From contig JAWNGF010000003.1 in NCBI GenBank assembly GCA_037039685.1, positions 248,001 through 312,000 of the forward strand: a stretch of 64,000 bases of DNA, written 5' to 3'. Shown here one piece after another: positions 1 to 64,000 of this stretch. This DNA is from Ceratobasidium sp. AG-K (Eukaryota > Basidiomycota > Agaricomycetes > Cantharellales > Ceratobasidiaceae). Made by a program: the position numbers and the translations under genes. The notes beneath the pieces were generated by a model. It had not been told where the DNA came from. It worked only from the letters and a program-made list of their open reading frames with translations, and did no database searches. Numbering within the stretch: position 1 is the first letter of the stretch; the number at the start of each line of letters is the position of its first letter.

Positions 1-3000
1 TGTTGCTTTGCAAAATTGCCAAAAATGTTTTGACTTTTGCATTAGTCTTGCATTAGTCTGAGTTGTAATCACCATTAGTGATTGGTTCCAATGGCCCTCA
101 CTTCTATTTTCTAATGATCTATTGCTCTGGAATTGTAATCTGGATTAGTGCTGACTTGTAATGCCTGATTAGTCCAAAGTTGTAATAAGCAACTACTTCT
201 GACTTGTAATCAGCATTATTGATGGACTTGTAATCCAGAGTGGTGCTATTGCGTTGCAAAATTGACAAAAATGTCTTGACTTTTCATTAGTATTGGGTAG
301 AAGTAATGCGGATTGGTATTGGACTTGTAATCGGAATAAGTGAGAACTTGTAATGGCTGATTAGTCTGGACTTGTAATCAGCTATTTGTTTCTGGGCATA
401 ATCTGGATTAGTTCTGACTTGTAATGAGCATTAATCTGGACTTGTAATCTGGATTAGTGCTGTTGCTTTGCAAAATTGCCAAAAATGTTTTGAGAATTCA
501 TTTATCCTGAGTTGTAATCGGCATTAGTCTTGACTTGTGATTTGCGAGTTGCTGATGTTTAATGGGTTCCGAGTTTTGGGGGCGGCTGCCACCCGCAAGC
601 GGGTCCCGTCAGCCTTATTATACACGTTAACACCCTCTAGTGGGTGGGTTTAGTTGGTGCGCTGGGTGCATAACCTAACAACCTAACTTAACAACATAAC
701 CTAACTGCGTGTTTTGCTGATTCAGAGCTGTGTCGGAAGTTGATTAACACAAACTTTGTAATCAGCGTTAGTCCCAAATTGTAATGGCCATTAGTATTTG
801 GGAGTAATGGCTGAGTATTTATCCCTTGTAATTGTCATTTATACTTGGTTGGAATCTCAATTAGTCCCGACTTGTAATGCGGGATTAGTGTCAACTTGTA
901 ATCAGAAGTATTAGTCCTGACTTGGAATTGCTCATTAGTGTCAGGGGTGTTGCGTTGCAAAGTTGGCAAAAATGTTTGGAAGTCGGGATTAGTCTTGTGT
1001 TGTATTCTGGAGTAGACCTCATTAGTCCTGACTTGTAATTGGGATAAGTCGGAACTTGCAAATATCCATTGGTCTTGACTTGTAATCAGCCATTAGCACT
1101 GGATTGTAATCTGGATTAGTCCTGACTTGTAGTCTGGATTGGTGCTGTTGCTTTGCAAAATTGCCAAAAATGTTTTGACTTTTGCATTAGTCTTGCATTA
1201 GTCTGAGTTGTAATCACCATTAGTGATTGGTTCCAATGGCCCTCACTTCTATTTTCTAATGATCTATTGCTCTGGAATTGTAATCTGGATTAGTGCTGAC
1301 TTGTAATGCCTGATTAGTCCAAAGTTGTAATAAGCAACTACTTCTGACTTGTAATCAGCATTATTGATGGACTTGTAATCCAGAGTGGTGCTATTGCGTT
1401 GCAAAATTGACAAAAATGTCTTGACTTTTCATTAGTATTGGGTAGAAGTAATGCGGATTGGTATTGGACTTGTAATCGGAATAAGTGAGAACTTGTAATG
1501 GCTGATTAGTCTGGACTTGTAATCAGCTATTTGTTTCTGGGCATAATCTGGATTAGTTCTGACTTGTAATGAGCATTAATCTGGACTTGTAATCTGGATT
1601 AGTGCTGTTGCTTTGCAAAATTGCCAAAAATGTTTTGAGAATTCATTTATCCTGAGTTGTAATCGGCATTAGTCTTGACTTGTGATTTGCGAGTTGCTGA
1701 TGTTTAATGGGTTCCGAGTTTTGGGGGCGGCTGCCACCCGCAAGCGGGTCCCGTCAGCCTTATTATACACGTTAACACCCTCTAGTGGGTGGGTTTAGTT
1801 GGTGCGCTGGGTGCATAACCTAACAACCTAACTTAACAACATAACCTAACTGCGTGTTTTGCTGATTCAGAGCTGTGTCGGAAGTTGATTAACACAAACT
1901 TTGTAATCAGCGTTAGTCCCAAATTGTAATGGCCATTAGTATTTGGGAGTAATGGCTGAGTATTTATCCCTTGTAATTGTCATTTATACTTGGTTGGAAT
2001 CTCAATTAGTCCCGACTTGTAATGCGGGATTAGTGTCAACTTGTAATCAGAAGTATTAGTCCTGACTTGGAATTGCTCATTAGTGTCAGGGGTGTTGCGT
2101 TGCAAAGTTGGCAAAAATGTTTGGAAGTCGGGATTAGTCTTGTGTTGTATTCTGGAGTAGACCTCATTAGTCCTGACTTGTAATTGGGATAAGTCGGAAC
2201 TTGCAAATATCCATTGGTCTTGACTTGTAATCAGCCATTAGCACTGGATTGTAATCTGGATTAGTCCTGACTTGTAGTCTGGATTGGTGCTGTTGCTTTG
2301 CAAAATTGCCAAAAATGTTTTGACTTTTGCATTAGTCTTGCATTAGTCTGAGTTGTAATCACCATTAGTGATTGGTTCCAATGGCCCTCACTTCTATTTT
2401 CTAATGATCTATTGCTCTGGAATTGTAATCTGGATTAGTGCTGACTTGTAATGCCTGATTAGTCCAAAGTTGTAATAAGCAACTACTTCTGACTTGTAAT
2501 CAGCATTATTGATGGACTTGTAATCCAGAGTGGTGCTATTGCGTTGCAAAATTGACAAAAATGTCTTGACTTTTCATTAGTATTGGGTAGAAGTAATGCG
2601 GATTGGTATTGGACTTGTAATCGGAATAAGTGAGAACTTGTAATGGCTGATTAGTCTGGACTTGTAATCAGCTATTTGTTTCTGGGCATAATCTGGATTA
2701 GTTCTGACTTGTAATGAGCATTAATCTGGACTTGTAATCTGGATTAGTGCTGTTGCTTTGCAAAATTGCCAAAAATGTTTTGAGAATTCATTTATCCTGA
2801 GTTGTAATCGGCATTAGTCTTGACTTGTGATTTGCGAGTTGCTGATGTTTAATGGGGTTCCGAGTTTTGGGGGCGGCTGCCACCCGCAAGCGGGTCCCGT
2901 CAGCCTTATTATACACGTTAACACCCTCTAGTGGGTGGGTTTAGTTGGTGCGCTGGGTGCATAACCTAACAACCTAACTTAACAACATAACCTAACTGCG

Positions 3001-6000
3001 TGTTTTGCTGATTCAGAGCTGTGTCGGAAGTTGATTAACACAAACTTTGTAATCAGCGTTAGTCCCAAATTGTAATGGCCATTAGTATTTGGGAGTAATG
3101 GCTGAGTATTTATCCCTTGTAATTGTCATTTATACTTGGTTGGAATCTCAATTAGTCCCGACTTGTAATGCGGGATTAGTGTCAACTTGTAATCAGAAGT
3201 ATTAGTCCTGACTTGGAATTGCTCATTAGTGTCAGGGGTGTTGCGTTGCAAAGTTGGCAAAAATGTTTGGAAGTCGGGATTAGTCTTGTGTTGTATTCTG
3301 GAGTAGACCTCATTAGTCCTGACTTGTAATTGGGATAAGTCGGAACTTGCAAATATCCATTGGTCTTGACTTGTAATCAGCCATTAGCACTGGATTGTAA
3401 TCTGGATTAGTCCTGACTTGTAGTCTGGATTGGTGCTGTTGCTTTGCAAAATTGCCAAAAATGTTTTGACTTTTGCATTAGTCTTGCATTAGTCTGAGTT
3501 GTAATCACCATTAGTGATTGGTTCCAATGGCCCTCACTTCTATTTTCTAATGATCTATTGCTCTGGAATTGTAATCTGGATTAGTGCTGACTTGTAATGC
3601 CTGATTAGTCCAAAGTTGTAATAAGCAACTACTTCTGACTTGTAATCAGCATTATTGATGGACTTGTAATCCAGAGTGGTGCTATTGCGTTGCAAAATTG
3701 ACAAAAATGTCTTGACTTTTCATTAGTATTGGGTAGAAGTAATGCGGATTGGTATTGGACTTGTAATCGGAATAAGTGAGAACTTGTAATGGCTGATTAG
3801 TCTGGACTTGTAATCAGCTATTTGTTTCTGGGCATAATCTGGATTAGTTCTGACTTGTAATGAGCATTAATCTGGACTTGTAATCTGGATTAGTGCTGTT
3901 GCTTTGCAAAATTGCCAAAAATGTTTTGAGAATTCATTTATCCTGAGTTGTAATCGGCATTAGTCTTGACTTGTGATTTGCGAGTTGCTGATGTTTAATG
4001 GGTTCCGAGTTTTGGGGGCGGCTGCCACCCGCAAGCGGGTCCCGTCAGCCTTATTATACACGTTAACACCCTCTAGTGGGTGGGTTTAGTTGGTGCGCTG
4101 GGTGCATAACCTAACAACCTAACTTAACAACATAACCTAACTGCGTGTTTTGCTGATTCAGAGCTGTGTCGGAAGTTGATTAACACAAACTTTGTAATCA
4201 GCGTTAGTCCCAAATTGTAATGGCCATTAGTATTTGGGAGTAATGGCTGAGTATTTATCCCTTGTAATTGTCATTTATACTTGGTTGGAATCTCAATTAG
4301 TCCCGACTTGTAATGCGGGATTAGTGTCAACTTGTAATCAGAAGTATTAGTCCTGACTTGGAATTGCTCATTAGTGTCAGGGGTGTTGCGTTGCAAAGTT
4401 GGCAAAAATGTTTGGAAGTCGGGATTAGTCTTGTGTTGTATTCTGGAGTAGACCTCATTAGTCCTGACTTGTAATTGGGATAAGTCGGAACTTGCAAATA
4501 TCCATTGGTCTTGACTTGTAATCAGCCATTAGCACTGGATTGTAATCTGGATTAGTCCTGACTTGTAGTCTGGATTGGTGCTGTTGCTTTGCAAAATTGC
4601 CAAAAATGTTTTGACTTTTGCATTAGTCTTGCATTAGTCTGAGTTGTAATCACCATTAGTGATTGGTTCCAATGGCCCTCACTTCTATTTTCTAATGATC
4701 TATTGCTCTGGAATTGTAATCTGGATTAGTGCTGACTTGTAATGCCTGATTAGTCCAAAGTTGTAATAAGCAACTACTTCTGACTTGTAATCAGCATTAT
4801 TGATGGACTTGTAATCCAGAGTGGTGCTATTGCGTTGCAAAATTGACAAAAATGTCTTGACTTTTCATTAGTATTGGGTAGAAGTAATGCGGATTGGTAT
4901 TGGACTTGTAATCGGAATAAGTGAGAACTTGTAATGGCTGATTAGTCTGGACTTGTAATCAGCTATTTGTTTCTGGGCATAATCTGGATTAGTTCTGACT
5001 TGTAATGAGCATTAATCTGGACTTGTAATCTGGATTAGTGCTGTTGCTTTGCAAAATTGCCAAAAATGTTTTGAGAATTCATTTATCCTGAGTTGTAATC
5101 GGCATTAGTCTTGACTTGTGATTTGCGAGTTGCTGATGTTTAATGGGTTCCGAGTTTTGGGGGCGGCTGCCACCCGCAAGCGGGTCCCGTCAGCCTTATT
5201 ATACACGTTAACACCCTCTAGTGGGTGGGTTTAGTTGGTGCGCTGGGTGCATAACCTAACAACCTAACTTAACAACATAACCTAACTGCGTGTTTTGCTG
5301 ATTCAGAGCTGTGTCGGAAGTTGATTAACACAAACTTTGTAATCAGCGTTAGTCCCAAATTGTAATGGCCATTAGTATTTGGGAGTAATGGCTGAGTATT
5401 TATCCCTTGTAATTGTCATTTATACTTGGTTGGAATCTCAATTAGTCCCGACTTGTAATGCGGGATTAGTGTCAACTTGTAATCAGAAGTATTAGTCCTG
5501 ACTTGGAATTGCTCATTAGTGTCAGGGGTGTTGCGTTGCAAAGTTGGCAAAAATGTTTGGAAGTCGGGATTAGTCTTGTGTTGTATTCTGGAGTAGACCT
5601 CATTAGTCCTGACTTGTAATTGGGATAAGTCGGAACTTGCAAATATCCATTGGTCTTGACTTGTAATCAGCCATTAGCACTGGATTGTAATCTGGATTAG
5701 TCCTGACTTGTAGTCTGGATTGGTGCTGTTGCTTTGCAAAATTGCCAAAAATGTTTTGACTTTTGCATTAGTCTTGCATTAGTCTGAGTTGTAATCACCA
5801 TTAGTGATTGGTTCCAATGGCCCTCACTTCTATTTTCTAATGATCTATTGCTCTGGAATTGTAATCTGGATTAGTGCTGACTTGTAATGCCTGATTAGTC
5901 CAAAGTTGTAATAAGCAACTACTTCTGACTTGTAATCAGCATTATTGATGGACTTGTAATCCAGAGTGGTGCTATTGCGTTGCAAAATTGACAAAAATGT

Positions 6001-6831
6001 CTTGACTTTTCATTAGTATTGGGTAGAAGTAATGCGGATTGGTATTGGACTTGTAATCGGAATAAGTGAGAACTTGTAATGGCTGATTAGTCTGGACTTG
6101 TAATCAGCTATTTGTTTCTGGGCATAATCTGGATTAGTTCTGACTTGTAATGAGCATTAATCTGGACTTGTAATCTGGATTAGTGCTGTTGCTTTGCAAA
6201 ATTGCCAAAAATGTTTTGAGAATTCATTTATCCTGAGTTGTAATCGGCATTAGTCTTGACTTGTGATTTGCGAGTTGCTGATGTTTAATGGGTTCCGAGT
6301 TTTGGGGGCGGCTGCCACCCGCAAGCGGGTCCCGTCAGCCTTATTATACACGTTAACACCCTCTAGTGGGTGGGTTTAGTTGGTGCGCTGGGTGCATAAC
6401 CTAACAACCTAACTTAACAACATAACCTAACTGCGTGTTTTGCTGATTCAGAGCTGTGTCGGAAGTTGATTAACACAAACTTTGTAATCAGCGTTAGTCC
6501 CAAATTGTAATGGCCATTAGTATTTGGGAGTAATGGCTGAGTATTTATCCCTTGTAATTGTCATTTATACTTGGTTGGAATCTCAATTAGTCCCGACTTG
6601 TAATGCGGGATTAGTGTCAACTTGTAATCAGAAGTATTAGTCCTGACTTGGAATTGCTCATTAGTGTCAGGGGTGTTGCGTTGCAAAGTTGGCAAAAATG
6701 TTTGGAAGTCGGGATTAGTCTTGTGTTGTATTCTGGAGTAGACCTCATTAGTCCTGACTTGTAATTGGGATAAGTCGGAACTTGCAAATATCCATTGGTC
6801 TTGACTTGTAATCAGCCATTAGCACTGGATT
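1..6831. repeat. Tandem satellite array, 1145-bp unit, about 6 copies
   Basis: Units start at 1, 1146, 2291, 3437, 4582 and 5727. The period is 1145 bp except for the third unit, which has one extra G in a G run near 2854. The sixth unit breaks off at 6831, about 39 bp short of a full unit, where the sequence changes abruptly. By eye the copies are otherwise identical, which implies recent homogenisation or amplification. The unit is AT-rich and built from shorter degenerate elements: many GACTTGTAATC...ATTAGT steps of about 20-25 bp, and four versions of a TTGCAAAATTGCCAAAAATG block (unit positions near 10, 250, 470 and 955). It also has a CCTAAC-rich patch near unit position 670-705. The array starts before the window, so its full length is unknown. 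No ORF of note is present. Confidence 0.97.
584..614. other. Hairpin-forming GC-rich segment within each satellite unit
   Basis: GGCTG...CAGCC encloses a perfect inner stem CCCGC-AA-GCGGG. The same segment recurs once in every 1145-bp unit. It stands out because the rest of the unit is AT-rich. It is followed directly by a second small stem, CACCC-TCTA-GTGGGTG. Function is unknown; it could be a cruciform or a transcription or replication stall site. Confidence 0.6.
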
Positions 6832-7206
6832 AGGTTCCACTGGATTTTAGTGTTGCAATCTCCATTAGTGATTTGTACCAATTACCCTCCATACTGCTTT
6901 TTGTCCTACTCCCCACTCCCCCTCATCCCTCTATGCTGTGTTATTTGTCACCATCTCTAGACTTACCTCCTCCCATATCCCTGTTGGACTGGCTCATTGA
7001 GATACCCCCCCAGCCCCATCAGTGGTATCATGATTAGTCATTGCCCCAACATCATTCTGGACCCTGTCAATTTTTTTTGTCTGGTTTTGTTTACAGCCCT
7101 ACCTCTATATAATAAATACCTCCCTCCCAGTTTTTCCTCCCTTGCTTTCTTCCCCCCCTCTCCCAGCCCAGTCTGTCCCACCAAACCTCCAATCAGATTC
7201 CTCCTC
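6832..7206 (+). promoter_or_regulatory. Satellite edge and upstream region of the 7207 gene
   Basis: The first ~60 bp still resemble degenerate satellite steps (TTGCAATCTCCATTAGTG). The rest is C/T-rich on the plus strand, as is common in fungal promoters. A TATA-like run (TATATAATAAATA, 7106-7118) sits about 90 bp before the chosen ATG and is a plausible core promoter. This is position-based inference only. Confidence 0.35.
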
Positions 7207-10078
7207 ATGCTTACTCACCCAGCCCCACTCCTCAAGCCTCTCCTTGACTGCAATCTACCTGATATCACTAGTGGCTCACTTTTGGAATTCCAAGCTGTCT
7301 ATGAGGATCTAGCTGCCTCAGAAGGCCTCTTGACCTCAGAATATGGAGCCCACACCCACTTTGCACTCACCGGACACTATGCTAAGCTTGGTGACAATCA
7401 TCGGATGAAGATCCAGCCCCAAACCTTGGAAATACCTGCCTATCGTCTTGCAAAGCATTGTGATGTGGATTCAGCAATTGGCTTTGTCTATGAGGACGAC
7501 ACCTTCCCTTTGCTCCCAGGGCACACAGTTTTCCACCAGGTTCTCAACAATTTTGATTACACCCTGAGAGCCACCCTCCACCTTCCTCCATGCAGCATTC
7601 CCCCTTCAGGTGGTCAAGGAGATGACACTGTGAGTCATTGCAGTCAATTGAATTGTTTTGACTCAGCCAACCATCACTGTCTCTGAACCCAAACCTTTTG
7701 GCAGTGGATTGATCATGGTCACATGCCTAATGCATCCATGGCCTTCATCAGTGGTGCCAATGTCCAGAAAATCCAAATCCGATACATGTTTCCATCAGCA
7801 GTCCACTACCGACAGCCCGGCAGAGGGAACACTATTAGCCATGACCGTATGGCCCATTTCTATGATCTTGGTGTCCGACCTTCTGTCCTTGAGGTTCTTC
7901 CTCTTACTTCACATGGTGACTGGCCCATTGATCATCAAGATGAGGTGTTCCGTGCCACTCGTTCTAATGGGCAAATTGTCTACACACCACGTTCCATTCC
8001 CTCAACCCACATGAGTGCATTCTTGAAAGCACTGCATAAGCATGTGCGGGCTTCTGATGAGCTCAGTTGGGCAGTGGATTTTTTTCTTCAGATTCAGATT
8101 CAAGGCTGCAAACAAGGGACCAAGCATCAACCTCCTCCTCCAGTTTCTGCTGACATCGATGCTGAAGCTAGCCTTGAGACAGAGGATGCATTTGACCAGA
8201 TGCGTGGTGGTGCCGTCATGGATGCACTTCATCCATTGAATGCCCTGGAATTGGTTCCTGACAACTGGTGGATTGATATTGCAACAACAGTCCACCTTTC
8301 AGACCGTGGATATAGCCTACTCATTTCAGCCACGCAGCACGACTGGCTCATTGGTGAGCTGACTGGAGAATCAGTGGTGGAAGCAGCTGCACGTATCAGG
8401 CGCGGCAAAGCTAGCGGTTATTTTCTTGATGAGACAGCACACCTTGGATCTGTAGCTGGCTTTCGACTGCGCTCCGAAGGAAATCACCCAAACCCCAACG
8501 GAGTGACGTATATACAAGCTTACACAACTGAGAAAAGCTTGACGGCGCTCAAGGATGGGGGCTACTTCGCAAAGCATCTCGAACCAAAAGCAATATTCAG
8601 GGATTACAAACAGGCACTTAACAACCACCTCATGAAGTTGGAGAATGTCTTTCGAGAGGCTAGGGGTGTTGCACATTCGGTAGACGTGCGACTGGAGTCT
8701 CGAGTGTCATACTGGGATGCATACAAAGCTCACCGGTACATCTCCAACAACCTCCTAACGTCGTGTCTTGTAATGGTGAAATCCAAGGACTTCTGGTAAG
8801 TGGCAATCGACCGGCGGTCGATTTGTGAAACACAGGAGGAGCTGACACATGCACAGGCAATGGAAGATTACACGAGTGGAAGCAATTATAGCAGCCCTTT
8901 CTGAGCTCCACCCAAAACTCCCGCAGGTTCCTGCACAGAAACTTGGTGCACCAGCAACTCTGGCTATCGCACTCTGCTGGCTCACCAATGCCATGGTTAA
9001 CCGACCTGAGCAGGGCAGCGACTTTGACGTACTCGCGGATACGATCAGTGTGCACGAAGAGCGTCGCAGCGTACTCACACCCATCCGACCGCTAAACGCA
9101 TGCTTCCTCCACTCCCTCATCAACGAGCCATACCTTCGCATCTCCTCCCACAGGTGTCTCGATATTGCCTACATTGCTCGGCTATGTGGGATCAAAGGAG
9201 GGGCACCAGAGGGAGAACTCCGTACGTTGGTCTTACGCCAGGTGCGGACCCTCGATGCGCTCTGGGGGAAGCCGCTTCCACAGTGGGGGGACAATCCAGG
9301 AAGTGCGAGTGGTAGTCAGGCCGTTGCCAAACGCCCAGCAGGTGTCGGAAAAGTCAGTCGTGCTAAACGGTTGAGGCTCCATGTGTCGGCGGACAACGAG
9401 GCGGTGATTGGCTCAGACGAAGAAGGAGTACCAGAAGGACAGCCAGTAGCTGGTTACGCATCCGAAGAGGAAGACCCCGAAGTTGCTGCAGTTGGCATCG
9501 GATACCGGGAGTCACTCGAAAGCATTTTCCGTCGGATGGCGGGCGAGATGATGCTCAAGGTCCCAAGCAACAAGCAGCACGGGAGTTGGAGGCTTGCAGG
9601 GGATGGCCAGTGCTCGCAGCTGACATTCAAGACACTGTGTGATTCAAAGGAGCTCCCCCAGCTATTTACAACGTGGCGACAGGTATCATCAGTGACCCAA
9701 TGGAACAACACGGTCGAGAAGTTGTTCCCGACACCAACTCAATTTCTTCACGTATCTACGGACCGCGACGGCCAGCCAAAGGGCACCTACTTACAAGGGC
9801 TTGCACAATGCTCGTGGTTTCAGAGCTGGACCACACTTATTGGTACAGTGGATGCACCGAAACAGGATGTTGATGCACTGGTTAACTTCACACGCAAGAA
9901 AATACACAGCCAGGTTCAATGGTTACCGCTCGGAAAATGTGACCGCTTGTGGGCGGCAGATGGGTCAGCACGGGGGGTAACTGTGCACGGAGACAGCACG
10001 GGGGGCAGATTAGGGGTGATTATTGTCCTCAACCCTGTACACTGTACAAATGTAGATATACCCGGAGGCAAGTTGTAG
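7207..10078 (+). CDS. Large conserved hypothetical protein, copy A (3 exons, ~911 aa)
   Basis: I do not recognise the family. Model: exons 7207-7629, 7705-8795 and 8857-10078, with introns of 75 and 61 bp (GTGAGT..GCAG, GTAAGT..ACAG). Phases fit, giving 912 codons including the stop. The model is supported by the paralogue at 25792-28644, which has introns at the same two places. Conserved blocks shared by the pair include FALTGH, DVDSAIGFV near residue 100, a YTL..LHLPP block, PNA..GANV at the exon 1/2 junction, HLGS-AGFRL, LTALKDG, a central W(Q)/FF junction before exon 3, NA(L/M)NRP, and a C-terminal KLG(V/M)..VLNP. Before the C-terminal block lies an acidic and basic low-complexity stretch (SEEEDPE). 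No transmembrane segment or signal peptide is evident. The start at 7207 is preferred over an upstream ATG at 6997, because the extra 70 residues are hydrophobic, C/T-rich promoter translation and are absent from the paralogue. Confidence 0.8.
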
Positions 10079-10226
10079 AGTTTCTTATCAATGTTTATTT
10101 TGGTACTGTCTTAATTAGTTCTGAAAGCGTGTATCATACTCCACGGCTCAAGTCATTTGGGTTGGCACACTTTCATCAACACGGTTAAGTTATCTCACAG
10201 CCAAGGGATTATTCACCAATCACCAC

Positions 10227-11345
10227 TTATTGCAGCCTGGAGGTTGTAAGCTGCCGTTTCTGAGCATGGGCGGAGTGTCTCACAATGGGTCGCAAGGTGC
10301 ACAATGCGAACGGCGGTCGGGAGCTGGTCTCAATCTCAGATGAACAATGAGTAGGGCATAGCGCCCTCAGGCAATCACCATGCGCATCACACGAACTGCG
10401 GTCGAGAGATGCCTTATGGGTAGAACCGCTCCAGCTGGAGTACAATATGCGACCAAGGGCATCAGATGTACAATGGGTTACTGCGGTCGAGAGGTGCTTG
10501 CAGGCAAACCCACCCCAGCAGGAGTGGAAGATGTATCCTGAGGTGCCTGGCGCGCAATGCGTACCGCGGCCGAAGCATGCGTGTGGGAACGCTTCCCGCA
10601 TCAGGGACAAAACGGCTACCATAGACATATAACGCATAGTGCATATCGTGGTTAAGAGGTGCTTGCAGCCGACCGCATCCTTACGCACCAGGCGCACAGT
10701 GCGTACTGCGGTCGCAGCATATGTGTGGGAACGCTTGCCGCATCAGAGACAAACCAGCTACCATAGACATATAATGCATCGTACATATAGTTGTTGTGAG
10801 GTGCTCGCATGCAGACACATTCGTGGGCACCGGGTGCACATTGCGTACGGCGGTCGCAGCATGCCTGTAGGGACTCTTGCCGCATCAGAGACGAAACGGC
10901 TACCACAGATATGTAATGCATTGTCCATACATTGGTTCAGGGGTGCTTGCAGGCACACACGTCTTTAGGCACCGGGCGCACATTGCGTACTGCGGTCGCA
11001 GCATGCATGTAGGAATGCTTGCCGCCTCAGAGACAAAACGGCAAACATAGCCATATAACGCATGGTACATATCGTGGTTGAGAGGTGCTCGCAAGCAGTC
11101 CTACCTAGACAACCATGGACTGTGCTTCACTACAAACTAGGCGGATAAAGCGAACTGCAATCGGGGAATGCTCGCGACCCTTCTTTTGCAGCTCCGTCAT
11201 AGGAGCTCCAATAAACAAGACATGTGATGCGAACTGCGGTCGGGACCTGCTTGCGGGCAACGAACGGTCCCCGATGAAGAACTAGATGAGGCATTACTCT
11301 AGGAGAAGGTTGCATTCGACATATGGTGGCCGTGAGATGCAACAC
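10227..11345. repeat. 142-bp tandem repeat field with GCGTACTGCGGTCGCA core
   Basis: The motif GCGTAC(T/C/G)GCGGTCGCAGC begins at 10559, 10701, 10843 and 10985, an exact 142-bp period over four units (about 10559-11126). Each unit also carries GGTGCT(T/C)GCA(G/T)GC, GCATCAGAGACAAA and CATAGACATATAA blocks. Degenerate and shorter copies flank these on both sides (near 10300, 10390, 10480, 11150 and 11230). The many small ORFs here are by-products of the repeat. The core motif is related to the GTACTCCGGTCGCA motif found at 16.2 kb and 21.9-24.1 kb. Confidence 0.85.
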
Positions 11346-14300
11346 GGTTCAACTCTGTTCTAAGGCTTACCCAAGAGCTGAATGTACACAATGATATATG
11401 TCTACTAACTGCGGTGTTTGTTTCACGTATCTATATAATCCCCTCAGTCTTAGAAGGACTCCTCCCGACCCCCTCCATCACTTTTAAATGCTTTATTTGT
11501 AGCCAGCGGCAAATGGCTCTCTGCTCGGCTGATACCCGAGTACTTTATATATATAGTGAATGCGTGCAGCAAACTCTTCGTTGATACATACAATCCACCG
11601 TCTATTCACTCGTGTGATTATATACATTGTTTTGCCACAGCATGTTTGGTAACGGGAGCTTTGCAATCAATCATCTTCCTCTCGAGCAGCTGCAGTACCG
11701 AATTATGCAGGGCACAAGCGTTGGGCTTTGCATTCTGGCTTATCTTCGGCCAGGGCTAGATAGCAGCCTAGGAATAACTGATTGGGGCGCTTTTGCGGGT
11801 TGTGCACATCACCTACCTGACGGTGATAAATGTATATGTGGCGTCGCTCCGACGATGCGGTCAGCCTTTGGACACGCATATAGTCGCCATTCATACCAGG
11901 AACCCAGCTCCCTAATTGTCAAATATGATTCGGCGGCTTTCTTGTATTGTTGATCAGCCAGAAGCGTCCATGGGAACTCGAGCCCTGATTCCGGCTCCCG
12001 AATGGAAAGCTCAAGATGCCGCTATCGTTAGCGATGAGTCGAATTAACAACGAAGAAGAAACCCACCCTGTGCCAGGGTCGGTCAGGACCATTTTTCGAC
12101 TCAGTTACAGCCTACCGAGCACTGAGTCAAGCGATGATACACCCTTCACGCATGAGCCGAGTACGATACCACCATGCCAGCTACACTACCATTGTCCAAT
12201 ACATAGTTTGAACACCTGAAATGGACTTACAAAGCCCGTCCGAGCGCTCGAGCGCGATGCTGAGACCCCCGCGGGAATTGTCGCACGACAGCCCTGTAAG
12301 AGCCCAAAGAGACGCACTCTGACTCGGCAGAATAGATTGTGAATGCTGAAGGCTGACCTGAGTGGACTATGTCCTTGCCCGACGTGGACTCAAGTTTGAT
12401 AAAGCCAAATTGTTTGCAAAGCGACCCAACGATCTGAAAGTGAAGGCATCGAACCCAACGGGTTAATATGCGAGCTCGATGACAGCTAAGCGTTCAGCGA
12501 CAACCAATACGGGGACGTGCTAAGGTACTTACGAGACGGAACATATAGTCCCGAGGTGCCGGGGCAGGCATCAGGAGCCACCATCGGGTCCTAGACAAAC
12601 CCCTCGTGTGATCCTCAAGGAAACCGACGACGAGAACGACAATAACTCGGCGACTCGGTTCTTTCCCAACAGTGATCTGAGACCAGTAAGAGCGCTACAC
12701 CTTCGGGCAAGGGTAAAAAAGGCAACACATCCAAGAAATCGAAGTAACAATCAAGTAAAAACGTACCAAAAACGTACCCGAGCCAGGCACGGAGCCCTCG
12801 AGGCAACCTGATAGACACCGCCAGGCCCCAAGAGCGGCGGGTACCTCGAGCTATTAATAGACGGCAAGAACGCTCGTCTTGCGAGTATGCCTACCGCGAG
12901 AGGACGGATCTGAACACTCACTGTCCGAATCCCAGGAAATAGCCGCCAATACTTACTAACCTCGTCAATGGCAACATCAGCCAGATTTCGATGTGATTCG
13001 CAAACGGATCGAGCAATTTGACGATGGATGTAGGCGGAGCAAACTTAAAACACCCCAGTCACTGGTTGAATAATCGCCGAGAGCAAGCCCGTCGCAACAT
13101 GAGTTTGGACAGTCTAAACGAATTTTCGGGTGGTGGTCAAAGCGGTAAGCACGGCCGTGATCGAGCAGAGGGACAACGCACTTCCAGGAAGTTGGGTCGG
13201 GGTCAGAAAGAGCTGAAGGCGCAGCGGCCAGGTTAAGACTGACCCTGTTGACTGCACGTCAACAGGTACTAATTCGAGCCCAGACTCAGAACGAGCCCGT
13301 TGCAATCAGGGTTCAGACAGTTGGAACAAGTTGTTGAATGGTCCAAGCAGCAAGTGCAGTCGCAATCGAGCAGAGAAATTGCGCAATTCCAGGGAAACAG
13401 ACTCGCAGCTCAAACGAAGCCAAGAATGCTAAGCAACGAGATGATTACCGAGTCGAAGTGAGAGCTGCCAAGTTGGGACCCGAAGAGAAGGTCCAAGTAT
13501 TGTTAGTAGTTGTAGTGTGGCGCATCAGTAGGGGATTGTTTAAGACCGAAGCTGTGCTAAGGCGCTAGCGAATAATGACACCGTATCTGATTGAGTGACA
13601 CGTGCCATATCTCTTCTCCGAATCGATCACGAGCCGACATTGGGCCAGGTATGGCAGGCTTCTACATATACTGGAACATGGCAGCAGTAGCAGGCTCCTC
13701 CCTGTTTGCACAGAATCTGTATATATTAGTATCGAAGATATACATATTGCATTTTGTATAGAAGGAATTGTGCAGAATTACTCGAAACGACGAAGTCTGT
13801 ATATAAATGGTAATACAAGCAGAAGGGTGTGACGCGGCCGGGTGACCCCGAAGCGCCAAGCAGTTGGATACTAAGTGCTTGCACCCACTCGTGTGTCCCG
13901 TACGCCGTATGCAAGACCACTCTGTGATCATCGGCCGGACCTTGACCAACAGCTCAACGCCCTATACGTAAGAAGCCTCATGCAGGCATCAAACATGCAC
14001 AATCAATCGGGCAAGCCATTGCTTTTTGAGCCTCCTCGAGTGGATGTATGCGTGATGTTTAGCGAGGTTGTAACCTCCCCTGTTGACGATCTGGGGTAAG
14101 ATCAGGTCGCGTACAACAGTCTAGAATTGGTGTGTGACGTTGACGACTCACGGTGAAAGTCGCTGCGAGAAGCCGCGTGAGTTTAGCTACGCTGTGCCTA
14201 GCTCGTGAGCTCCACGACTTGGGCAGCGTGTCTTTTCAATAAAACTTTTGTATGCTAATAGTTCGGCGTACGATCTAAGGCATTACACGCTGCACGGAGT

Positions 14301-14478
14301 GGGCTTCTCGAGCGAGAATTGATCAATACGTATGAAGGCCATCTAACTTGCATCGGAGACGTCCAAATCGGGGATTGGCCTCCCATAGATACTTTTCCCC
14401 GTGAGCGAGCTTGGTGGTTTAAAGAGGGAAAATCCTCTCTCGCAAGCTTGTTTCGACATCCCCTTCTGTGTCGACTTA
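11346..14478. other. Gene-poor stretch with no supported gene
   Basis: Only short ORFs (up to ~140 codons) without recognisable motifs or consistent splice structure. Base composition in 12.0-13.5 kb (many CGA, GAC and CAA triplets in mixed frames) could be the decayed remains of a retroelement gag-like gene, but I could not join frames convincingly. Nothing is annotated here. Confidence 0.5.
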
Positions 14479-17400
14479 ATGGCGCCGGTTAACCTCACGT
14501 TTGCGACACTGGTACATCGCTTTGCGGAACACGAAGTACCCCCCGACGACCAGCCATGGAACTTCTTTCCATTCTCCAACCCCGTCTTTTGTGAGAACGC
14601 CGGTATTCCCTCCGTGGAGATTGGCCTGTCGCAACCTCCTAGCGGCAAATTTGGTAGCTTAGTCGGTCCTGCTGTGCGTCGGCAATGGCCAAAGAGAGTT
14701 GAAGGCGCGCTGGAGTTCCTTAGACATTGCGATGAACAACGGCGCCGAATGAAGCAGGCGAACAAGAAGTTTTCGATGGAGTCATTTCAGATCATTATGA
14801 GGAGAGCACCGAGGGTAGACGACTGGAACTGGCTCGCCACGCAATTTTTTAGCGTACCGGGCGGTCTATATGCGAAGCTCAAAGACCTCATGCGGGACCA
14901 TGGATGCGATGCGGAGGAAGCATATCGGGCAATTCGAGAGGACAAGGTGGGTATAATTTCAAACAAATCTTCCAATAGCTTACATTCTACAAAATTACTA
15001 CTAAGATATATCGATTGGGGGACAAATTTAAAGAGTCTGATGTGAAAGAAACTACAAAATACGACGACGTGTTCCTGGCGGCTCGGGAGCCGCTCGGTCG
15101 TTCGCTGTTGGGTGATATGAACGGCAATGGGCGTCTTCCGGTTAGGTGAGTGAGCTGGTAACGCGACACTGTTTGAGCACTAACTCCTTGCCGTCCGCCC
15201 GAGCAGAGCGTTCCCGCTTGTTCGTGCGCTGACATTCAGGTTCTTTGAGACTGGGTCCCGGACCTTGAGGGGTAACCTCGGCAAGCTCAAAGAGTTTGAA
15301 ACGATGCTTGTCCAATGCTATGCCGGTGAGTAAACCCAAAATAGCACGGCGATGATGGGCTCACAGATTCCAGACGCGCAAGCTAAGCCAGGCTACCGGA
15401 TACTGCAGAAGGCGATAGGCTTGTTCGGCAAGGTCGTCAGCCTGCAACGTGTGATGGGTATCACCGAGAAAGAAGAAGAGGAGGTAGTGTGGCGCCTCAA
15501 GCTTGACACGCTGATGGAGACCTTGGGTCGAAAACGAGAGGGGAATAGAAGTGAGTATGGTCGCGTTAACCTACATACCAAAGCTGAGCGACCTTACCAG
15601 CGGTGCGAACCAAGGCGACACACCCACTGGCACGTCTGGTCTCAGAAGAAGACCTAGATAAGGCGTGGAAGTTTTATCGCGAGCAGATTTGGCGACCGAG
15701 CGATCCGACATTAACCGAATCGCAGGTGGATGCCTGCACTGACGATCTGTTCGAAGGGCCGCTCAAGGGAATGAACGACTTCCCGCTCAATGCTGGAGTG
15801 GAAAAGTGGTCCAGCAGGTCGCCGGCCGAGATCAAGACAATGCTTGGAATCCCCGAAGAGGGATTGCCGGGCTGCGCTCGTGGACCAGATGGGAAGTTGG
15901 CAAGGGAGCCGATGGGGCACCAGTGGGCTGCTGTCCTTGAATTGGTCAACCGATCGTTTACCGAGGATGGTGGGGAAGGCGATCCGACGGTGTTGGCGGA
16001 CGAGGTCGGTATGGGGAAAACGGTCCAAGTGATTGTATTCATCCAGGTGCTTTGGCATCTAAAGTCGCTCCAGCGGCTGGACAAGGAGCAGCCGCTCGAG
16101 GTGGGAACCCGATGGCCGGCATTCCTAGGTAAGTGATCCCCCGGGATGAGGAGCATATCGTGCTGACAGAGATTGTCACTTGCCTAACCACAACTCGCGT
16201 ACTCCGGTCGCATCTCTCACACGGAACACCGGTTTAACCTGTTTGGCCACGCATATACCCCCTCCAACTGCACACCATCGTCACAACCTTTGTACTCCGG
16301 TCGCAACCCTGGTGTCAAATATATCCGTCCAACTGGTTCTGCTCGGCATACTGACGCTTTGGCGTGGTATCAAATTTACTCACACATAACTGCCGTACTC
16401 CGGTCGCAAACGACGCAATTGGCCATGGCATTGTCTGTGGACAGGCTCCCGCACGTCGTTCATGGGCCGAGGTGCTATTCCCGCCCTTCCGACGCTAATT
16501 GTCGTACCCCAGACCTTGCGTGTCCAGTGGACGTCCGAGCTCGATACCTGGCTCTCCCCGACAGCCTGCCATATCCTCAACTATCGCGGTAATGACACTG
16601 AACGCAAGATCTTTTTCGAGCCTCGATCCCTGTATGCTCAAGCAATGGAGCGAGACCATTCCGAGAGGACAATAATTCTCGCCGAAGCCCCAGTAAGTAC
16701 GTCCCTTGTTCAAACGGCAGAGCGCTGACTGGCCATCCAGTCGGTGCAATTCGAGGGTCGCTCGCTTCTGCTGCAAAACGGCAACCGAGCACGGGCAGAG
16801 CCAAGTACGGGCCCCCGCAACTTGATCACGAAAACGATCTTTGCCCACAACTACTTGCTTGGAGTGTTGGACGAAGCACATATGTACCGAAACTGGGGGT
16901 TCAATTACCGTTCTATGCTGACACTCATGTCTCGATGTCGCCAGCGTATGTTACTCACTGCAACGCCGCTATTCACGCAGCCGCGGGTAAGTAAACTTCA
17001 GTTTTGACTCGGGATGTTGATAATTATGCAGCTTCAACTAACCATACTATATGCGTAGGATCTCCTCCACCTCGGCCGCATCGCGAGAGCTCGACGCTTC
17101 ATTGGCTCCGCCGGCGAGGAGCTCACCAAGGCCGTCGAGAAGCAGTTCAAAGAGAGCGGGAAGCAGTGGGAGACAGAGGAGGAGCAGGGAACCCTTCGCG
17201 AATTTCTTCAGTCACTCCGAGGGTCGACCGCCTCCGATTCTGAGTCCGACGCCTCAATAGTTGACATAGACGTGGCGGGCCTCGACTTGCAAACTTACCG
17301 GGCGTTCTGGGCCACCCGAAATGGCTTGATTCTGCTTCGCTCGGCTTTACAGGACTATGTCATTCGGCGCGACGATCGATCCAAGGACTGGGAGGGCAAG

Positions 17401-20049
17401 CCGCTACTGGGGCTGCAGCCGAAGGTCGACATTATGTCTCCAATCAAGTTGACCGAGAGTACCCAGGCGGCCGTCAGCCGTGAAACAGATACAAAAGAGA
17501 AAAGGTACGATCCCCACCTGAGTCTAACACACTGTAATGGTTCCTGACTTTCCCAATTAATTCAGGAAGTCTGCTCGCATGGATATGAGTGTGAGTTCAT
17601 TTGCATACGCCCTTGTTATCAGCTAATTGTCCTCGCAGGGCTTTTTCACGCGGCTCAAGAAAATCCTTGTGCATCCTGCGCTGGCAAAACAACGGCCGTC
17701 CCACGTTTCGCCCGAAGAGCACGTCCAGAACCTATTCCCGACGTTGGAGGATTATAAGGCGGACCCTTCTGCCAAGATCGACCGGCTCCTATGCATCCTA
17801 CAGCATCATCTCGGCGAATCGCAGGCCGATGAACCCCCGCTGGCTTGGGACGAGGAAGGCAACGAGGTTCCCTCCCCGGTGTTACCCCAGGCCGGCCCGA
17901 AGCCGACGGCACCGTCCCAACGCCGCAAAGCTGTAGTGTACTGTCATCTCTCATCGAGCTGGGTTCTCGTGGCGCATGTAAGTTTATGTTCGCAACCTGA
18001 TCAGTGTGGAGCTAATACAATAACCGGGCATAGATACTGAAACTACAAGGCATCCCAAGCGTTCGAGTAAACGGATCGATGGACGCCAATCAGCGAGCCG
18101 CTGCAGTTGAAGAGTTTCAGTTCGACGATGGTCCTGATGTTATAATGCTGAGTGATGTCGGGGCTACGGGGTTGAACCTCCAGAGAGGTTCGATTGTTGT
18201 GTATGTGGTAAGTGTAAATTTACTTTCATTCATAGGCTATATGCGTCATATTACAAGCTTATAACTGACTACAATCTGACAGGACCACCCCTGGTCTGCC
18301 TCCGAGGCGCAGCAAATCGAGGGCCGAGTCCAGCGTCGCGGACAGCTGCGCCAGGTTTACGTGTACCGAATCATGGCCCCGGGTACGCCCGACGAGTATC
18401 TCCTGGGCTATGCCAGCGGCAAGAAGATGATGATGGAGATCTTCACGAAACACCTGGAGACGGAGGGGATGCCAGGCTTTGAGTTCGAACTTGATGAGGT
18501 CGGGTTAGGAGATTGCCTGGATCTCGAAGCAGAAGAGGCACCTGCACGCCGGTCAAGAGTCGAGGGCCGCCCATCGAAAGCCGAGACAACTGATGACGAG
18601 GGGACAGTTGTTCCAAGCTCCGACGACGAGGAACCGACGCTGAAGCAAACGCAAAGGCCAAAGCAAAACCAAAACCAAAGCCGGAGCCGGAGCGAGAGCC
18701 GAAGGCCATCAAGACCAGGGCGAGCGGCAAGGCAGCAGCAGAGATCGACCCCGAGTTCCCGGAGCTAGGTAGACGTCCTGGGGAGGGCACGAAGTCGCGC
18801 GTGAAGTGGGATGCAAAGCGCGAGAGGCTCAAGGAGAAGAAAGCCGCCGAGGAAGCTGTTCAAGAGCGCGAAGAGGTCAAACAACAGCGCCTGAAAGAGC
18901 GGGAACTTCGGACGGAGCGCAGCCAGCGCCTCCGAGACCAGCCGCCGTCCGAGTCCCGGCCGAAGGTCCAGCAGCAAGAAGGGGAAGTGGCATCGGCATC
19001 AGTGAAAGTCCAAGGCGCGAGCAAGGACAAGGCCAAGGGCAAAGCCAAGGCGACAGACCCAGCACCCATGACGCCTGCGGAACCCGCAGAGACCCCTCAA
19101 GCGTCCGAACTGGTCAGGCCAATGCATGATATCATGCTGGCAATGATAGCGGAAGGCCGATTGGACGTCGAGACCGCACAAGGTATGCTCGCGCAAAGTG
19201 GGCAGGCGCCGCTCGATCCCTCGCTCCTCCCTTCTGCGAATGCGGCTTCTTCGTCTGCTGGGCTGTCTAGATCTGGGGTGCAGAATGAGGAACCCACCGG
19301 TACGTGGCACAACGCTCACTGGTATGATCGCACTACTAATTTTGAGTTGGGCGATGATAGATACAACGGCTGCTCTTGACCCAGACGTCGAGATGTTCTG
19401 GTCGGATTCCCCTCCATCGATTCGTTCCCCCCCACTGAAGCGTCCACGTCGTGAAGACGATGGACCTGCCAGTGGACTCAAATTACCTCATTCTCACGAA
19501 TCGTTCATAACGCCACCCCCACACCAAGCGTCAACCCCTCGCCAAGAACCGACTGTCACGAGCTCGCAGATAGCGGAACCCGGCCATCTCTACGCCCCGA
19601 GTACGCAGGGAGGCGATGTCGACCTTCCACCGTCGTCACCAGTCCCGCTCACGCAGGGCACAAATCCTCCCTCGACGCAACCGGAGTTCAATATCGGGTT
19701 CTTGCAGGGCGACAGCGATGGCCAGACCGACACATGGTCCCCGCAGTTGCAGGTTCTGCCGTCGGAGATAGCGGGCCGGGACCACGTCCTGGACAGTGTC
19801 GGCAGCCTTTCGATTACCCCCCGAGGCAGTGCTCCAGCACCGACGGCTAAAAAACGTCGACATCCCACAAATTCGAGCCCCTCGAATCAGCAGCCGCCAT
19901 CGGAGGGAGATGACGTTCAGCAGACGGATGAGGAGCCCGTCGTCGAGCTCACGGCCGCAGACATACGTGCTGCCCAGGCACGAGCATTGAAGGCAAGTTT
20001 GAATCGTGGCGGGGGAAAGGGCCGAAAAGGACCAACGAAGCGACGATAG
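14479..20049 (+). CDS. SNF2-family helicase-like ATPase, copy A (13 exons, ~1540 codons, one apparent frameshift)
   Basis: Exons: 14479-14946, 15006-15145, 15207-15325, 15374-15550, 15601-16128, 16445-16692, 16741-16986, 17059-17504, 17566-17590, 17639-17977, 18034-18207, 18283-19299, 19361-20049. Phases agree at every junction, and most junctions match copy B. SNF2 motifs appear in order: GHQ, ADEVGMGKT (Walker A, near residue 437), PTLIVVPQTLRVQW (Ia), LDEAH (II, near 603), LLTATPL (III), FFTRLKKI, VVYCHLSS (IV), SDVGATGLNLQRG (V) and QIEGRVQRRGQ (VI, near 980). Inferred role: ATP-driven DNA translocation or chromatin remodelling in the nucleus. The N-terminal ~400 residues and the C-terminal low-complexity K/P/E-rich tail are not assignable. 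Between about 18620 and 18650, just after an acidic SSDDEE stretch, the coding frame jumps (a net 1-base loss or 2-base gain). The downstream frame (KAKAKPKPKPE onward) is clearly the one shared with copy B. It may be a real mutation or a sequencing error in low-complexity DNA. The start at 14479 matches the N-terminus of copy B. Confidence 0.85.
16129..16444 (+). repeat. Expanded intron carrying three GTACTCCGGTCGCA motifs
   Basis: This intron of the SNF2 gene is 316 bp, while the other introns in the gene are 48-75 bp. It holds three copies of (C/T)GTACTCCGGTCGCA (near 16198, 16291 and 16393) embedded in ~95-bp steps. The same motif is abundant in the palindromic region at 21.9-24.1 kb. The matching intron of copy B is about 130 bp and lacks the motif. 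So the repeat appears to have entered or expanded inside this intron. Confidence 0.75.
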
Positions 20050-20491
20050 GGTCATGGAGATGTCTGAGAGCATACGGACCTGAATACTGTACATAGATTG
20101 TGAATAAGTAGTACACTCAATGTCCTCATTCACTCTCGCCTGACTGCCGAACGTGGCCTTCGTACGGCGTACGCGACCAACGAGTGAAGGCCTGTATGCA
20201 CCATGAGCTTGATGCATACCGCTTCTGACCGCTTGCTTTGCCAAGTACTCGAACCCCTGATGTTACCTGCTTCTGACGGCCCTTCATGATCCACACAGAT
20301 CTATATTCTAACTCACGGCCGGAGTACGTGCAAGCCGGCTCGAGCCCAACGGCATATTAGCACTTACACATCCCGTCGCGAAAGCCAGAAATCTCAGTCA
20401 CGTGACTCGTTACATTACCGCTACCAATCTCACACGCTAATTCAGAACTTCAACCACCCGTTTCAAACACTGCGACCCTTGCCTCATCCCT

Positions 20492-21081
20492 ATGGCTGCG
20501 ATCCCACCCTTCGTCCTCGCTATCGAAAACTCTGCCCCTTCCTTTGATGACTACGTGCGTCGAGTACTTGAGATGAATCCTGACCTCCCAGCCAACCAGC
20601 TGCCCCCGATCTGGGCTCTTCAGCCCATAATCACGCAATGGCACGAAGAGCGTGTTCGGGAGATTCGTCGCGGGGGATATCTTGCGTATCGCAGGACCAG
20701 CTTCTGCCTTGGCTACGCTATACACTGTGTGTCCGGAGAGCTCTTCCGCAACGGCAACGAGGCGAACGAGATGTACGACTTGGCGTATGCACGCGCCGTC
20801 CAGCTGATGCCCTTCTTCCGGGCTCGTATCGACCAGGATATCGAGCAAGCAATCGTACGCGAGGTTCGGCGATTCGAGATTGATTGTAAGTATCTTGTCA
20901 GCTTCTCTTGCCGCCGTTTTGCGTGATTGAAACCAATGATTCGTTAGTACTCGTCGCGCAAACCCTCTGCGAAGATACTAACGATGAACTGACCGATGAC
21001 ATGGAGTCTGTCTACACTAATGAGTCGACTGCTGTCTCTGAGTCCCTCGACAGCAACGATACGATTAGCGATGTCGATTGA
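20492..21081 (+). CDS. Hypothetical protein, 175 aa, two exons
   Basis: Exon 1 is 20492-20885 and exon 2 is 20948-21081, separated by a 62-bp intron (GTAAGT..TTAG). Phases fit and give 176 codons with the stop. The N-terminal two thirds are helical in character (FDDYVRRVLEMNPDLP, PIITQWHEERVREIRRGGY, a YAIHCVSGELF segment). The C-terminus is acidic and Ser/Thr/Asp-rich (TNDELTDDMESV...TISDVD), as in many nuclear or cytosolic fungal proteins. No known domain was recognised. It lies 440 bp downstream of the SNF2 gene on the same strand, with no evidence that the two are functionally linked. Confidence 0.55.
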
Positions 21082-22045
21082 TTTGGTAGGCTATTTTTTT
21101 TTGGCTCTCGCGTATACTTTTGACTAATTTTTTTGCGGTTCAGTCTTACTGCCTTGGCCTTTGCTTTGCTGGTCCCAACGGACAAGTACTCGTTTTTGTA
21201 TATAGTATTTACGCTGTTGTTCATTGCCCTGATGTATATAATACCGTTTTAGCAAGTCTACCGATCGGATCAATCATTCCGTATCATCGACTGCTGTTGA
21301 CTCTCAATCGGTCAGTCGGGCTGCTCCACCTCCTCATCATCCAAAAAAATTAAACAATCAAGAGAGTGCGTTGATAACACTACAAAAGCTGGGAAATTCC
21401 CCCTCATTACCAAAGATTTTGTTCACGTTACGATGTTCTTTATGATGTTGGATCAATTACTGCCAATACATACATGTGTGACTAGGCTCTCCCTGACATG
21501 TGTGTATGCGTGCCTGCTAGATCCTACTGTGCTTGATTGCTCACCTCCGAGTGGTAGCGTATAGCCTGTATATACTGGTTTTTGATGCTACTATACATTT
21601 TGCACGTATTTATTTATGTATCTACACATGTCTCCTGCATAATTCATTACTCGCTCCGTCTGTCACGTTGGTCGAGCACGATATCCACTCCTTTGCTTGT
21701 CGAGGAGTTCTCCTGATTGTTTTGGATTTGTTTTAGGCGCATATATGCGTGTATCCTTGCAACTTTACTCCACTAGGATGTACGTGCGCATATTGGCCAT
21801 TTCTCAATTCCAGTTGCTATATTGTTTTCTTGGCCACTAAAAACCGTTATGGAGCAGACCTGCTCCGGGATTGTTGGGTAATACGCACTGGGCGCCAGCA
21901 CAGCTGGTAAGCTCCGCTTTTGGGCACGCCTCGTCGAGTCGTGCCAGAGGCTGCGACCGGAGTATGCAACGGGTGAGTGGTTGGTACAATGGTACACTAC
22001 ACGAATGAGTGTGTGAGTCGGGCCAGGATTGCCTAGAAGTCCGCT
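21082..22045. other. AT-rich intergenic DNA leading into the palindrome
   Basis: No gene supported. The last ~150 bp already contain GCGACCGGAGTATGC-type motifs (21952-21968), which continue through the palindrome. Confidence 0.5.
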
Positions 22046-23180
22046 TACTCCGGTCGCAAGCCATCTGAGGAGGAGGGGCGGTACGGCCACTGGCTGGTGG
22101 AGTGCTACAGCTGGCGACCGGAGTACGCGAGTTGTACATGGGGCAGTAGCCAACAGATGGTGTGAAGACACACACATGTGTGTTCTGCTGTCAGAGCCAG
22201 CAAGATGACCTTCAGACACGCCTGGTCCAGCCGTGGTGGAGGATGCGACCGGAGTACGCAAGGGGCAAGTGGTCGGCACAAGGGCCCACCACAGAGATGA
22301 CTGGCTTAGTTTGGCCAGCGGCTATGCAGCTGTCTGCATACTCCGGTCGCAAGCCAGCAAAGGGGGAGAGCGGCAGAGCAACCGGCAGGTGGGTTGCTGC
22401 AGCGGGCGTACGGAGTACGCGAGTTGCCCAGGTGGCATTGGCCGATGGATGTGTGCAGACACACACATAGATAGAGTCTTACATGTACTTAGTAAATAAA
22501 TAACTGACGATGCACGTTAGACATTGTATATGCGTGAGAAGTAGATGCTTAGAGGCATGGACCAGTCTGCGTCGTCCGGACATAAGCTGTAGGACCCACA
22601 CGCATGCGCGTGTGCCGAATGCTGAGTTCCAACCTACAGCTTATGTCCGGACGACGCAGACTGGTCCATGCCTCTAAGCATCTACTTCTCACGCATATAC
22701 AATGTCTAACGTGCATCGTCAGTTATTTATTTACTAAGTACATGTAAGACTCTATCTATGTGTGTGTCTGCACACATCCATCGGCCAATGCCACCTGGGC
22801 AACTCGCGTACTCCGTACGCCCGCTGCAGCAACCCACCTGCCGGTTGCTCTGCCGCTCTCCCCCTTTGCTGGCTTGCGACCGGAGTATGCAGACAGCTGC
22901 ATAGCCGCTGGCCAAACTAAGCCAGTCATCTCTGTGGTGGGCCCTTGTGCCGACCACTTGCCCCTTGCGTACTCCGGTCGCATCCTCCACCACGGCTGGA
23001 CCAGGCGTGTCTGAAGGTCATCTTGCTGGCTCTGACAGCAGAACACACATGTGTGTGTCTTCACACCATCTGTTGGCTACTGCCCCATGTACAACTCGCG
23101 TACTCCGGTCGCCAGCTGTAGCACTCCACCAGCCAGTGGCCGTACCGCCCCTCCTCCTCAGATGGCTTGCGACCGGAGTA
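22046..23180. repeat. Perfect 548-bp-arm inverted repeat (1.1-kb palindrome)
   Basis: The left arm, 22046-22593, is the reverse complement of the right arm, 22633-23180. I followed the match base by base in long segments and saw no mismatch. The spacer is 39 bp (22594-22632) and contains a smaller stem, ACACGC-ATGC-GCGTGT. Each arm contains four to five copies of GCG(T/A)ACTCCGGTCGC or its complement, spaced roughly 70-110 bp. The arms carry mirror-image ORFs of 102 and 88 codons. These are consequences of the palindrome and not evidence of genes. Confidence 0.95.
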
Positions 23181-23396
23181 CGTGGACTGTTTGACACTCC
23201 CGGACCCGACTAACCCACTCATGTATGTGTTGGACCCTTGCACCGATCACTCGCCCCTTGCGTACTCTGGTCGCATCCTCCACCACAGCCGGACCATGCG
23301 TGTCCGAAGGTGATCTTGCGAGCTCCCACTACAGAACACGCATACATGTGTCTGCAAACGTCCATTGGCTAATGGCGCTTGGGCAACCCATGTCCT

Positions 23397-23948
23397 CCGG
23401 TCGCAGGCTACTGCTGGGCAAAGGACGGTAATGCAACAGCATTGCAATGTACTGCAGCGTGCGACCGGAGTACGCGGATTAGCCAAGCGTCACTTAGCTA
23501 ATGGATATCCGCAGACACATGCACACATGTAGTATCATACAGGCATCTAGCACATATATGCATGTTGATGTACATCATATACTCTACATGTGTGAGAGAT
23601 GCAAGGTTGTTTGAGCCTTGCCCCGGCCTGCGTACTCCGTACGCAAGCTGCAACATGGTACGGCCAAACTGTATAGGTTGTTGGTGCCCATCTACAGCTT
23701 GCGTACGGAGTACGCAGACTGGTGCAAGGCTCAAACTACCTTACACCTCTCACACATGTAGAGTATATGATGTACTTCAACATGCATATATTTGCTAGAT
23801 GCATGTATGATACTACATGTGTGCATGTGTCTGTGGATATCCATTAGTTAAGTGATGCTTGGCTAATCCGCGCACTCCAGTCGCCACGCTGCTGCCCTGT
23901 GCAATGGCTGTTGCATTGCTGTCTTTTGCCCGCCAGCAGCTTGCGACC
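23397..23948. repeat. Second, imperfect inverted repeat (~233-bp arms)
   Basis: 23397-23629 pairs with 23716-23948 with scattered mismatches and small indels. Matching segments include GGCTAATCCGCG, GGATATCC(G/A), ACACATGCACACATGTAG and CATATACTCTACATGTG. The centre has GCGTACTCCGTACGC (23630-23644), itself a stem GCGTAC/GTACGC, mirrored by 23701-23715. It lies 216 bp beyond the first palindrome and uses the same motif, but it is older and has diverged. Confidence 0.85.
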
Positions 23949-24129
23949 GGAGTACGCAGACTGCGGCACAACTCCTGGCGTGCTTACCCGGACATCACAG
24001 CCCTGTCACGCTGACCACTTGCCCCCTGCTCAACCTTGGCTTGCATACTCCAGTTGCATGCTGCAGCATGGAAGGGACAAGGTGGGCAGATGAAGTTTGT
24101 TCAGTGTAAGTAGTATGATAGTTAGGGTA

Positions 24130-25210
24130 GGTCTCAGCACATACCACACAACCTGACAGTGTAATCATGCCAGCTATGTAGCAGGTACTTAGCTGCTAGG
24201 AGTACAGCAATAACAATTCCTTACCTGTACGTTAGGTTTGGTATTTGTCTGTTTCCGTAGGCAAAGTAGAATAGACAATAAAATAGAGAGTTTGACAAGA
24301 GGATAGTATAGACAATAGAATGGGTGGGATAAATCAGTAGACATGGATAGAAAAATATGCTATAGCCAAATGACTGTCCTACCCATGTTGGTGGGGAGTT
24401 TTATGGTATGAAATGATATGGTTGAGACAAATTATGAACTCCTTGGTGTTATGGCTCTTACACTATATGCATATATGTTGGGTTTTTGGAGATTTCATAT
24501 ATGTTGGTCTAAATACATGGTTGTATGCTGTGTTTCAGGGCTATGTATGTAAACCATCTGTATGTATTAGCTGTGATATCCCACTGTCATTTAGCCAAAA
24601 CCTGGGACCTAGTAGGGCTCATACACCTGGCCACCGAGCAGGTACAAGTGTACAAATCACTGAAGACATTTTCTCCAGGTGGTGAGCCTTGCCCCAGTCT
24701 GCGTACTCTGTATGCAAGCTGCAGCTTACCTACAGAGTATGCAGACTGGGGTAAGACTCAGGCCATTTTGCAGAGGATCACGGCTGGGGTAGGACTCGGG
24801 GCACAGCATACAACCTGGACCAACAACCACACTGATTATGTAGCAGGTGCTTGGCCAGTGGTACTGGAGCCAGGATCATTGAGCCCATATACTAAATAAT
24901 GGTCTTTCAGTGTATATAGAATAGAATAGGGGTCAGGATGAGTAGGATACAATCTGAGACCTAGATGTAATCCTATGCCATGGCCCAATGATCAAACAAC
25001 CGGTATTGGTGATGTGTGTTAGGGTGTTAAGTGATCTGGCTGAGACAAGCTGTGGACTTCTTGGTGTTCTGCCTGTTACATTATGCATATATGCAGTGAT
25101 TTTGATGATTGTATATATCTGTGTCTAAGTACATGATTGTATGCTGGGTTGCAAAGCTATGTGTGTGTCCCCTACCCATATCTGTAGACTGTGGTATCCT
25201 GGTGCTGGTG
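24130..25210. repeat. Diverged direct duplication, ~600-690 bp offset
   Basis: Blocks recur in order in 24130-24590 and 24800-25200: CATACAACCTGGA/CACACAACCTGACA, ATGTAGCAGGT(A/G)CTT, GGTTGAGACAAATTATGAACTCC versus GGCTGAGACAAGCTGTGGACTTC, TATGCATATATG, and ACATG(G/A)TTGTATGCTG. No coding function is evident. Confidence 0.65.
24684..24759. repeat. Short inverted repeat, same motif family
   Basis: A 38-base left half (GAGCCTTGCCCCAGTCTGCG...) is mirrored by the right half with a few mismatches and no spacer. It includes TGCGTACTCTGTATGCA, a variant of the 15-bp motif. It resembles the centre of the 23.6-kb inverted repeat, whose arms also contain GAGCCTTGCCCC. Confidence 0.8.
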
Positions 25211-25791
25211 TTCCCAACCTGGACTTGAGTGGGTGACCTAGGGCCTAGGTTGGGCAACCTGGGACCTAGGTTGGACCACCTGGAGCTCAACCTAGCCCAA
25301 CCTAGTAGGCCTTATAACCTGCCCACAAGCATGAACAAAGCTCATACAGCCACCTTGAACTTTAGTAATGGGACATCAGCTTCCAGCCTCTGCGGGCTTG
25401 CCCTCCAAGAGAAAGTAAAAACAACAACAACAACAATAACACAATAACAATAACAACTGTGCCCACTCCACATGTGCACAAATGGCTGCAGGCAATTGCA
25501 TCAGCACAATGGTTTGTTTACCTCTAAGCTGCCAGCCACACTTGTCATTAGATGATCATTAGCTACAGAGTCCTTGACAGCTTGGCAATATCTCACAATT
25601 CAACAGTTGCTTGGCATCATTGCATGTCAGCTTTGTAATCAGTTAGACATTTGGTGTTTGACAACCCAACCTAATTCTTCCTTTCAAAATGACCTTGGCA
25701 TGGCAGTGTACAAGGGTTATAAAGCTTGAAACCTTCCACAAAGTCAATTAACTCCCCCTTTCTCATCCCCACTTCTCACCCCAGCCAGACA
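25211..25791. other. Intergenic; short CCTAGGTTGG repeats and a C/T-rich upstream region
   Basis: GACCTAGG, CCTAGGTTGG(G/A)C and AACCTAGCCCAACCTAG recur at 25228-25310. A (CAACAA)n-like stretch lies at 25421-25458. The final ~60 bp before 25792 are C-rich on the plus strand and likely form the leader of the downstream gene. No gene seen. Confidence 0.5.
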
Positions 25792-28644
25792 ATGCCTCAG
25801 ATTATCCACAATCCAAACTCAGCCCCCATCAAGCCCTTGATTGACCAGGGTCTACCATCCATTGTGAATGGAACACTGGGAACATTTGTAAACACATACT
25901 ACAATGAGGCACACCAGGCCAGCCTTGAGACAAGTCTACTAGGCCCCCACACAAAGTTTGCTCTCACTGGACATTTCACAAATGCTCAAGGTCAAGCACG
26001 TCGAATGCGTCTAATGCCTGCCAAGGTGGAGCCAAGACTCCTTGATCAGGTGGCAGATGTGGACTCGGCCATTGGTTTTGTATTTGCAAATGACCCATTC
26101 CCACTTCACATTGGCCACTCCATGTTCTATCAGATGCTGAACAGCACTGATTACACCCTGAGCAAGAGTCTCCATTTACCTCCATACACTACCAGGGATC
26201 AAGATGGTAACATTGTTGAGGTGAGCCCTCTTGTTTCCTATTTTCTGTTGGCATGAACACCAGGTTAGCACAACAACAACACTTACCACCTGCACCTAGA
26301 GCTTTCAGTATCACAGTGTCCCAAATGCCCTGCTAGGACACATTGGAGGAGCCAACGTTGCCCGAATCCTTGTCAGGATCATGTTCCCAAAGCTCAGGGG
26401 CATGCGCTGTAGCCACAACAGTAACCATGTTGAGTTCCACAAGCTGGAGCTGTTCTATGATCTAGCCATCCGATATGCCGTTGAACATGCTATCCCGCTG
26501 GAGTCCCATGAAGCATGGCCTGGCAAATACTCCCATGAGTTGCTGCGTGCTCAGCGTGAAAATGGAACTCTGGTGTACTCTACTCGAACTATTCCCTCCG
26601 AATGTATGGACCAATTCCTACGATGTCTGCGGCAAGCCATCAGTCAGCACCAAGACCTTGCTTGGGCCCAGGACTTCTGGTTGCAGCTTCAGGTGCAAGG
26701 GACCAAGTATGCTGCTCAACACACACCTGGCCCAGCTGAGAAGCCAGAAGAACCTTGTTCAGCTGAAAGAGATGCATTTGAAATGGCTCGGATTAATGCT
26801 GTGATTACTGCGGTCTATCCAATCAACCTTGACCTGGTCAAGGAGGACTTCTGGTTTGTTGACATTGCCACAACCATCCATTCCAGGGATCCAGCAAACG
26901 GTTTCTTGCCTAGGGACTCAAAACATGGTTTGCTGCTTAGCTTGGTGACTGGATTACCCCGATATGATGCTAGCAAACAACTCGTAAATGCCAAACACCT
27001 GTACCATGTGGATGAGTCATCCCACCTAGGATATGCATCTGGCTTTCGTCTCACACTGACAAACCCACCACCATCTGGAGCATGCTACATCCAGGTATAC
27101 ACTTCGGACAAGCACCTTACCGCACTGAAAGACGGATGGAGCAATGCCAAGCACCTCAAGCCCCGCAAGGTCCTGGACAAGTTCGAATCAGCTGACCGGT
27201 ACCTCGACAGGATTATGAGTCTGTACAGGGATGCCATGGCCGAAGGGGAGGCCGGGAGACGGATCAGTGTCAGGATTGAGTCAAGGGTACACCTTGCTCG
27301 GGTCATGGACTCGCACCACTGGCTGCCCGAGCAGGAGCTTGCTCAGTGCATCACCTTGACTTCGAACCGCATGTTCTGGTATGTCTCATGTGCTCCTCAT
27401 ACGCCGTCTGACCGCGACCCGACTGAGCTGACTGTGGCCCCAGGTTCTTCAAAATGATTCGGATTCAGTCCGTCCGAGCAGCCCTCCAGGCCATAGATCG
27501 CAACCGCTTGGCCATTGTTGACGACATGAGCCGAGCATTGCCAACCATGACTTTGATTGCAGGACTGTGCTACATGGCAAATGCACTCAACAATCGGCCG
27601 GATGACAGTACAAGCTACCAAATCTTGCGCGACACACTTTGCATCCACAAAGTCCAGGATGATCACACAGTGGCCATCCGTCCGCTGAACGTATTTTTTT
27701 GTCACTCGCTCAGGCTTGAGCCGCATCCCCGTTGTTCCAGCCACCGAGTCCTCCCCGGGCAGAGCATGTACGACATCTTCCACTTTAAAAACAGAACATC
27801 GGCCCAACTCGATCTCCAAGGTGTGCTCACCGCCTCCAGACAGAGTGAAGCACCACTAGCTCGAGGTGGTAATGGTGGCCAGGATTCCGAGGACAACCAA
27901 CAGGAAGAACGGGATGATGCGGAGCCCAAGAGCAAAGTCAGCCGGGCGGCACGTATGGTGGTCTTTGTGCCAGAAGAAGCTGAGGATGTCATCACAGACG
28001 ATGAGCTGCGCAGGTTGCCCCAGCTGAGGGCCGCCGGGCCTGGCCAAGGCTACGAGTCCGAGGAGGAAGACCCCGAGCCAAGGGAAGTCATGGAGACCCT
28101 CGGAGAGATGATGAACGGCATTTTCAAGGAGATCCCCATCTCCATCATGAAGAAGGTGTCCGAGACTGGTGGAAAATCCTGGAGGAAGATTGACGACAAT
28201 CTTTGCAGCCAGCAGACATGGAGGAATTGCCTATGTGATGCTACCCAACTCCCCGAGCTGCTGGTTGCCTTCAGGCAAGTGTCCAGCCAAGAGCAATGGG
28301 AAGGGGTGGTGAAAAGGATCTTCCCGACCCAAGAGGAACAAGCTGTCCTGAAGTCCAAGGGGTTGCAAGGGTGGAAGCAATCTCCTTTCTGGATAAGATG
28401 GGAGCAGCTACTTGCCATTCCAAGCTGGACAAAAGCTGACAGGCGGAAGATTGTTGAGTTTGCTAGAAGGAAGATGAGGGAAGAGGCACAGTGGTTGCCA
28501 CTTGGGGCTGCTGATAGAATGTGGACAGATAAAGGGCCCAGAGGCTTGACAATCTATGGGCGAGCCATGGCAGGCAAGCTTGGGATGGTTGTGGTGCTCA
28601 ACCCCAAGTTTGCAAATGACATGAAGAAGCCAGGGGGACATTGA
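25792..28644 (+). CDS. Large conserved hypothetical protein, copy B (3 exons, 902 aa)
   Basis: Paralogue of the 7207-10078 gene. Exons 25792-26220, 26300-27378 and 27444-28644; introns of 79 and 65 bp (GTGAGC..CTAG, GTATGT..CCAG). Phases fit exactly and give 903 codons with the stop. Shared blocks: TKFALTGHF, DVDSAIGFVFANDPFPL, SFQYHSVPNALLGHIGGANV, VDIATTIHSRD, HLGYASGFRLTL, HLTALKDGWSNAKHLKP, CYMANALNNRPD and the C-terminal AGKLGMVVVLNP. Residues ~590-690 are acidic and low-complexity (ESEEEDPEPREV). No membrane segment. Function is unknown. An uninterrupted frame and conserved splice sites in both copies argue that the protein is or was under selection. The second intron contains TCATACGCCGTCTGA, the motif clustered at 28.9-29.5 kb. 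The start at 25792 is chosen over 25726 because copy A has no equivalent of the extra N-terminus. Confidence 0.82.
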
Positions 28645-29861
28645 TCGTTTGCGTTTTGGCCAAGCTTTTGCAGTTGTGTATTCTTTTCTGAGTTGGTGTT
28701 TGTGATTTTTCTGTAGTGTGTGGCCGGGCCAATAAGCAAATATGATGATTGTATCTAGTTTACAAACAGTGGGCAGCTCTTTCAGCGTCATCGTGAGAAG
28801 AGCCTGCAGCAAACCGGTCTACCAGAGGATGAGGCTTTGGGCAAATCAGCTTCGGCATGCGAGCGTCATACGGTGTATGACCGCGGTCCTGTAAGCGAGG
28901 AGGCGCATTCTACGAGTTGAATGACCTGGGTGAGGAGGTGTGGGCCAGGTGACACGTGTTGAGCCCAGCAGACGCGAATACAAGCTGCTGAGCAAAGCCG
29001 ACCGCACTCAACCACGAGCGGAACTGACTCTTCACCCATCCTGGGTCGTACAACGGTCTGACTCCCGCGGGTGCAAGAGCAGTAGTCAAAGCGTGTTTGA
29101 ACCGCCCACAACCACACAAAGCGCAGGCTTGCCTCGACCGTTCTAAGATGTCGGCTGTTTGAGGTGCTGGCCGCCGGCCCTTCCCCGTGCGCAAGTCGTA
29201 CGACGTCTGAGCGTTCGGCAGGCAAGCCCCCCTTCGCAGGGCAGGTTTATCTACGCTTCAGCCGCTGGCCAGCAAGTTTTTCCCATCAAACCGGTCATAC
29301 GCCGTCTGAGTCGCTGGCGGCCAAGGCTCTCCCGCGGGGTGGTTTGAGCACTGCTTAAGCCACTTGCCGGCAAGCCTCTCCAAGCAAACAAATCATACGC
29401 CGTCCGACTTGCAGGCGGGCAAGTCCCTCTCGGCGGGAAGCGAGTTGTACATGGTCAAAGCTGCGCATGGGGAAGCCTCCCCCGCGTCGCAAGTCATACG
29501 CCGTCTGAGCTATACACGCCCAAGGCCCTCCACCCCGCTTCCATTCACTACCTGGTTTGAACCCGGACAGGCTTTTTGTTTCATGATGTAAGCAAAGGAT
29601 GAACGGTGATTACGTTGAGTCTTGGCGCACACTGTGGGATGTGAGGATAATGATGATGCATACGTTTATGTACCAAGGCAATTTGACTGTAGACGTAAGA
29701 AAAAGGAACAAAAAATATACACATGTAGGGCAAGGTACAAAACTGGGCAATGAATAAGATGGACGCAATCGGAAAAAGGTATCAACAAAAAGATACAAGA
29801 TAACAAGATCAAAAGATAAAGACGATACACTCCGTCCGATCGCGGTCAACTCAAGACGCAA
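28645..29861. repeat. Non-coding region with at least five TCATACGCCGTCTGA-type motifs
   Basis: Variants of (A/G)(T/G)C(A/G)TACGCCGTC(T/C)GA occur near 29190, 29295, 29395 and 29492, with more diverged ones near 28870 and 29045. They sit about 100 bp apart, each followed by a GGC(A/G)AG(G/T)C..CTC(C/T)C block. The repeat is decayed. 29600-29861 is AT-rich with no gene. Confidence 0.6.
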
Positions 29862-30302
29862 TCACTCCGATCCTTCGTCAATCGGCTCACCATCTGGGCT
29901 CGGTTCGGAATACTCAACGTCAACAGTGCTGGCACTCGACGACGCTGCACGCGAGGGCCGTGGGGCTGGACCTGCGCTGGTAGAAGAAAGAGCGCCCGCG
30001 GGGGATGCAGGAGGCCCGCCAACCGACGGAGCCCCGGATCCACGATTGCGACGCGACGCATTAGCAAGCCGGTCGCGAAGCGCTGAAGTGTTACAGCCGT
30101 TTGCAATTTTGAGATGCCGCCGCAGGTGCTCAAAAAAGAAAAAAGCCGAAATCTGGCGAACTCGCTTCACAGCGAGCGGGGAGATCGGGACCTCGGGGGA
30201 GCACTTGATCGACTGTTGCTCCCCCAATTTTGAGTGTTTCGATAAGCGAGTTATACTAAAATAATCGCAGAGCTGAGGCGCAGGTGCAAGTACTTACCGC
30301 AT
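29862..30302 (-). CDS. Small hypothetical protein, 132 aa, two exons
   Basis: Model: ATGCG at 30302-30298, a 42-bp intron (GTAAG..TTAG, 30297-30256), then exon 30255-29862. Phases give 133 codons with the stop. The N-terminal half has a helix-like basic segment (PISPLAVKRVRQISAFFFFEH, then LRRHLKIANGCNTSALRDRL). The C-terminal half is Gly/Pro/Ser/Ala-rich and ends acidic (GEPIDEGSE). No domain was recognised. The intron is short and the first exon tiny, so the start is uncertain; an alternative upstream ATG in another frame exists near 30360. It is divergent from the transposase gene at 30539. Confidence 0.4.
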
Positions 30303-30538
30303 ATCCGTATCGTAAAAACTCAGCGAGATAGACCGGAATGTGTATTTCGGTCATTCTGAGCTCAAATCTGGGCGGATTTTCTTTTTTTTTTGACCGCTGG
30401 GTTCGTAGAGTGATTTCGCAGGTGCAAACATTTTTTTCTAAGCGACGCGGTGACATTTGGAGAGGGCAATGGCCCAGACCCTGACGTTATTTGTTTTTCG
30501 AGGCAGATTGACTCGATTGATCGCGTTTTCTTACCACC

Positions 30539-31745
30539 ATGGCCCCAAGAACACTGCCCTATTCACAGGATGCTCGGGACATAGTCATACAAATGTCTGC
30601 CTTTTTCAAACGTACTGAGATTGCTCTCTATACTGGCATTAGTTTGCGCACTGTCCAATCCATTCTTGGTCATTTTCATCGAACTGGGTTACGGAGTCGT
30701 CCCAATTCCAAGCAGCGGCGTGGACGGACAAGAATGCTTACAAACATTGACATCCAAGTGTGTGACCACTGTATTTCAGTTCATATGTTAGCTCACACTA
30801 CTATCTCAGTTTCTTCTGGGTGCAGTTCGTCAACGACCAGATATTTATCTGGATGAGCTCCGATGTATGCTCCGGGACCGGCGAGGGATTGATGTATCAC
30901 TCAGTACAATTTGGCGGAGCCTAAAGCGTGCTGGTTTGTCACTGAAGAAAGTGAGCCTGAACAACTCTTTTTTTGATGTGCGTACTCAACTTTGCAGGTC
31001 ACCAAGCAAGCTGCTGAACGCAATGAGCGGAAACGGCTACAGTACATGACAAGGATTGGAAAGTATCAGCCTGATCAGCTTGTGTGTGTTGATGAGTCAG
31101 CGGTGGACCGTCGCACCTCTTATCGAGGCTTTGCCTGGAGTATCAGTGGGAGAGCAGCATTTCGCTCTGCATTTTTTATCCGGGGGACAAGGTACGTTTG
31201 GTTTGCTTGCTTGGGAATCTCATGGATTGGGGGCTGTATTGACAATGTAATAGGTTTTCAATTCTTCCTGCATTGGCGCAAGAAGGATTTATCCATGTTG
31301 CAATCAAAGAAGGCTCATTTACCTCAGCATCATTTTACGACTTTATTGAAGGTTTACTCAGTGTCATGAACCCTTATCCTGGGCCCAAATCAGTAATTGT
31401 CATGGATAATTGTCAGATTCATAAGGCTCAGAGGACGTTGGATCTGATTGTTGAGCGGTAAGTGATCTGGTGTTGTCTCCCTTTTTGGAGCTGTTGTTCA
31501 CTTGACTCCATAGTGGGATGCGCTATGAATTTCTTCCACCATACTCTCCAGATCTCAACCCAATCGAACTCTCTTTCTCTGCGACCAAGGCATATATTCG
31601 TCGGCATGGTGAAGAGGCACGGGAGATAATGCGCAATGGAAACCCTGAATTTACATATGAGTGTGAGATGTTTCTGACCAAGGCAGTATTCAATGCCACT
31701 GGTGAAGATGCAGAAGGGTGGTTCAAATCATGTGGCTATTTTTAG
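30539..31745 (+). CDS. Tc1/mariner-type DDE transposase, 5 exons, 329 aa
   Basis: Exons 30539-30757, 30810-30950, 30998-31191, 31254-31457, 31514-31745. All phases fit and give 330 codons with no internal stop. The N-terminus is a helix-turn-helix DNA-binding region (YSQDARDIVIQMSAFFKR, TEIALYTGISLRTVQSIL). Residues ~75-120 hold a second HTH (YLDELRCMLRDRRGIDVS, STIWRSLKRAGLSLKK). The catalytic triad context is complete: VCVDESAVD (first Asp), VIVMDNCQIHKA (second Asp) and PPYSPDLNPIEL (Glu). Known role: excision and reinsertion of a TIR-bounded element at TA. The gene ends 34 bp from the stop of the oppositely oriented gene at 31780. That leaves no room for a 3' inverted terminal repeat between them. 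Either the element also contains that neighbour or this copy has lost its end. Confidence 0.9.
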
Positions 31746-31779
31746 CAGTCTTTCCAATCCTTGTATTCAAATGTTCATC

Positions 31780-33136
31780 CTACTTATACATGTCACGAAA
31801 CTCTTGGCATGCCTTCCTGCTGAGTCGCAAGAATGCTGACGCATCAACAAAACGCATTCCCATAACCCGAACCAAGATCTCCACTGAGAGATCAGGATTC
31901 TCAACATCAGACAGCTGGAGCACACCTTCAGCTTCCAACTTGTCTATGTACTCCCCGAGCTCTGGACGCACATCCCGGATCGACCAGAGCCAATCCCGCA
32001 ATGAAGGAAACCCCATTCCAGCAGGATCAGGGAGTGCAGGTGCAGGAGCATGTGGCGCGATCAAAGGAGGCACCCCTGGTGCAGGTGCTCCAGAGTCCCG
32101 GGACATACCAGATACCACTGCTGTAAACAGCTTCAACAGATCCCCAGTCATGTTTCCCCCACCCTGCTCCGAAGTACTTGACTCAGTGTCCAACTTGCGC
32201 TTCACACCCCGCGGCTTGACAGGGCGGTTGAACAACTTCAACTCTGGTGGTGGCTCATCGAGAGTAGCTTTGTGATGAAACTAGAGGGATAAAACCATAA
32301 AATATCAAGCCAAGTACAATTGAAACACATCACTTACAATGACGGTTGCCCAAGTACTCAAATCACCATGCGATAGCAGATAATGGGTGCCATCATTCAA
32401 CAAATAGCAAGGAGTTCCTGGATGATCTGCGCAAGTTGACCACTTAGCTCGCAACTCTCCCACAATCCGCCATAGAGGTGTCCGCCCATCGCCCCCCCCA
32501 GCATCCACCCCTGAATCTTCAGAGTCAGATTTGGCATGACGAAGGGGACGTTTCCCCTTGCCCTTGTCCTTAGCCTTGGGCTGCAAAGAGCATAAGAAAT
32601 AAATCACCAGTATGTCTTACTAATACTCACCTTGTCTTTCTCCTCACTCTCAAGCTGCACTCGCACTGTGAGTGGAGTCGCTGAGTTGGCACGCCAGGGC
32701 TTATTCAGCTTGTAGGTAATGGTTGCATTGAGCTCGTTCCATTCGTCATAAGACTCAAGTGCGCACCAGGGGTCCCCGGACTTTGCATTGCTGAGTCGGT
32801 AACGAAGTGAGAGGCCAGCTTGGTCAGTACAGAGGGTTTGGGCAGCAAGACGGCGGAAGTGGGGCCAGCCGGTGCTGTTGAGCACCTTTATGGACTTGCA
32901 GGTGTTGCTAGCACCCATGGGCACCAAGAAGTTGACATGCCAAGCTGTGAAGAGAGTGAGCAAATTGTAAACAGGAAATCGGAAAAAATCGCATCAGTGA
33001 ACATACCTTCTGGCATTGGAGACCCCCTTGGGCTATCCTCAGCTCCCATCCTCTCCTGATCTTCCTCTCCCTCTCCCCTCTCCTTTCCCCCTTCCTCCTT
33101 GTTAACACCACTGAATGAAGGAGGTGCAAACCGCAT
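31780..33136 (-). CDS. Agaricomycete hypothetical protein with SAM-like C-terminus, 395 aa, 4 exons
   Basis: Exons (minus) 33136-33007, 32944-32631, 32580-32338 and 32280-31780. Phases fit and give 396 codons with the stop. After a charged N-terminus comes WHVNFLVPMGASNTCKSIKV, a ubiquitin-like or PB1-like beta-rich opening. Then come a W-rich stretch, a K/G linker (KAKDKGKGK), a DHPGTPCYLLNDGTHYLLSH block and a C-terminal helical domain (PSLRDWLWSIRDV ... LSVEILVRVMGMRFVDASAFL) that looks SAM-like. From memory, proteins with this order (VNFLVPMG..SIK; HPGTPCY; short helical C-terminus) occur in many copies in agaricomycete genomes, with unknown function. There is no stop codon between the upstream SNF2 reading frame and this ATG, and the frames coincide. 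The product may therefore be a fusion with the gene upstream. Confidence 0.65.
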
Positions 33137-36100
33137 CACTTGGCTCACGCGGCGTGTGCTGTCCTCGCCGCTCGAGCTAGCCATTTGCTCATTGGTCCCC
33201 GAGGAATCGCGGCGTCGACGAGTCGAAGCCCGCTGCGTCTCGGGAGACCTGCTTTCGGGCCGGTCTCGCTTCCTGCCGACGTCTTCTGGGCGCTGGGTAA
33301 ACGGCGGGATAACCGCATCGCGGGTCCGATCTGCGAGGCCGAGATCGTCGAGCTCTTGGGAAAGCCGTTCCTGAGCATAGGCACTTGGGTCGTACTGCGA
33401 ATGCTCCGTCGTTTGAGCGCTGGTCGTTGCCTGTGACGCGCCGGTACCAAACGGGATCTCGCCACGCCACGAGTCAACACGCCTGCCCGTCTCCTCGTTC
33501 GACTGAGTGTCACGGACAAGCACTTCGTGCTCAAGCTGACTGGACGTCGTATCCCCGATCGGGTGGTCTGCCTGCGCTGCGATGACGTCTAGCACAGGTA
33601 CACCGAGAGGCGGCATCGTCTGTGGCTCACCAGGGCTGGGAGAGCTCCTTGGCATGTAAGTCGAGCCGCTGCCCTGCGTGGGCGGGATACGAGGAGTAGC
33701 CGAGGAACGGCGTGCTCCCGCCGGCTTGGGGGGGGCTGGAGGGGGCATCAGGCCGACGGAGCGAGGCGAGCCTTGGATTCGGGGGGTGGGTGTCGGCGGA
33801 GCGCTGGCTGCGTCAGCAACACTGGCAGCGGGAGGCTTCGCAGGTGGCGCAGTGCGCGCGTCATCCTCGGATCGTGTGGCAGTTGGCGCTTGGATTGCCG
33901 AGGTAGCCGTCCCGGTGCGGTCGTGCTCGGACAACCGGAGGCCGGTGCTGGGCCTCGGCCTGGCCTTCGGTTTGGGCTTCGGCTTGGAGTCCGAAGGCGG
34001 TGTCGATGTCTTGGCGCTCGCCGATGGCAGATCGATATACGGCTGTGGACGCTTCTTGGGTGACAGCTTGGCCGGAGTGGACGCCGAGGTAGTCGCTTGG
34101 ACCGCGGGAGCTACCGGGAGCGAAGAGTGGTCTCTCAGCGACTGAGCACCCAAGGTGGGACGGACAACTCACCAGTGCCTGACCCAGACGGCGCGCCACC
34201 CGTAGAGCTTGGGTTAAGGTAGTCAGGCAAAGGGCGCTCGTTGAGGGCCACGAGCATCCCTTGGGCTGCCTCCCAGGTAATCTCGCCCTCCCCCGTCCCG
34301 ATTCGCCCGAGAACAGTCGCTTGGATTGGGGACAGCATGTCCGGCTGGGTGTCAATATCCATCGACTCTGGCTCGGGTTCCGAGCCAGAATCGTCTTCAA
34401 TCGGCAGCTCGGTTGCCTTGCCCTTGCCTTTGCCCGTGGTGGCGCCCTTACCCTTACCCCTTGCCTTGTCTGCCTCCTCGGGCTCGTCCTCCCAGTTCTC
34501 GAGAATGTGGGTGACCTGGGGTGATGGCACCAGAGGGCGAGTTGCCTGCTCGTCCCGAGCCCTGAGCCGAACCATGATCGCCGCTTGCTTCGCGTGCCGC
34601 TCCTCGTTCGTCCGGACACTGTCCTGGTACTCGGCCCGTGCTTTCTCTGAGGCGGCCTGTTTGGCGGACTTGCGAGGTTTCGGTGCCGGCGGGCCGGCAT
34701 CATCGGTCTGTTGGTCCGAGGGGGTCTTTCTACTCTTGCGACGCTTTTTGACGGGCGGGGCAGCGGGATCCTGGTCTTCGTCTTCGGCCTCGGGATCATC
34801 GGTCTGGTCCTTGGCCTCGAGCTGGCGTTCGCGCGACTTCTTTGGTCTGGACTCGGTCGTCGACGACGCTGTCGGCTGCTGACCGCCGTTCGATGGCTCT
34901 CGACCAGTGGATGTATTCGTCTTGGCTGTACCCTTGCTCGTCAAGGCGCGGGAGTGGGCCGGAGGTATGCGGACCCCAGTTGCTCTCTTGGCCGGCTTGT
35001 CGGCGGTGGTCTGAGCGACGTCGGTATCCTCGATTTTTGTCTTGGATCTCGACTTGGCCTTGGCCTTGGACTTGGACTTGGGCTCGGTCTTCGCCTTGCC
35101 GCCTCCACCCGCCCGGGGTTTCGCTTTCGACTTGCGTGCCGGCTTGCCGCTCTGGTCGTCGTCGTCGTCGCCGCCGTCAACGCCGTCGTCATCCGTGCCA
35201 TCCGAGTCATCCGAGTTACCCCAGTCGTCGTCGTCAAAGCCGGGCAGACCCCTCGTGACGCACTCGAGCGTGAAACACTGCATCATCAGTTTCTTCCCGC
35301 TGGCGTAGGTGAGTAGATATTGGTCGCAGGTGTTCCGGGTAATAATCCTGTAGACAAAAACCCGACGAGTCTGACCGCGACGTTGCGCCCGACCTTCGAT
35401 TTGCTGCACCTCAGAGTCCGACCAGGGATGATCCTGCGACGGGATGGTTTGTCGCATTGAATGAATCCCACGCGCAGCCCAAGAGTGCACGGCCGGAGCG
35501 TTCGGTTCGTCCGAGGTCGGACCCCGTATGACGAATTTGACGCGCAGGAGGGCCCGTACCACGGCGAGTGATTAGCCGACAATCGGGCCGTCAAACCGGT
35601 TGTGTCGAACGCCGGATGATACGGAAGCACCGAGCACGTGATGGGGCACGGTCAGCGTGTTGAGGGCAATGTTATCATGTGCCGTTGTGTTAATGGCATA
35701 TGAGATACATATGTGATATAGTATATCATATAGACCGTTTAATCAGATGGTGCTCTGGATGTCGGGGTATATGACGCCGCTCACCAAGAAGATTACAACT
35801 GAACCTCGTTGGAGGTTTAGTCCCTGGCCACCGACGTCGCTCAGCAAAAGGACGTCGGTATCGTCGTCCGTCTGGAACTCCTTCACTACCACGTCGCGAT
35901 CCTCCGGTTCCATTTGGCCGTTGATCTGCGCGCTTTTGATGCCGTGCAGATCAAGAACCTGTGCGCGTTGCATCCGGTCAGTCATGGCTATCTCGCCGGA
36001 AGCATACCCTCACATGAGCAGCCAGAGTCCAGCTCACGGACAAGTGACAATAGACGATGATTTTGCGTTTCGGAGTCTTTACACCCGGTGTCTTTCTGGG

Positions 36101-39100
36101 GGAAGGAAACTCCTCCGGCGCGGGGATTTCTTCGCCATCCTCGTTCCAGTAGAGCGGCCCCTTTTCGGCGTTCTCCTCTCCTCGGTGATGCCCGATGATT
36201 CGGATCAGACGATCGAGCTTGGCCGAGGGATTCTTTTTGTAGGCCTCCCTGTCCGGGAAGTTTTTCTCCCACCATTCCCGCATCGACGCATTCTTAGGAG
36301 GCTTCTCCTTTAGTATCGGATGCACGAGAATCTTCTTCATTCTCGTGAAAAATCCCTGAAATTCGCAGTCAGTCAGCATCATGCCATGCAAGTTGAGAAC
36401 TTGCAAGCACACCTCCAGATTGACCGATTTGCCACTGTGCGGAGAGCGTCACTCGTCCGTCAGTCCATCCGATAATAGCTTAACAACAACTCACCGGCGA
36501 CGTCCTTGCGCAGTTTCCGCGCCCAGAAGCTCATTCGTCTTGTCGTCGAGCTTGATCCAAGACATACTCTCGACCTTGGGCTTGAGATCGAGAACCCGCA
36601 CGCCGTTGTTGTCGAGCGAACGATGGTCACGCCGTATGATTACTCCATGCAAGGACGACCGAAGTGGCCTGAGAATCCTTCGGGACACCCAGAAGGCGCG
36701 AAACTCGTTTTCGCTGTCCTGGTTTGCCACAAAGTCCGAGATTCGCAGACGCTCCTGGCTGCTCGCCTGAGAACCCGCCTCACCCGACTGCGCGAGGAAC
36801 TCCCGCAGCTCCTCCTGCGTCACCTCGCTTTCCCATTCTCTCGCACCCGCGCTCAGCGCAGATGTGATTCCCTTTGTCAGCTTGACTCCCCGACCATCGA
36901 CGAAGAGCCTGGCCCGGAGTAGGCGGCCAAGAACGAGCAAATTCTGCAAAACTGGCGTGATCAGCATCTCACGGACTCGTGCGCTAGACCGTACTGACCC
37001 GTGGGTGCGTGAACACCGGAGTTGCGGTAAGAGCAATGCGCTGAGTGCAACGCGAGAGCAACGTGAGCATCACGCGATAGTTGAAGCCGACATTCCGGTA
37101 GGTATGCGCCTCCTCGAGTATGCCGAGCAGAAAGTTGCGGCTGAAAATTCGCTCTTGCTGCTTGTAACGGGCCTCACGGTGGGCACGACGGCGCGGTTCG
37201 TCTCCTCGGCAGTGTAACCTTGTTTCTTCATCGCGACGACACCTTCCTTGATGAGCGACTGGGGGACAAGTAAGCAAAGAGCCGGTCGTTGGACACGCAG
37301 CGGGATAACGGCTTACCGGGGCCTCCACCAGTATGATCGTGCGAATTGGGTGGGACGACCTCATGGCAGCCGCGTAACCACTCGCCTCGCCCTGAAACCA
37401 GCGCTCTCGCTCTGCTTCACCGCCCCTGTAGACCAGGACGTGACAGTTGTTCGGGTCGATCCAACGCGAGATTTCGGAACGCCATTGACCGATCAAGGAC
37501 GTCGAGCAGATGATAATGGTCGGCTGATCGGGGATTGTCGCATGACCCATGAAGCACTTCCGGCGGCCTGGCGGAACCCGGGCATCAGGTTGGTCGAACC
37601 GCGTTCGAGCATTGCCGGTTGCAGAGTGTTCGTGCGACGTTGCGAAGGAAACAATTATCAGCGGGACGTCATGACCCAGGGGCACCTGTACTCACCCAGC
37701 ATGGTCGGCCACTCACGCGTGGATTTCGTCGTTGGCCAGGCGGGATTCGAATCCTGGAGCGTCTTCAGGTGCCAGATGACCTGCAGGTAGCCGATGACCT
37801 GGGCCGTTTTTCCGAAGCCGACGTCGTCAGCAAGCAGCGTTGGCTGACCGGGCTGGCCCAACTCCACCGTAAAGGAGCGATCGACCATCTCCATGATGCT
37901 GATCCACTGGTGCCAGGCGAGCTCGAGGGATTTGCCGTCCGGGTCGACCTTCCGTCCAGGTAGCGCCCCGTCTCGGATTCCGAGGCGCTGCCAGACCTCC
38001 TCGACAGTCAGCTTCCCGTGCTGAGCAACCCCGGCGTCGACGGTGAACTCCTTCATCATCTCCGCGCCCAGCTCTTTCGACCCTTCCTCCCCCTCGCTGT
38101 CGTCCTCGCCCAGTGGATTATCCTCCGCTTGGCTGGGCCGCCAGATCATGCTTTGGTATTCGAACCAAGCGGCGACAAGATCGGGCTCCTCAACGATGTG
38201 CGCGGCGCGCGACTTTTCCCGGACAACTGCAACGGGTGAGTCCTAGACGTGTCTCCTGGCAATGTGTACTCACTTCTGCCGTTTGCTCCCCGCACACCCT
38301 TGCCGACGGTGAGCATCAGCTCGTCGATCCGTTTGCGCACCGGCATTTGCTCCTCGTCACGCTCCGTTGCGCCCATCGCTCGATAGGTCTCGACAACCTT
38401 TTTGGCGAGACGGATGCCTTTCTGCAAAGCTCGGGCAGAACGCTTCCCGCCAGCCTTGGCGGCTGGCGACGGGAACGGCAAGAACGTGCATAAGTCAGTG
38501 TGTTCTTTCCTTGGGAACGCGTAGCGCTGTTACTCACCGTCCAGTGCTTCCGAGAGCTCCACCTCGGTTGCCTCCAGCTTCTTCACGTTGTTGCTGAGGG
38601 TTTTAGCGCCGTTCTCGAATAGCCGGTAGGTGAGGGCCCGCAAGAGCGGGTAGTAGTCGGGATCCGCACGTCCATCCGATAGACAGCATGAGTTACCGAA
38701 GACCGCTCGAGCGAACGGCTCGCGGCAGTCCGGCCAGACGTCGTCGTACTTCGTCCCACCGGTAACCATCGACTCCTTGAAGTCGGCCTCGTGCGCGGCG
38801 CACTTCTTGATCTACTCCCCGGTACGTAATTAGCTCGGTCTTGTTTTTGTTGCTCACCGGGGGCAGACTGCTTACCGTCTTCTCTCGTAATCGCCGATAG
38901 GCTGCCTCCTCGCTACACCCGATGTCCTTCATGAGGGCCTTAAGCCTGTATCGAAGACCCGCACGCGTGCCGAAGAAGTTTTTCACGATCCAATACCAGT
39001 CCTCGCGACCATCTTCAACGGTGAGCAAGACGCTCGACTGGAAGACGTCGAAGGCGGTCGAGCCGCCTGAGGACCGTCGCCAATGATCGTCGCACGTGCG

Positions 39101-39346
39101 GAGATAGCGCTCCGCCCCCGCAACGTGCTCGGGCCACTCGTCAATAATCGTTTGCGGGAGACCGTCTCGTGCGCGCCCGATGGGAGGGCGGGAAAGCCCA
39201 ACCTCGGCGGACTCAATGCCGGCGAGGTCGCGAAACTCGGGACTCGTCAGCGGGAAAAAGTCCCATACCGATTGGTCGGGCTTGGGCGGGGGGCCTTCGG
39301 AGTACCGGTGGACAAGAATAGCAAATGGCACGTTGACGGCGGGCAT
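33137..39346 (-). pseudogene. SNF2-family helicase-like ATPase, copy B (frameshifted, fused in frame to next gene)
   Basis: Exons (minus): 39346-38876, 38811-38538, 38462-38274, 38226-37696, 37567-37317, 37258-36999, 36943-36495, 36434-36413, 36355-36014, 35958-35785, 35433-34173, 34095-33137 onward. All but one junction agree in phase with copy A (14479-20049). Motifs: ADDVGFGKT (I), PTIIICSTSLIGQW (Ia), LEEAH (II, first Asp replaced by Glu), ALTATPV (III), SDVGGQGLNLQRG (V) and QIEGRAQRRGQ (VI). Exon 6 is 260 bp, not a multiple of three. Reading passes from SLIKEGVVAMKKQGYTAEE to a different frame before FSRNFLLGILEEAH, so a 1-base loss (or 2-base gain) lies near 37185-37215. The C-terminal ~40 residues seen in copy A are missing, and the frame continues without a stop into the gene at 33136. 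The intron at 35784-35434 is 351 bp, much longer than its 75-bp counterpart. The start is chosen by match to copy A; an upstream in-frame ATG exists at 39442. Confidence 0.8.
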
Positions 39347-40336
39347 GTTGTCGACCTCGTCGGCAGGATGTGGGGGAAACGGGGGGAGAGGGGAACAAGA
39401 AGGGTGAGTCACGTCACGCCGGTATTCTCTTTTGCGTCCCATTGGTCAACTGACTCATGGCCTCGTGACGTAATTGTCAGGGTTCCCGCCCTTGTAGTCG
39501 ACTCCGAGACCAGTGCACCTTGTGTTCTGTCTAGATACAGTCCCGGCGCACCTCTCACAGACTCCCGTACATAGTCCCGAATAGATTTCATGATAGGCAT
39601 CTATCGTTATCGTTTTATCGTTTGTATCGTTTACAGTTTAGTCGTAATTGCTCTCGTCTCACGCGCTAGCACTTATCGCGCAAGCGGCCCCAAAGACCGC
39701 GAGCTTTTCCTCAACGGCCCTAAGCGCACGCTGTGGCATGGGCTTGCCCTGTGCCCGTAGGCCAAAGCAGCAACCTTCGGGCGCATTGCGAGTCGGCCGC
39801 GGCACGGTTGGCCAAGGACGGCGAGTGACGCCCCGCACGTGCTGCCGCTCAGTCGTCCGCCGTATGAATGGGCGCGTCCCTGTGCTGGTCTCAACCGCGT
39901 GACCGACGTCCCGTGGGACCCTGGATACCGTCCGGAGTGCCACTACTCGCTTCCGTTGCTGACAAACCGTTACTCATCCGATAACTGATCCGAGCAAGAT
40001 CCGAAAGGTCACGTTCTGCCAGCGAGTTCGGAAAGCACGTGTCCAACGGTCTGCTCACGCCGCGGTCGTTGCTTCTCACGCCGTCCGACTGCTGCGGCTC
40101 GCCTGTTTGTGTGCCGCGGAATCCCGACTCCGGTCCGCTCTTTGTGTCTTCAGACGCCGTTTAACTCCGCTCTCCCTCGCCCACTCTTCTTGTTTTTTTG
40201 CTCGGCACCCTTGGCACTTGCCCACTCGCACGCCGTCCGACCAGTCTGTCCCTGCCCCCACACTCTTCTCCTGCCGTGAGTCACTTGCGCCCTTACCCGG
40301 CTTATTTTGGCGCTTGCGCTAACCCGGTCGGCAGTC

Positions 40337-41244
40337 ATGCCGCCCGATTTTCTTTCTGACTATTGGTCGCCACTTTCCTCCTCGCCTCCAACCTCCGTCT
40401 CTCTCGGGGTTTGGATCTCCGATCCCTCGCCCCTGCATGACTCGAACCCCCCCACCGGCAACTCGCCCGCTCTGTCGCCGTCGTACGCCGCTGCTCCCTC
40501 CGCCACGAGCTCGGTTTCTCTCGGCATCTGGATGTCCGACTCGGCTCCCGCGAACGGCGCGGACTCGACGTTTACCGAGCTGTCCCCGTCTTCGCCGCTT
40601 CTGTCCTCCCCGGCGCTGTCGTACGCCGCTGCTCCCTCCGTTGCCAGCTCGGTTTCTCTCGGTGGCTGACGACTGGCTGGGCTCCCGCGAACGGCACAAA
40701 CTCGGCGTTGACAGAGCTGCCCCCGTCCTCGCTCCTGCTGTCTTCAGCCGGCGATGCGTCTCTATCGACTGCCGACTCGGTCTCCCTCGGTGAGTCCGTA
40801 GCCAACCCCGTCCGCTCGTCCTCGCTTGAGTCGGTCGCTGGATCGACCTGGTCCCGAAGTTCACCCTCCCTCGGCGCTTGGATCTCGGACCGCTCTAGGT
40901 CCGTCCGTCACTCGTTCTTGGGCTCGAACTCGGACTCGGAACCTCCTTCCCCTGCCGCTTCGCCTCGCTCGTGGATTTCGAGCTCGGTCATCGGCGAAGA
41001 CTTTGCCCACGCACGGGAGATCTGGCCCGATCTCTCCGCCGCCCTCTCCGATGAAGGTCGCCGTCATGCCGACGCCATCGCTGACCTGTTCACTCGCCGC
41101 GGGTTTATTCCCCATCTGTCGCTCGACGCCGAGTGGAATGACTTACTTGCGGATCACATTGAGCGTGTGAATGTGATTCAATGGTAAGTGACTTGTATTT
41201 ACGCGATACTCGGTAGCTAATTATCGCGTAGTGTGTTTGAGTGA
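40337..41244 (+). CDS. Hypothetical Ser/Pro-rich repeat protein, ~268 aa, 3 exons
   Basis: Model: 40337-40661, 40715-41183, 41232-41244. The 53-bp (GTGGCT..ACAG) and 48-bp (GTAAGT..GTAG) introns give 269 codons with the stop. The N-terminal half consists of imperfect Ser/Pro/Ala repeats with SVSLG(V/I)W(I/M)SD and SYAAAPS(A/V)(T/A)SSVSLG units. The C-terminal part is different: DFAHAREIWPDLSAALSDEG, RRHADAIADLFTRRGFIPH, LDAEWNDLLADHIERV. The first intron lies within what would be one more repeat unit and aligns with the preceding unit except for one missing base. A frameshifted exon is therefore an alternative to an intron. The gene diverges from the SNF2 copy B gene; about 990 bp of GC-rich DNA separates them. 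Function unknown. Confidence 0.45.
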
Positions 41245-41774
41245 TCCAGGGCTCCGTGGCCTTTATGTATGCATGTAGATATATGACACCTTTGTACTAT
41301 AAAAACAATTGGATTACTTTTCAGACCCCCGAAGTAGCCACACATCATTATTAGCCCCGTTGAGGTGCGCACAATTGTTCGTATGTACCGCAGGCTCGCA
41401 ATATCCACAGCAAAATTACTCAAACCTAGTATGCTTTGCTCTCGGCTGTTGTTAACCATCATCTGGTCGAGCCCGGACTGCTGCCTTACATGCTATGAGT
41501 CCAGGCACATCGGCATACGCCGGTCTGAAGACTCAGGCTCCGCGCGGTCATACGTGGTTTGAGGCTATGCATTCACGCGCTCACCCTTATTCCATTGGCT
41601 GCTGCATCCCTGTTGAGTCATACGTCGTATGGGTCTCCACATTGGTCCACCATTCTAGACCAGCTGACATCACGTGATGCACCTCACCTCGGGATGTCCA
41701 AGGATTGATGGTCTCCGTCCGACGATCCTAGCTCATCCTACGTGAGCCTATAACCTAAACATAACTAAGAACTA
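41245..41774. other. Intergenic; scattered CATACG motifs
   Basis: No gene seen. Three diverged CATACG(C/T)CG(G/T) motifs occur near 41514, 41549 and 41619, related to those at 28.9-29.5 kb. The last ~30 bp contain TATAACCTAAACATAACTAAG just before the ribozyme-bearing array. Confidence 0.5.
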
Positions 41775-41819
41775 GGCCGCCGTGCCGCTTAGCGTGGGAG
41801 TTCCTTGGCCCCCAGCAGA

Positions 41820-41827
41820 TATATAAA
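41820..41827 (+). promoter_or_regulatory. TATA box just upstream of hammerhead, one per unit
   Basis: TATATAAA lies a few bases before the ribozyme's first stem in units 1-3 (equivalent positions near 42447 and 42758). Unit 4 has TATATATA at the matching place. Conservation in each unit suggests that every unit can carry its own RNA polymerase II promoter, but initiation has not been shown. Confidence 0.45.
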
Positions 41828-41830
41828 CAA

Positions 41831-41905
41831 GGGGATGAGCACTGATGAGGTGTCATACCGAAAGCGCTAGTTCACGTTGTGTGCTAGCCCTTTGCTTTCA
41901 TCCCC
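41831..41905 (+). ncRNA. Hammerhead self-cleaving ribozyme, type I, copy 1
   Basis: Stem I: GGGGAUGAGCA (41831-41841) pairs with UGCU-UU-CAUCCCC (41893-41905), 11 bp with a 2-nt UU bulge. Core: CUGAUGA. Stem II: GGU-GUCAU-ACC with the expected G10.1-C11.1 pair. Then GAAA. Stem III: a long hairpin AGCGCUAG.../...CUAGCCCU with one C.C and one U.U mismatch, closed by A15.1-U16.1. The cleavage-site triplet is CUU, with predicted cleavage after 41892. All invariant core bases (CUGANGA and GAA) are present. The stem I bulge and stem II loop are placed where natural hammerheads make their tertiary contact. CUU is an allowed but uncommon NUH triplet. Confidence 0.85.
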
Positions 41906-42457
41906 ACTTCGCTCGTGCTCGCTGCGCTTTGCACTCGCTCCGTTCCATCCCGTTTCTAACCTAACCTAAAAACTTGGTAGGGCTCGACGTGGACAAAGGG
42001 TCTCGACCCTTGGTTCTGTCGGTCCGACTACTCCGAAGCCCGAACTCCCCGGCTCAGTTCCCCGCACTTGTTGGCGGGTCGAACTCTGGGGTCGAGGCTA
42101 TAAGCGTCCTGTTACAGGCCGGGCCGGCGTCGCTGTGTCTTCCTGCTGCGCTTAGCGCCGGGGATTCGCAGGTGCCTGTTGTCAGGTGCCTAAGTGACGT
42201 GGAACAATTTAGCATACGTGGGCTCGCTTAGGCGGACACGTGTAGCCGAGGAGTGACGTGGCCGGCTGCCAAGGATTCGTTCCTTTGTACCGTGCCGAGT
42301 GGCGTGGTCTTGGCTGTTGACACGTGTCAACTTCGGCCGCCGAGATCCATGTTGTCATACTATCATTCGCTGATAGGTTATCTCGCTTAAATCACCAAGC
42401 CGGCCGCCGTGCCGCTTAGCGTGGGAGTTCCTTGGCTCCCAGCAGATATATAAACAA

Positions 42458-42532
42458 GGGGATGAGCACTGATGAGGTGTCATACCGAAAGCGCTAGTTC
42501 ACGCTGTGTGCTAGCCCTTTGCTTTCATCCCC
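42458..42532 (+). ncRNA. Hammerhead self-cleaving ribozyme, type I, copy 2
   Basis: Same fold as copy 1, with a single change in the stem III loop (GCU instead of GUU). Predicted cleavage is after 42519. RNA cut here and in copy 1 would release a 627-nt unit. Confidence 0.85.
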
Positions 42533-42768
42533 ACTTTGCACTCGCTCCGTTCCATCCCGTTTCTAACCTAACCCGGCTGCCAAGGATTCGTTCCTTTGTA
42601 CCGTGCCGAGTGGTGTGGTCTCGGCTGTTGACACGTGTCAACTTTGGCCGCCGAGATCCATGTTGTCATACTATCATTCGCTGATAGGTTATCTCGCTTA
42701 AATCACCAAGCCGGCCGCCGTGCCGCTTAGCGTGGGAGTTCCTTGGCTCCCAGCAGATATATAAACAA

Positions 42769-42843
42769 GGGGATGAGCACTGATGAGGTGTCATACCGAA
42801 AGCGCTAGTTCACGCTGTGTGCTAGCCCTTTGCTTTCATCCCC
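42769..42843 (+). ncRNA. Hammerhead self-cleaving ribozyme, type I, copy 3
   Basis: Identical to copy 2 over the 75 nt. Predicted cleavage is after 42830, releasing a 311-nt monomer with copy 2. Confidence 0.85.
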
Positions 42844-43079
42844 ACTTCGCACTCGCTCCGTTCCATCCCGTTTCTAACCTAACCCGGCTGCCAAGGATTC
42901 GTTCCTTTGTACCGTGCCGAGTGGTGTGGTCTCGGCTGTTGACACGTGTCAACTTTGGCCGCCGAGATCCATGTTGTCATACTATCATTCGCTGATAGGT
43001 TATCTCGCTTAACTCGCCAAGCCGGCCGCTGTGCCGCTTAGCGTGGGAGTTCCTTGGCTCCCAGCAGATATATATACAA

Positions 43080-43154
43080 GGGGATGAGCACTGATGAGGT
43101 GTCATACCAAAAGCGCTAGTATACGTTGTGTGCTAGCCCTTTGCTTTCATCCCC
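43080..43154 (+). ncRNA. Hammerhead copy 4, core mutated (G12 to A)
   Basis: Stem I, CUGAUGA, stem II and stem III are kept, but ACC is followed by AAAA instead of GAAA (position 43109), which replaces the invariant G12. G12 is the general base in hammerhead cleavage, so this copy should be inactive or very weak. In stem III, UUCAC is UAUAC, which turns the U.U mismatch into an A-U pair and a C-G pair into U.G, so the helix persists. Confidence 0.75.
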
Positions 43155-43217
43155 ACTTCGCTCGTGCTCGCTCGCTGCGCTTCGCACTCGCTCCGTTCCA
43201 TCCCGTTCCTAACCTAA

Positions 43218-43812
43218 ACTGAGTGTCATGTAGATGCAAGTCCAGAGTAAAATGGTGGCTGGAGGGAAAAAAACATGGGCATGTGACCAAAATTGCAGCA
43301 TGCCAAGGATGGCAGGGTGAAATTTTCGATATTTGGGGAATAGCTCAACAACCTACTAGACAACTTGCCTTGAAATTTTAACTGAAAGATCTGATAGCTA
43401 TGACATATCGTATTGATGACCGCGATTCTTCGATTCCCATCATGAAAAATATTACATAGCAATATTTCTCCACCACCCTGTAGGTGTTGAATCTACTATG
43501 CTTATCAATCACACTACGGAGCATTATCCTACAGTTCAAGACACGAAATTCATACCAAAGAATAAAACAACGTTGCCCCTTGCAGCACTAAGGCCAGGCC
43601 ACCTCAGTGAGATGACATCGCCGCTTGCTCTCCGCTGATATGTGCATCTGCAATTGTTGCAATCGTACAACATCGCGCATGTAGTCGTGCGTCATCCGCG
43701 GCGTCGTGCTTGGCCTTATCATCACAAGGTCTACGCTGCCCCATAAAGCGGTGAGGTACCTGGTACAAGCGTTTCAGTCGGTCATTGCTGTAGCAACCAA
43801 TCAATGATTGAC
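43218..43812. other. Intergenic; no gene seen
   Basis: AT-rich DNA downstream of the ribozyme array. A 70-codon minus-strand ORF at 43604-43816 could be a further exon of the F-box gene next to it, but I found no good splice pair joining it. Confidence 0.4.
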
Positions 43813-45367
43813 TCACATTGCAAACAAACGTATCTGTATCCTGTCAACCTTACCAAGCACGAAAGTACCTTCAAAGAGTAGCGTTTGACGTGATACTGGG
43901 CGTTCGAGCACTTCTCGCTGAAGGCCGACATAGACCGAACTGTCTTCGAGAGGGTACAACGCTACGCCTAGCGTGTGTAGCAAAGGACGGTCTCTAGCGA
44001 ACAGTAGCAGGTCACGCATCGTTGCGCGCTGTTGATGCAACACCAGTGTGTGCAGCCCCTGGAGTCTACCATGGAAAACTGCGCAGTCGTCTGCACCTGC
44101 GATGTTGAAGGCATTAAATACGAGACGCTTCAGTGGCAGGCGCACGATTTTATACAGGCTTTCGGCCCTTAACGAAAAGACACCAGGCGCATCAGGATAC
44201 GTGAAGCTGAGGTCGACGAGGTGTGTCGCATTGGTGCCAAGGAGCTCTAAGCACCGCTCGAGACGGGTGACCTCACGACCAGCGGGGTCATTCAACACCG
44301 GTGCCATAACGACATTAAACAACTTGACGTTGCACACGAGTGGACCACAGGTGAGAGTCTCGATGATTTGACAGGGCGTCGGATTTAGCAAGTAAAGGGA
44401 TTCGAGGGAAGGAAAGGGATCGCTACGTCGGAAGGCGAATGTCGTTTTGTTGCGATAAGCCTCCGGGAAGTCACTGTGCCTGAACACAAAATCAATCGTG
44501 AAGCTTCTCAAACGCCCAAGGTTGCCTATGGTGCCAACCATGACATCGTCAATGACCGTACAGCTGAGGGCGAGATCTGTAAGTCCTGCGAAACTATCGG
44601 TCGAGAAGGCAGTGCGGATAGAGATAAGAGGATTGTGACCGGGGTAATGGCGGGTGCCCCTGCCAAATATCTTCAGCGTCGTTGGCGATGCTTCTGTCGT
44701 GCAAAGGCATTGCAGGATAGTGGCCACGTCGGTGAGAGAGACGTACGGTACACCATACGCACTCGGTGAGTCGGTCTGGAAGACGAGAGATTGGAGCGTT
44801 GGGCCAATCAACCAGCGTAACCAGTTGACGATACTACGGTCGACGGTGCCGTCGGGCCCGTACGACGAGAAACAAGTGCCCGGCTGCTTGCGCGTGACCG
44901 TCAATGATCGCAATTGTGGGAGCGGGGAGGGCATATTGGCGAACGAGGCGGCTTGGCCAGACCACGCATACCTGACAACTGGATCGGCATATAGCTCCAT
45001 GGCCATGCAATGTCTGCCGAAACGGTTCTCGAAAGCTTTGATAACCTCTTTAGATATATCTGGGGTAATGACCTTGACGTCGTAGTTACCGTTAGCACAA
45101 CAATCGATACCAGCTCACGCGTGAATGACGCACCGGCACAATAGGATGCCTACCCGACAGTGGCCGCGAAGGTAGTCGAGGTAGGGGATGTTCGATTATG
45201 CTGGCCAACAATGCGCATACGGAAGGAAATCTCTTCCAGAGGACGGGGCTGAGAATCTCGTGCATCTCTCTGCTGACACGGGTAAAGTTGGCGAGATCCT
45301 TCAAATCAATGTATGATACGATGATCAGAAAAACATCGGGCATCGTAATAACGGATGTAGACAACAT
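43813..45367 (-). CDS. F-box/LRR-like protein, 486 aa, 2 exons
   Basis: Exons (minus) 45367-45154 and 45059-43813. The 94-bp intron (GTAGGC..CCAG) keeps phase and gives 487 codons with the stop. The N-terminus (MPDVFLIIVSYIDLKDLANF, then TRVSREMHEILSPVLWKRF) reads as an F-box. The rest is a series of leucine-rich segments (LPQLRSLTV, LQSLVF, LTDLALS, LGRLRSFTI, FPSLESLYLLN, LKRLVFNAF, LHTLVLHQQ), typical of fungal F-box proteins with a degenerate LRR array. Known role of the family: substrate-recognition subunit of SCF ubiquitin ligases. The substrate cannot be inferred. The true start may be the second ATG (45343). GTGAGC at 45121 is an alternative donor but breaks the frame. Divergent from the next gene, and the two probably share the ~450-bp promoter region. 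Confidence 0.75.
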
Positions 45368-45821
45368 GTCGGAGCAAAGTATGCCACAGATATCGGAAAT
45401 TTGGCAAGAATAACGGGCGAGAGCGTGAATAATGGCAAGAGCAGTAGTACCTTGCTTTTAACTAAAGTAGTGCTGCCAAGTGGCTTCCGCCCGTATGGTC
45501 TGTTTTGACGCGTGCCGCATGGAGGTGTTCTTGGGCCATTGAACAATAAATATGGTCCAAGTGATGTGGAGGTCCTCCTTATCGTACATGACATCTTTCC
45601 GCGGGCACATTCGATTGGCTATTATTCATTGTCTTGGCCACTATGATTTGGCTCACACTACAAACCACTTGTGTGACGACGGCCCTATTGATTAAAGTGT
45701 GGTCACGGAGATTCTTATAATCGCGTTGTGTTCTCTTAAAATCCCCCTCCCGGCCACCGTCCTACCCGCACGTGCCGCCCACCTCCCGCCACACCAATAC
45801 TAGTCTACTCGACAAATAATC

Positions 45822-47616
45822 ATGAATATCGCTCGTGTGTTCAAGGATGCATCATTCATCCATCAGCTCTCGCTTAACTGCTCCTACAACGACCAATGCG
45901 CACTGTCTCAGGTCAACACTGTCGCTTGGGATGTACTACGGTTGTGTGTCGGTCGCCGCGTTTCTGGCATCGAGCATGTGCTCCGTGCGCTGTACGAAAC
46001 ATCGTTACCACCGTTGGAAAATGCAGGCGTCCCGGTAAGTCATCCCATCACTTTTATCGAACGTTCAATACGCTTACAGTCACATCAACTCTCAGGTGCA
46101 CTTGCTCTCAAGCGTACCCACGAATATTTTCAACTCCTTTCGCAACAATGAAGCACCATACATTCTTGAGCTCTAAAGTATTACTCTCACTCCTGTCACT
46201 GGTACCAATACACGACCGATCCCTGGAACAACAGTCTATTTTCTTCGCCGTTGTTACCCAATCTCGAGACCTTGAACTTTACTCGCAGCTCGCATCGTAT
46301 TCACAACCTCGATACTGGCGAGCTCGATAACGATCCATCGATCGCGGGCGCAATCCGGGCGTTGGCCGGCCGTCGGCTACGCTGTCTTTTGATCGACGGT
46401 CCGATTAACGGAAGTCGTGCTTTCCTATCCTTGACGCAGGCGCTCGACGTGCTCGACGCCATACATCCCAGAGCACGTCTGACCGATCTGGAGCTACTCG
46501 CTCACCGGACGATATGCGACTCTATGGATGGCAGGACTCCTGACGGAGCGATCGCGGCCATCCGTTCTAAATTTGCCACGTCAAGGTCGCTCGCGCATAT
46601 AACCAATCTGTGCCTGTGCTCAACGTCGATAAGCTACGACCTGCTGTTGACGATCGGCCGACTATCCGCACTCACTTCCTTCACGATCAAGTTCCCACAC
46701 TGTTCCAGCCGCTCGTTTCGCGACTTTGTACCTTGCGAGCTTGATGACCAGATCCGTCGCGAATATTTCTGCTCACTTAAAAGCATACATCTCGAGGACG
46801 TACCCGGCCACCTGCTCATTCGGCTCCTCCAATGCGGTATCCCAGTTTTCAATGCTGCTTCGGCCGATTTTGTTATGCGCACCTCTTTCTCGTACGATCA
46901 ATACGACCCGATATTCTCTTTGCTGGCGAAAAAAGCCAGTGACACCCTCGAGGATTTCACGTTCACGTTCCCTCGCGTTATGCTAGATGGTGTATCCTCG
47001 TGCTACCAGATGTCGACCGAATCGCTAAAGAGTCTTGCAGCGCTGCCACTGAAGCGCCTGCGCTTGAACAACGTGCAGTTCAAAGGATATACGAGCTTAG
47101 CCCCTCTTCGCGGACTGTTCGGTGGACTGGTAGAGCTCCATTGTCGGCAGCAGCGTGCGTCGATGGAGGATATAATAACCATCGCACGCGAGCGCAAATC
47201 GCTTCGCGTCCTCGCCGTCACGCTACCCCTACTCTCGCCGTCACTAGAGCTGCCCATCTGGCACGGCGAACGCTCTTCAACGTCTCTTCGTTGCGAGGCG
47301 AACTTTAGGTTTCAAGGCGTGACGCATGAGTGGGTTCGTCGCTTTTCACGGTAAGTCCATGCTCCCGATGCCGGCTTGTATGTACTGAATTGATTTCACA
47401 AACATCAGCTGGCTGTTGGCCATGTTTCCGCACTTTGAGCCGGTCGCAACAGCGAACTTGAACCTGCCGACAACAAATGACGCGCCGTCAAGGGAGACGG
47501 TCGATGACCTCCGGAGCATGGCTGCGTTGCAATACATGATTATATTCATCTCTCACACGACCGACGTGGTTGTTTCCGACGATTCCTTGGCCTTTGCTTG
47601 CTCTGTCAATCGATAA
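45822..47616 (+). CDS. F-box/LRR-like protein, ~530 aa, 3 exons
   Basis: Exons 45822-46034, 46179-47350 and 47409-47616. Introns are 144 bp (GTAAGT..AAAG) and 58 bp (GTAAGT..TCAG). Phases fit and give 531 codons. An 18-nt microexon at 46096-46113 is possible inside the first intron. The N-terminus (FIHQLSLNCSYNDQCALSQV, then NTVAWDVLRLCVGRRV) resembles a weak F-box. Leucine-rich segments follow (LPNLETLNF, LRCLLIDG, LTDLELLAH, ITNLCLCSTS, LSALTSFTIKFP, LKSIHLEDVPGHLL, LKRLRLNNV). Overall layout and LRR style match the genes at 43813-45367 and 49708-51107, so the three are a local family. The C-terminal exon (WLLAMFPHFEPVATANL) resembles the ends of such proteins. Confidence 0.7.
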
Positions 47617-48091
47617 GAGTGTACATAGGAATAGTCTATACATTGATAATTCGAAGTATGTGCCAACTGTATCCTTACACCTACTAGACAGCAAAGTTTT
47701 CGACGACAGGCGGGTGGCATGGGTCAGCTTTGAATTTGAATTATAAAGTGGGCGGGCCGTCACAAAAAACCCGCCGGGAGTAAGTAGCGCTGATTGGCGC
47801 CAACTAGCACGTTAGCGCAAGTATCAACCCGGGCCCTTGTTACTAGCCGTGTTCCAAGCAAATTAGAAGCCAGTTACAGCATGGGATCCAAATCCGCGTA
47901 CATCGATCTAAGTAGGACCTCGTATATCTCCCGTGCAATAACTAACAGAGGGTAAGTGTCAATTGGCGTCGGTTCAGGCACGATTTTTGGCCAGCTGGCT
48001 CTCGGCCACTCTGTGCTTTGCAATCCTTGTAGCATGGAAATTCAATCATATTTACTTGATATAATCATGTCTGCACATAGAGGTTTTGACA
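47617..48091. other. Intergenic; no gene seen
   Basis: No ORF with support, no clear repeat. Confidence 0.4.
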
Positions 48092-48463
48092 ACTCAAGCA
48101 AATCCGTCGGTTCTCTTTTGGGCTCGTGAGCACCGATTTGCTTGTGCGTGCTCGCTTAGGTGGCATCTATAAAACTGGATTTTTCTACTGGGAAGAGGGA
48201 AGTGGACGGAGCGCTCCCGAGTCCTCCCAACTCCTCCCAAGTTTACATAACATCTCCCGAGCTCCTTGGGAGAAGTCACGTGAATCAGGGAGGGCTTGGG
48301 AGGACTCGGGAGCGCTCCCTCCACATCCCCCTTCCAGGTAGGAAAACCCAGTTTTATAGATGCGTATAGGAGCACCAATTGCACAGCACCACTCGGGTGC
48401 TCCTGAGTGCTCCTTTACCCAAGCGAGCACGTATGAGCAAACCGGCGCTCGTTAGCGTCAGAG
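48092..48463. mobile_element. MITE-like foldback element, copy 1 (with nested insertion)
   Basis: Shares both ends and the middle with 56293-56459: it starts ACTCAAGCAAATCCGTCGG and ends GCGCTCGTTAGCGTCAGAGG. GAGC(A/G)CC(G/A)ATTTGCTTGTGCG...GCTCGCTT is mirrored by AAGCGAGCACGTATGAGCAAACCGGCGCTC, which makes a foldback. Without the 201-bp insert at 48163-48363 it would be about 171 bp, close to the 167 bp of the other copy. Confidence 0.8.
48163..48363. mobile_element. MITE inserted inside another MITE
   Basis: Ends are exact inverted repeats GCATCTATAAAACTGG / CCAGTTTTATAGATGC. Longer mirrored segments lie inside (GGAGCGCTCCCGAGTCCTCC versus GGAGGACTCGGGAGCGCTCC). It splits the outer element between CGCTTAGGT and TATAGGAGCACC, which are adjacent (CGCTTGGGTATAAGAGCACC) in the uninterrupted copy at 56.3 kb. 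Non-coding and non-autonomous. Confidence 0.85.
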
Positions 48464-49077
48464 GATTTTAGTGACGAATCAAAAGCACAATCAGCGTCAT
48501 TCACGAGATTCGCCAGAGCAGCCACGTTCTGCCGACAACACTTGCACTCAGTATGAATCCATGGAGCAGATCTGAGGCTCTCTTACCCTATAACAACGCG
48601 GCCGTGCGCAGGACTTGAATTTCGCCACTAAACGTGCATGTTAGCATTTTTAAAAGCGGGGTGCGTGCAGGTAAACACACCAGGAGGCTGTGGCTTATTG
48701 AATTCTTAACAGAGTTAGTAACTGAAGCGCGGGGGTGAGGATATGTCTTACTGCGGAGGGGATCGATTGGCACTGGTGATTGGGGACGTTGAATACCAGT
48801 CCCCGAGGGGTGATGCTTTAAGCGGCCTGCGGTAGCTGGCCCGTGCGCATCAGACCCATGGAGCGTCCAGCGTCTCCCGAGGAGTCATCGGCCACATGGC
48901 GGCTTGGTCGTGAGAGACTTAGTCGAATGACCCAACGCTTATCTTCGAATTCCCCTGCCCTCCGAGCTCGCCTGGGAAGATACGGGGCCTTTTGCTGTCA
49001 CAACGGTAACTTGAATATGCGTGAACACATCGAACAGGCCACAGTGAGTGCTCCCTATTGACGCACACTTGTTGTTT
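48464..49077. other. Intergenic; no gene seen
   Basis: Short ORFs only, without motifs. Confidence 0.4.
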
Positions 49078-49164
49078 CTCAGCGAAAACCGCAGTGCTAA
49101 TTGAGACTCACAAGGGCTCGTTTACGCAAACGAGCCCTTACTAGCACGTGCGGTTTTTGCTGAG
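49078..49164. mobile_element. 87-bp hairpin/MITE
   Basis: Terminal CTCAGCGAAAACCGCA...GCTAA is mirrored by TAGC..GTGCGGTTTTTGCTGAG. The centre (49112-49139) is a perfect 12-bp stem AAGGGCTCGTTT-ACGC-AAACGAGCCCTT. Confidence 0.75.
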
Positions 49165-49707
49165 TTGGCTGATGCGATCAAATTAGATTCCCTTTTGCGA
49201 ACACGACGCCGATTAGCACCATCCTAGCACGAGACCCTGTTGGTTAGGCCGAATTTGTTGTCGAGAATTTACCGTGCTAAGTTAGCACTTGACATATTTG
49301 TGACGTCACCTGTGTGAGTACCTTTGTGCATCGTGCACTAACCACGGCCCCTTGTGTATTTAGCTTTGCTTCGAATGCGCCTCGTTCCGTCCGCTGTACA
49401 GTTGGCCAATCGTTTACATTGAGCCAAGGTCGGTCCCGAAACACAGCTTTGAACGGGAGTTAAGATAATGTTCATAGCCCGCGCGTGTCTAGCAGTGACA
49501 CGGTAAATCACTTACACTCGCACTTGCAGCTTTGCTTGCAATGACAAACGCACCTTGACCCCTCACGTCCCTGCACGCATGCATTTGTGATAATATAACC
49601 GCTAAAAAAAGTGCCAGCGTTCTCAATTACCTACAGCAAGGACTGAGAGAACTATATACTGTAGCTCGACATACAAGGACTACTGCCCGATACATAGTGC
49701 GGGTGTG
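49165..49707. other. Intergenic; no gene seen
   Basis: No supported ORF. CGTGCTAAGTTAGCAC near 49273 is a small stem. Confidence 0.4.
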
Positions 49708-51107
49708 TTACATATTAAACGGTGTCAAAAAGGCATCGAACGGATTGCTAGGTGGTGCAGGATGATGTGGCCATCGAAGTACCTTGAGGTCGTTGGGCAC
49801 GCCGTTGGGTGTCGCACAGTGGTCGTCGCCCTTGTGTTTTACGTTGACAAGTGTCATGTTGATACGTGGTGCACGCTTAAGATAATCAAAACAGCTATCA
49901 TCGAGCGGATACGGTGTGCATGCAAGGGGATAGCCAAACCACAGGTGCACGAGCCGTGATAGCTGCGGTTCCACCAGGCGCCGAAATAGTATCGGGAGCC
50001 TAAGGTTGGCCTGCAGGTCAGTACCCAAATCGATGCGTGCTTCCTCGAGACGTGTCGCTAAACCCGGGTACCCAAGCAGGTTGGTGACATACACCGGTGA
50101 CGCGTTGCTAAGTTCAATCTTGCGCACGGACGGGAAGGGAGTATCGTAATCATGAGAAACAGTGGCGAGGTCGTCGAGCGCGTAATCCTGTTTCGCCAAT
50201 GGAAAGTGAAGAATGAGATGACGGAGAGCAGGCAAGGTCGCAATGGCTTTAATGGTGTTGACGTTGATCATGTTGAAACCAAGGCCCAAGGTCGTTAGCG
50301 TGCGCAACGCCACCTTGGCGCGCAGGTGATGAGCCAAGGCATGCAACTGGCTTTGACGTCTGGCACTACGAGGGTCGTCAAAGTCGTCGTCAAAGTCGTA
50401 ACCAAAGACTTGAAGTGTTCTTCGCTCATGATTCCCCGTGCAAAATACCGCAATGGCTGCCACCGCGCTGTCAAAAGCGAGCCAAGGAACATCATCCTGC
50501 CCTGAGCCACTAAACACGAGGTGCTGTAACCCGGTGCCGGCCAATGCCTTTACCCAGATCGGTATCGATTCGTCCATAGACAACGTGCCGAGTTCGTCGA
50601 CGCTCTGAAAAGCCAAAGTATGGAGGTTGGGGAGCACTCCACGAAGCAACTCAGGTAAAGGCGATGTTGCCGTGCTGGTAGAGTGGTAATTGCGATGGGG
50701 TAAAAGGGGTACCTCAACAATCCGGATTTGTTGACCAAAAAAAAGCAGACGTTGTCGTATGCGTGCCATCTCTAGTTGAGTCGTGTTGAAGGGCCGAGGA
50801 ATATTTATCTGCGTCATTGTACGATCATTAATCACGCGATAGCCTATAGGATGCGTTAACACCCGAAACTTACCAGTGGCTGATGGCTGTCGAACAGTGG
50901 AAGTTGGTATTGTAAACCAAGCTGTACAAGTTTGTCAAAGCCTCTCACGCGATCATGGGTTATACCGGCGAGCGCCCTGTAAAAGACTTTACAAATACGT
51001 AAAAGTACGAGGCGAGTTGGTAGGTCACTGTAGTCAAGGATGAGGGCGAGGAGCTCAGGAGGCCAAGTGAGCAAGCTGCAGGCTGACTTATTCATTGCGA
51101 TTAACAT
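49708..51107 (-). CDS. F-box/LRR-like protein, 444 aa, 2 exons
   Basis: Exons (minus) 51107-50874 and 50808-49708, with a 65-bp intron (GTAAGT..GCAG). 445 codons with the stop. The N-terminal LLTWPPELLALILDYSDLP and TRLVLLRICKVFYRALAGI segments form a good F-box (P-E-L-L..I..Y-L-P..L..C..FY). The remainder has leucine-rich segments (LPNLHTLAFQS, LQHLVFSG, ALRTLTTLGLGFN, LPALRHLILHFP, LSRLVHLWFGYP). Inferred SCF-type adaptor. It belongs to the same local family as the two genes at 43.8-47.6 kb. The start could also be the ATG at 51095. Confidence 0.78.
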
Positions 51108-52839
51108 AAGCGGGAGTTGGTTAAGGAAGTAAGCGATTTTGGCGTATTAAGTATAAGCAATACATGGGTCGCAGATGTCTTAAACTCTTCGCATAACAAA
51201 GACCTTGGTCAAATAGAAGCTGCCCCTGGCCACAGTCGCAAACGAAACAATAGCAATGTGGCCAACAAGGGCAAAAGGTCCAACCGGAGCAAGTGGCCCA
51301 AACCACAAATGACTATGAGGAAGCGAACAACTGGTGCGCGCAGGCAACCACCGCAGCCACGCAGCCTTCCCATGCACTAGTAAGACTGTGTGCGCTTTTC
51401 CTGTTTTATAATCATATATCCGTCGACCACATTATTCTTATTCTTATATATGACCGATTGGCCTTGCACCAGACGAGCCAACCAAAGTGGAAGACTGCCA
51501 AGGAGCATACAGGCACAGGCAAAGATGTAAAAAGAAAGAAGGAAAAAACAGGAAGAAAAAAGGTAAGTGGGATTCCTAAGCGCGCGCAAGTGGCTCATAT
51601 CTGATTTGGATTGCCTCACCCACGACTATCCAACTCCGCGCTCGACATAACTAGCACCTCGTTTTGTCCTTCGCCTGCTTCGTCTCACTCTCGTCTTATT
51701 TCGCTTTCCCCTTCTTTCTATCACTGAAAGCTTATTTATATACTTATCTTATCAATCCTTCACGTGACCGGTCGACGACTCAAACGCGCGCTCGAACAAC
51801 AAGGCGATATACTCATCGGCACCATGCCTTTTTTGTTTTCAAAAAAAAAACAAAAAACAAAAAGAAAACGAATATCATGACCCCGGGATTGCTCGAGAGC
51901 ACTCCCCAGCCGTGGAGCGCCGGCCCATTTTGCAGACAGGGACGTGTGATACATATTTAGACCAGGAACCCGTCACCTTCGGCCTGTGTTACGTAAAACG
52001 CATGGTGGCCGTAGTTTGATATTCTCGACCATTGCGACCACCACGACCATGACCATGACCGCGACCACGACCACGATGCGATCGTTCCCTCACGAAGTCG
52101 TCAAAACCCTTCGCGCCCACAGTCGCGCATTCCCGTGCTTGAATAGTAAAAGTTCCCGCAACGACGTGGTCGTGCGTCGACGGGCCTTTATTCGAATGGT
52201 TGCATCACTCATCCATCAGGGCTACCCAGAGGTAGCGACAGATCTTCCCTCGCAGACGCAAAACCGCTTAGATATTGAAAAGGTACGTCATGTGTCGCTT
52301 GCAGACAAGGCCACGATCACGATCATGACCACGACCACACTCACCATAATCACCAACCATGTAGCGCGTCCTGAACTGGTTCAATAATAATAATAGCCAC
52401 GATCGGCGGTGCCGGCGCTCAGGTGTAAGTATTACACCCCAGATGTCCCATCATTTACTCAAAGCTTCGCCATACGCAGCTCCGTGGATATATTCCAAAA
52501 AAGTCTCATCAGACGCGGGCTGTCGTGGCAAACCGCTCACGCCCGCTATCACGCGTGTCGGGCAACAATCTTCAGATGAGGGCTAAATTGGCAAGCACAA
52601 GAATATACCTTGTGCTTAGATCAACAATATCTAACGTCTGCTACAGGTGATGATTGTTGAGATTCCGGTACACAGCAAGATGCGTGAACCCGGCGTTGCA
52701 AAGTGAAGGGAGGGTACTTGAATGTTTTATACTGGTGCATCAGATGAATATATACAACTCAGCTTCGTCTTTGTGATCCAGGCAAGTATTTACGTCGACT
52801 GGTTCGTTGTAATGGTGGCATACAGAGCGTCCTGTGAGA
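51108..52839. other. Gene-poor stretch
   Basis: A/T homopolymer tracts occur at 51841-51868. Short CCACGACCATGACC-type tandem steps occur at 52036-52078 and 52305-52345. A short ORF at 51986-52387 spans these repeats and might hold an exon (RSFPHEVVKTLRAHSRAF), but I could not build a gene. Confidence 0.4.
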
Positions 52840-53071
52840 CACGCTCTACAAAAAGCCCAAAATCTCGTTCGTCTCGTGGGGTCTCGGGATTCAGGGGAGG
52901 TGCGCGTCAGGCTCCCAAGCGCTCGTGATGTCTCGTGAGCCCTCGCGAGATAAGCGCACATTTCGCTATTGATTGCTCGCGAGCCCTCAGGAGCGCTTGG
53001 GAGCTGCCACGAGCTCGACGAGCACCTCCCATTGATCTCGAGACCACACGAGATTCTTGGGTTTTGCTGAC
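52840..53071. mobile_element. Foldback element, copy 1
   Basis: Left end CACGCTCTACAAAAAGCCC, right end GGGTTTTGCTGAC. Internal mirrored segments: GGGTCTCGGGA / TCTCGAGACC, GGCTCCCAAGCGCTC / GAGCGCTTGGGAGC, GTGAGCCCTCGCGAG / CTCGCGAGCCC. Same family as 53391-53631 but in opposite orientation. Confidence 0.75.
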
Positions 53072-53390
53072 GCGTTGCGGAACTCTAATTGAACAGTCGC
53101 ATGTGATTTTTCTTTTTTTGCTTACCTCGAAGAAGGTGGATCCTGACCGGCATTAGTGTAGGTGGACTTGTGCTTGACTGCGACATACAAATAACAAGCC
53201 AAACGCATAAGTGCATGCCAATTGCCCCTATACGCGAAGTTTTCACCTCTATCGTTCAGCAACACTTACCGCGATTGATGTACGTACCTTACCATGTGAA
53301 AAAATGCAATGGACCAATGCCAAGGCCGCAGACAGCATAAATATATATAATGCAAGAGGGTGGGTTCGAGTGTCTCGTCTACATAATGGT

Positions 53391-53631
53391 CGTCAGCAAA
53401 AACCTGGGATCTCGTATGGTCTCGGGATCGGGGGACCTTTCTCGTCGAGCTCGTGACAGCTCGTGAGCGCTCACCAGCGGTTATGAGCGGTTACAAGCAG
53501 TTAGGAGAAAAATCGGTGCTTATCTCTTGGGTGCTCATGAGAGGTCACAAGAACTTGGGAGACCAACGAGAAAGGTCCCCGAATCCCGAAGCGTCACGAG
53601 CCCGACGAGATTATCGAATTTTTGTAGAGTG
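53391..53631. mobile_element. Foldback element, copy 2 (inverted relative to copy 1)
   Basis: Starts GTCAGCAAAAACCTGGGATC and ends AATTTTTGTAGAGTG, the reverse arrangement of the ends of copy 1. Mirrored segments include GGTCTCGGGATCGGGGGACC / GGTCCCCGAATCCCG and CTCGTCGAGCTCGTGAC / GTCACGAGCCCGACGAG. Confidence 0.75.
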
Positions 53632-54829
53632 TACTACACTGCTTGTACTAGTCGTGTCTGTGAGAACACACAACCATATGACAGGAATACAATGTTGTTT
53701 GCCCAGGCGGGCCGGGGGCGGCCGTCAGGATCCGTACGACAAGGTCGAAGCAATGATCAAAGGATTGTGCAAGAAAGCCGTGTGTGGTACATCGGCAGGC
53801 GGAGCAATGAAAGAAACAGTACGCACAAAAGACGATTGCCGCAGCAACGATCGGGAAAAAGGATACTTGTGGCACACACTAATTCAGCGTTCATTGGGCG
53901 TAGATGAACTTTGCGTGTCAGTCACTTGAGAATCGAATCAAATAGTCACTACGCTTACCTTGGGTTATTTGAATCGAATCGCTTGGGTAGTTCAAGTGCA
54001 GGCGATTTTGCTTAGTGTGAAAGGGGGCACACCAAAGCGCGGGTTGCAAGGAAATCGTGAATTGACCAAGGTTTGTGGAGGCAAGGGACAAGAGACAGGC
54101 AAGAGCTTGAACGAGCGCATATTGCCAGAGAACAATCGCAAAGATGGCCAGCCACTGACATTGTGACTCACTCGGTGACTGTTCAGGGCCGGCCAAACCT
54201 GTCGACCACTTAATAGCCTCACCACGGCTGATTTCGTTCCCATTTCTCCGCTCAACCGCCATTGTACACCGCTTGCCATCTGACAACACTGTGCGACTTC
54301 CTATCGCTCTTCGCCAGCAGGAGCAATCGTCGTAAGTTCTCCCTGTTTAATAACATCTCAATGCTCACCCCGAGTCACACCTTGTGGCTGGCACTGCTGC
54401 CCATTCACGCCCGTGTCCACCTCACCGTTGCTCCAGGCCCTATTTGGATACTTCGGCATGATTGTAAGTACGCCTCGCCTTGGCTGTACTTGTTCCAGAC
54501 CTCTTTGATACATCTCTCAATCTAGGTGGGAGCGGGTTTTGTACAGTAACTTTATGGTAGTATCTCGTTCTTCATGTGTATGGTTATTCTCTTTCGTGTC
54601 AGATTGCATGTATATTACGGGATAGATACAAATATACAATATTCAATTCGTGCCATCAGATATCCACGCAGACCCGGATAAGAGCCTGCAATCAATTGCG
54701 TGCCTCAGCACAAGGGCCACATCTCTTCCTGCTCGCGATCAAACGCCCCTTCTCCTCGTGCGCTAGCAATCAAACGCCACATTTCGGGAGGGCTCACTGA
54801 AGGGGGACTTGGGTTCTGAGCTTGTCGTG
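53632..54829. other. Gene-poor stretch
   Basis: Several overlapping ORFs of 60-160 codons on both strands, none with a recognisable motif or paired splice sites. Nothing annotated. Confidence 0.35.
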
Positions 54830-56206
54830 CTCCAGAGCGCTTCGAAGCACTCCGAAGAAAGTTCAATTTTTGCTGAGATCCGCCGCTCCTAAACCCCTGC
54901 GGCGTCTGCTCATGTTTCGACGCGTCGAATCCCCCGCTCTGGCGCCTACCAGCCTGTCTTGGTTGTTCGGAGCCTCGGAGCCCAGCTCGATAATCTTACC
55001 GGTTCGTTTCTTCTTCTTCTTCGACGCTTTACCCTTACCCTTGCCAACCGGGGTTACACTCCTCTCGGTTTCAGACGACTCTTGACGCGCGATCCAGTCC
55101 TCGTCGTCCTCGTCGTCAGTTTCCTCGACAGTTACTCGTGGAGTTCGTCTGCGGGCAGATAGGCCAGCTCCAGATGTCTGGCTTTGCTGTCCAGGACCGT
55201 ATGTCTCGTCCCGTAAGTGCCTTAGTACTCCCCCGTATTGATTGTCGCTGCATACTTAATTCGCATCGACCTCGTAAATCAATGCGTTCAGCTCGACGTT
55301 CTCAGACCCCTGGGCGTGTGTACGTTCGGTCTCAGTATCCGGGCCTGACAGATAGTCGCTGCGCGACCAGTTCAGGTTGGTCCAGCTAGGGTCAATGTCT
55401 GGGAGCGACATCGCTCGACCAGGTGAGCCTTCAGCTCTCATAACCTCGTCGGCACAGCGCAATGTACGGCTGACTCGTCTAACCCTCGCTGGGCTGTTAT
55501 GAGACGATGTCAAGGGTTGTTTCTTAATAGGTGCCTTGCGTTCGGACGGGCTAGGTGGGTCGCCGTCTGCGTTTTCAACTATGTATTGAGGGAAGCTAAC
55601 TGCACTCTCATCATCGCCCCGTACACGACTAGTGCGAGCGGCCAAGAACGGAGGATTGTTGTCGTCCGGCTCCTCATGTTCTCCTCGGGTCTGCCCTTGA
55701 GGCGTCGAGGTAGGTTGAGGCGCATCAATTGCAGCCGGCGCACTGTAGGCAGCAACCGAGTCGGGAGCTAACCCCAACCTTAGCGCACTGTAGGTAGCCT
55801 CTTGATCCCTAGTCGACTCTTCGTTGACTTGAGCAGCATCTCGCTGTGCGTAGGTAATAGCGAAGGCTTTGATGCTCGCTCTCGGGCGCCGCACTGGGGA
55901 TCGAATAGGCGGCGGTCGACCGTACACCTTCTGGTACATCGACAGGGTCAGCCTTACCCTGACTGCGGCACCTTGGACTCAGCCTGACCCCATCCCAACT
56001 ACTTCGACAGTCGGGGGAACTTCCGGGAAATTTTCAGATGGGTTAACGGACCCAAAGGTAAGATTGTTCTTCCTCGATACCACTGCTAGCTTAACCTCAA
56101 TTAGTTCTTCAGTGTCCTTGTCCTTGCTTTTGCGAGCTCGGCACTTGGTAACACTCGGTATCTTGAGGGGGTCATACCAACGACCGCTACGGAGTTCACG
56201 ACTCAT
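54830..56206 (-). CDS. Putative low-complexity nuclear-type protein (model unresolved)
   Basis: Three protein-like blocks lie on the minus strand. 56206-55979 opens MSRELRSGRWYDPLKIPSVT. 55939-55256 is Ser/Pro/Asp-rich (AAYSAPAAIDAPQPTSTPQG, LPDIDPSWTNLNWSRSDYLS). A C-terminal block near 55215-54850 has EETDDEDDEDWIARQESSE followed by a basic GKGKASKKKKKRTGK run and ends RRRRGLGAADLSKN. The alternation of acidic and basic low complexity is protein-like and strand-specific. I could not find splice sites that join all three in phase, so there may be unseen introns or frameshifts. Possibly a broken gene. Function unknown. Confidence 0.35.
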
Positions 56207-56292
56207 AATGTGTATATAGAGGGGATAAAACGATCGTTAACAGGTAGAGGATGTGCGAACGGAGGCCAACCTGTTGCATGAGGTATTCGGAG

Positions 56293-56459
56293 ACTCAAGC
56301 AAATCCGTCGGTTCTCTTTTGGGCTCGTGAGCGCCAATTTGCTTGTGCGTGCTCGCTTGGGTATAAGAGCACCAATTGCACGGCCACTCGGGTGCTCCTG
56401 AGTGCTCCTTTACCCAAGCGAGCACGTATGAGCAAACCGGCGCTCGTTAGCGTCAGAGG
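56293..56459. mobile_element. MITE-like foldback element, copy 2 (uninterrupted)
   Basis: The intact counterpart of 48092-48463. GAGCGCCAATTTGCTTGTGC...GCTCGCTTGGGTA is mirrored by TACCCAAGCGAGCACGTATG...CGGCGCTC. GAGCACC...GGGTGCTC forms the inner stem. Confidence 0.8.
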
Positions 56460-56977
56460 TTTTTGGTGACGGAGATAAAAGATAAAATTTAGTGAGTTTG
56501 ACTCACTGACGGTAGGTGTATGGGGGTGTCAAAAAATGTTAGGTTCTCGTCACCGATGTATCTTAGTTAGCCAAGGCAACGTAGTCGTCGTTAATGAAAA
56601 GCCCTAACGCAATCAATTTGGTAGTATGAACGAGAACAGGGGAAGAGGCGGAAACCCGGGTCCTCTAAAGGACACCGGGCCGATGCAAGCGCATACAAGG
56701 AAACAAGTCGCCACGCCACGCGTGGCACCTCCACTCCATCTCGTAACCGTTACAGTCCACTCTTACATAGTTGCGAGTAGTATTTATTGTTAGCGTCTCT
56801 TACCTTACGCGCTGAGTCGTCAGTTTTGTAGTGTTTTGGTTCTCTCTCTTCTCGCACCATGTACTAGTACAGATGTTATCGCATAGAGCTAGCCCCCACA
56901 TCAACTATATACACTTGATTCAAAAAGAAAAAAACAAAGCCGCCACCCACTAAGTCGACGGCGCTCGTCATCTCGGA
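56460..56977. other. Intergenic; no gene seen
   Basis: No supported ORF. Confidence 0.35.
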
Positions 56978-57370
56978 TCACTCTTCCTCTCCCTCTTCTT
57001 CTTTGTCTTCTTCGTCGTCTTCGTCGTCCTCGTCTTGATCTTCGTCTTTGTCTTCGGGAAGCTGAGCAAAGAAGTGTTCCGACGTATAGTTGATGTTCTT
57101 TAAGAAAAGACGTAGCGCTTCGCTGCCAACCTCGTCTGTCATCAAAAACTTTAGGTTGAAGAACTTCTTTTGGCGGTGGATTCCTAGGTAAGCACCGCGA
57201 CGCCAATTGTACCGCGGGCACTCCAGAACCACATGCTCAAAGGTCGCTTCCTGCGGCGCTACAAGAGCGTTGCACAGATCGCATCTTGGACGCGGCCAAG
57301 GCTCAGCGGTGATCGCGGCGACCCGTGCATGATAGCGACGGCTGGATGGCTGAGGCTGCGGGTCATCATA
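56978..57370 (-). pseudogene. Non-LTR retrotransposon 3' end remnant (zinc-knuckle tail)
   Basis: An open frame on the minus strand holds CDLCNALVAPQEATFEHVVL followed by ECPRYNWRRG. The CX2C...H...C pattern is that of the C-terminal zinc-binding tail found after the RNase H domain in fungal LINE-type elements. It ends in an acidic Asp/Glu run (56978-57050). No upstream reverse transcriptase or RNase H is visible in frame, so this is a truncated 3' fragment, or a host gene that captured it. Confidence 0.5.
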
Positions 57371-58015
57371 GTGAGCAACATATATGGACGATACGTTGAC
57401 TGGTGGGAACTCACCGGCGTGGCCTTTTCTTTGCTGCCCTTGGCCCCCCTCACTCTATCGGGTCTGGATCGTTTGGTGTCGCGTCGCTCTCCCTGGTCGC
57501 CGTTGGCGTACGCGCTGGGCTGGCCTACAGTCAGCCTGGCTCCGCTACCACTTCAGACACTCGGTACGTACCACAGAATCATGGGCTCGCGGTCGTTTGG
57601 ACTCGTTCCTCTTTGGTGGCGCTGTCACACCGTGGTTGTCGTCGATGTCGACGCCATTGTCAATGGTCTATTATGGCGTTAGTTCAAGGTGTTGGTGTCT
57701 GAAACGGCGTACGTACCTTTCCAAGACGAGTATCAGTTGCCTCTGAGCATTCCTGCCACTTCTCTCCGTCAGCACCGGGAGTTGTCTCGTTGGCGTGCAT
57801 CATATCGGTCGGTACGTCGGGTTGTCTGGAGAGGAAGGAGAAGTGAGGTGCCAGCTTATAAGGTGGAGCTATAGCGAGTGGTTGAATACGACTGTTTGGG
57901 CCAAGGACAACGAGGGCGCAAAATGGACCACAGGAACCCAGGACAAACCGATGTTCACAGGTCCAAACGGGGGCCAATTGATCAAAGCGGATGTCTCACA
58001 ATAGCATTCATAGGT

Positions 58016-59900
58016 CTATCGAAGGTAGAGCCTCAGAAATGGTTTGAGCTTGTTTAGGTTTCGGGTAGATGTCTTTCCGTCTTTCCTAATGCGTACTGTG
58101 TCACCATTGTATGCACATGAACAGGCCCACGCGTTGATTTGACCACACCAGACCCCGGCGGGATCCGCCCATCTGGCTTCGTAAGCACCTAGGTCCCAGA
58201 GGCATCCGCTCACCTCGTTGTTCGTTGCTCCGGGCTCGAGTCTGTTTGATCGGGGCCAAGGTCGAAGCCGAAGCCAAAGTCAGAGCTGGAGCTGGAGCTG
58301 GGGGTGGAGAGGGACGAACACGAGTAGCGGCAACAGAAACAGGGGCTGGGATGGGGGTAATGACAGCGGTGGGGGTTGGGGTGGGAGTGCAAGTAGCGGC
58401 ACCTGGGGGAGCAGCGGGAGGTATGGGAAAGGGACCTTGGTTCTTTCGTGGGCGTCCACGCTTGCGTGCAGCGGGTACCGGGGCCTCAACTGAGCCCGTA
58501 ACAACCTCTGGAGGAGGGGCCGAGGCTGAGGTGGGTGTTGAGGTGGTGGTCTCGAAGGCAGGGGGCTGAGGTGCTCCCGGTGTGGCGATGACAGTCGAGG
58601 GCAGGGCGGGTGCTGAGGCAGTGGTAACAGGTGCAGCAACTGTTGGAGCAGGTTCGGGGAAGGGATCAGCATGCGTAGACTCGTGGGATGGAATGTCGTC
58701 TATGTAAATTGTTAACGAGATCAAGAGCAAGCGTTGGAATAACAAAAAGCTGGACGTACCGCGTGAGATTGAGATTACACTCAAATTTTGAACTATGCTG
58801 TCGAACTCTTCATCTATGCCGTCCATCTCTGCGGTTCCTTCCGACGCGGTTGCTTCCAGCGCGGCAATCTCAGCTGCAGCCGTTGCCGCGGCGATTTGGG
58901 CTTCCAGTGCAGCTTGAGCCAGCTCCGTTTTTTTGACTGTGAGCTTATACGTATTGTTTGATGCTCGTAGGATCAAATGCACGAAGTCCTTGATCGGCCA
59001 AATTGGGTCACTGAAACCGCCAAATTCGGGGAACTCCTCAAAAATCTAATAACAGACGATTAGCATATACTCGAATGCAAACCCGATAGACTCCGACAAA
59101 CCTTCCTGTAAGTATGCCTAAGATATTTCGGATCTTGGGGGGTAATTGTCTGACGCATATCAAGATAACGGCGACAGTGATCTTTTGCTGCACTCTATGA
59201 GAAGATGACTCAGAGTGCAAGACAGGGTGGACGAAAAAGGAAAAACCCACATAAATCCAGCTATATGCTGGTTGGGTGAGTCCGAGCGCGTCTCGCAAGT
59301 TGTACCCACAGCGTGCACTCGAATTACCTCTCCCCGGTGATCCTTTAGGCTTTGAGCAGAAGGAAAGCATGATAGTCGGTCGCCTGCCAACCAAGCATGA
59401 TGCCCGAGTCCGTGTTTGAGTTAGGGGGGATGGGGCGGTATTTGATGGGGGCAGACTGGGAACCTAGCGCGCCACAAGTGTCCTAGGTCACTGGCATGCA
59501 GTGGTAATCGCCCAACAACTTTGCGATAGGGTTTAGCAAGAGTAACGTCATATTGATCACCTTGGTGTAGGGGAGCTACAAGTGAAGCTTAGGTCCAGGC
59601 GGCGCTGTTGGCGCAGCTGCAAGTGTTGGGTATATGCGCGTCGTGCAATGCATGTGTTGAATTGGGGCCAAACATGAGGCGGTTGCGGCAGGAGTCACCC
59701 CTAAGAGTGCTTGCCATGTAGCTAAAATGATTAATGAGCAAGGTATCCTCACACACCAATAACGATTGAGATAGGCCATCATGGCACCTACATCAAACTG
59801 GCTGAAATCGACATCCAGGGTTGGAAGAGGCAGGAGAGGGTGGACACAGGTGGAGGGAGCAACACAGAGGAAAGAAAAGCGGCGAAATGCCTTTAATATC
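58016..59900 (-). CDS. Putative AT-hook protein of a repetitive agaricomycete family (several exons)
   Basis: Protein-like exons on the minus strand, in order. First a segment with LDVDFSQFDVGAMMAYLNRYW near 59820-59755. Then TWQALLGVTPAATASCLAPI to about 59580. Then KPKGSPGRGNSSARCGYNLR and DALGLTQPAYSWIY (59365-59265). Then TITPQDPKYLRHTYRK (to about 59101), a 56-bp intron, exon 59045-58760 (IFEEFPEFGGFSDPIWPIKD, then an Ala/Glu-rich coiled-coil-like stretch), an intron, and exon 58699 onward. That last exon is Pro/Ala/Thr-rich with RKRGRPRKN, a canonical AT-hook. The final exon end (58214 to 58016) is ambiguous between two frames. The FPEFGGFSDPIWPIKDFV block recalls a family common in agaricomycetes, function unknown. 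The start is not fixed. Confidence 0.5.
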
Positions 59901-60540
59901 CTGAAACGGCGCTAAGGATAGTGACAGTATATGGGGAAAATGCCGCTAGAACGTCTACTGGACACCACTCAAAATAAACTTATTGACCAAGGTTACATTC
60001 AAAAGGGGTAGTATTCAAAACACATTGGAACAACAAAAGATGTAAAAACATCTGTTGACTTAACATTATGTTGTTGTTTCAGTTGCAAACCTACGACCTT
60101 TTCCCTTCCCAGGTCGTGTTTTTCTGGGTTTCTTTTCAAGAGGTTCCTCTGGAACCAGTAGCGTCAATGTATCCGCGATCTTCTGCCTTTTTTTTTCAAT
60201 CAGTAAATTATTTGTACAGCGTTGCGGGGCATACGCCCTATGGTGCGCTGCTCTAGAGGTGGGGTGGCGTAAGCCCTACAAAACACAACCAAACGGAAGA
60301 ACCGAGACAGTCATAGGCAAGAGCGAGACGTATACACTACTTGTAAATACCGAGAAGGGGAAAGAGAGCCAGACAAACGTGAAAAAGAAAAGCAGAGTAT
60401 TAGGCCGAGGGGCAGTGACTATGAGAGAGCAGACGAGAAAGAAAACGAGAATAGGGGCCTGGGCCCTGACGGCGCTGGCTGCGCGGGCAGCTCACTGAGC
60501 AGGGTCCGAGAACCTGCCAGTGGCCTTCACGTACTCAAAA

Positions 60541-61430
60541 AGCGGCCCCTAACGCCTCCGACGAGAACAGAGGAAGTCGAGTCGCGCGAACTCGTGTCCT
60601 TGGACTTCTAAGCATAGGTGGCGCTCTAGAGCGTACCGCGGGCAGTGCAGTAGAATGTGCTACTGTCCTCGTCCTGTGTTGCCACAGTGAGCACAGCAAG
60701 GGAGTTTTCGACCTGAAGGCGATGGAGGTTCCGTCGAACTGACGTGGCCCGTGGTAAGCCGAAGAGGAGTGTGCGGGGATCGGGGGGAGACCGTGTGTGT
60801 GAGCAAGGAAGTCGCTGGCGCGCGATGCTGGGGAAGCGTGCAACTGAATCAAGGCGCCCGTTTAGAAGCGAGCCAGTGTGCCGTATCCGCGTCCCGCGAT
60901 TCCTCCGCTGGTGTTTTGGCGCTTGAGCGTCGTCGGGTGGGGTGGCGGGCCTGTAGTTGCGCAGCGCCAGGGGGACCAAGGCAGCTGGTAGACCTTGCCC
61001 CCGCATCGCCGCCCCCGCCTCCGGCGTCCGCCTCCTCGTTTTCCGGGTTTCCCACATGCCCTGGACACCATTGAAGTCCGGACGGTGGTACCTCCCGCCC
61101 TGTCGCGCGCCCGCTTGAGGGCCCTCCAAGTTGCCTTGAGGAGGCCTGTGTGGCACCCTCTGGCTGCCGTGCCCGTGATGCACGAGATGGCCTCCTGCGA
61201 GTCCGTGAAGATCGTCGCATCGTCCACCACCTGATGACGAGATACCAATGCGTGTGCGAGCAGGATGCCCGCGAGTTCGGCATCTAGGGACCGAGTGGCG
61301 TCCGATCCCCAAGCCTGAAACCAGCGTGGGAATGGACGGCTGACCGAACGTGCGTAGTATGGCGGCTGCGGCCACCCCCCCTGCGCAGAGCAGTTCTTCT
61401 GCCTTGCTAGGCTGTTCATCACCATGGTTT
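60541..61430 (-). pseudogene. Degenerate non-LTR retrotransposon: RNase H domain and zinc-knuckle tail
   Basis: Minus strand: LDAELAGILLAHALVSRHQV and DDATIFTDSQEAISCI carry the first three acidic residues of RNase H (D, E, D). WCPGHVGNPENEEAD follows in a different frame. The tail CAHCGNTG...HILLHCPRYALERHL follows in another frame, with a stop codon inside it. At least two frame changes and one stop mark it as dead. Upstream reverse transcriptase sequence is absent, so it is also 5'-truncated, the usual outcome of LINE insertion. Confidence 0.7.
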
Positions 61431-61434
61431 GTTG

Positions 61435-62420
61435 TCAGATCGGCAGAGTTGAGTCGATCCCAAGCTCGTGGAAGACTGATTGGTGGAACAAAAAAATACT
61501 GATGAAAATCCGCTGAGGGCCCTCAAAAGGCTGGATGGCATGGCGCTGGGCTGTACCATCAAACGCCACCAATGTCCCGGGCTTGAAAGGAATCCGTACG
61601 TTCATGTCTTTGAGGAACACTTCGCCACACCGTGGAAATCCCCAGTTGCATACAGGATATCCCATGCCCGACAAACACCATTCACATCCAAATGCTCGCC
61701 TGATTGTTTTTGTTCATAAGTAACGCCTGGCCAAAGAAATCAGAGTGCCAGATGTTATCAACAGCACGGATTATTGATCTTCCCGAGTGGCTTAGAAGCT
61801 AGCGAGAGTTGAGGGACAGGGCAGGGAAAGCTTGTGCCACTAAGTCGTTGGTACGGAACGCAGCAGCTTGGAGAGCGTCGATGTATAAGAATCGGTTGGC
61901 TAGTTCGATGTTTGATTTGCTGCCCATCACTCACGAGACGGTGCCGAAGTGGTCATAGTGCTTGAAACACAGCAAATGATTCAGCTCATACAACGCAGCA
62001 GTGGATGGGAGAACATACCTGATGGCCTTGAGCATGCCATGCCTTACAAAAATGGAGCTCCCCAAAGTTACCATCCATCACAAGATAGCGGTCCTCTCCC
62101 TCTCATGCCAACTGACAGAGGTCCCGGGATTGAGATTCTTCCGTAACTTTCTCCATGGCCTTTGCTAACTCTAGTTTTGCGCTAGTGTAGTTGCATACAG
62201 TGACATATGGGTCTGCCAATGATTTGAGCAGATCATATCAGTACAAAACTGGGTCGTACTCACCAGGCTGTCACCCTTGAAATACATTGGGAATTACCAG
62301 GCCTCCAACAATGCCATCTGCATCAATAATAAACGTGGGTTTCTTGTCGGAAATTTCGATTGTCCCTTTCCGCCGCCCCGCCAGCTCTCCTCGTCTGGCT
62401 TAGGAAGATGTCTTGTCGGC
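61435..62420 (-). pseudogene. TET/JBP-like 2-oxoglutarate/Fe(II) dioxygenase remnant
   Basis: Minus-strand blocks in order: TIEISDKKPTFIIDADGIVG near 62365-62300, ADPYVTVCNYTSAKLELAKA near 62205, and LVMDGNFGELHFCKAWHAQG near 62080. Then HLDVNG with ILYATGDFHG (61695-61640), where HLD is the metal-binding HxD. Finally DMNVRIPFKPGTLVAFDG and TAQRHAIQPFEGPQRIFISI, with the second metal His and the 2OG-binding Arg. This matches the TET/JBP-type dioxygenases expanded in basidiomycetes, which often travel with KDZ transposons (established for the family). Damage: an in-frame TGA at 62105-62103 and a duplicated dinucleotide near 61626-61630 that shifts the frame between the two catalytic halves. 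It is therefore inactive as it stands. Confidence 0.65.
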
Positions 62421-63477
62421 CTTTTTTCTGGTGAGCCACAAAAGAGTACTGTGGTAGTGTCACGACAAATGGGCTATAGCTACAGGAGGGGGTACCACGA
62501 ATTGATAGAGAACAAAAGGGCATACCTGCATGACCAAGCGCTAGACGCAGGAAGTTTTCGTGTTTTCTTGATGCCAACCGTCCTTCATGTTTGGAGTGAT
62601 TGGGTCGTCGCACACAATGAAATTCGGCGTGCGTCTGGTTCGGGTGTTAGTCGAATACCATTGAACCACACGGGGTGGCTAGTCGTAGCTGACTCGGGCA
62701 TGGTGGTCACGAGTGTATGGTGTGTGGTGCGTTTCCCGAGAAAAGCAGAATAAATGGAGGGAAATTGTGGGGTATTGAAGCACAAATATGCGGGGGAATG
62801 CCGTGGCTCGGGGGAGTGGACAATGGTAGCAAACCACTGGAGCAACCAGTGATCTGTCACGGAGTGGAACCACAATATCCGAGGGCCGCGTCAACGTTTG
62901 GCGTATTGCCACCAGCTGCTGTACTCGGCCGATGTCCTATCTCAAGCAACGAGTTGCGTAGCCGTGTCAGCCTCGAAATGCATAGCTGCGTAAGCCTCGA
63001 GCTTGCTCGGCCAAGCAGAATTGATGGAGCGATAAGCGATTCGTTTAACGGGTTTAGGACTGTACAACGTTAGCACCAGCACAGGCAGGATATATGTACA
63101 CAACAAACATTGATATAAATAAATGAAGTGTCGGTTAGTGCCAGGTCAATGCAATGATGCAAGGGTGAGTCCGAGCGCAGCGGGTGCTGGTCAAGATTTG
63201 ACTCTTGTCTTGGGGTGTAACAATACTAAAGGCATTGAAGAATTAGCTACGTCGATAGGGTATGGAATCGACTCACATTAGAGATGATTAGAGCGGCACG
63301 GAAGGCCCCGATTTGAAACCTGTTTACGCGAGTACGCTGTTAGCTGTGTGCTCTACAAAATCAGCCATGCACAATGTCCGATTCATTGGACTTACCACTC
63401 GTGTGCAATTTGTGGCACATGTATTTGCGCCAATCGGTCCCCGAAGTGGGTTTTTGAGGTTGGAGGACGTCTATGGG

Positions 63478-63528
<51 letters not shown>

Positions 63529-64000
63529 TAGTTAATGAGCATAACAGAAACTGACGGTCAGGCGCACCAGATGAGAAAAGAGTGGCATCCAAAGTCTTTG
63601 AGATTCAAAATCGAAACAGAATATGCACCCGCAGACAGAACCCAAGATCGTGAATGTTGCATTGGCACCCTACCGCGCAACCCTCAGAATCACGCACAGC
63701 ATTGGGCCAGTGGTATTGCGCAGCCCGCTAAGACATTATAGTGAGTGTAGGTTGCCAATGGTCCGACTCAGTCGAGCAAAGAGCGACTATGTGTGGTGGA
63801 GGGACTTTGGAAACACTTGCGCCAATGATTGCCGAGGGAAATCGAGGCTCGCAAAGACCCTCAATCTACAGATAAGCAATATCTCGGATTAGCGACTCCA
63901 ATCAAATTTGTGAGTTTGGAATTGAACTCACTTTACATGCTTAAGGAGCAGGCGCAAGCGGCGAGCACCCAGCAAGCGCATGTTGTGCCATTGTTGATGG
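62421..64000. other. Gene-poor right edge
   Basis: No supported gene apart from the poly-T tract. Small ORFs at 63313-63900 lack motifs. Confidence 0.4.
63482..63526. repeat. 45-bp poly-T tract
   Basis: Uninterrupted run of T on the plus strand. On the minus strand it would be a poly-A tail, as left by a retrotransposed LINE, SINE or mRNA copy. No flanking element or target duplication was recognised. Confidence 0.8.

Follow-up and report, generated by a model that had tools for sequence, protein, structure and literature searches.

In the basidiomycete Ceratobasidium sp. AG-K, a short tract of contig JAWNGF010000003.1 contains four closely spaced segments resembling self-cleaving hammerhead ribozymes (HHRs), which raises the questions of what kind of element left them there and what the ribozymes might do for it. 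The tract lies at 41775 to 43217 of a 64,000-nt stretch (the window; positions 248,001 to 312,000 of the forward strand), and a preliminary description had read it as an array of the retrozyme type. Our analyses favour another origin, to which we assign a probability of about 0.88: the array is made up of copies, truncated at the 5' end, of a Penelope-like element (PLE) that attaches to telomeres, lacks an endonuclease and carries hammerheads in its pseudo-LTR (pLTR). Judged on sequence, the evidence is the anatomy of ORF and pLTR, a predicted RT fold, shared 3' ends, varied 5' ends with telomere-like letters and a hybrid third repeat unit.

Results

Hammerhead segments in the window

Four 75-nt segments on the forward strand, starting at 41831, 42458, 42769 and 43080, have the layout of a type I hammerhead, one in each repeat unit (41831..41905, 42458..42532, 42769..42843 and 43080..43154; HHRs 1 to 4). 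The segments lie where the preliminary description had placed them, and the spacings, reported as 311 bp with 627 bp for the first, were measured as 627, 311 and 311. All four contain CTGATGA, an 11-bp stem I with a UU bulge, a 3-bp stem II with a 5-nt loop, the A15.1-U16.1 pair and a CUU site. HHRs 1 to 3 have GAAA and keep every core residue, with predicted cuts after 41892, 42519 and 42830, while AAAA replaces GAAA in HHR 4, as had been noted; with this change (G12A) HHR 4 is probably dead by its sequence, its predicted cut position lying after 43141. The long stem III, described as ten or more pairs, is indeed present but interrupted, its third pair being a C.C mismatch and units 1 to 3 having an extra U.U mismatch further out. 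The TATA box claimed upstream of each HHR was also found, as a match to TATATA[A/T]A on the forward strand starting 11 nt before each segment (41820..41827, 42447..42454, 42758..42765 and 43069..43076), where it may act as a promoter. A transcript through the array had been expected to cut itself into 311- and 627-nt monomers; because the hammerhead of unit 4 is broken, only one fragment of each size is predicted to be released.

A coding element with the same pLTR

Elsewhere in the genome the same pLTR adjoins an ORF of 1123 aa, which is intact and identical in three copies. At the right end of C1, unit pieces flank the ORF and an HHR lies on both sides; the copy at 4.14 Mb of C4 has an HHR only 5' of the ORF, its 3' pLTR being cut short, and these two loci are 99.95% identical over 4236 bp. 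The copy at 7.6 Mb of C1 retains only a 25-nt stub of the 5' pLTR. The element has a period of 4230 bp and a single ORF, and in recent full copies the pLTR HHRs have lost no core residue. Two features of PLEs are thus present: partially tandem pLTRs surround the ORF in the C1-end and C4 copies, and the pLTR has the HHR motif, recognised by sequence and pairing while Rfam is silent. Copies at C4:4143464 and at 190.8 kb of C7 have a common pLTR start base, a4166, each fused to (CCTAA)n.

The ORF is predicted to encode a telomerase-like reverse transcriptase (RT). Its RVT_1 match of 29.5 bits falls just below the cut-off of 29.6, and PDB sequence searches returned weak RT matches only. With its AlphaFold model as query, telomerase RT occupies Foldseek ranks 1 to 11, at low TM scores (0.22-0.27 by query), and ranks 1 to 8 by Z (17.1-16.4) in a second structural comparison, where one DGR RT lies within 1 Z; going by this ranking of the modelled fold, the element would have a telomerase-related RT, as PLEs do. 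No GIY-YIG nuclease was found in the ORF with Pfam at E<=10 or with a signature regex. There are relatives in basidiomycetes; relatives bear PF28514/PF26215, which lie beyond the Pfam profiles run on the ORF. Pfam on ten ORFs of the window itself gave a single weak LRR match.

Is the hammerhead genuine, and is it maintained?

A motif descriptor, which demands GAAA, is lenient on stem III and was composed after the motif had been seen, matches three loci in the window; in 100 simulations of 64 kb (first-order Markov, both strands) it has no match. With up to 3 mismatches allowed, a 40-nt pattern matches the genome at 37 places and its reversed control at none. A hammerhead covariance model, proposed in the preliminary description as a check over the window, lent no support: Rfam gave no family at gathering level on the window and no HHR family at E<=10 on either 41200-43600 or the locus of one full-length copy, and the best sub-threshold matches, in the window and at that locus, were unrelated families. 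Model RF00163 had no match on the whole genome and its 14 controls were equally silent, hence this run is uninformative. Since Rfam does not recognise the segments, the case for a hammerhead depends on anatomy and comparison.

The 311-bp unit has at least 45 blast places in the 53.6-Mb genome. We read 43 HHR copies whose 5' half is complete, amounting to 18 distinct sequences; a further 5'-truncated HHR piece, at C1:9898900, stands outside this set, and a descriptor scan of retrieved loci found this HHR family only. The core is kept in 30 of the 43, eleven have G12A, one has A9G and one has two changes. Because G12 lies within a CpG, decay of a methylated CpG is a likely source of G12A. Subfamily B comprises six places, of which two are a duplicated pair (C4:296144, C1:104928, C4:4207228, C5:7617, C5:528314 and C17:188776 in all); it is 73-80% identical to the other copies and keeps the core in only one of its six HHRs. 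A search of the genome with the protein as query found no coding copy of subfamily B and, with the best candidates scored, no second coding PLE family; no relative was confirmed in the viral-contig or genome-contig collections searched.

In subfamily B stem III has been rewritten yet is largely paired (G-C to A-U, U-A to C-G, A-U to U-G and G-C to U-A), while the HHR has hardly changed over its first 28 nt. Pairs were counted over 14 of the 18 distinct sequences (excluding C3:127275, C11:460685, which breaks A15.1, C4:296144 and C3:2934931), and outside outer stem I, which MAFFT misregisters in subfamily B. Of the cells, 92.1% are paired, whereas shuffles give 86.1% and slid versions no more than 57.5%, and 15 cells are changed on both sides against 4.9 in shuffles; two measures disagree, namely pairs changed on both sides (4 against 3.4) and further pair types (9 against 12.3). 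The changes in stem III mostly represent one divergence and not many events. At C8:2016326, an older copy, the site is CUC and one stem III pair is flipped, with mismatches besides. Self-cutting is a predicted function of these motifs.

For the commonest genomic copy, the nearest-neighbour minimum free energy structure is another fold (-31.8 kcal/mol, against -28.6 for the hammerhead), which disfavours stem II; this modelled preference fits a need for help and equally fits a weak ribozyme. The segments might be dead relics, in which a genuine PLE pLTR has a hammerhead now without activity or importance in this fungus, and we put the odds of this at well below even. The lower-energy fold speaks for it, together with the silence of Rfam on the window and the full-copy locus, the broken core in 13 of 43 copies and the cut sites themselves, CUU and UUU not being among the usual hammerhead triplets; decay of this kind sits poorly, however, with the intact cores of the recent full copies and with 28 nt that hardly differ between subfamilies only 73-80% alike overall.

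Attachment to telomeres

The telomere repeat of this genome is (TTAGG)n (right end of C1, left end of C5), the usual fungal repeat being TTAGGG. Among the 43 mapped pieces, a number that takes in duplicated regions of C3 and C5, 38 end by rule in one CTAACC tract, the complement of the telomere repeat (TTAGG)n; three of the remaining five visibly do so, one end is degenerate and one (C4) is cut short. Telomere-like letters stand at the 5' junction, again by rule, in 33 of the 43, and the 38 pieces whose 5' start was judged have 29 distinct starts, four pieces at a locus edge and one split alignment having been set aside. C1 ends in (TTAGG)n directly behind the 5' end of a copy. Ten telomere tracts were present among the first 100 listed of 192 matches, and seven of these ten lie within 10 kb of a copy, for which the expected chance is 1.7% per tract; several are internal to contigs, and are either real or assembly joins. 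Reverse-complement telomere repeats at the 3' end, downstream of the HHR, are a feature of telomere-attaching PLEs, as are 5' truncation by telomere repeats and head-to-tail chains.

Other repeats and rearrangements were seen in the same regions. Another dispersed repeat (8 places; 41200-41774 in the window) abuts unit 1, and the window also has a tandem array at 360-6431 with a period of about 1145 bp (recurring TRF rows). Several other repeat families beside PLE copies also end in AACCTAACC-like tracts, so that more than one repeat family may attach to telomeres. Large near-identical duplications occur in C3 (45-127 kb and 289-370 kb) and in C5 (offset about 520.7 kb, containing an internal telomere tract), which represent either segmental duplication or haplotypes joined in the assembly.

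Origin of the array

Unit 1 (41775..41969, forward strand, like all units) is a 5'-truncated pLTR piece, corresponding to reference a118-309 and ending in CTAACCTAACCTAA. Unit 2 (41973..42573) is a longer 5'-truncated piece (a3920-4539), 93% identical to the C1 copy and ending in CTAACCTAACC (42563-42573); upstream, unit 2 continues into native element sequence and not into another repeat. Unit 4 (42884..43217) is a pLTR piece ending in CTAACCTAA. The 311-bp unit 3 (42573..42883) agrees with each of its neighbours in turn: as far as position 73 it matches unit 4, and from position 130 it matches unit 2, with one exception at 276. A crossover between units 2 and 4 would yield a unit of this composition whose two sides share one junction, and the 311-bp repetition fits unequal crossing-over between them; because unit 3 is a hybrid of this kind, the window is most simply read as three attachments (units 1, 2 and 4) plus one crossover. 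The stretch that holds these units is duplicated at 46 kb of C3, with 0 mismatches in 3000 aligned columns and 4 gap positions.

The palindrome GTTGACACGTGTCAAC, already named in the preliminary description, lies in unit 2 (42316..42331, forward strand). From there onward (a4250-4320; 42316-42390 in the window) extends a block whose conservation between subfamilies equals that of the HHR core, and which may for this reason have a function of its own.

It is now very unlikely that the units are a retrozyme, that is, a non-coding 311/627-nt family transcribed, cut by its hammerheads, circularised and copied into tandem arrays. Part of that reading survives, in that each unit of this nuclear, retrotransposition-linked repeat has one HHR and one TATA-like box at 311-bp spacing, and metazoan retrozymes have such units (PMC7229834). 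The free-standing, non-coding array does not: the unit belongs to a coding element as its pLTR, adjoining the RT ORF and shared with ORF-bearing copies, so it is not a non-coding, non-autonomous unit. The pieces are 5'-truncated and end in a telomere-complement tract, their repetition fits crossover, unit 3 is a crossover hybrid, native element sequence and not a repeat stands upstream of unit 2, and at other loci the spacings and truncation points differ. By the tests made this is not a retrozyme, although its working could be partly retrozyme-like if RNA circles exist. A chance resemblance within an ordinary subtelomeric satellite can practically be dismissed, for although Rfam has no match and a single crossover accounts for the 311-bp repetition, the motif arose in 0 of 100 simulated windows and is carried by ORF-bearing copies.

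Discussion

For the telomere-attaching PLE, we propose that the pLTR, which combines a TATA-like box and a type I hammerhead with a C-strand telomere tract at its 3' end (CUAACCUAACC in RNA), would drive transcription of an RNA encoding the telomerase-like RT. CUAACC in this RNA would pair with the TTAGG overhang of a chromosome end and so prime reverse transcription, which would produce common 3' ends and varying 5' stops, and telomerase or later copies would cap the attached copies. We infer that the substrates of the hammerhead would be tandem or readthrough transcripts, and it might need the help of the protein to cut them.

Mapped pieces run past the cut site, the C4 copy excepted, and the 29 distinct 5' starts of the 38 judged pieces all keep at least 32 nt away from it, which argues that cut linear RNA is not the usual template; either cutting would be slow or protein-assisted, or the cut RNA would be circularised. 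In two of the three long copies the 5' end is a partial second pLTR that extends past the TATA-like box on its upstream side, and the templates would therefore be longer than one unit, whether as a tandem transcript or as a circle. That the ribozymes circularise the template, through cuts in two successive pLTRs and ligation that would leave CUAACCUAACC internal and let a telomere overhang prime more than a single lap, is a tentative and rather improbable suggestion. If true, it would explain the partial second pLTR, the regenerated promoter and the avoidance of the cut site by 5' starts; the same observations follow from a long tandem transcript left uncut.

The kind of element is already known, being an endonuclease-lacking, telomere-attaching PLE with HHRs, and we do not claim fungal examples as unpublished. 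Cervera and de la Pena reportedly described HHRs in fungal PLEs in 2014, and Coprina of fungi are said, after Gladyshev and Arkhipova in 2007, to be telomere-associated, endonuclease-deficient PLEs. HHRs are described in the telomere-attached Athena/Terminons of bdelloid rotifers (PMC6431247), which the present element resembles in its telomerase-type RT with no GIY-YIG found, in reverse-complement telomere repeats that come after an HHR near the 3' end, and in 5' truncation by telomere repeats with head-to-tail chains. It differs from them in its long stem III, in a tract of (CCTAA)n instead of (ACACCC)n or (TCACCC)n, and in having a period of about 4.2 kb and one 1123-aa ORF with no giant accessory cargo, whereas Terminons are giants of up to 40 kb with accessory ORFs. 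A longer distal part of the element may lie at unassembled chromosome tips.

HHRs are also described in PLEs such as Poseidon of Anolis (PMC11167929, as for the Poseidon features that follow), which has a similar pLTR-ORF-pLTR order with partial tandems, an HHR at the pLTR and insertion 3' ends near the pLTR-ORF junction. Unlike such canonical PLEs, the element here has no GIY-YIG domain that we could find; its HHR has a long stem III, whereas that of Poseidon overlaps the ORF start and is without helix III, and it sits at telomere repeats, whereas Poseidon inserts at AT-rich DNA. With the retrozymes of plants and metazoa (PMC7229834) it shares tandem units that are small, bear an HHR and, in the window, contain no ORF, but here the units are fragments of a coding element and growth of the array fits crossover.

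The role of PLE hammerheads is called unknown in PMC7761336, and HHR mutants of a lizard PLE left insertion in vitro unaffected, according to PMC11167929. The Ceratobasidium element appears to be a compact and recent telomere-attaching PLE, with intact ORFs, a long-stem-III hammerhead and a five-base telomere repeat, and as such offers a convenient setting for asking what PLE hammerheads do. It also indicates that tandem hammerhead arrays need not be retrozymes.
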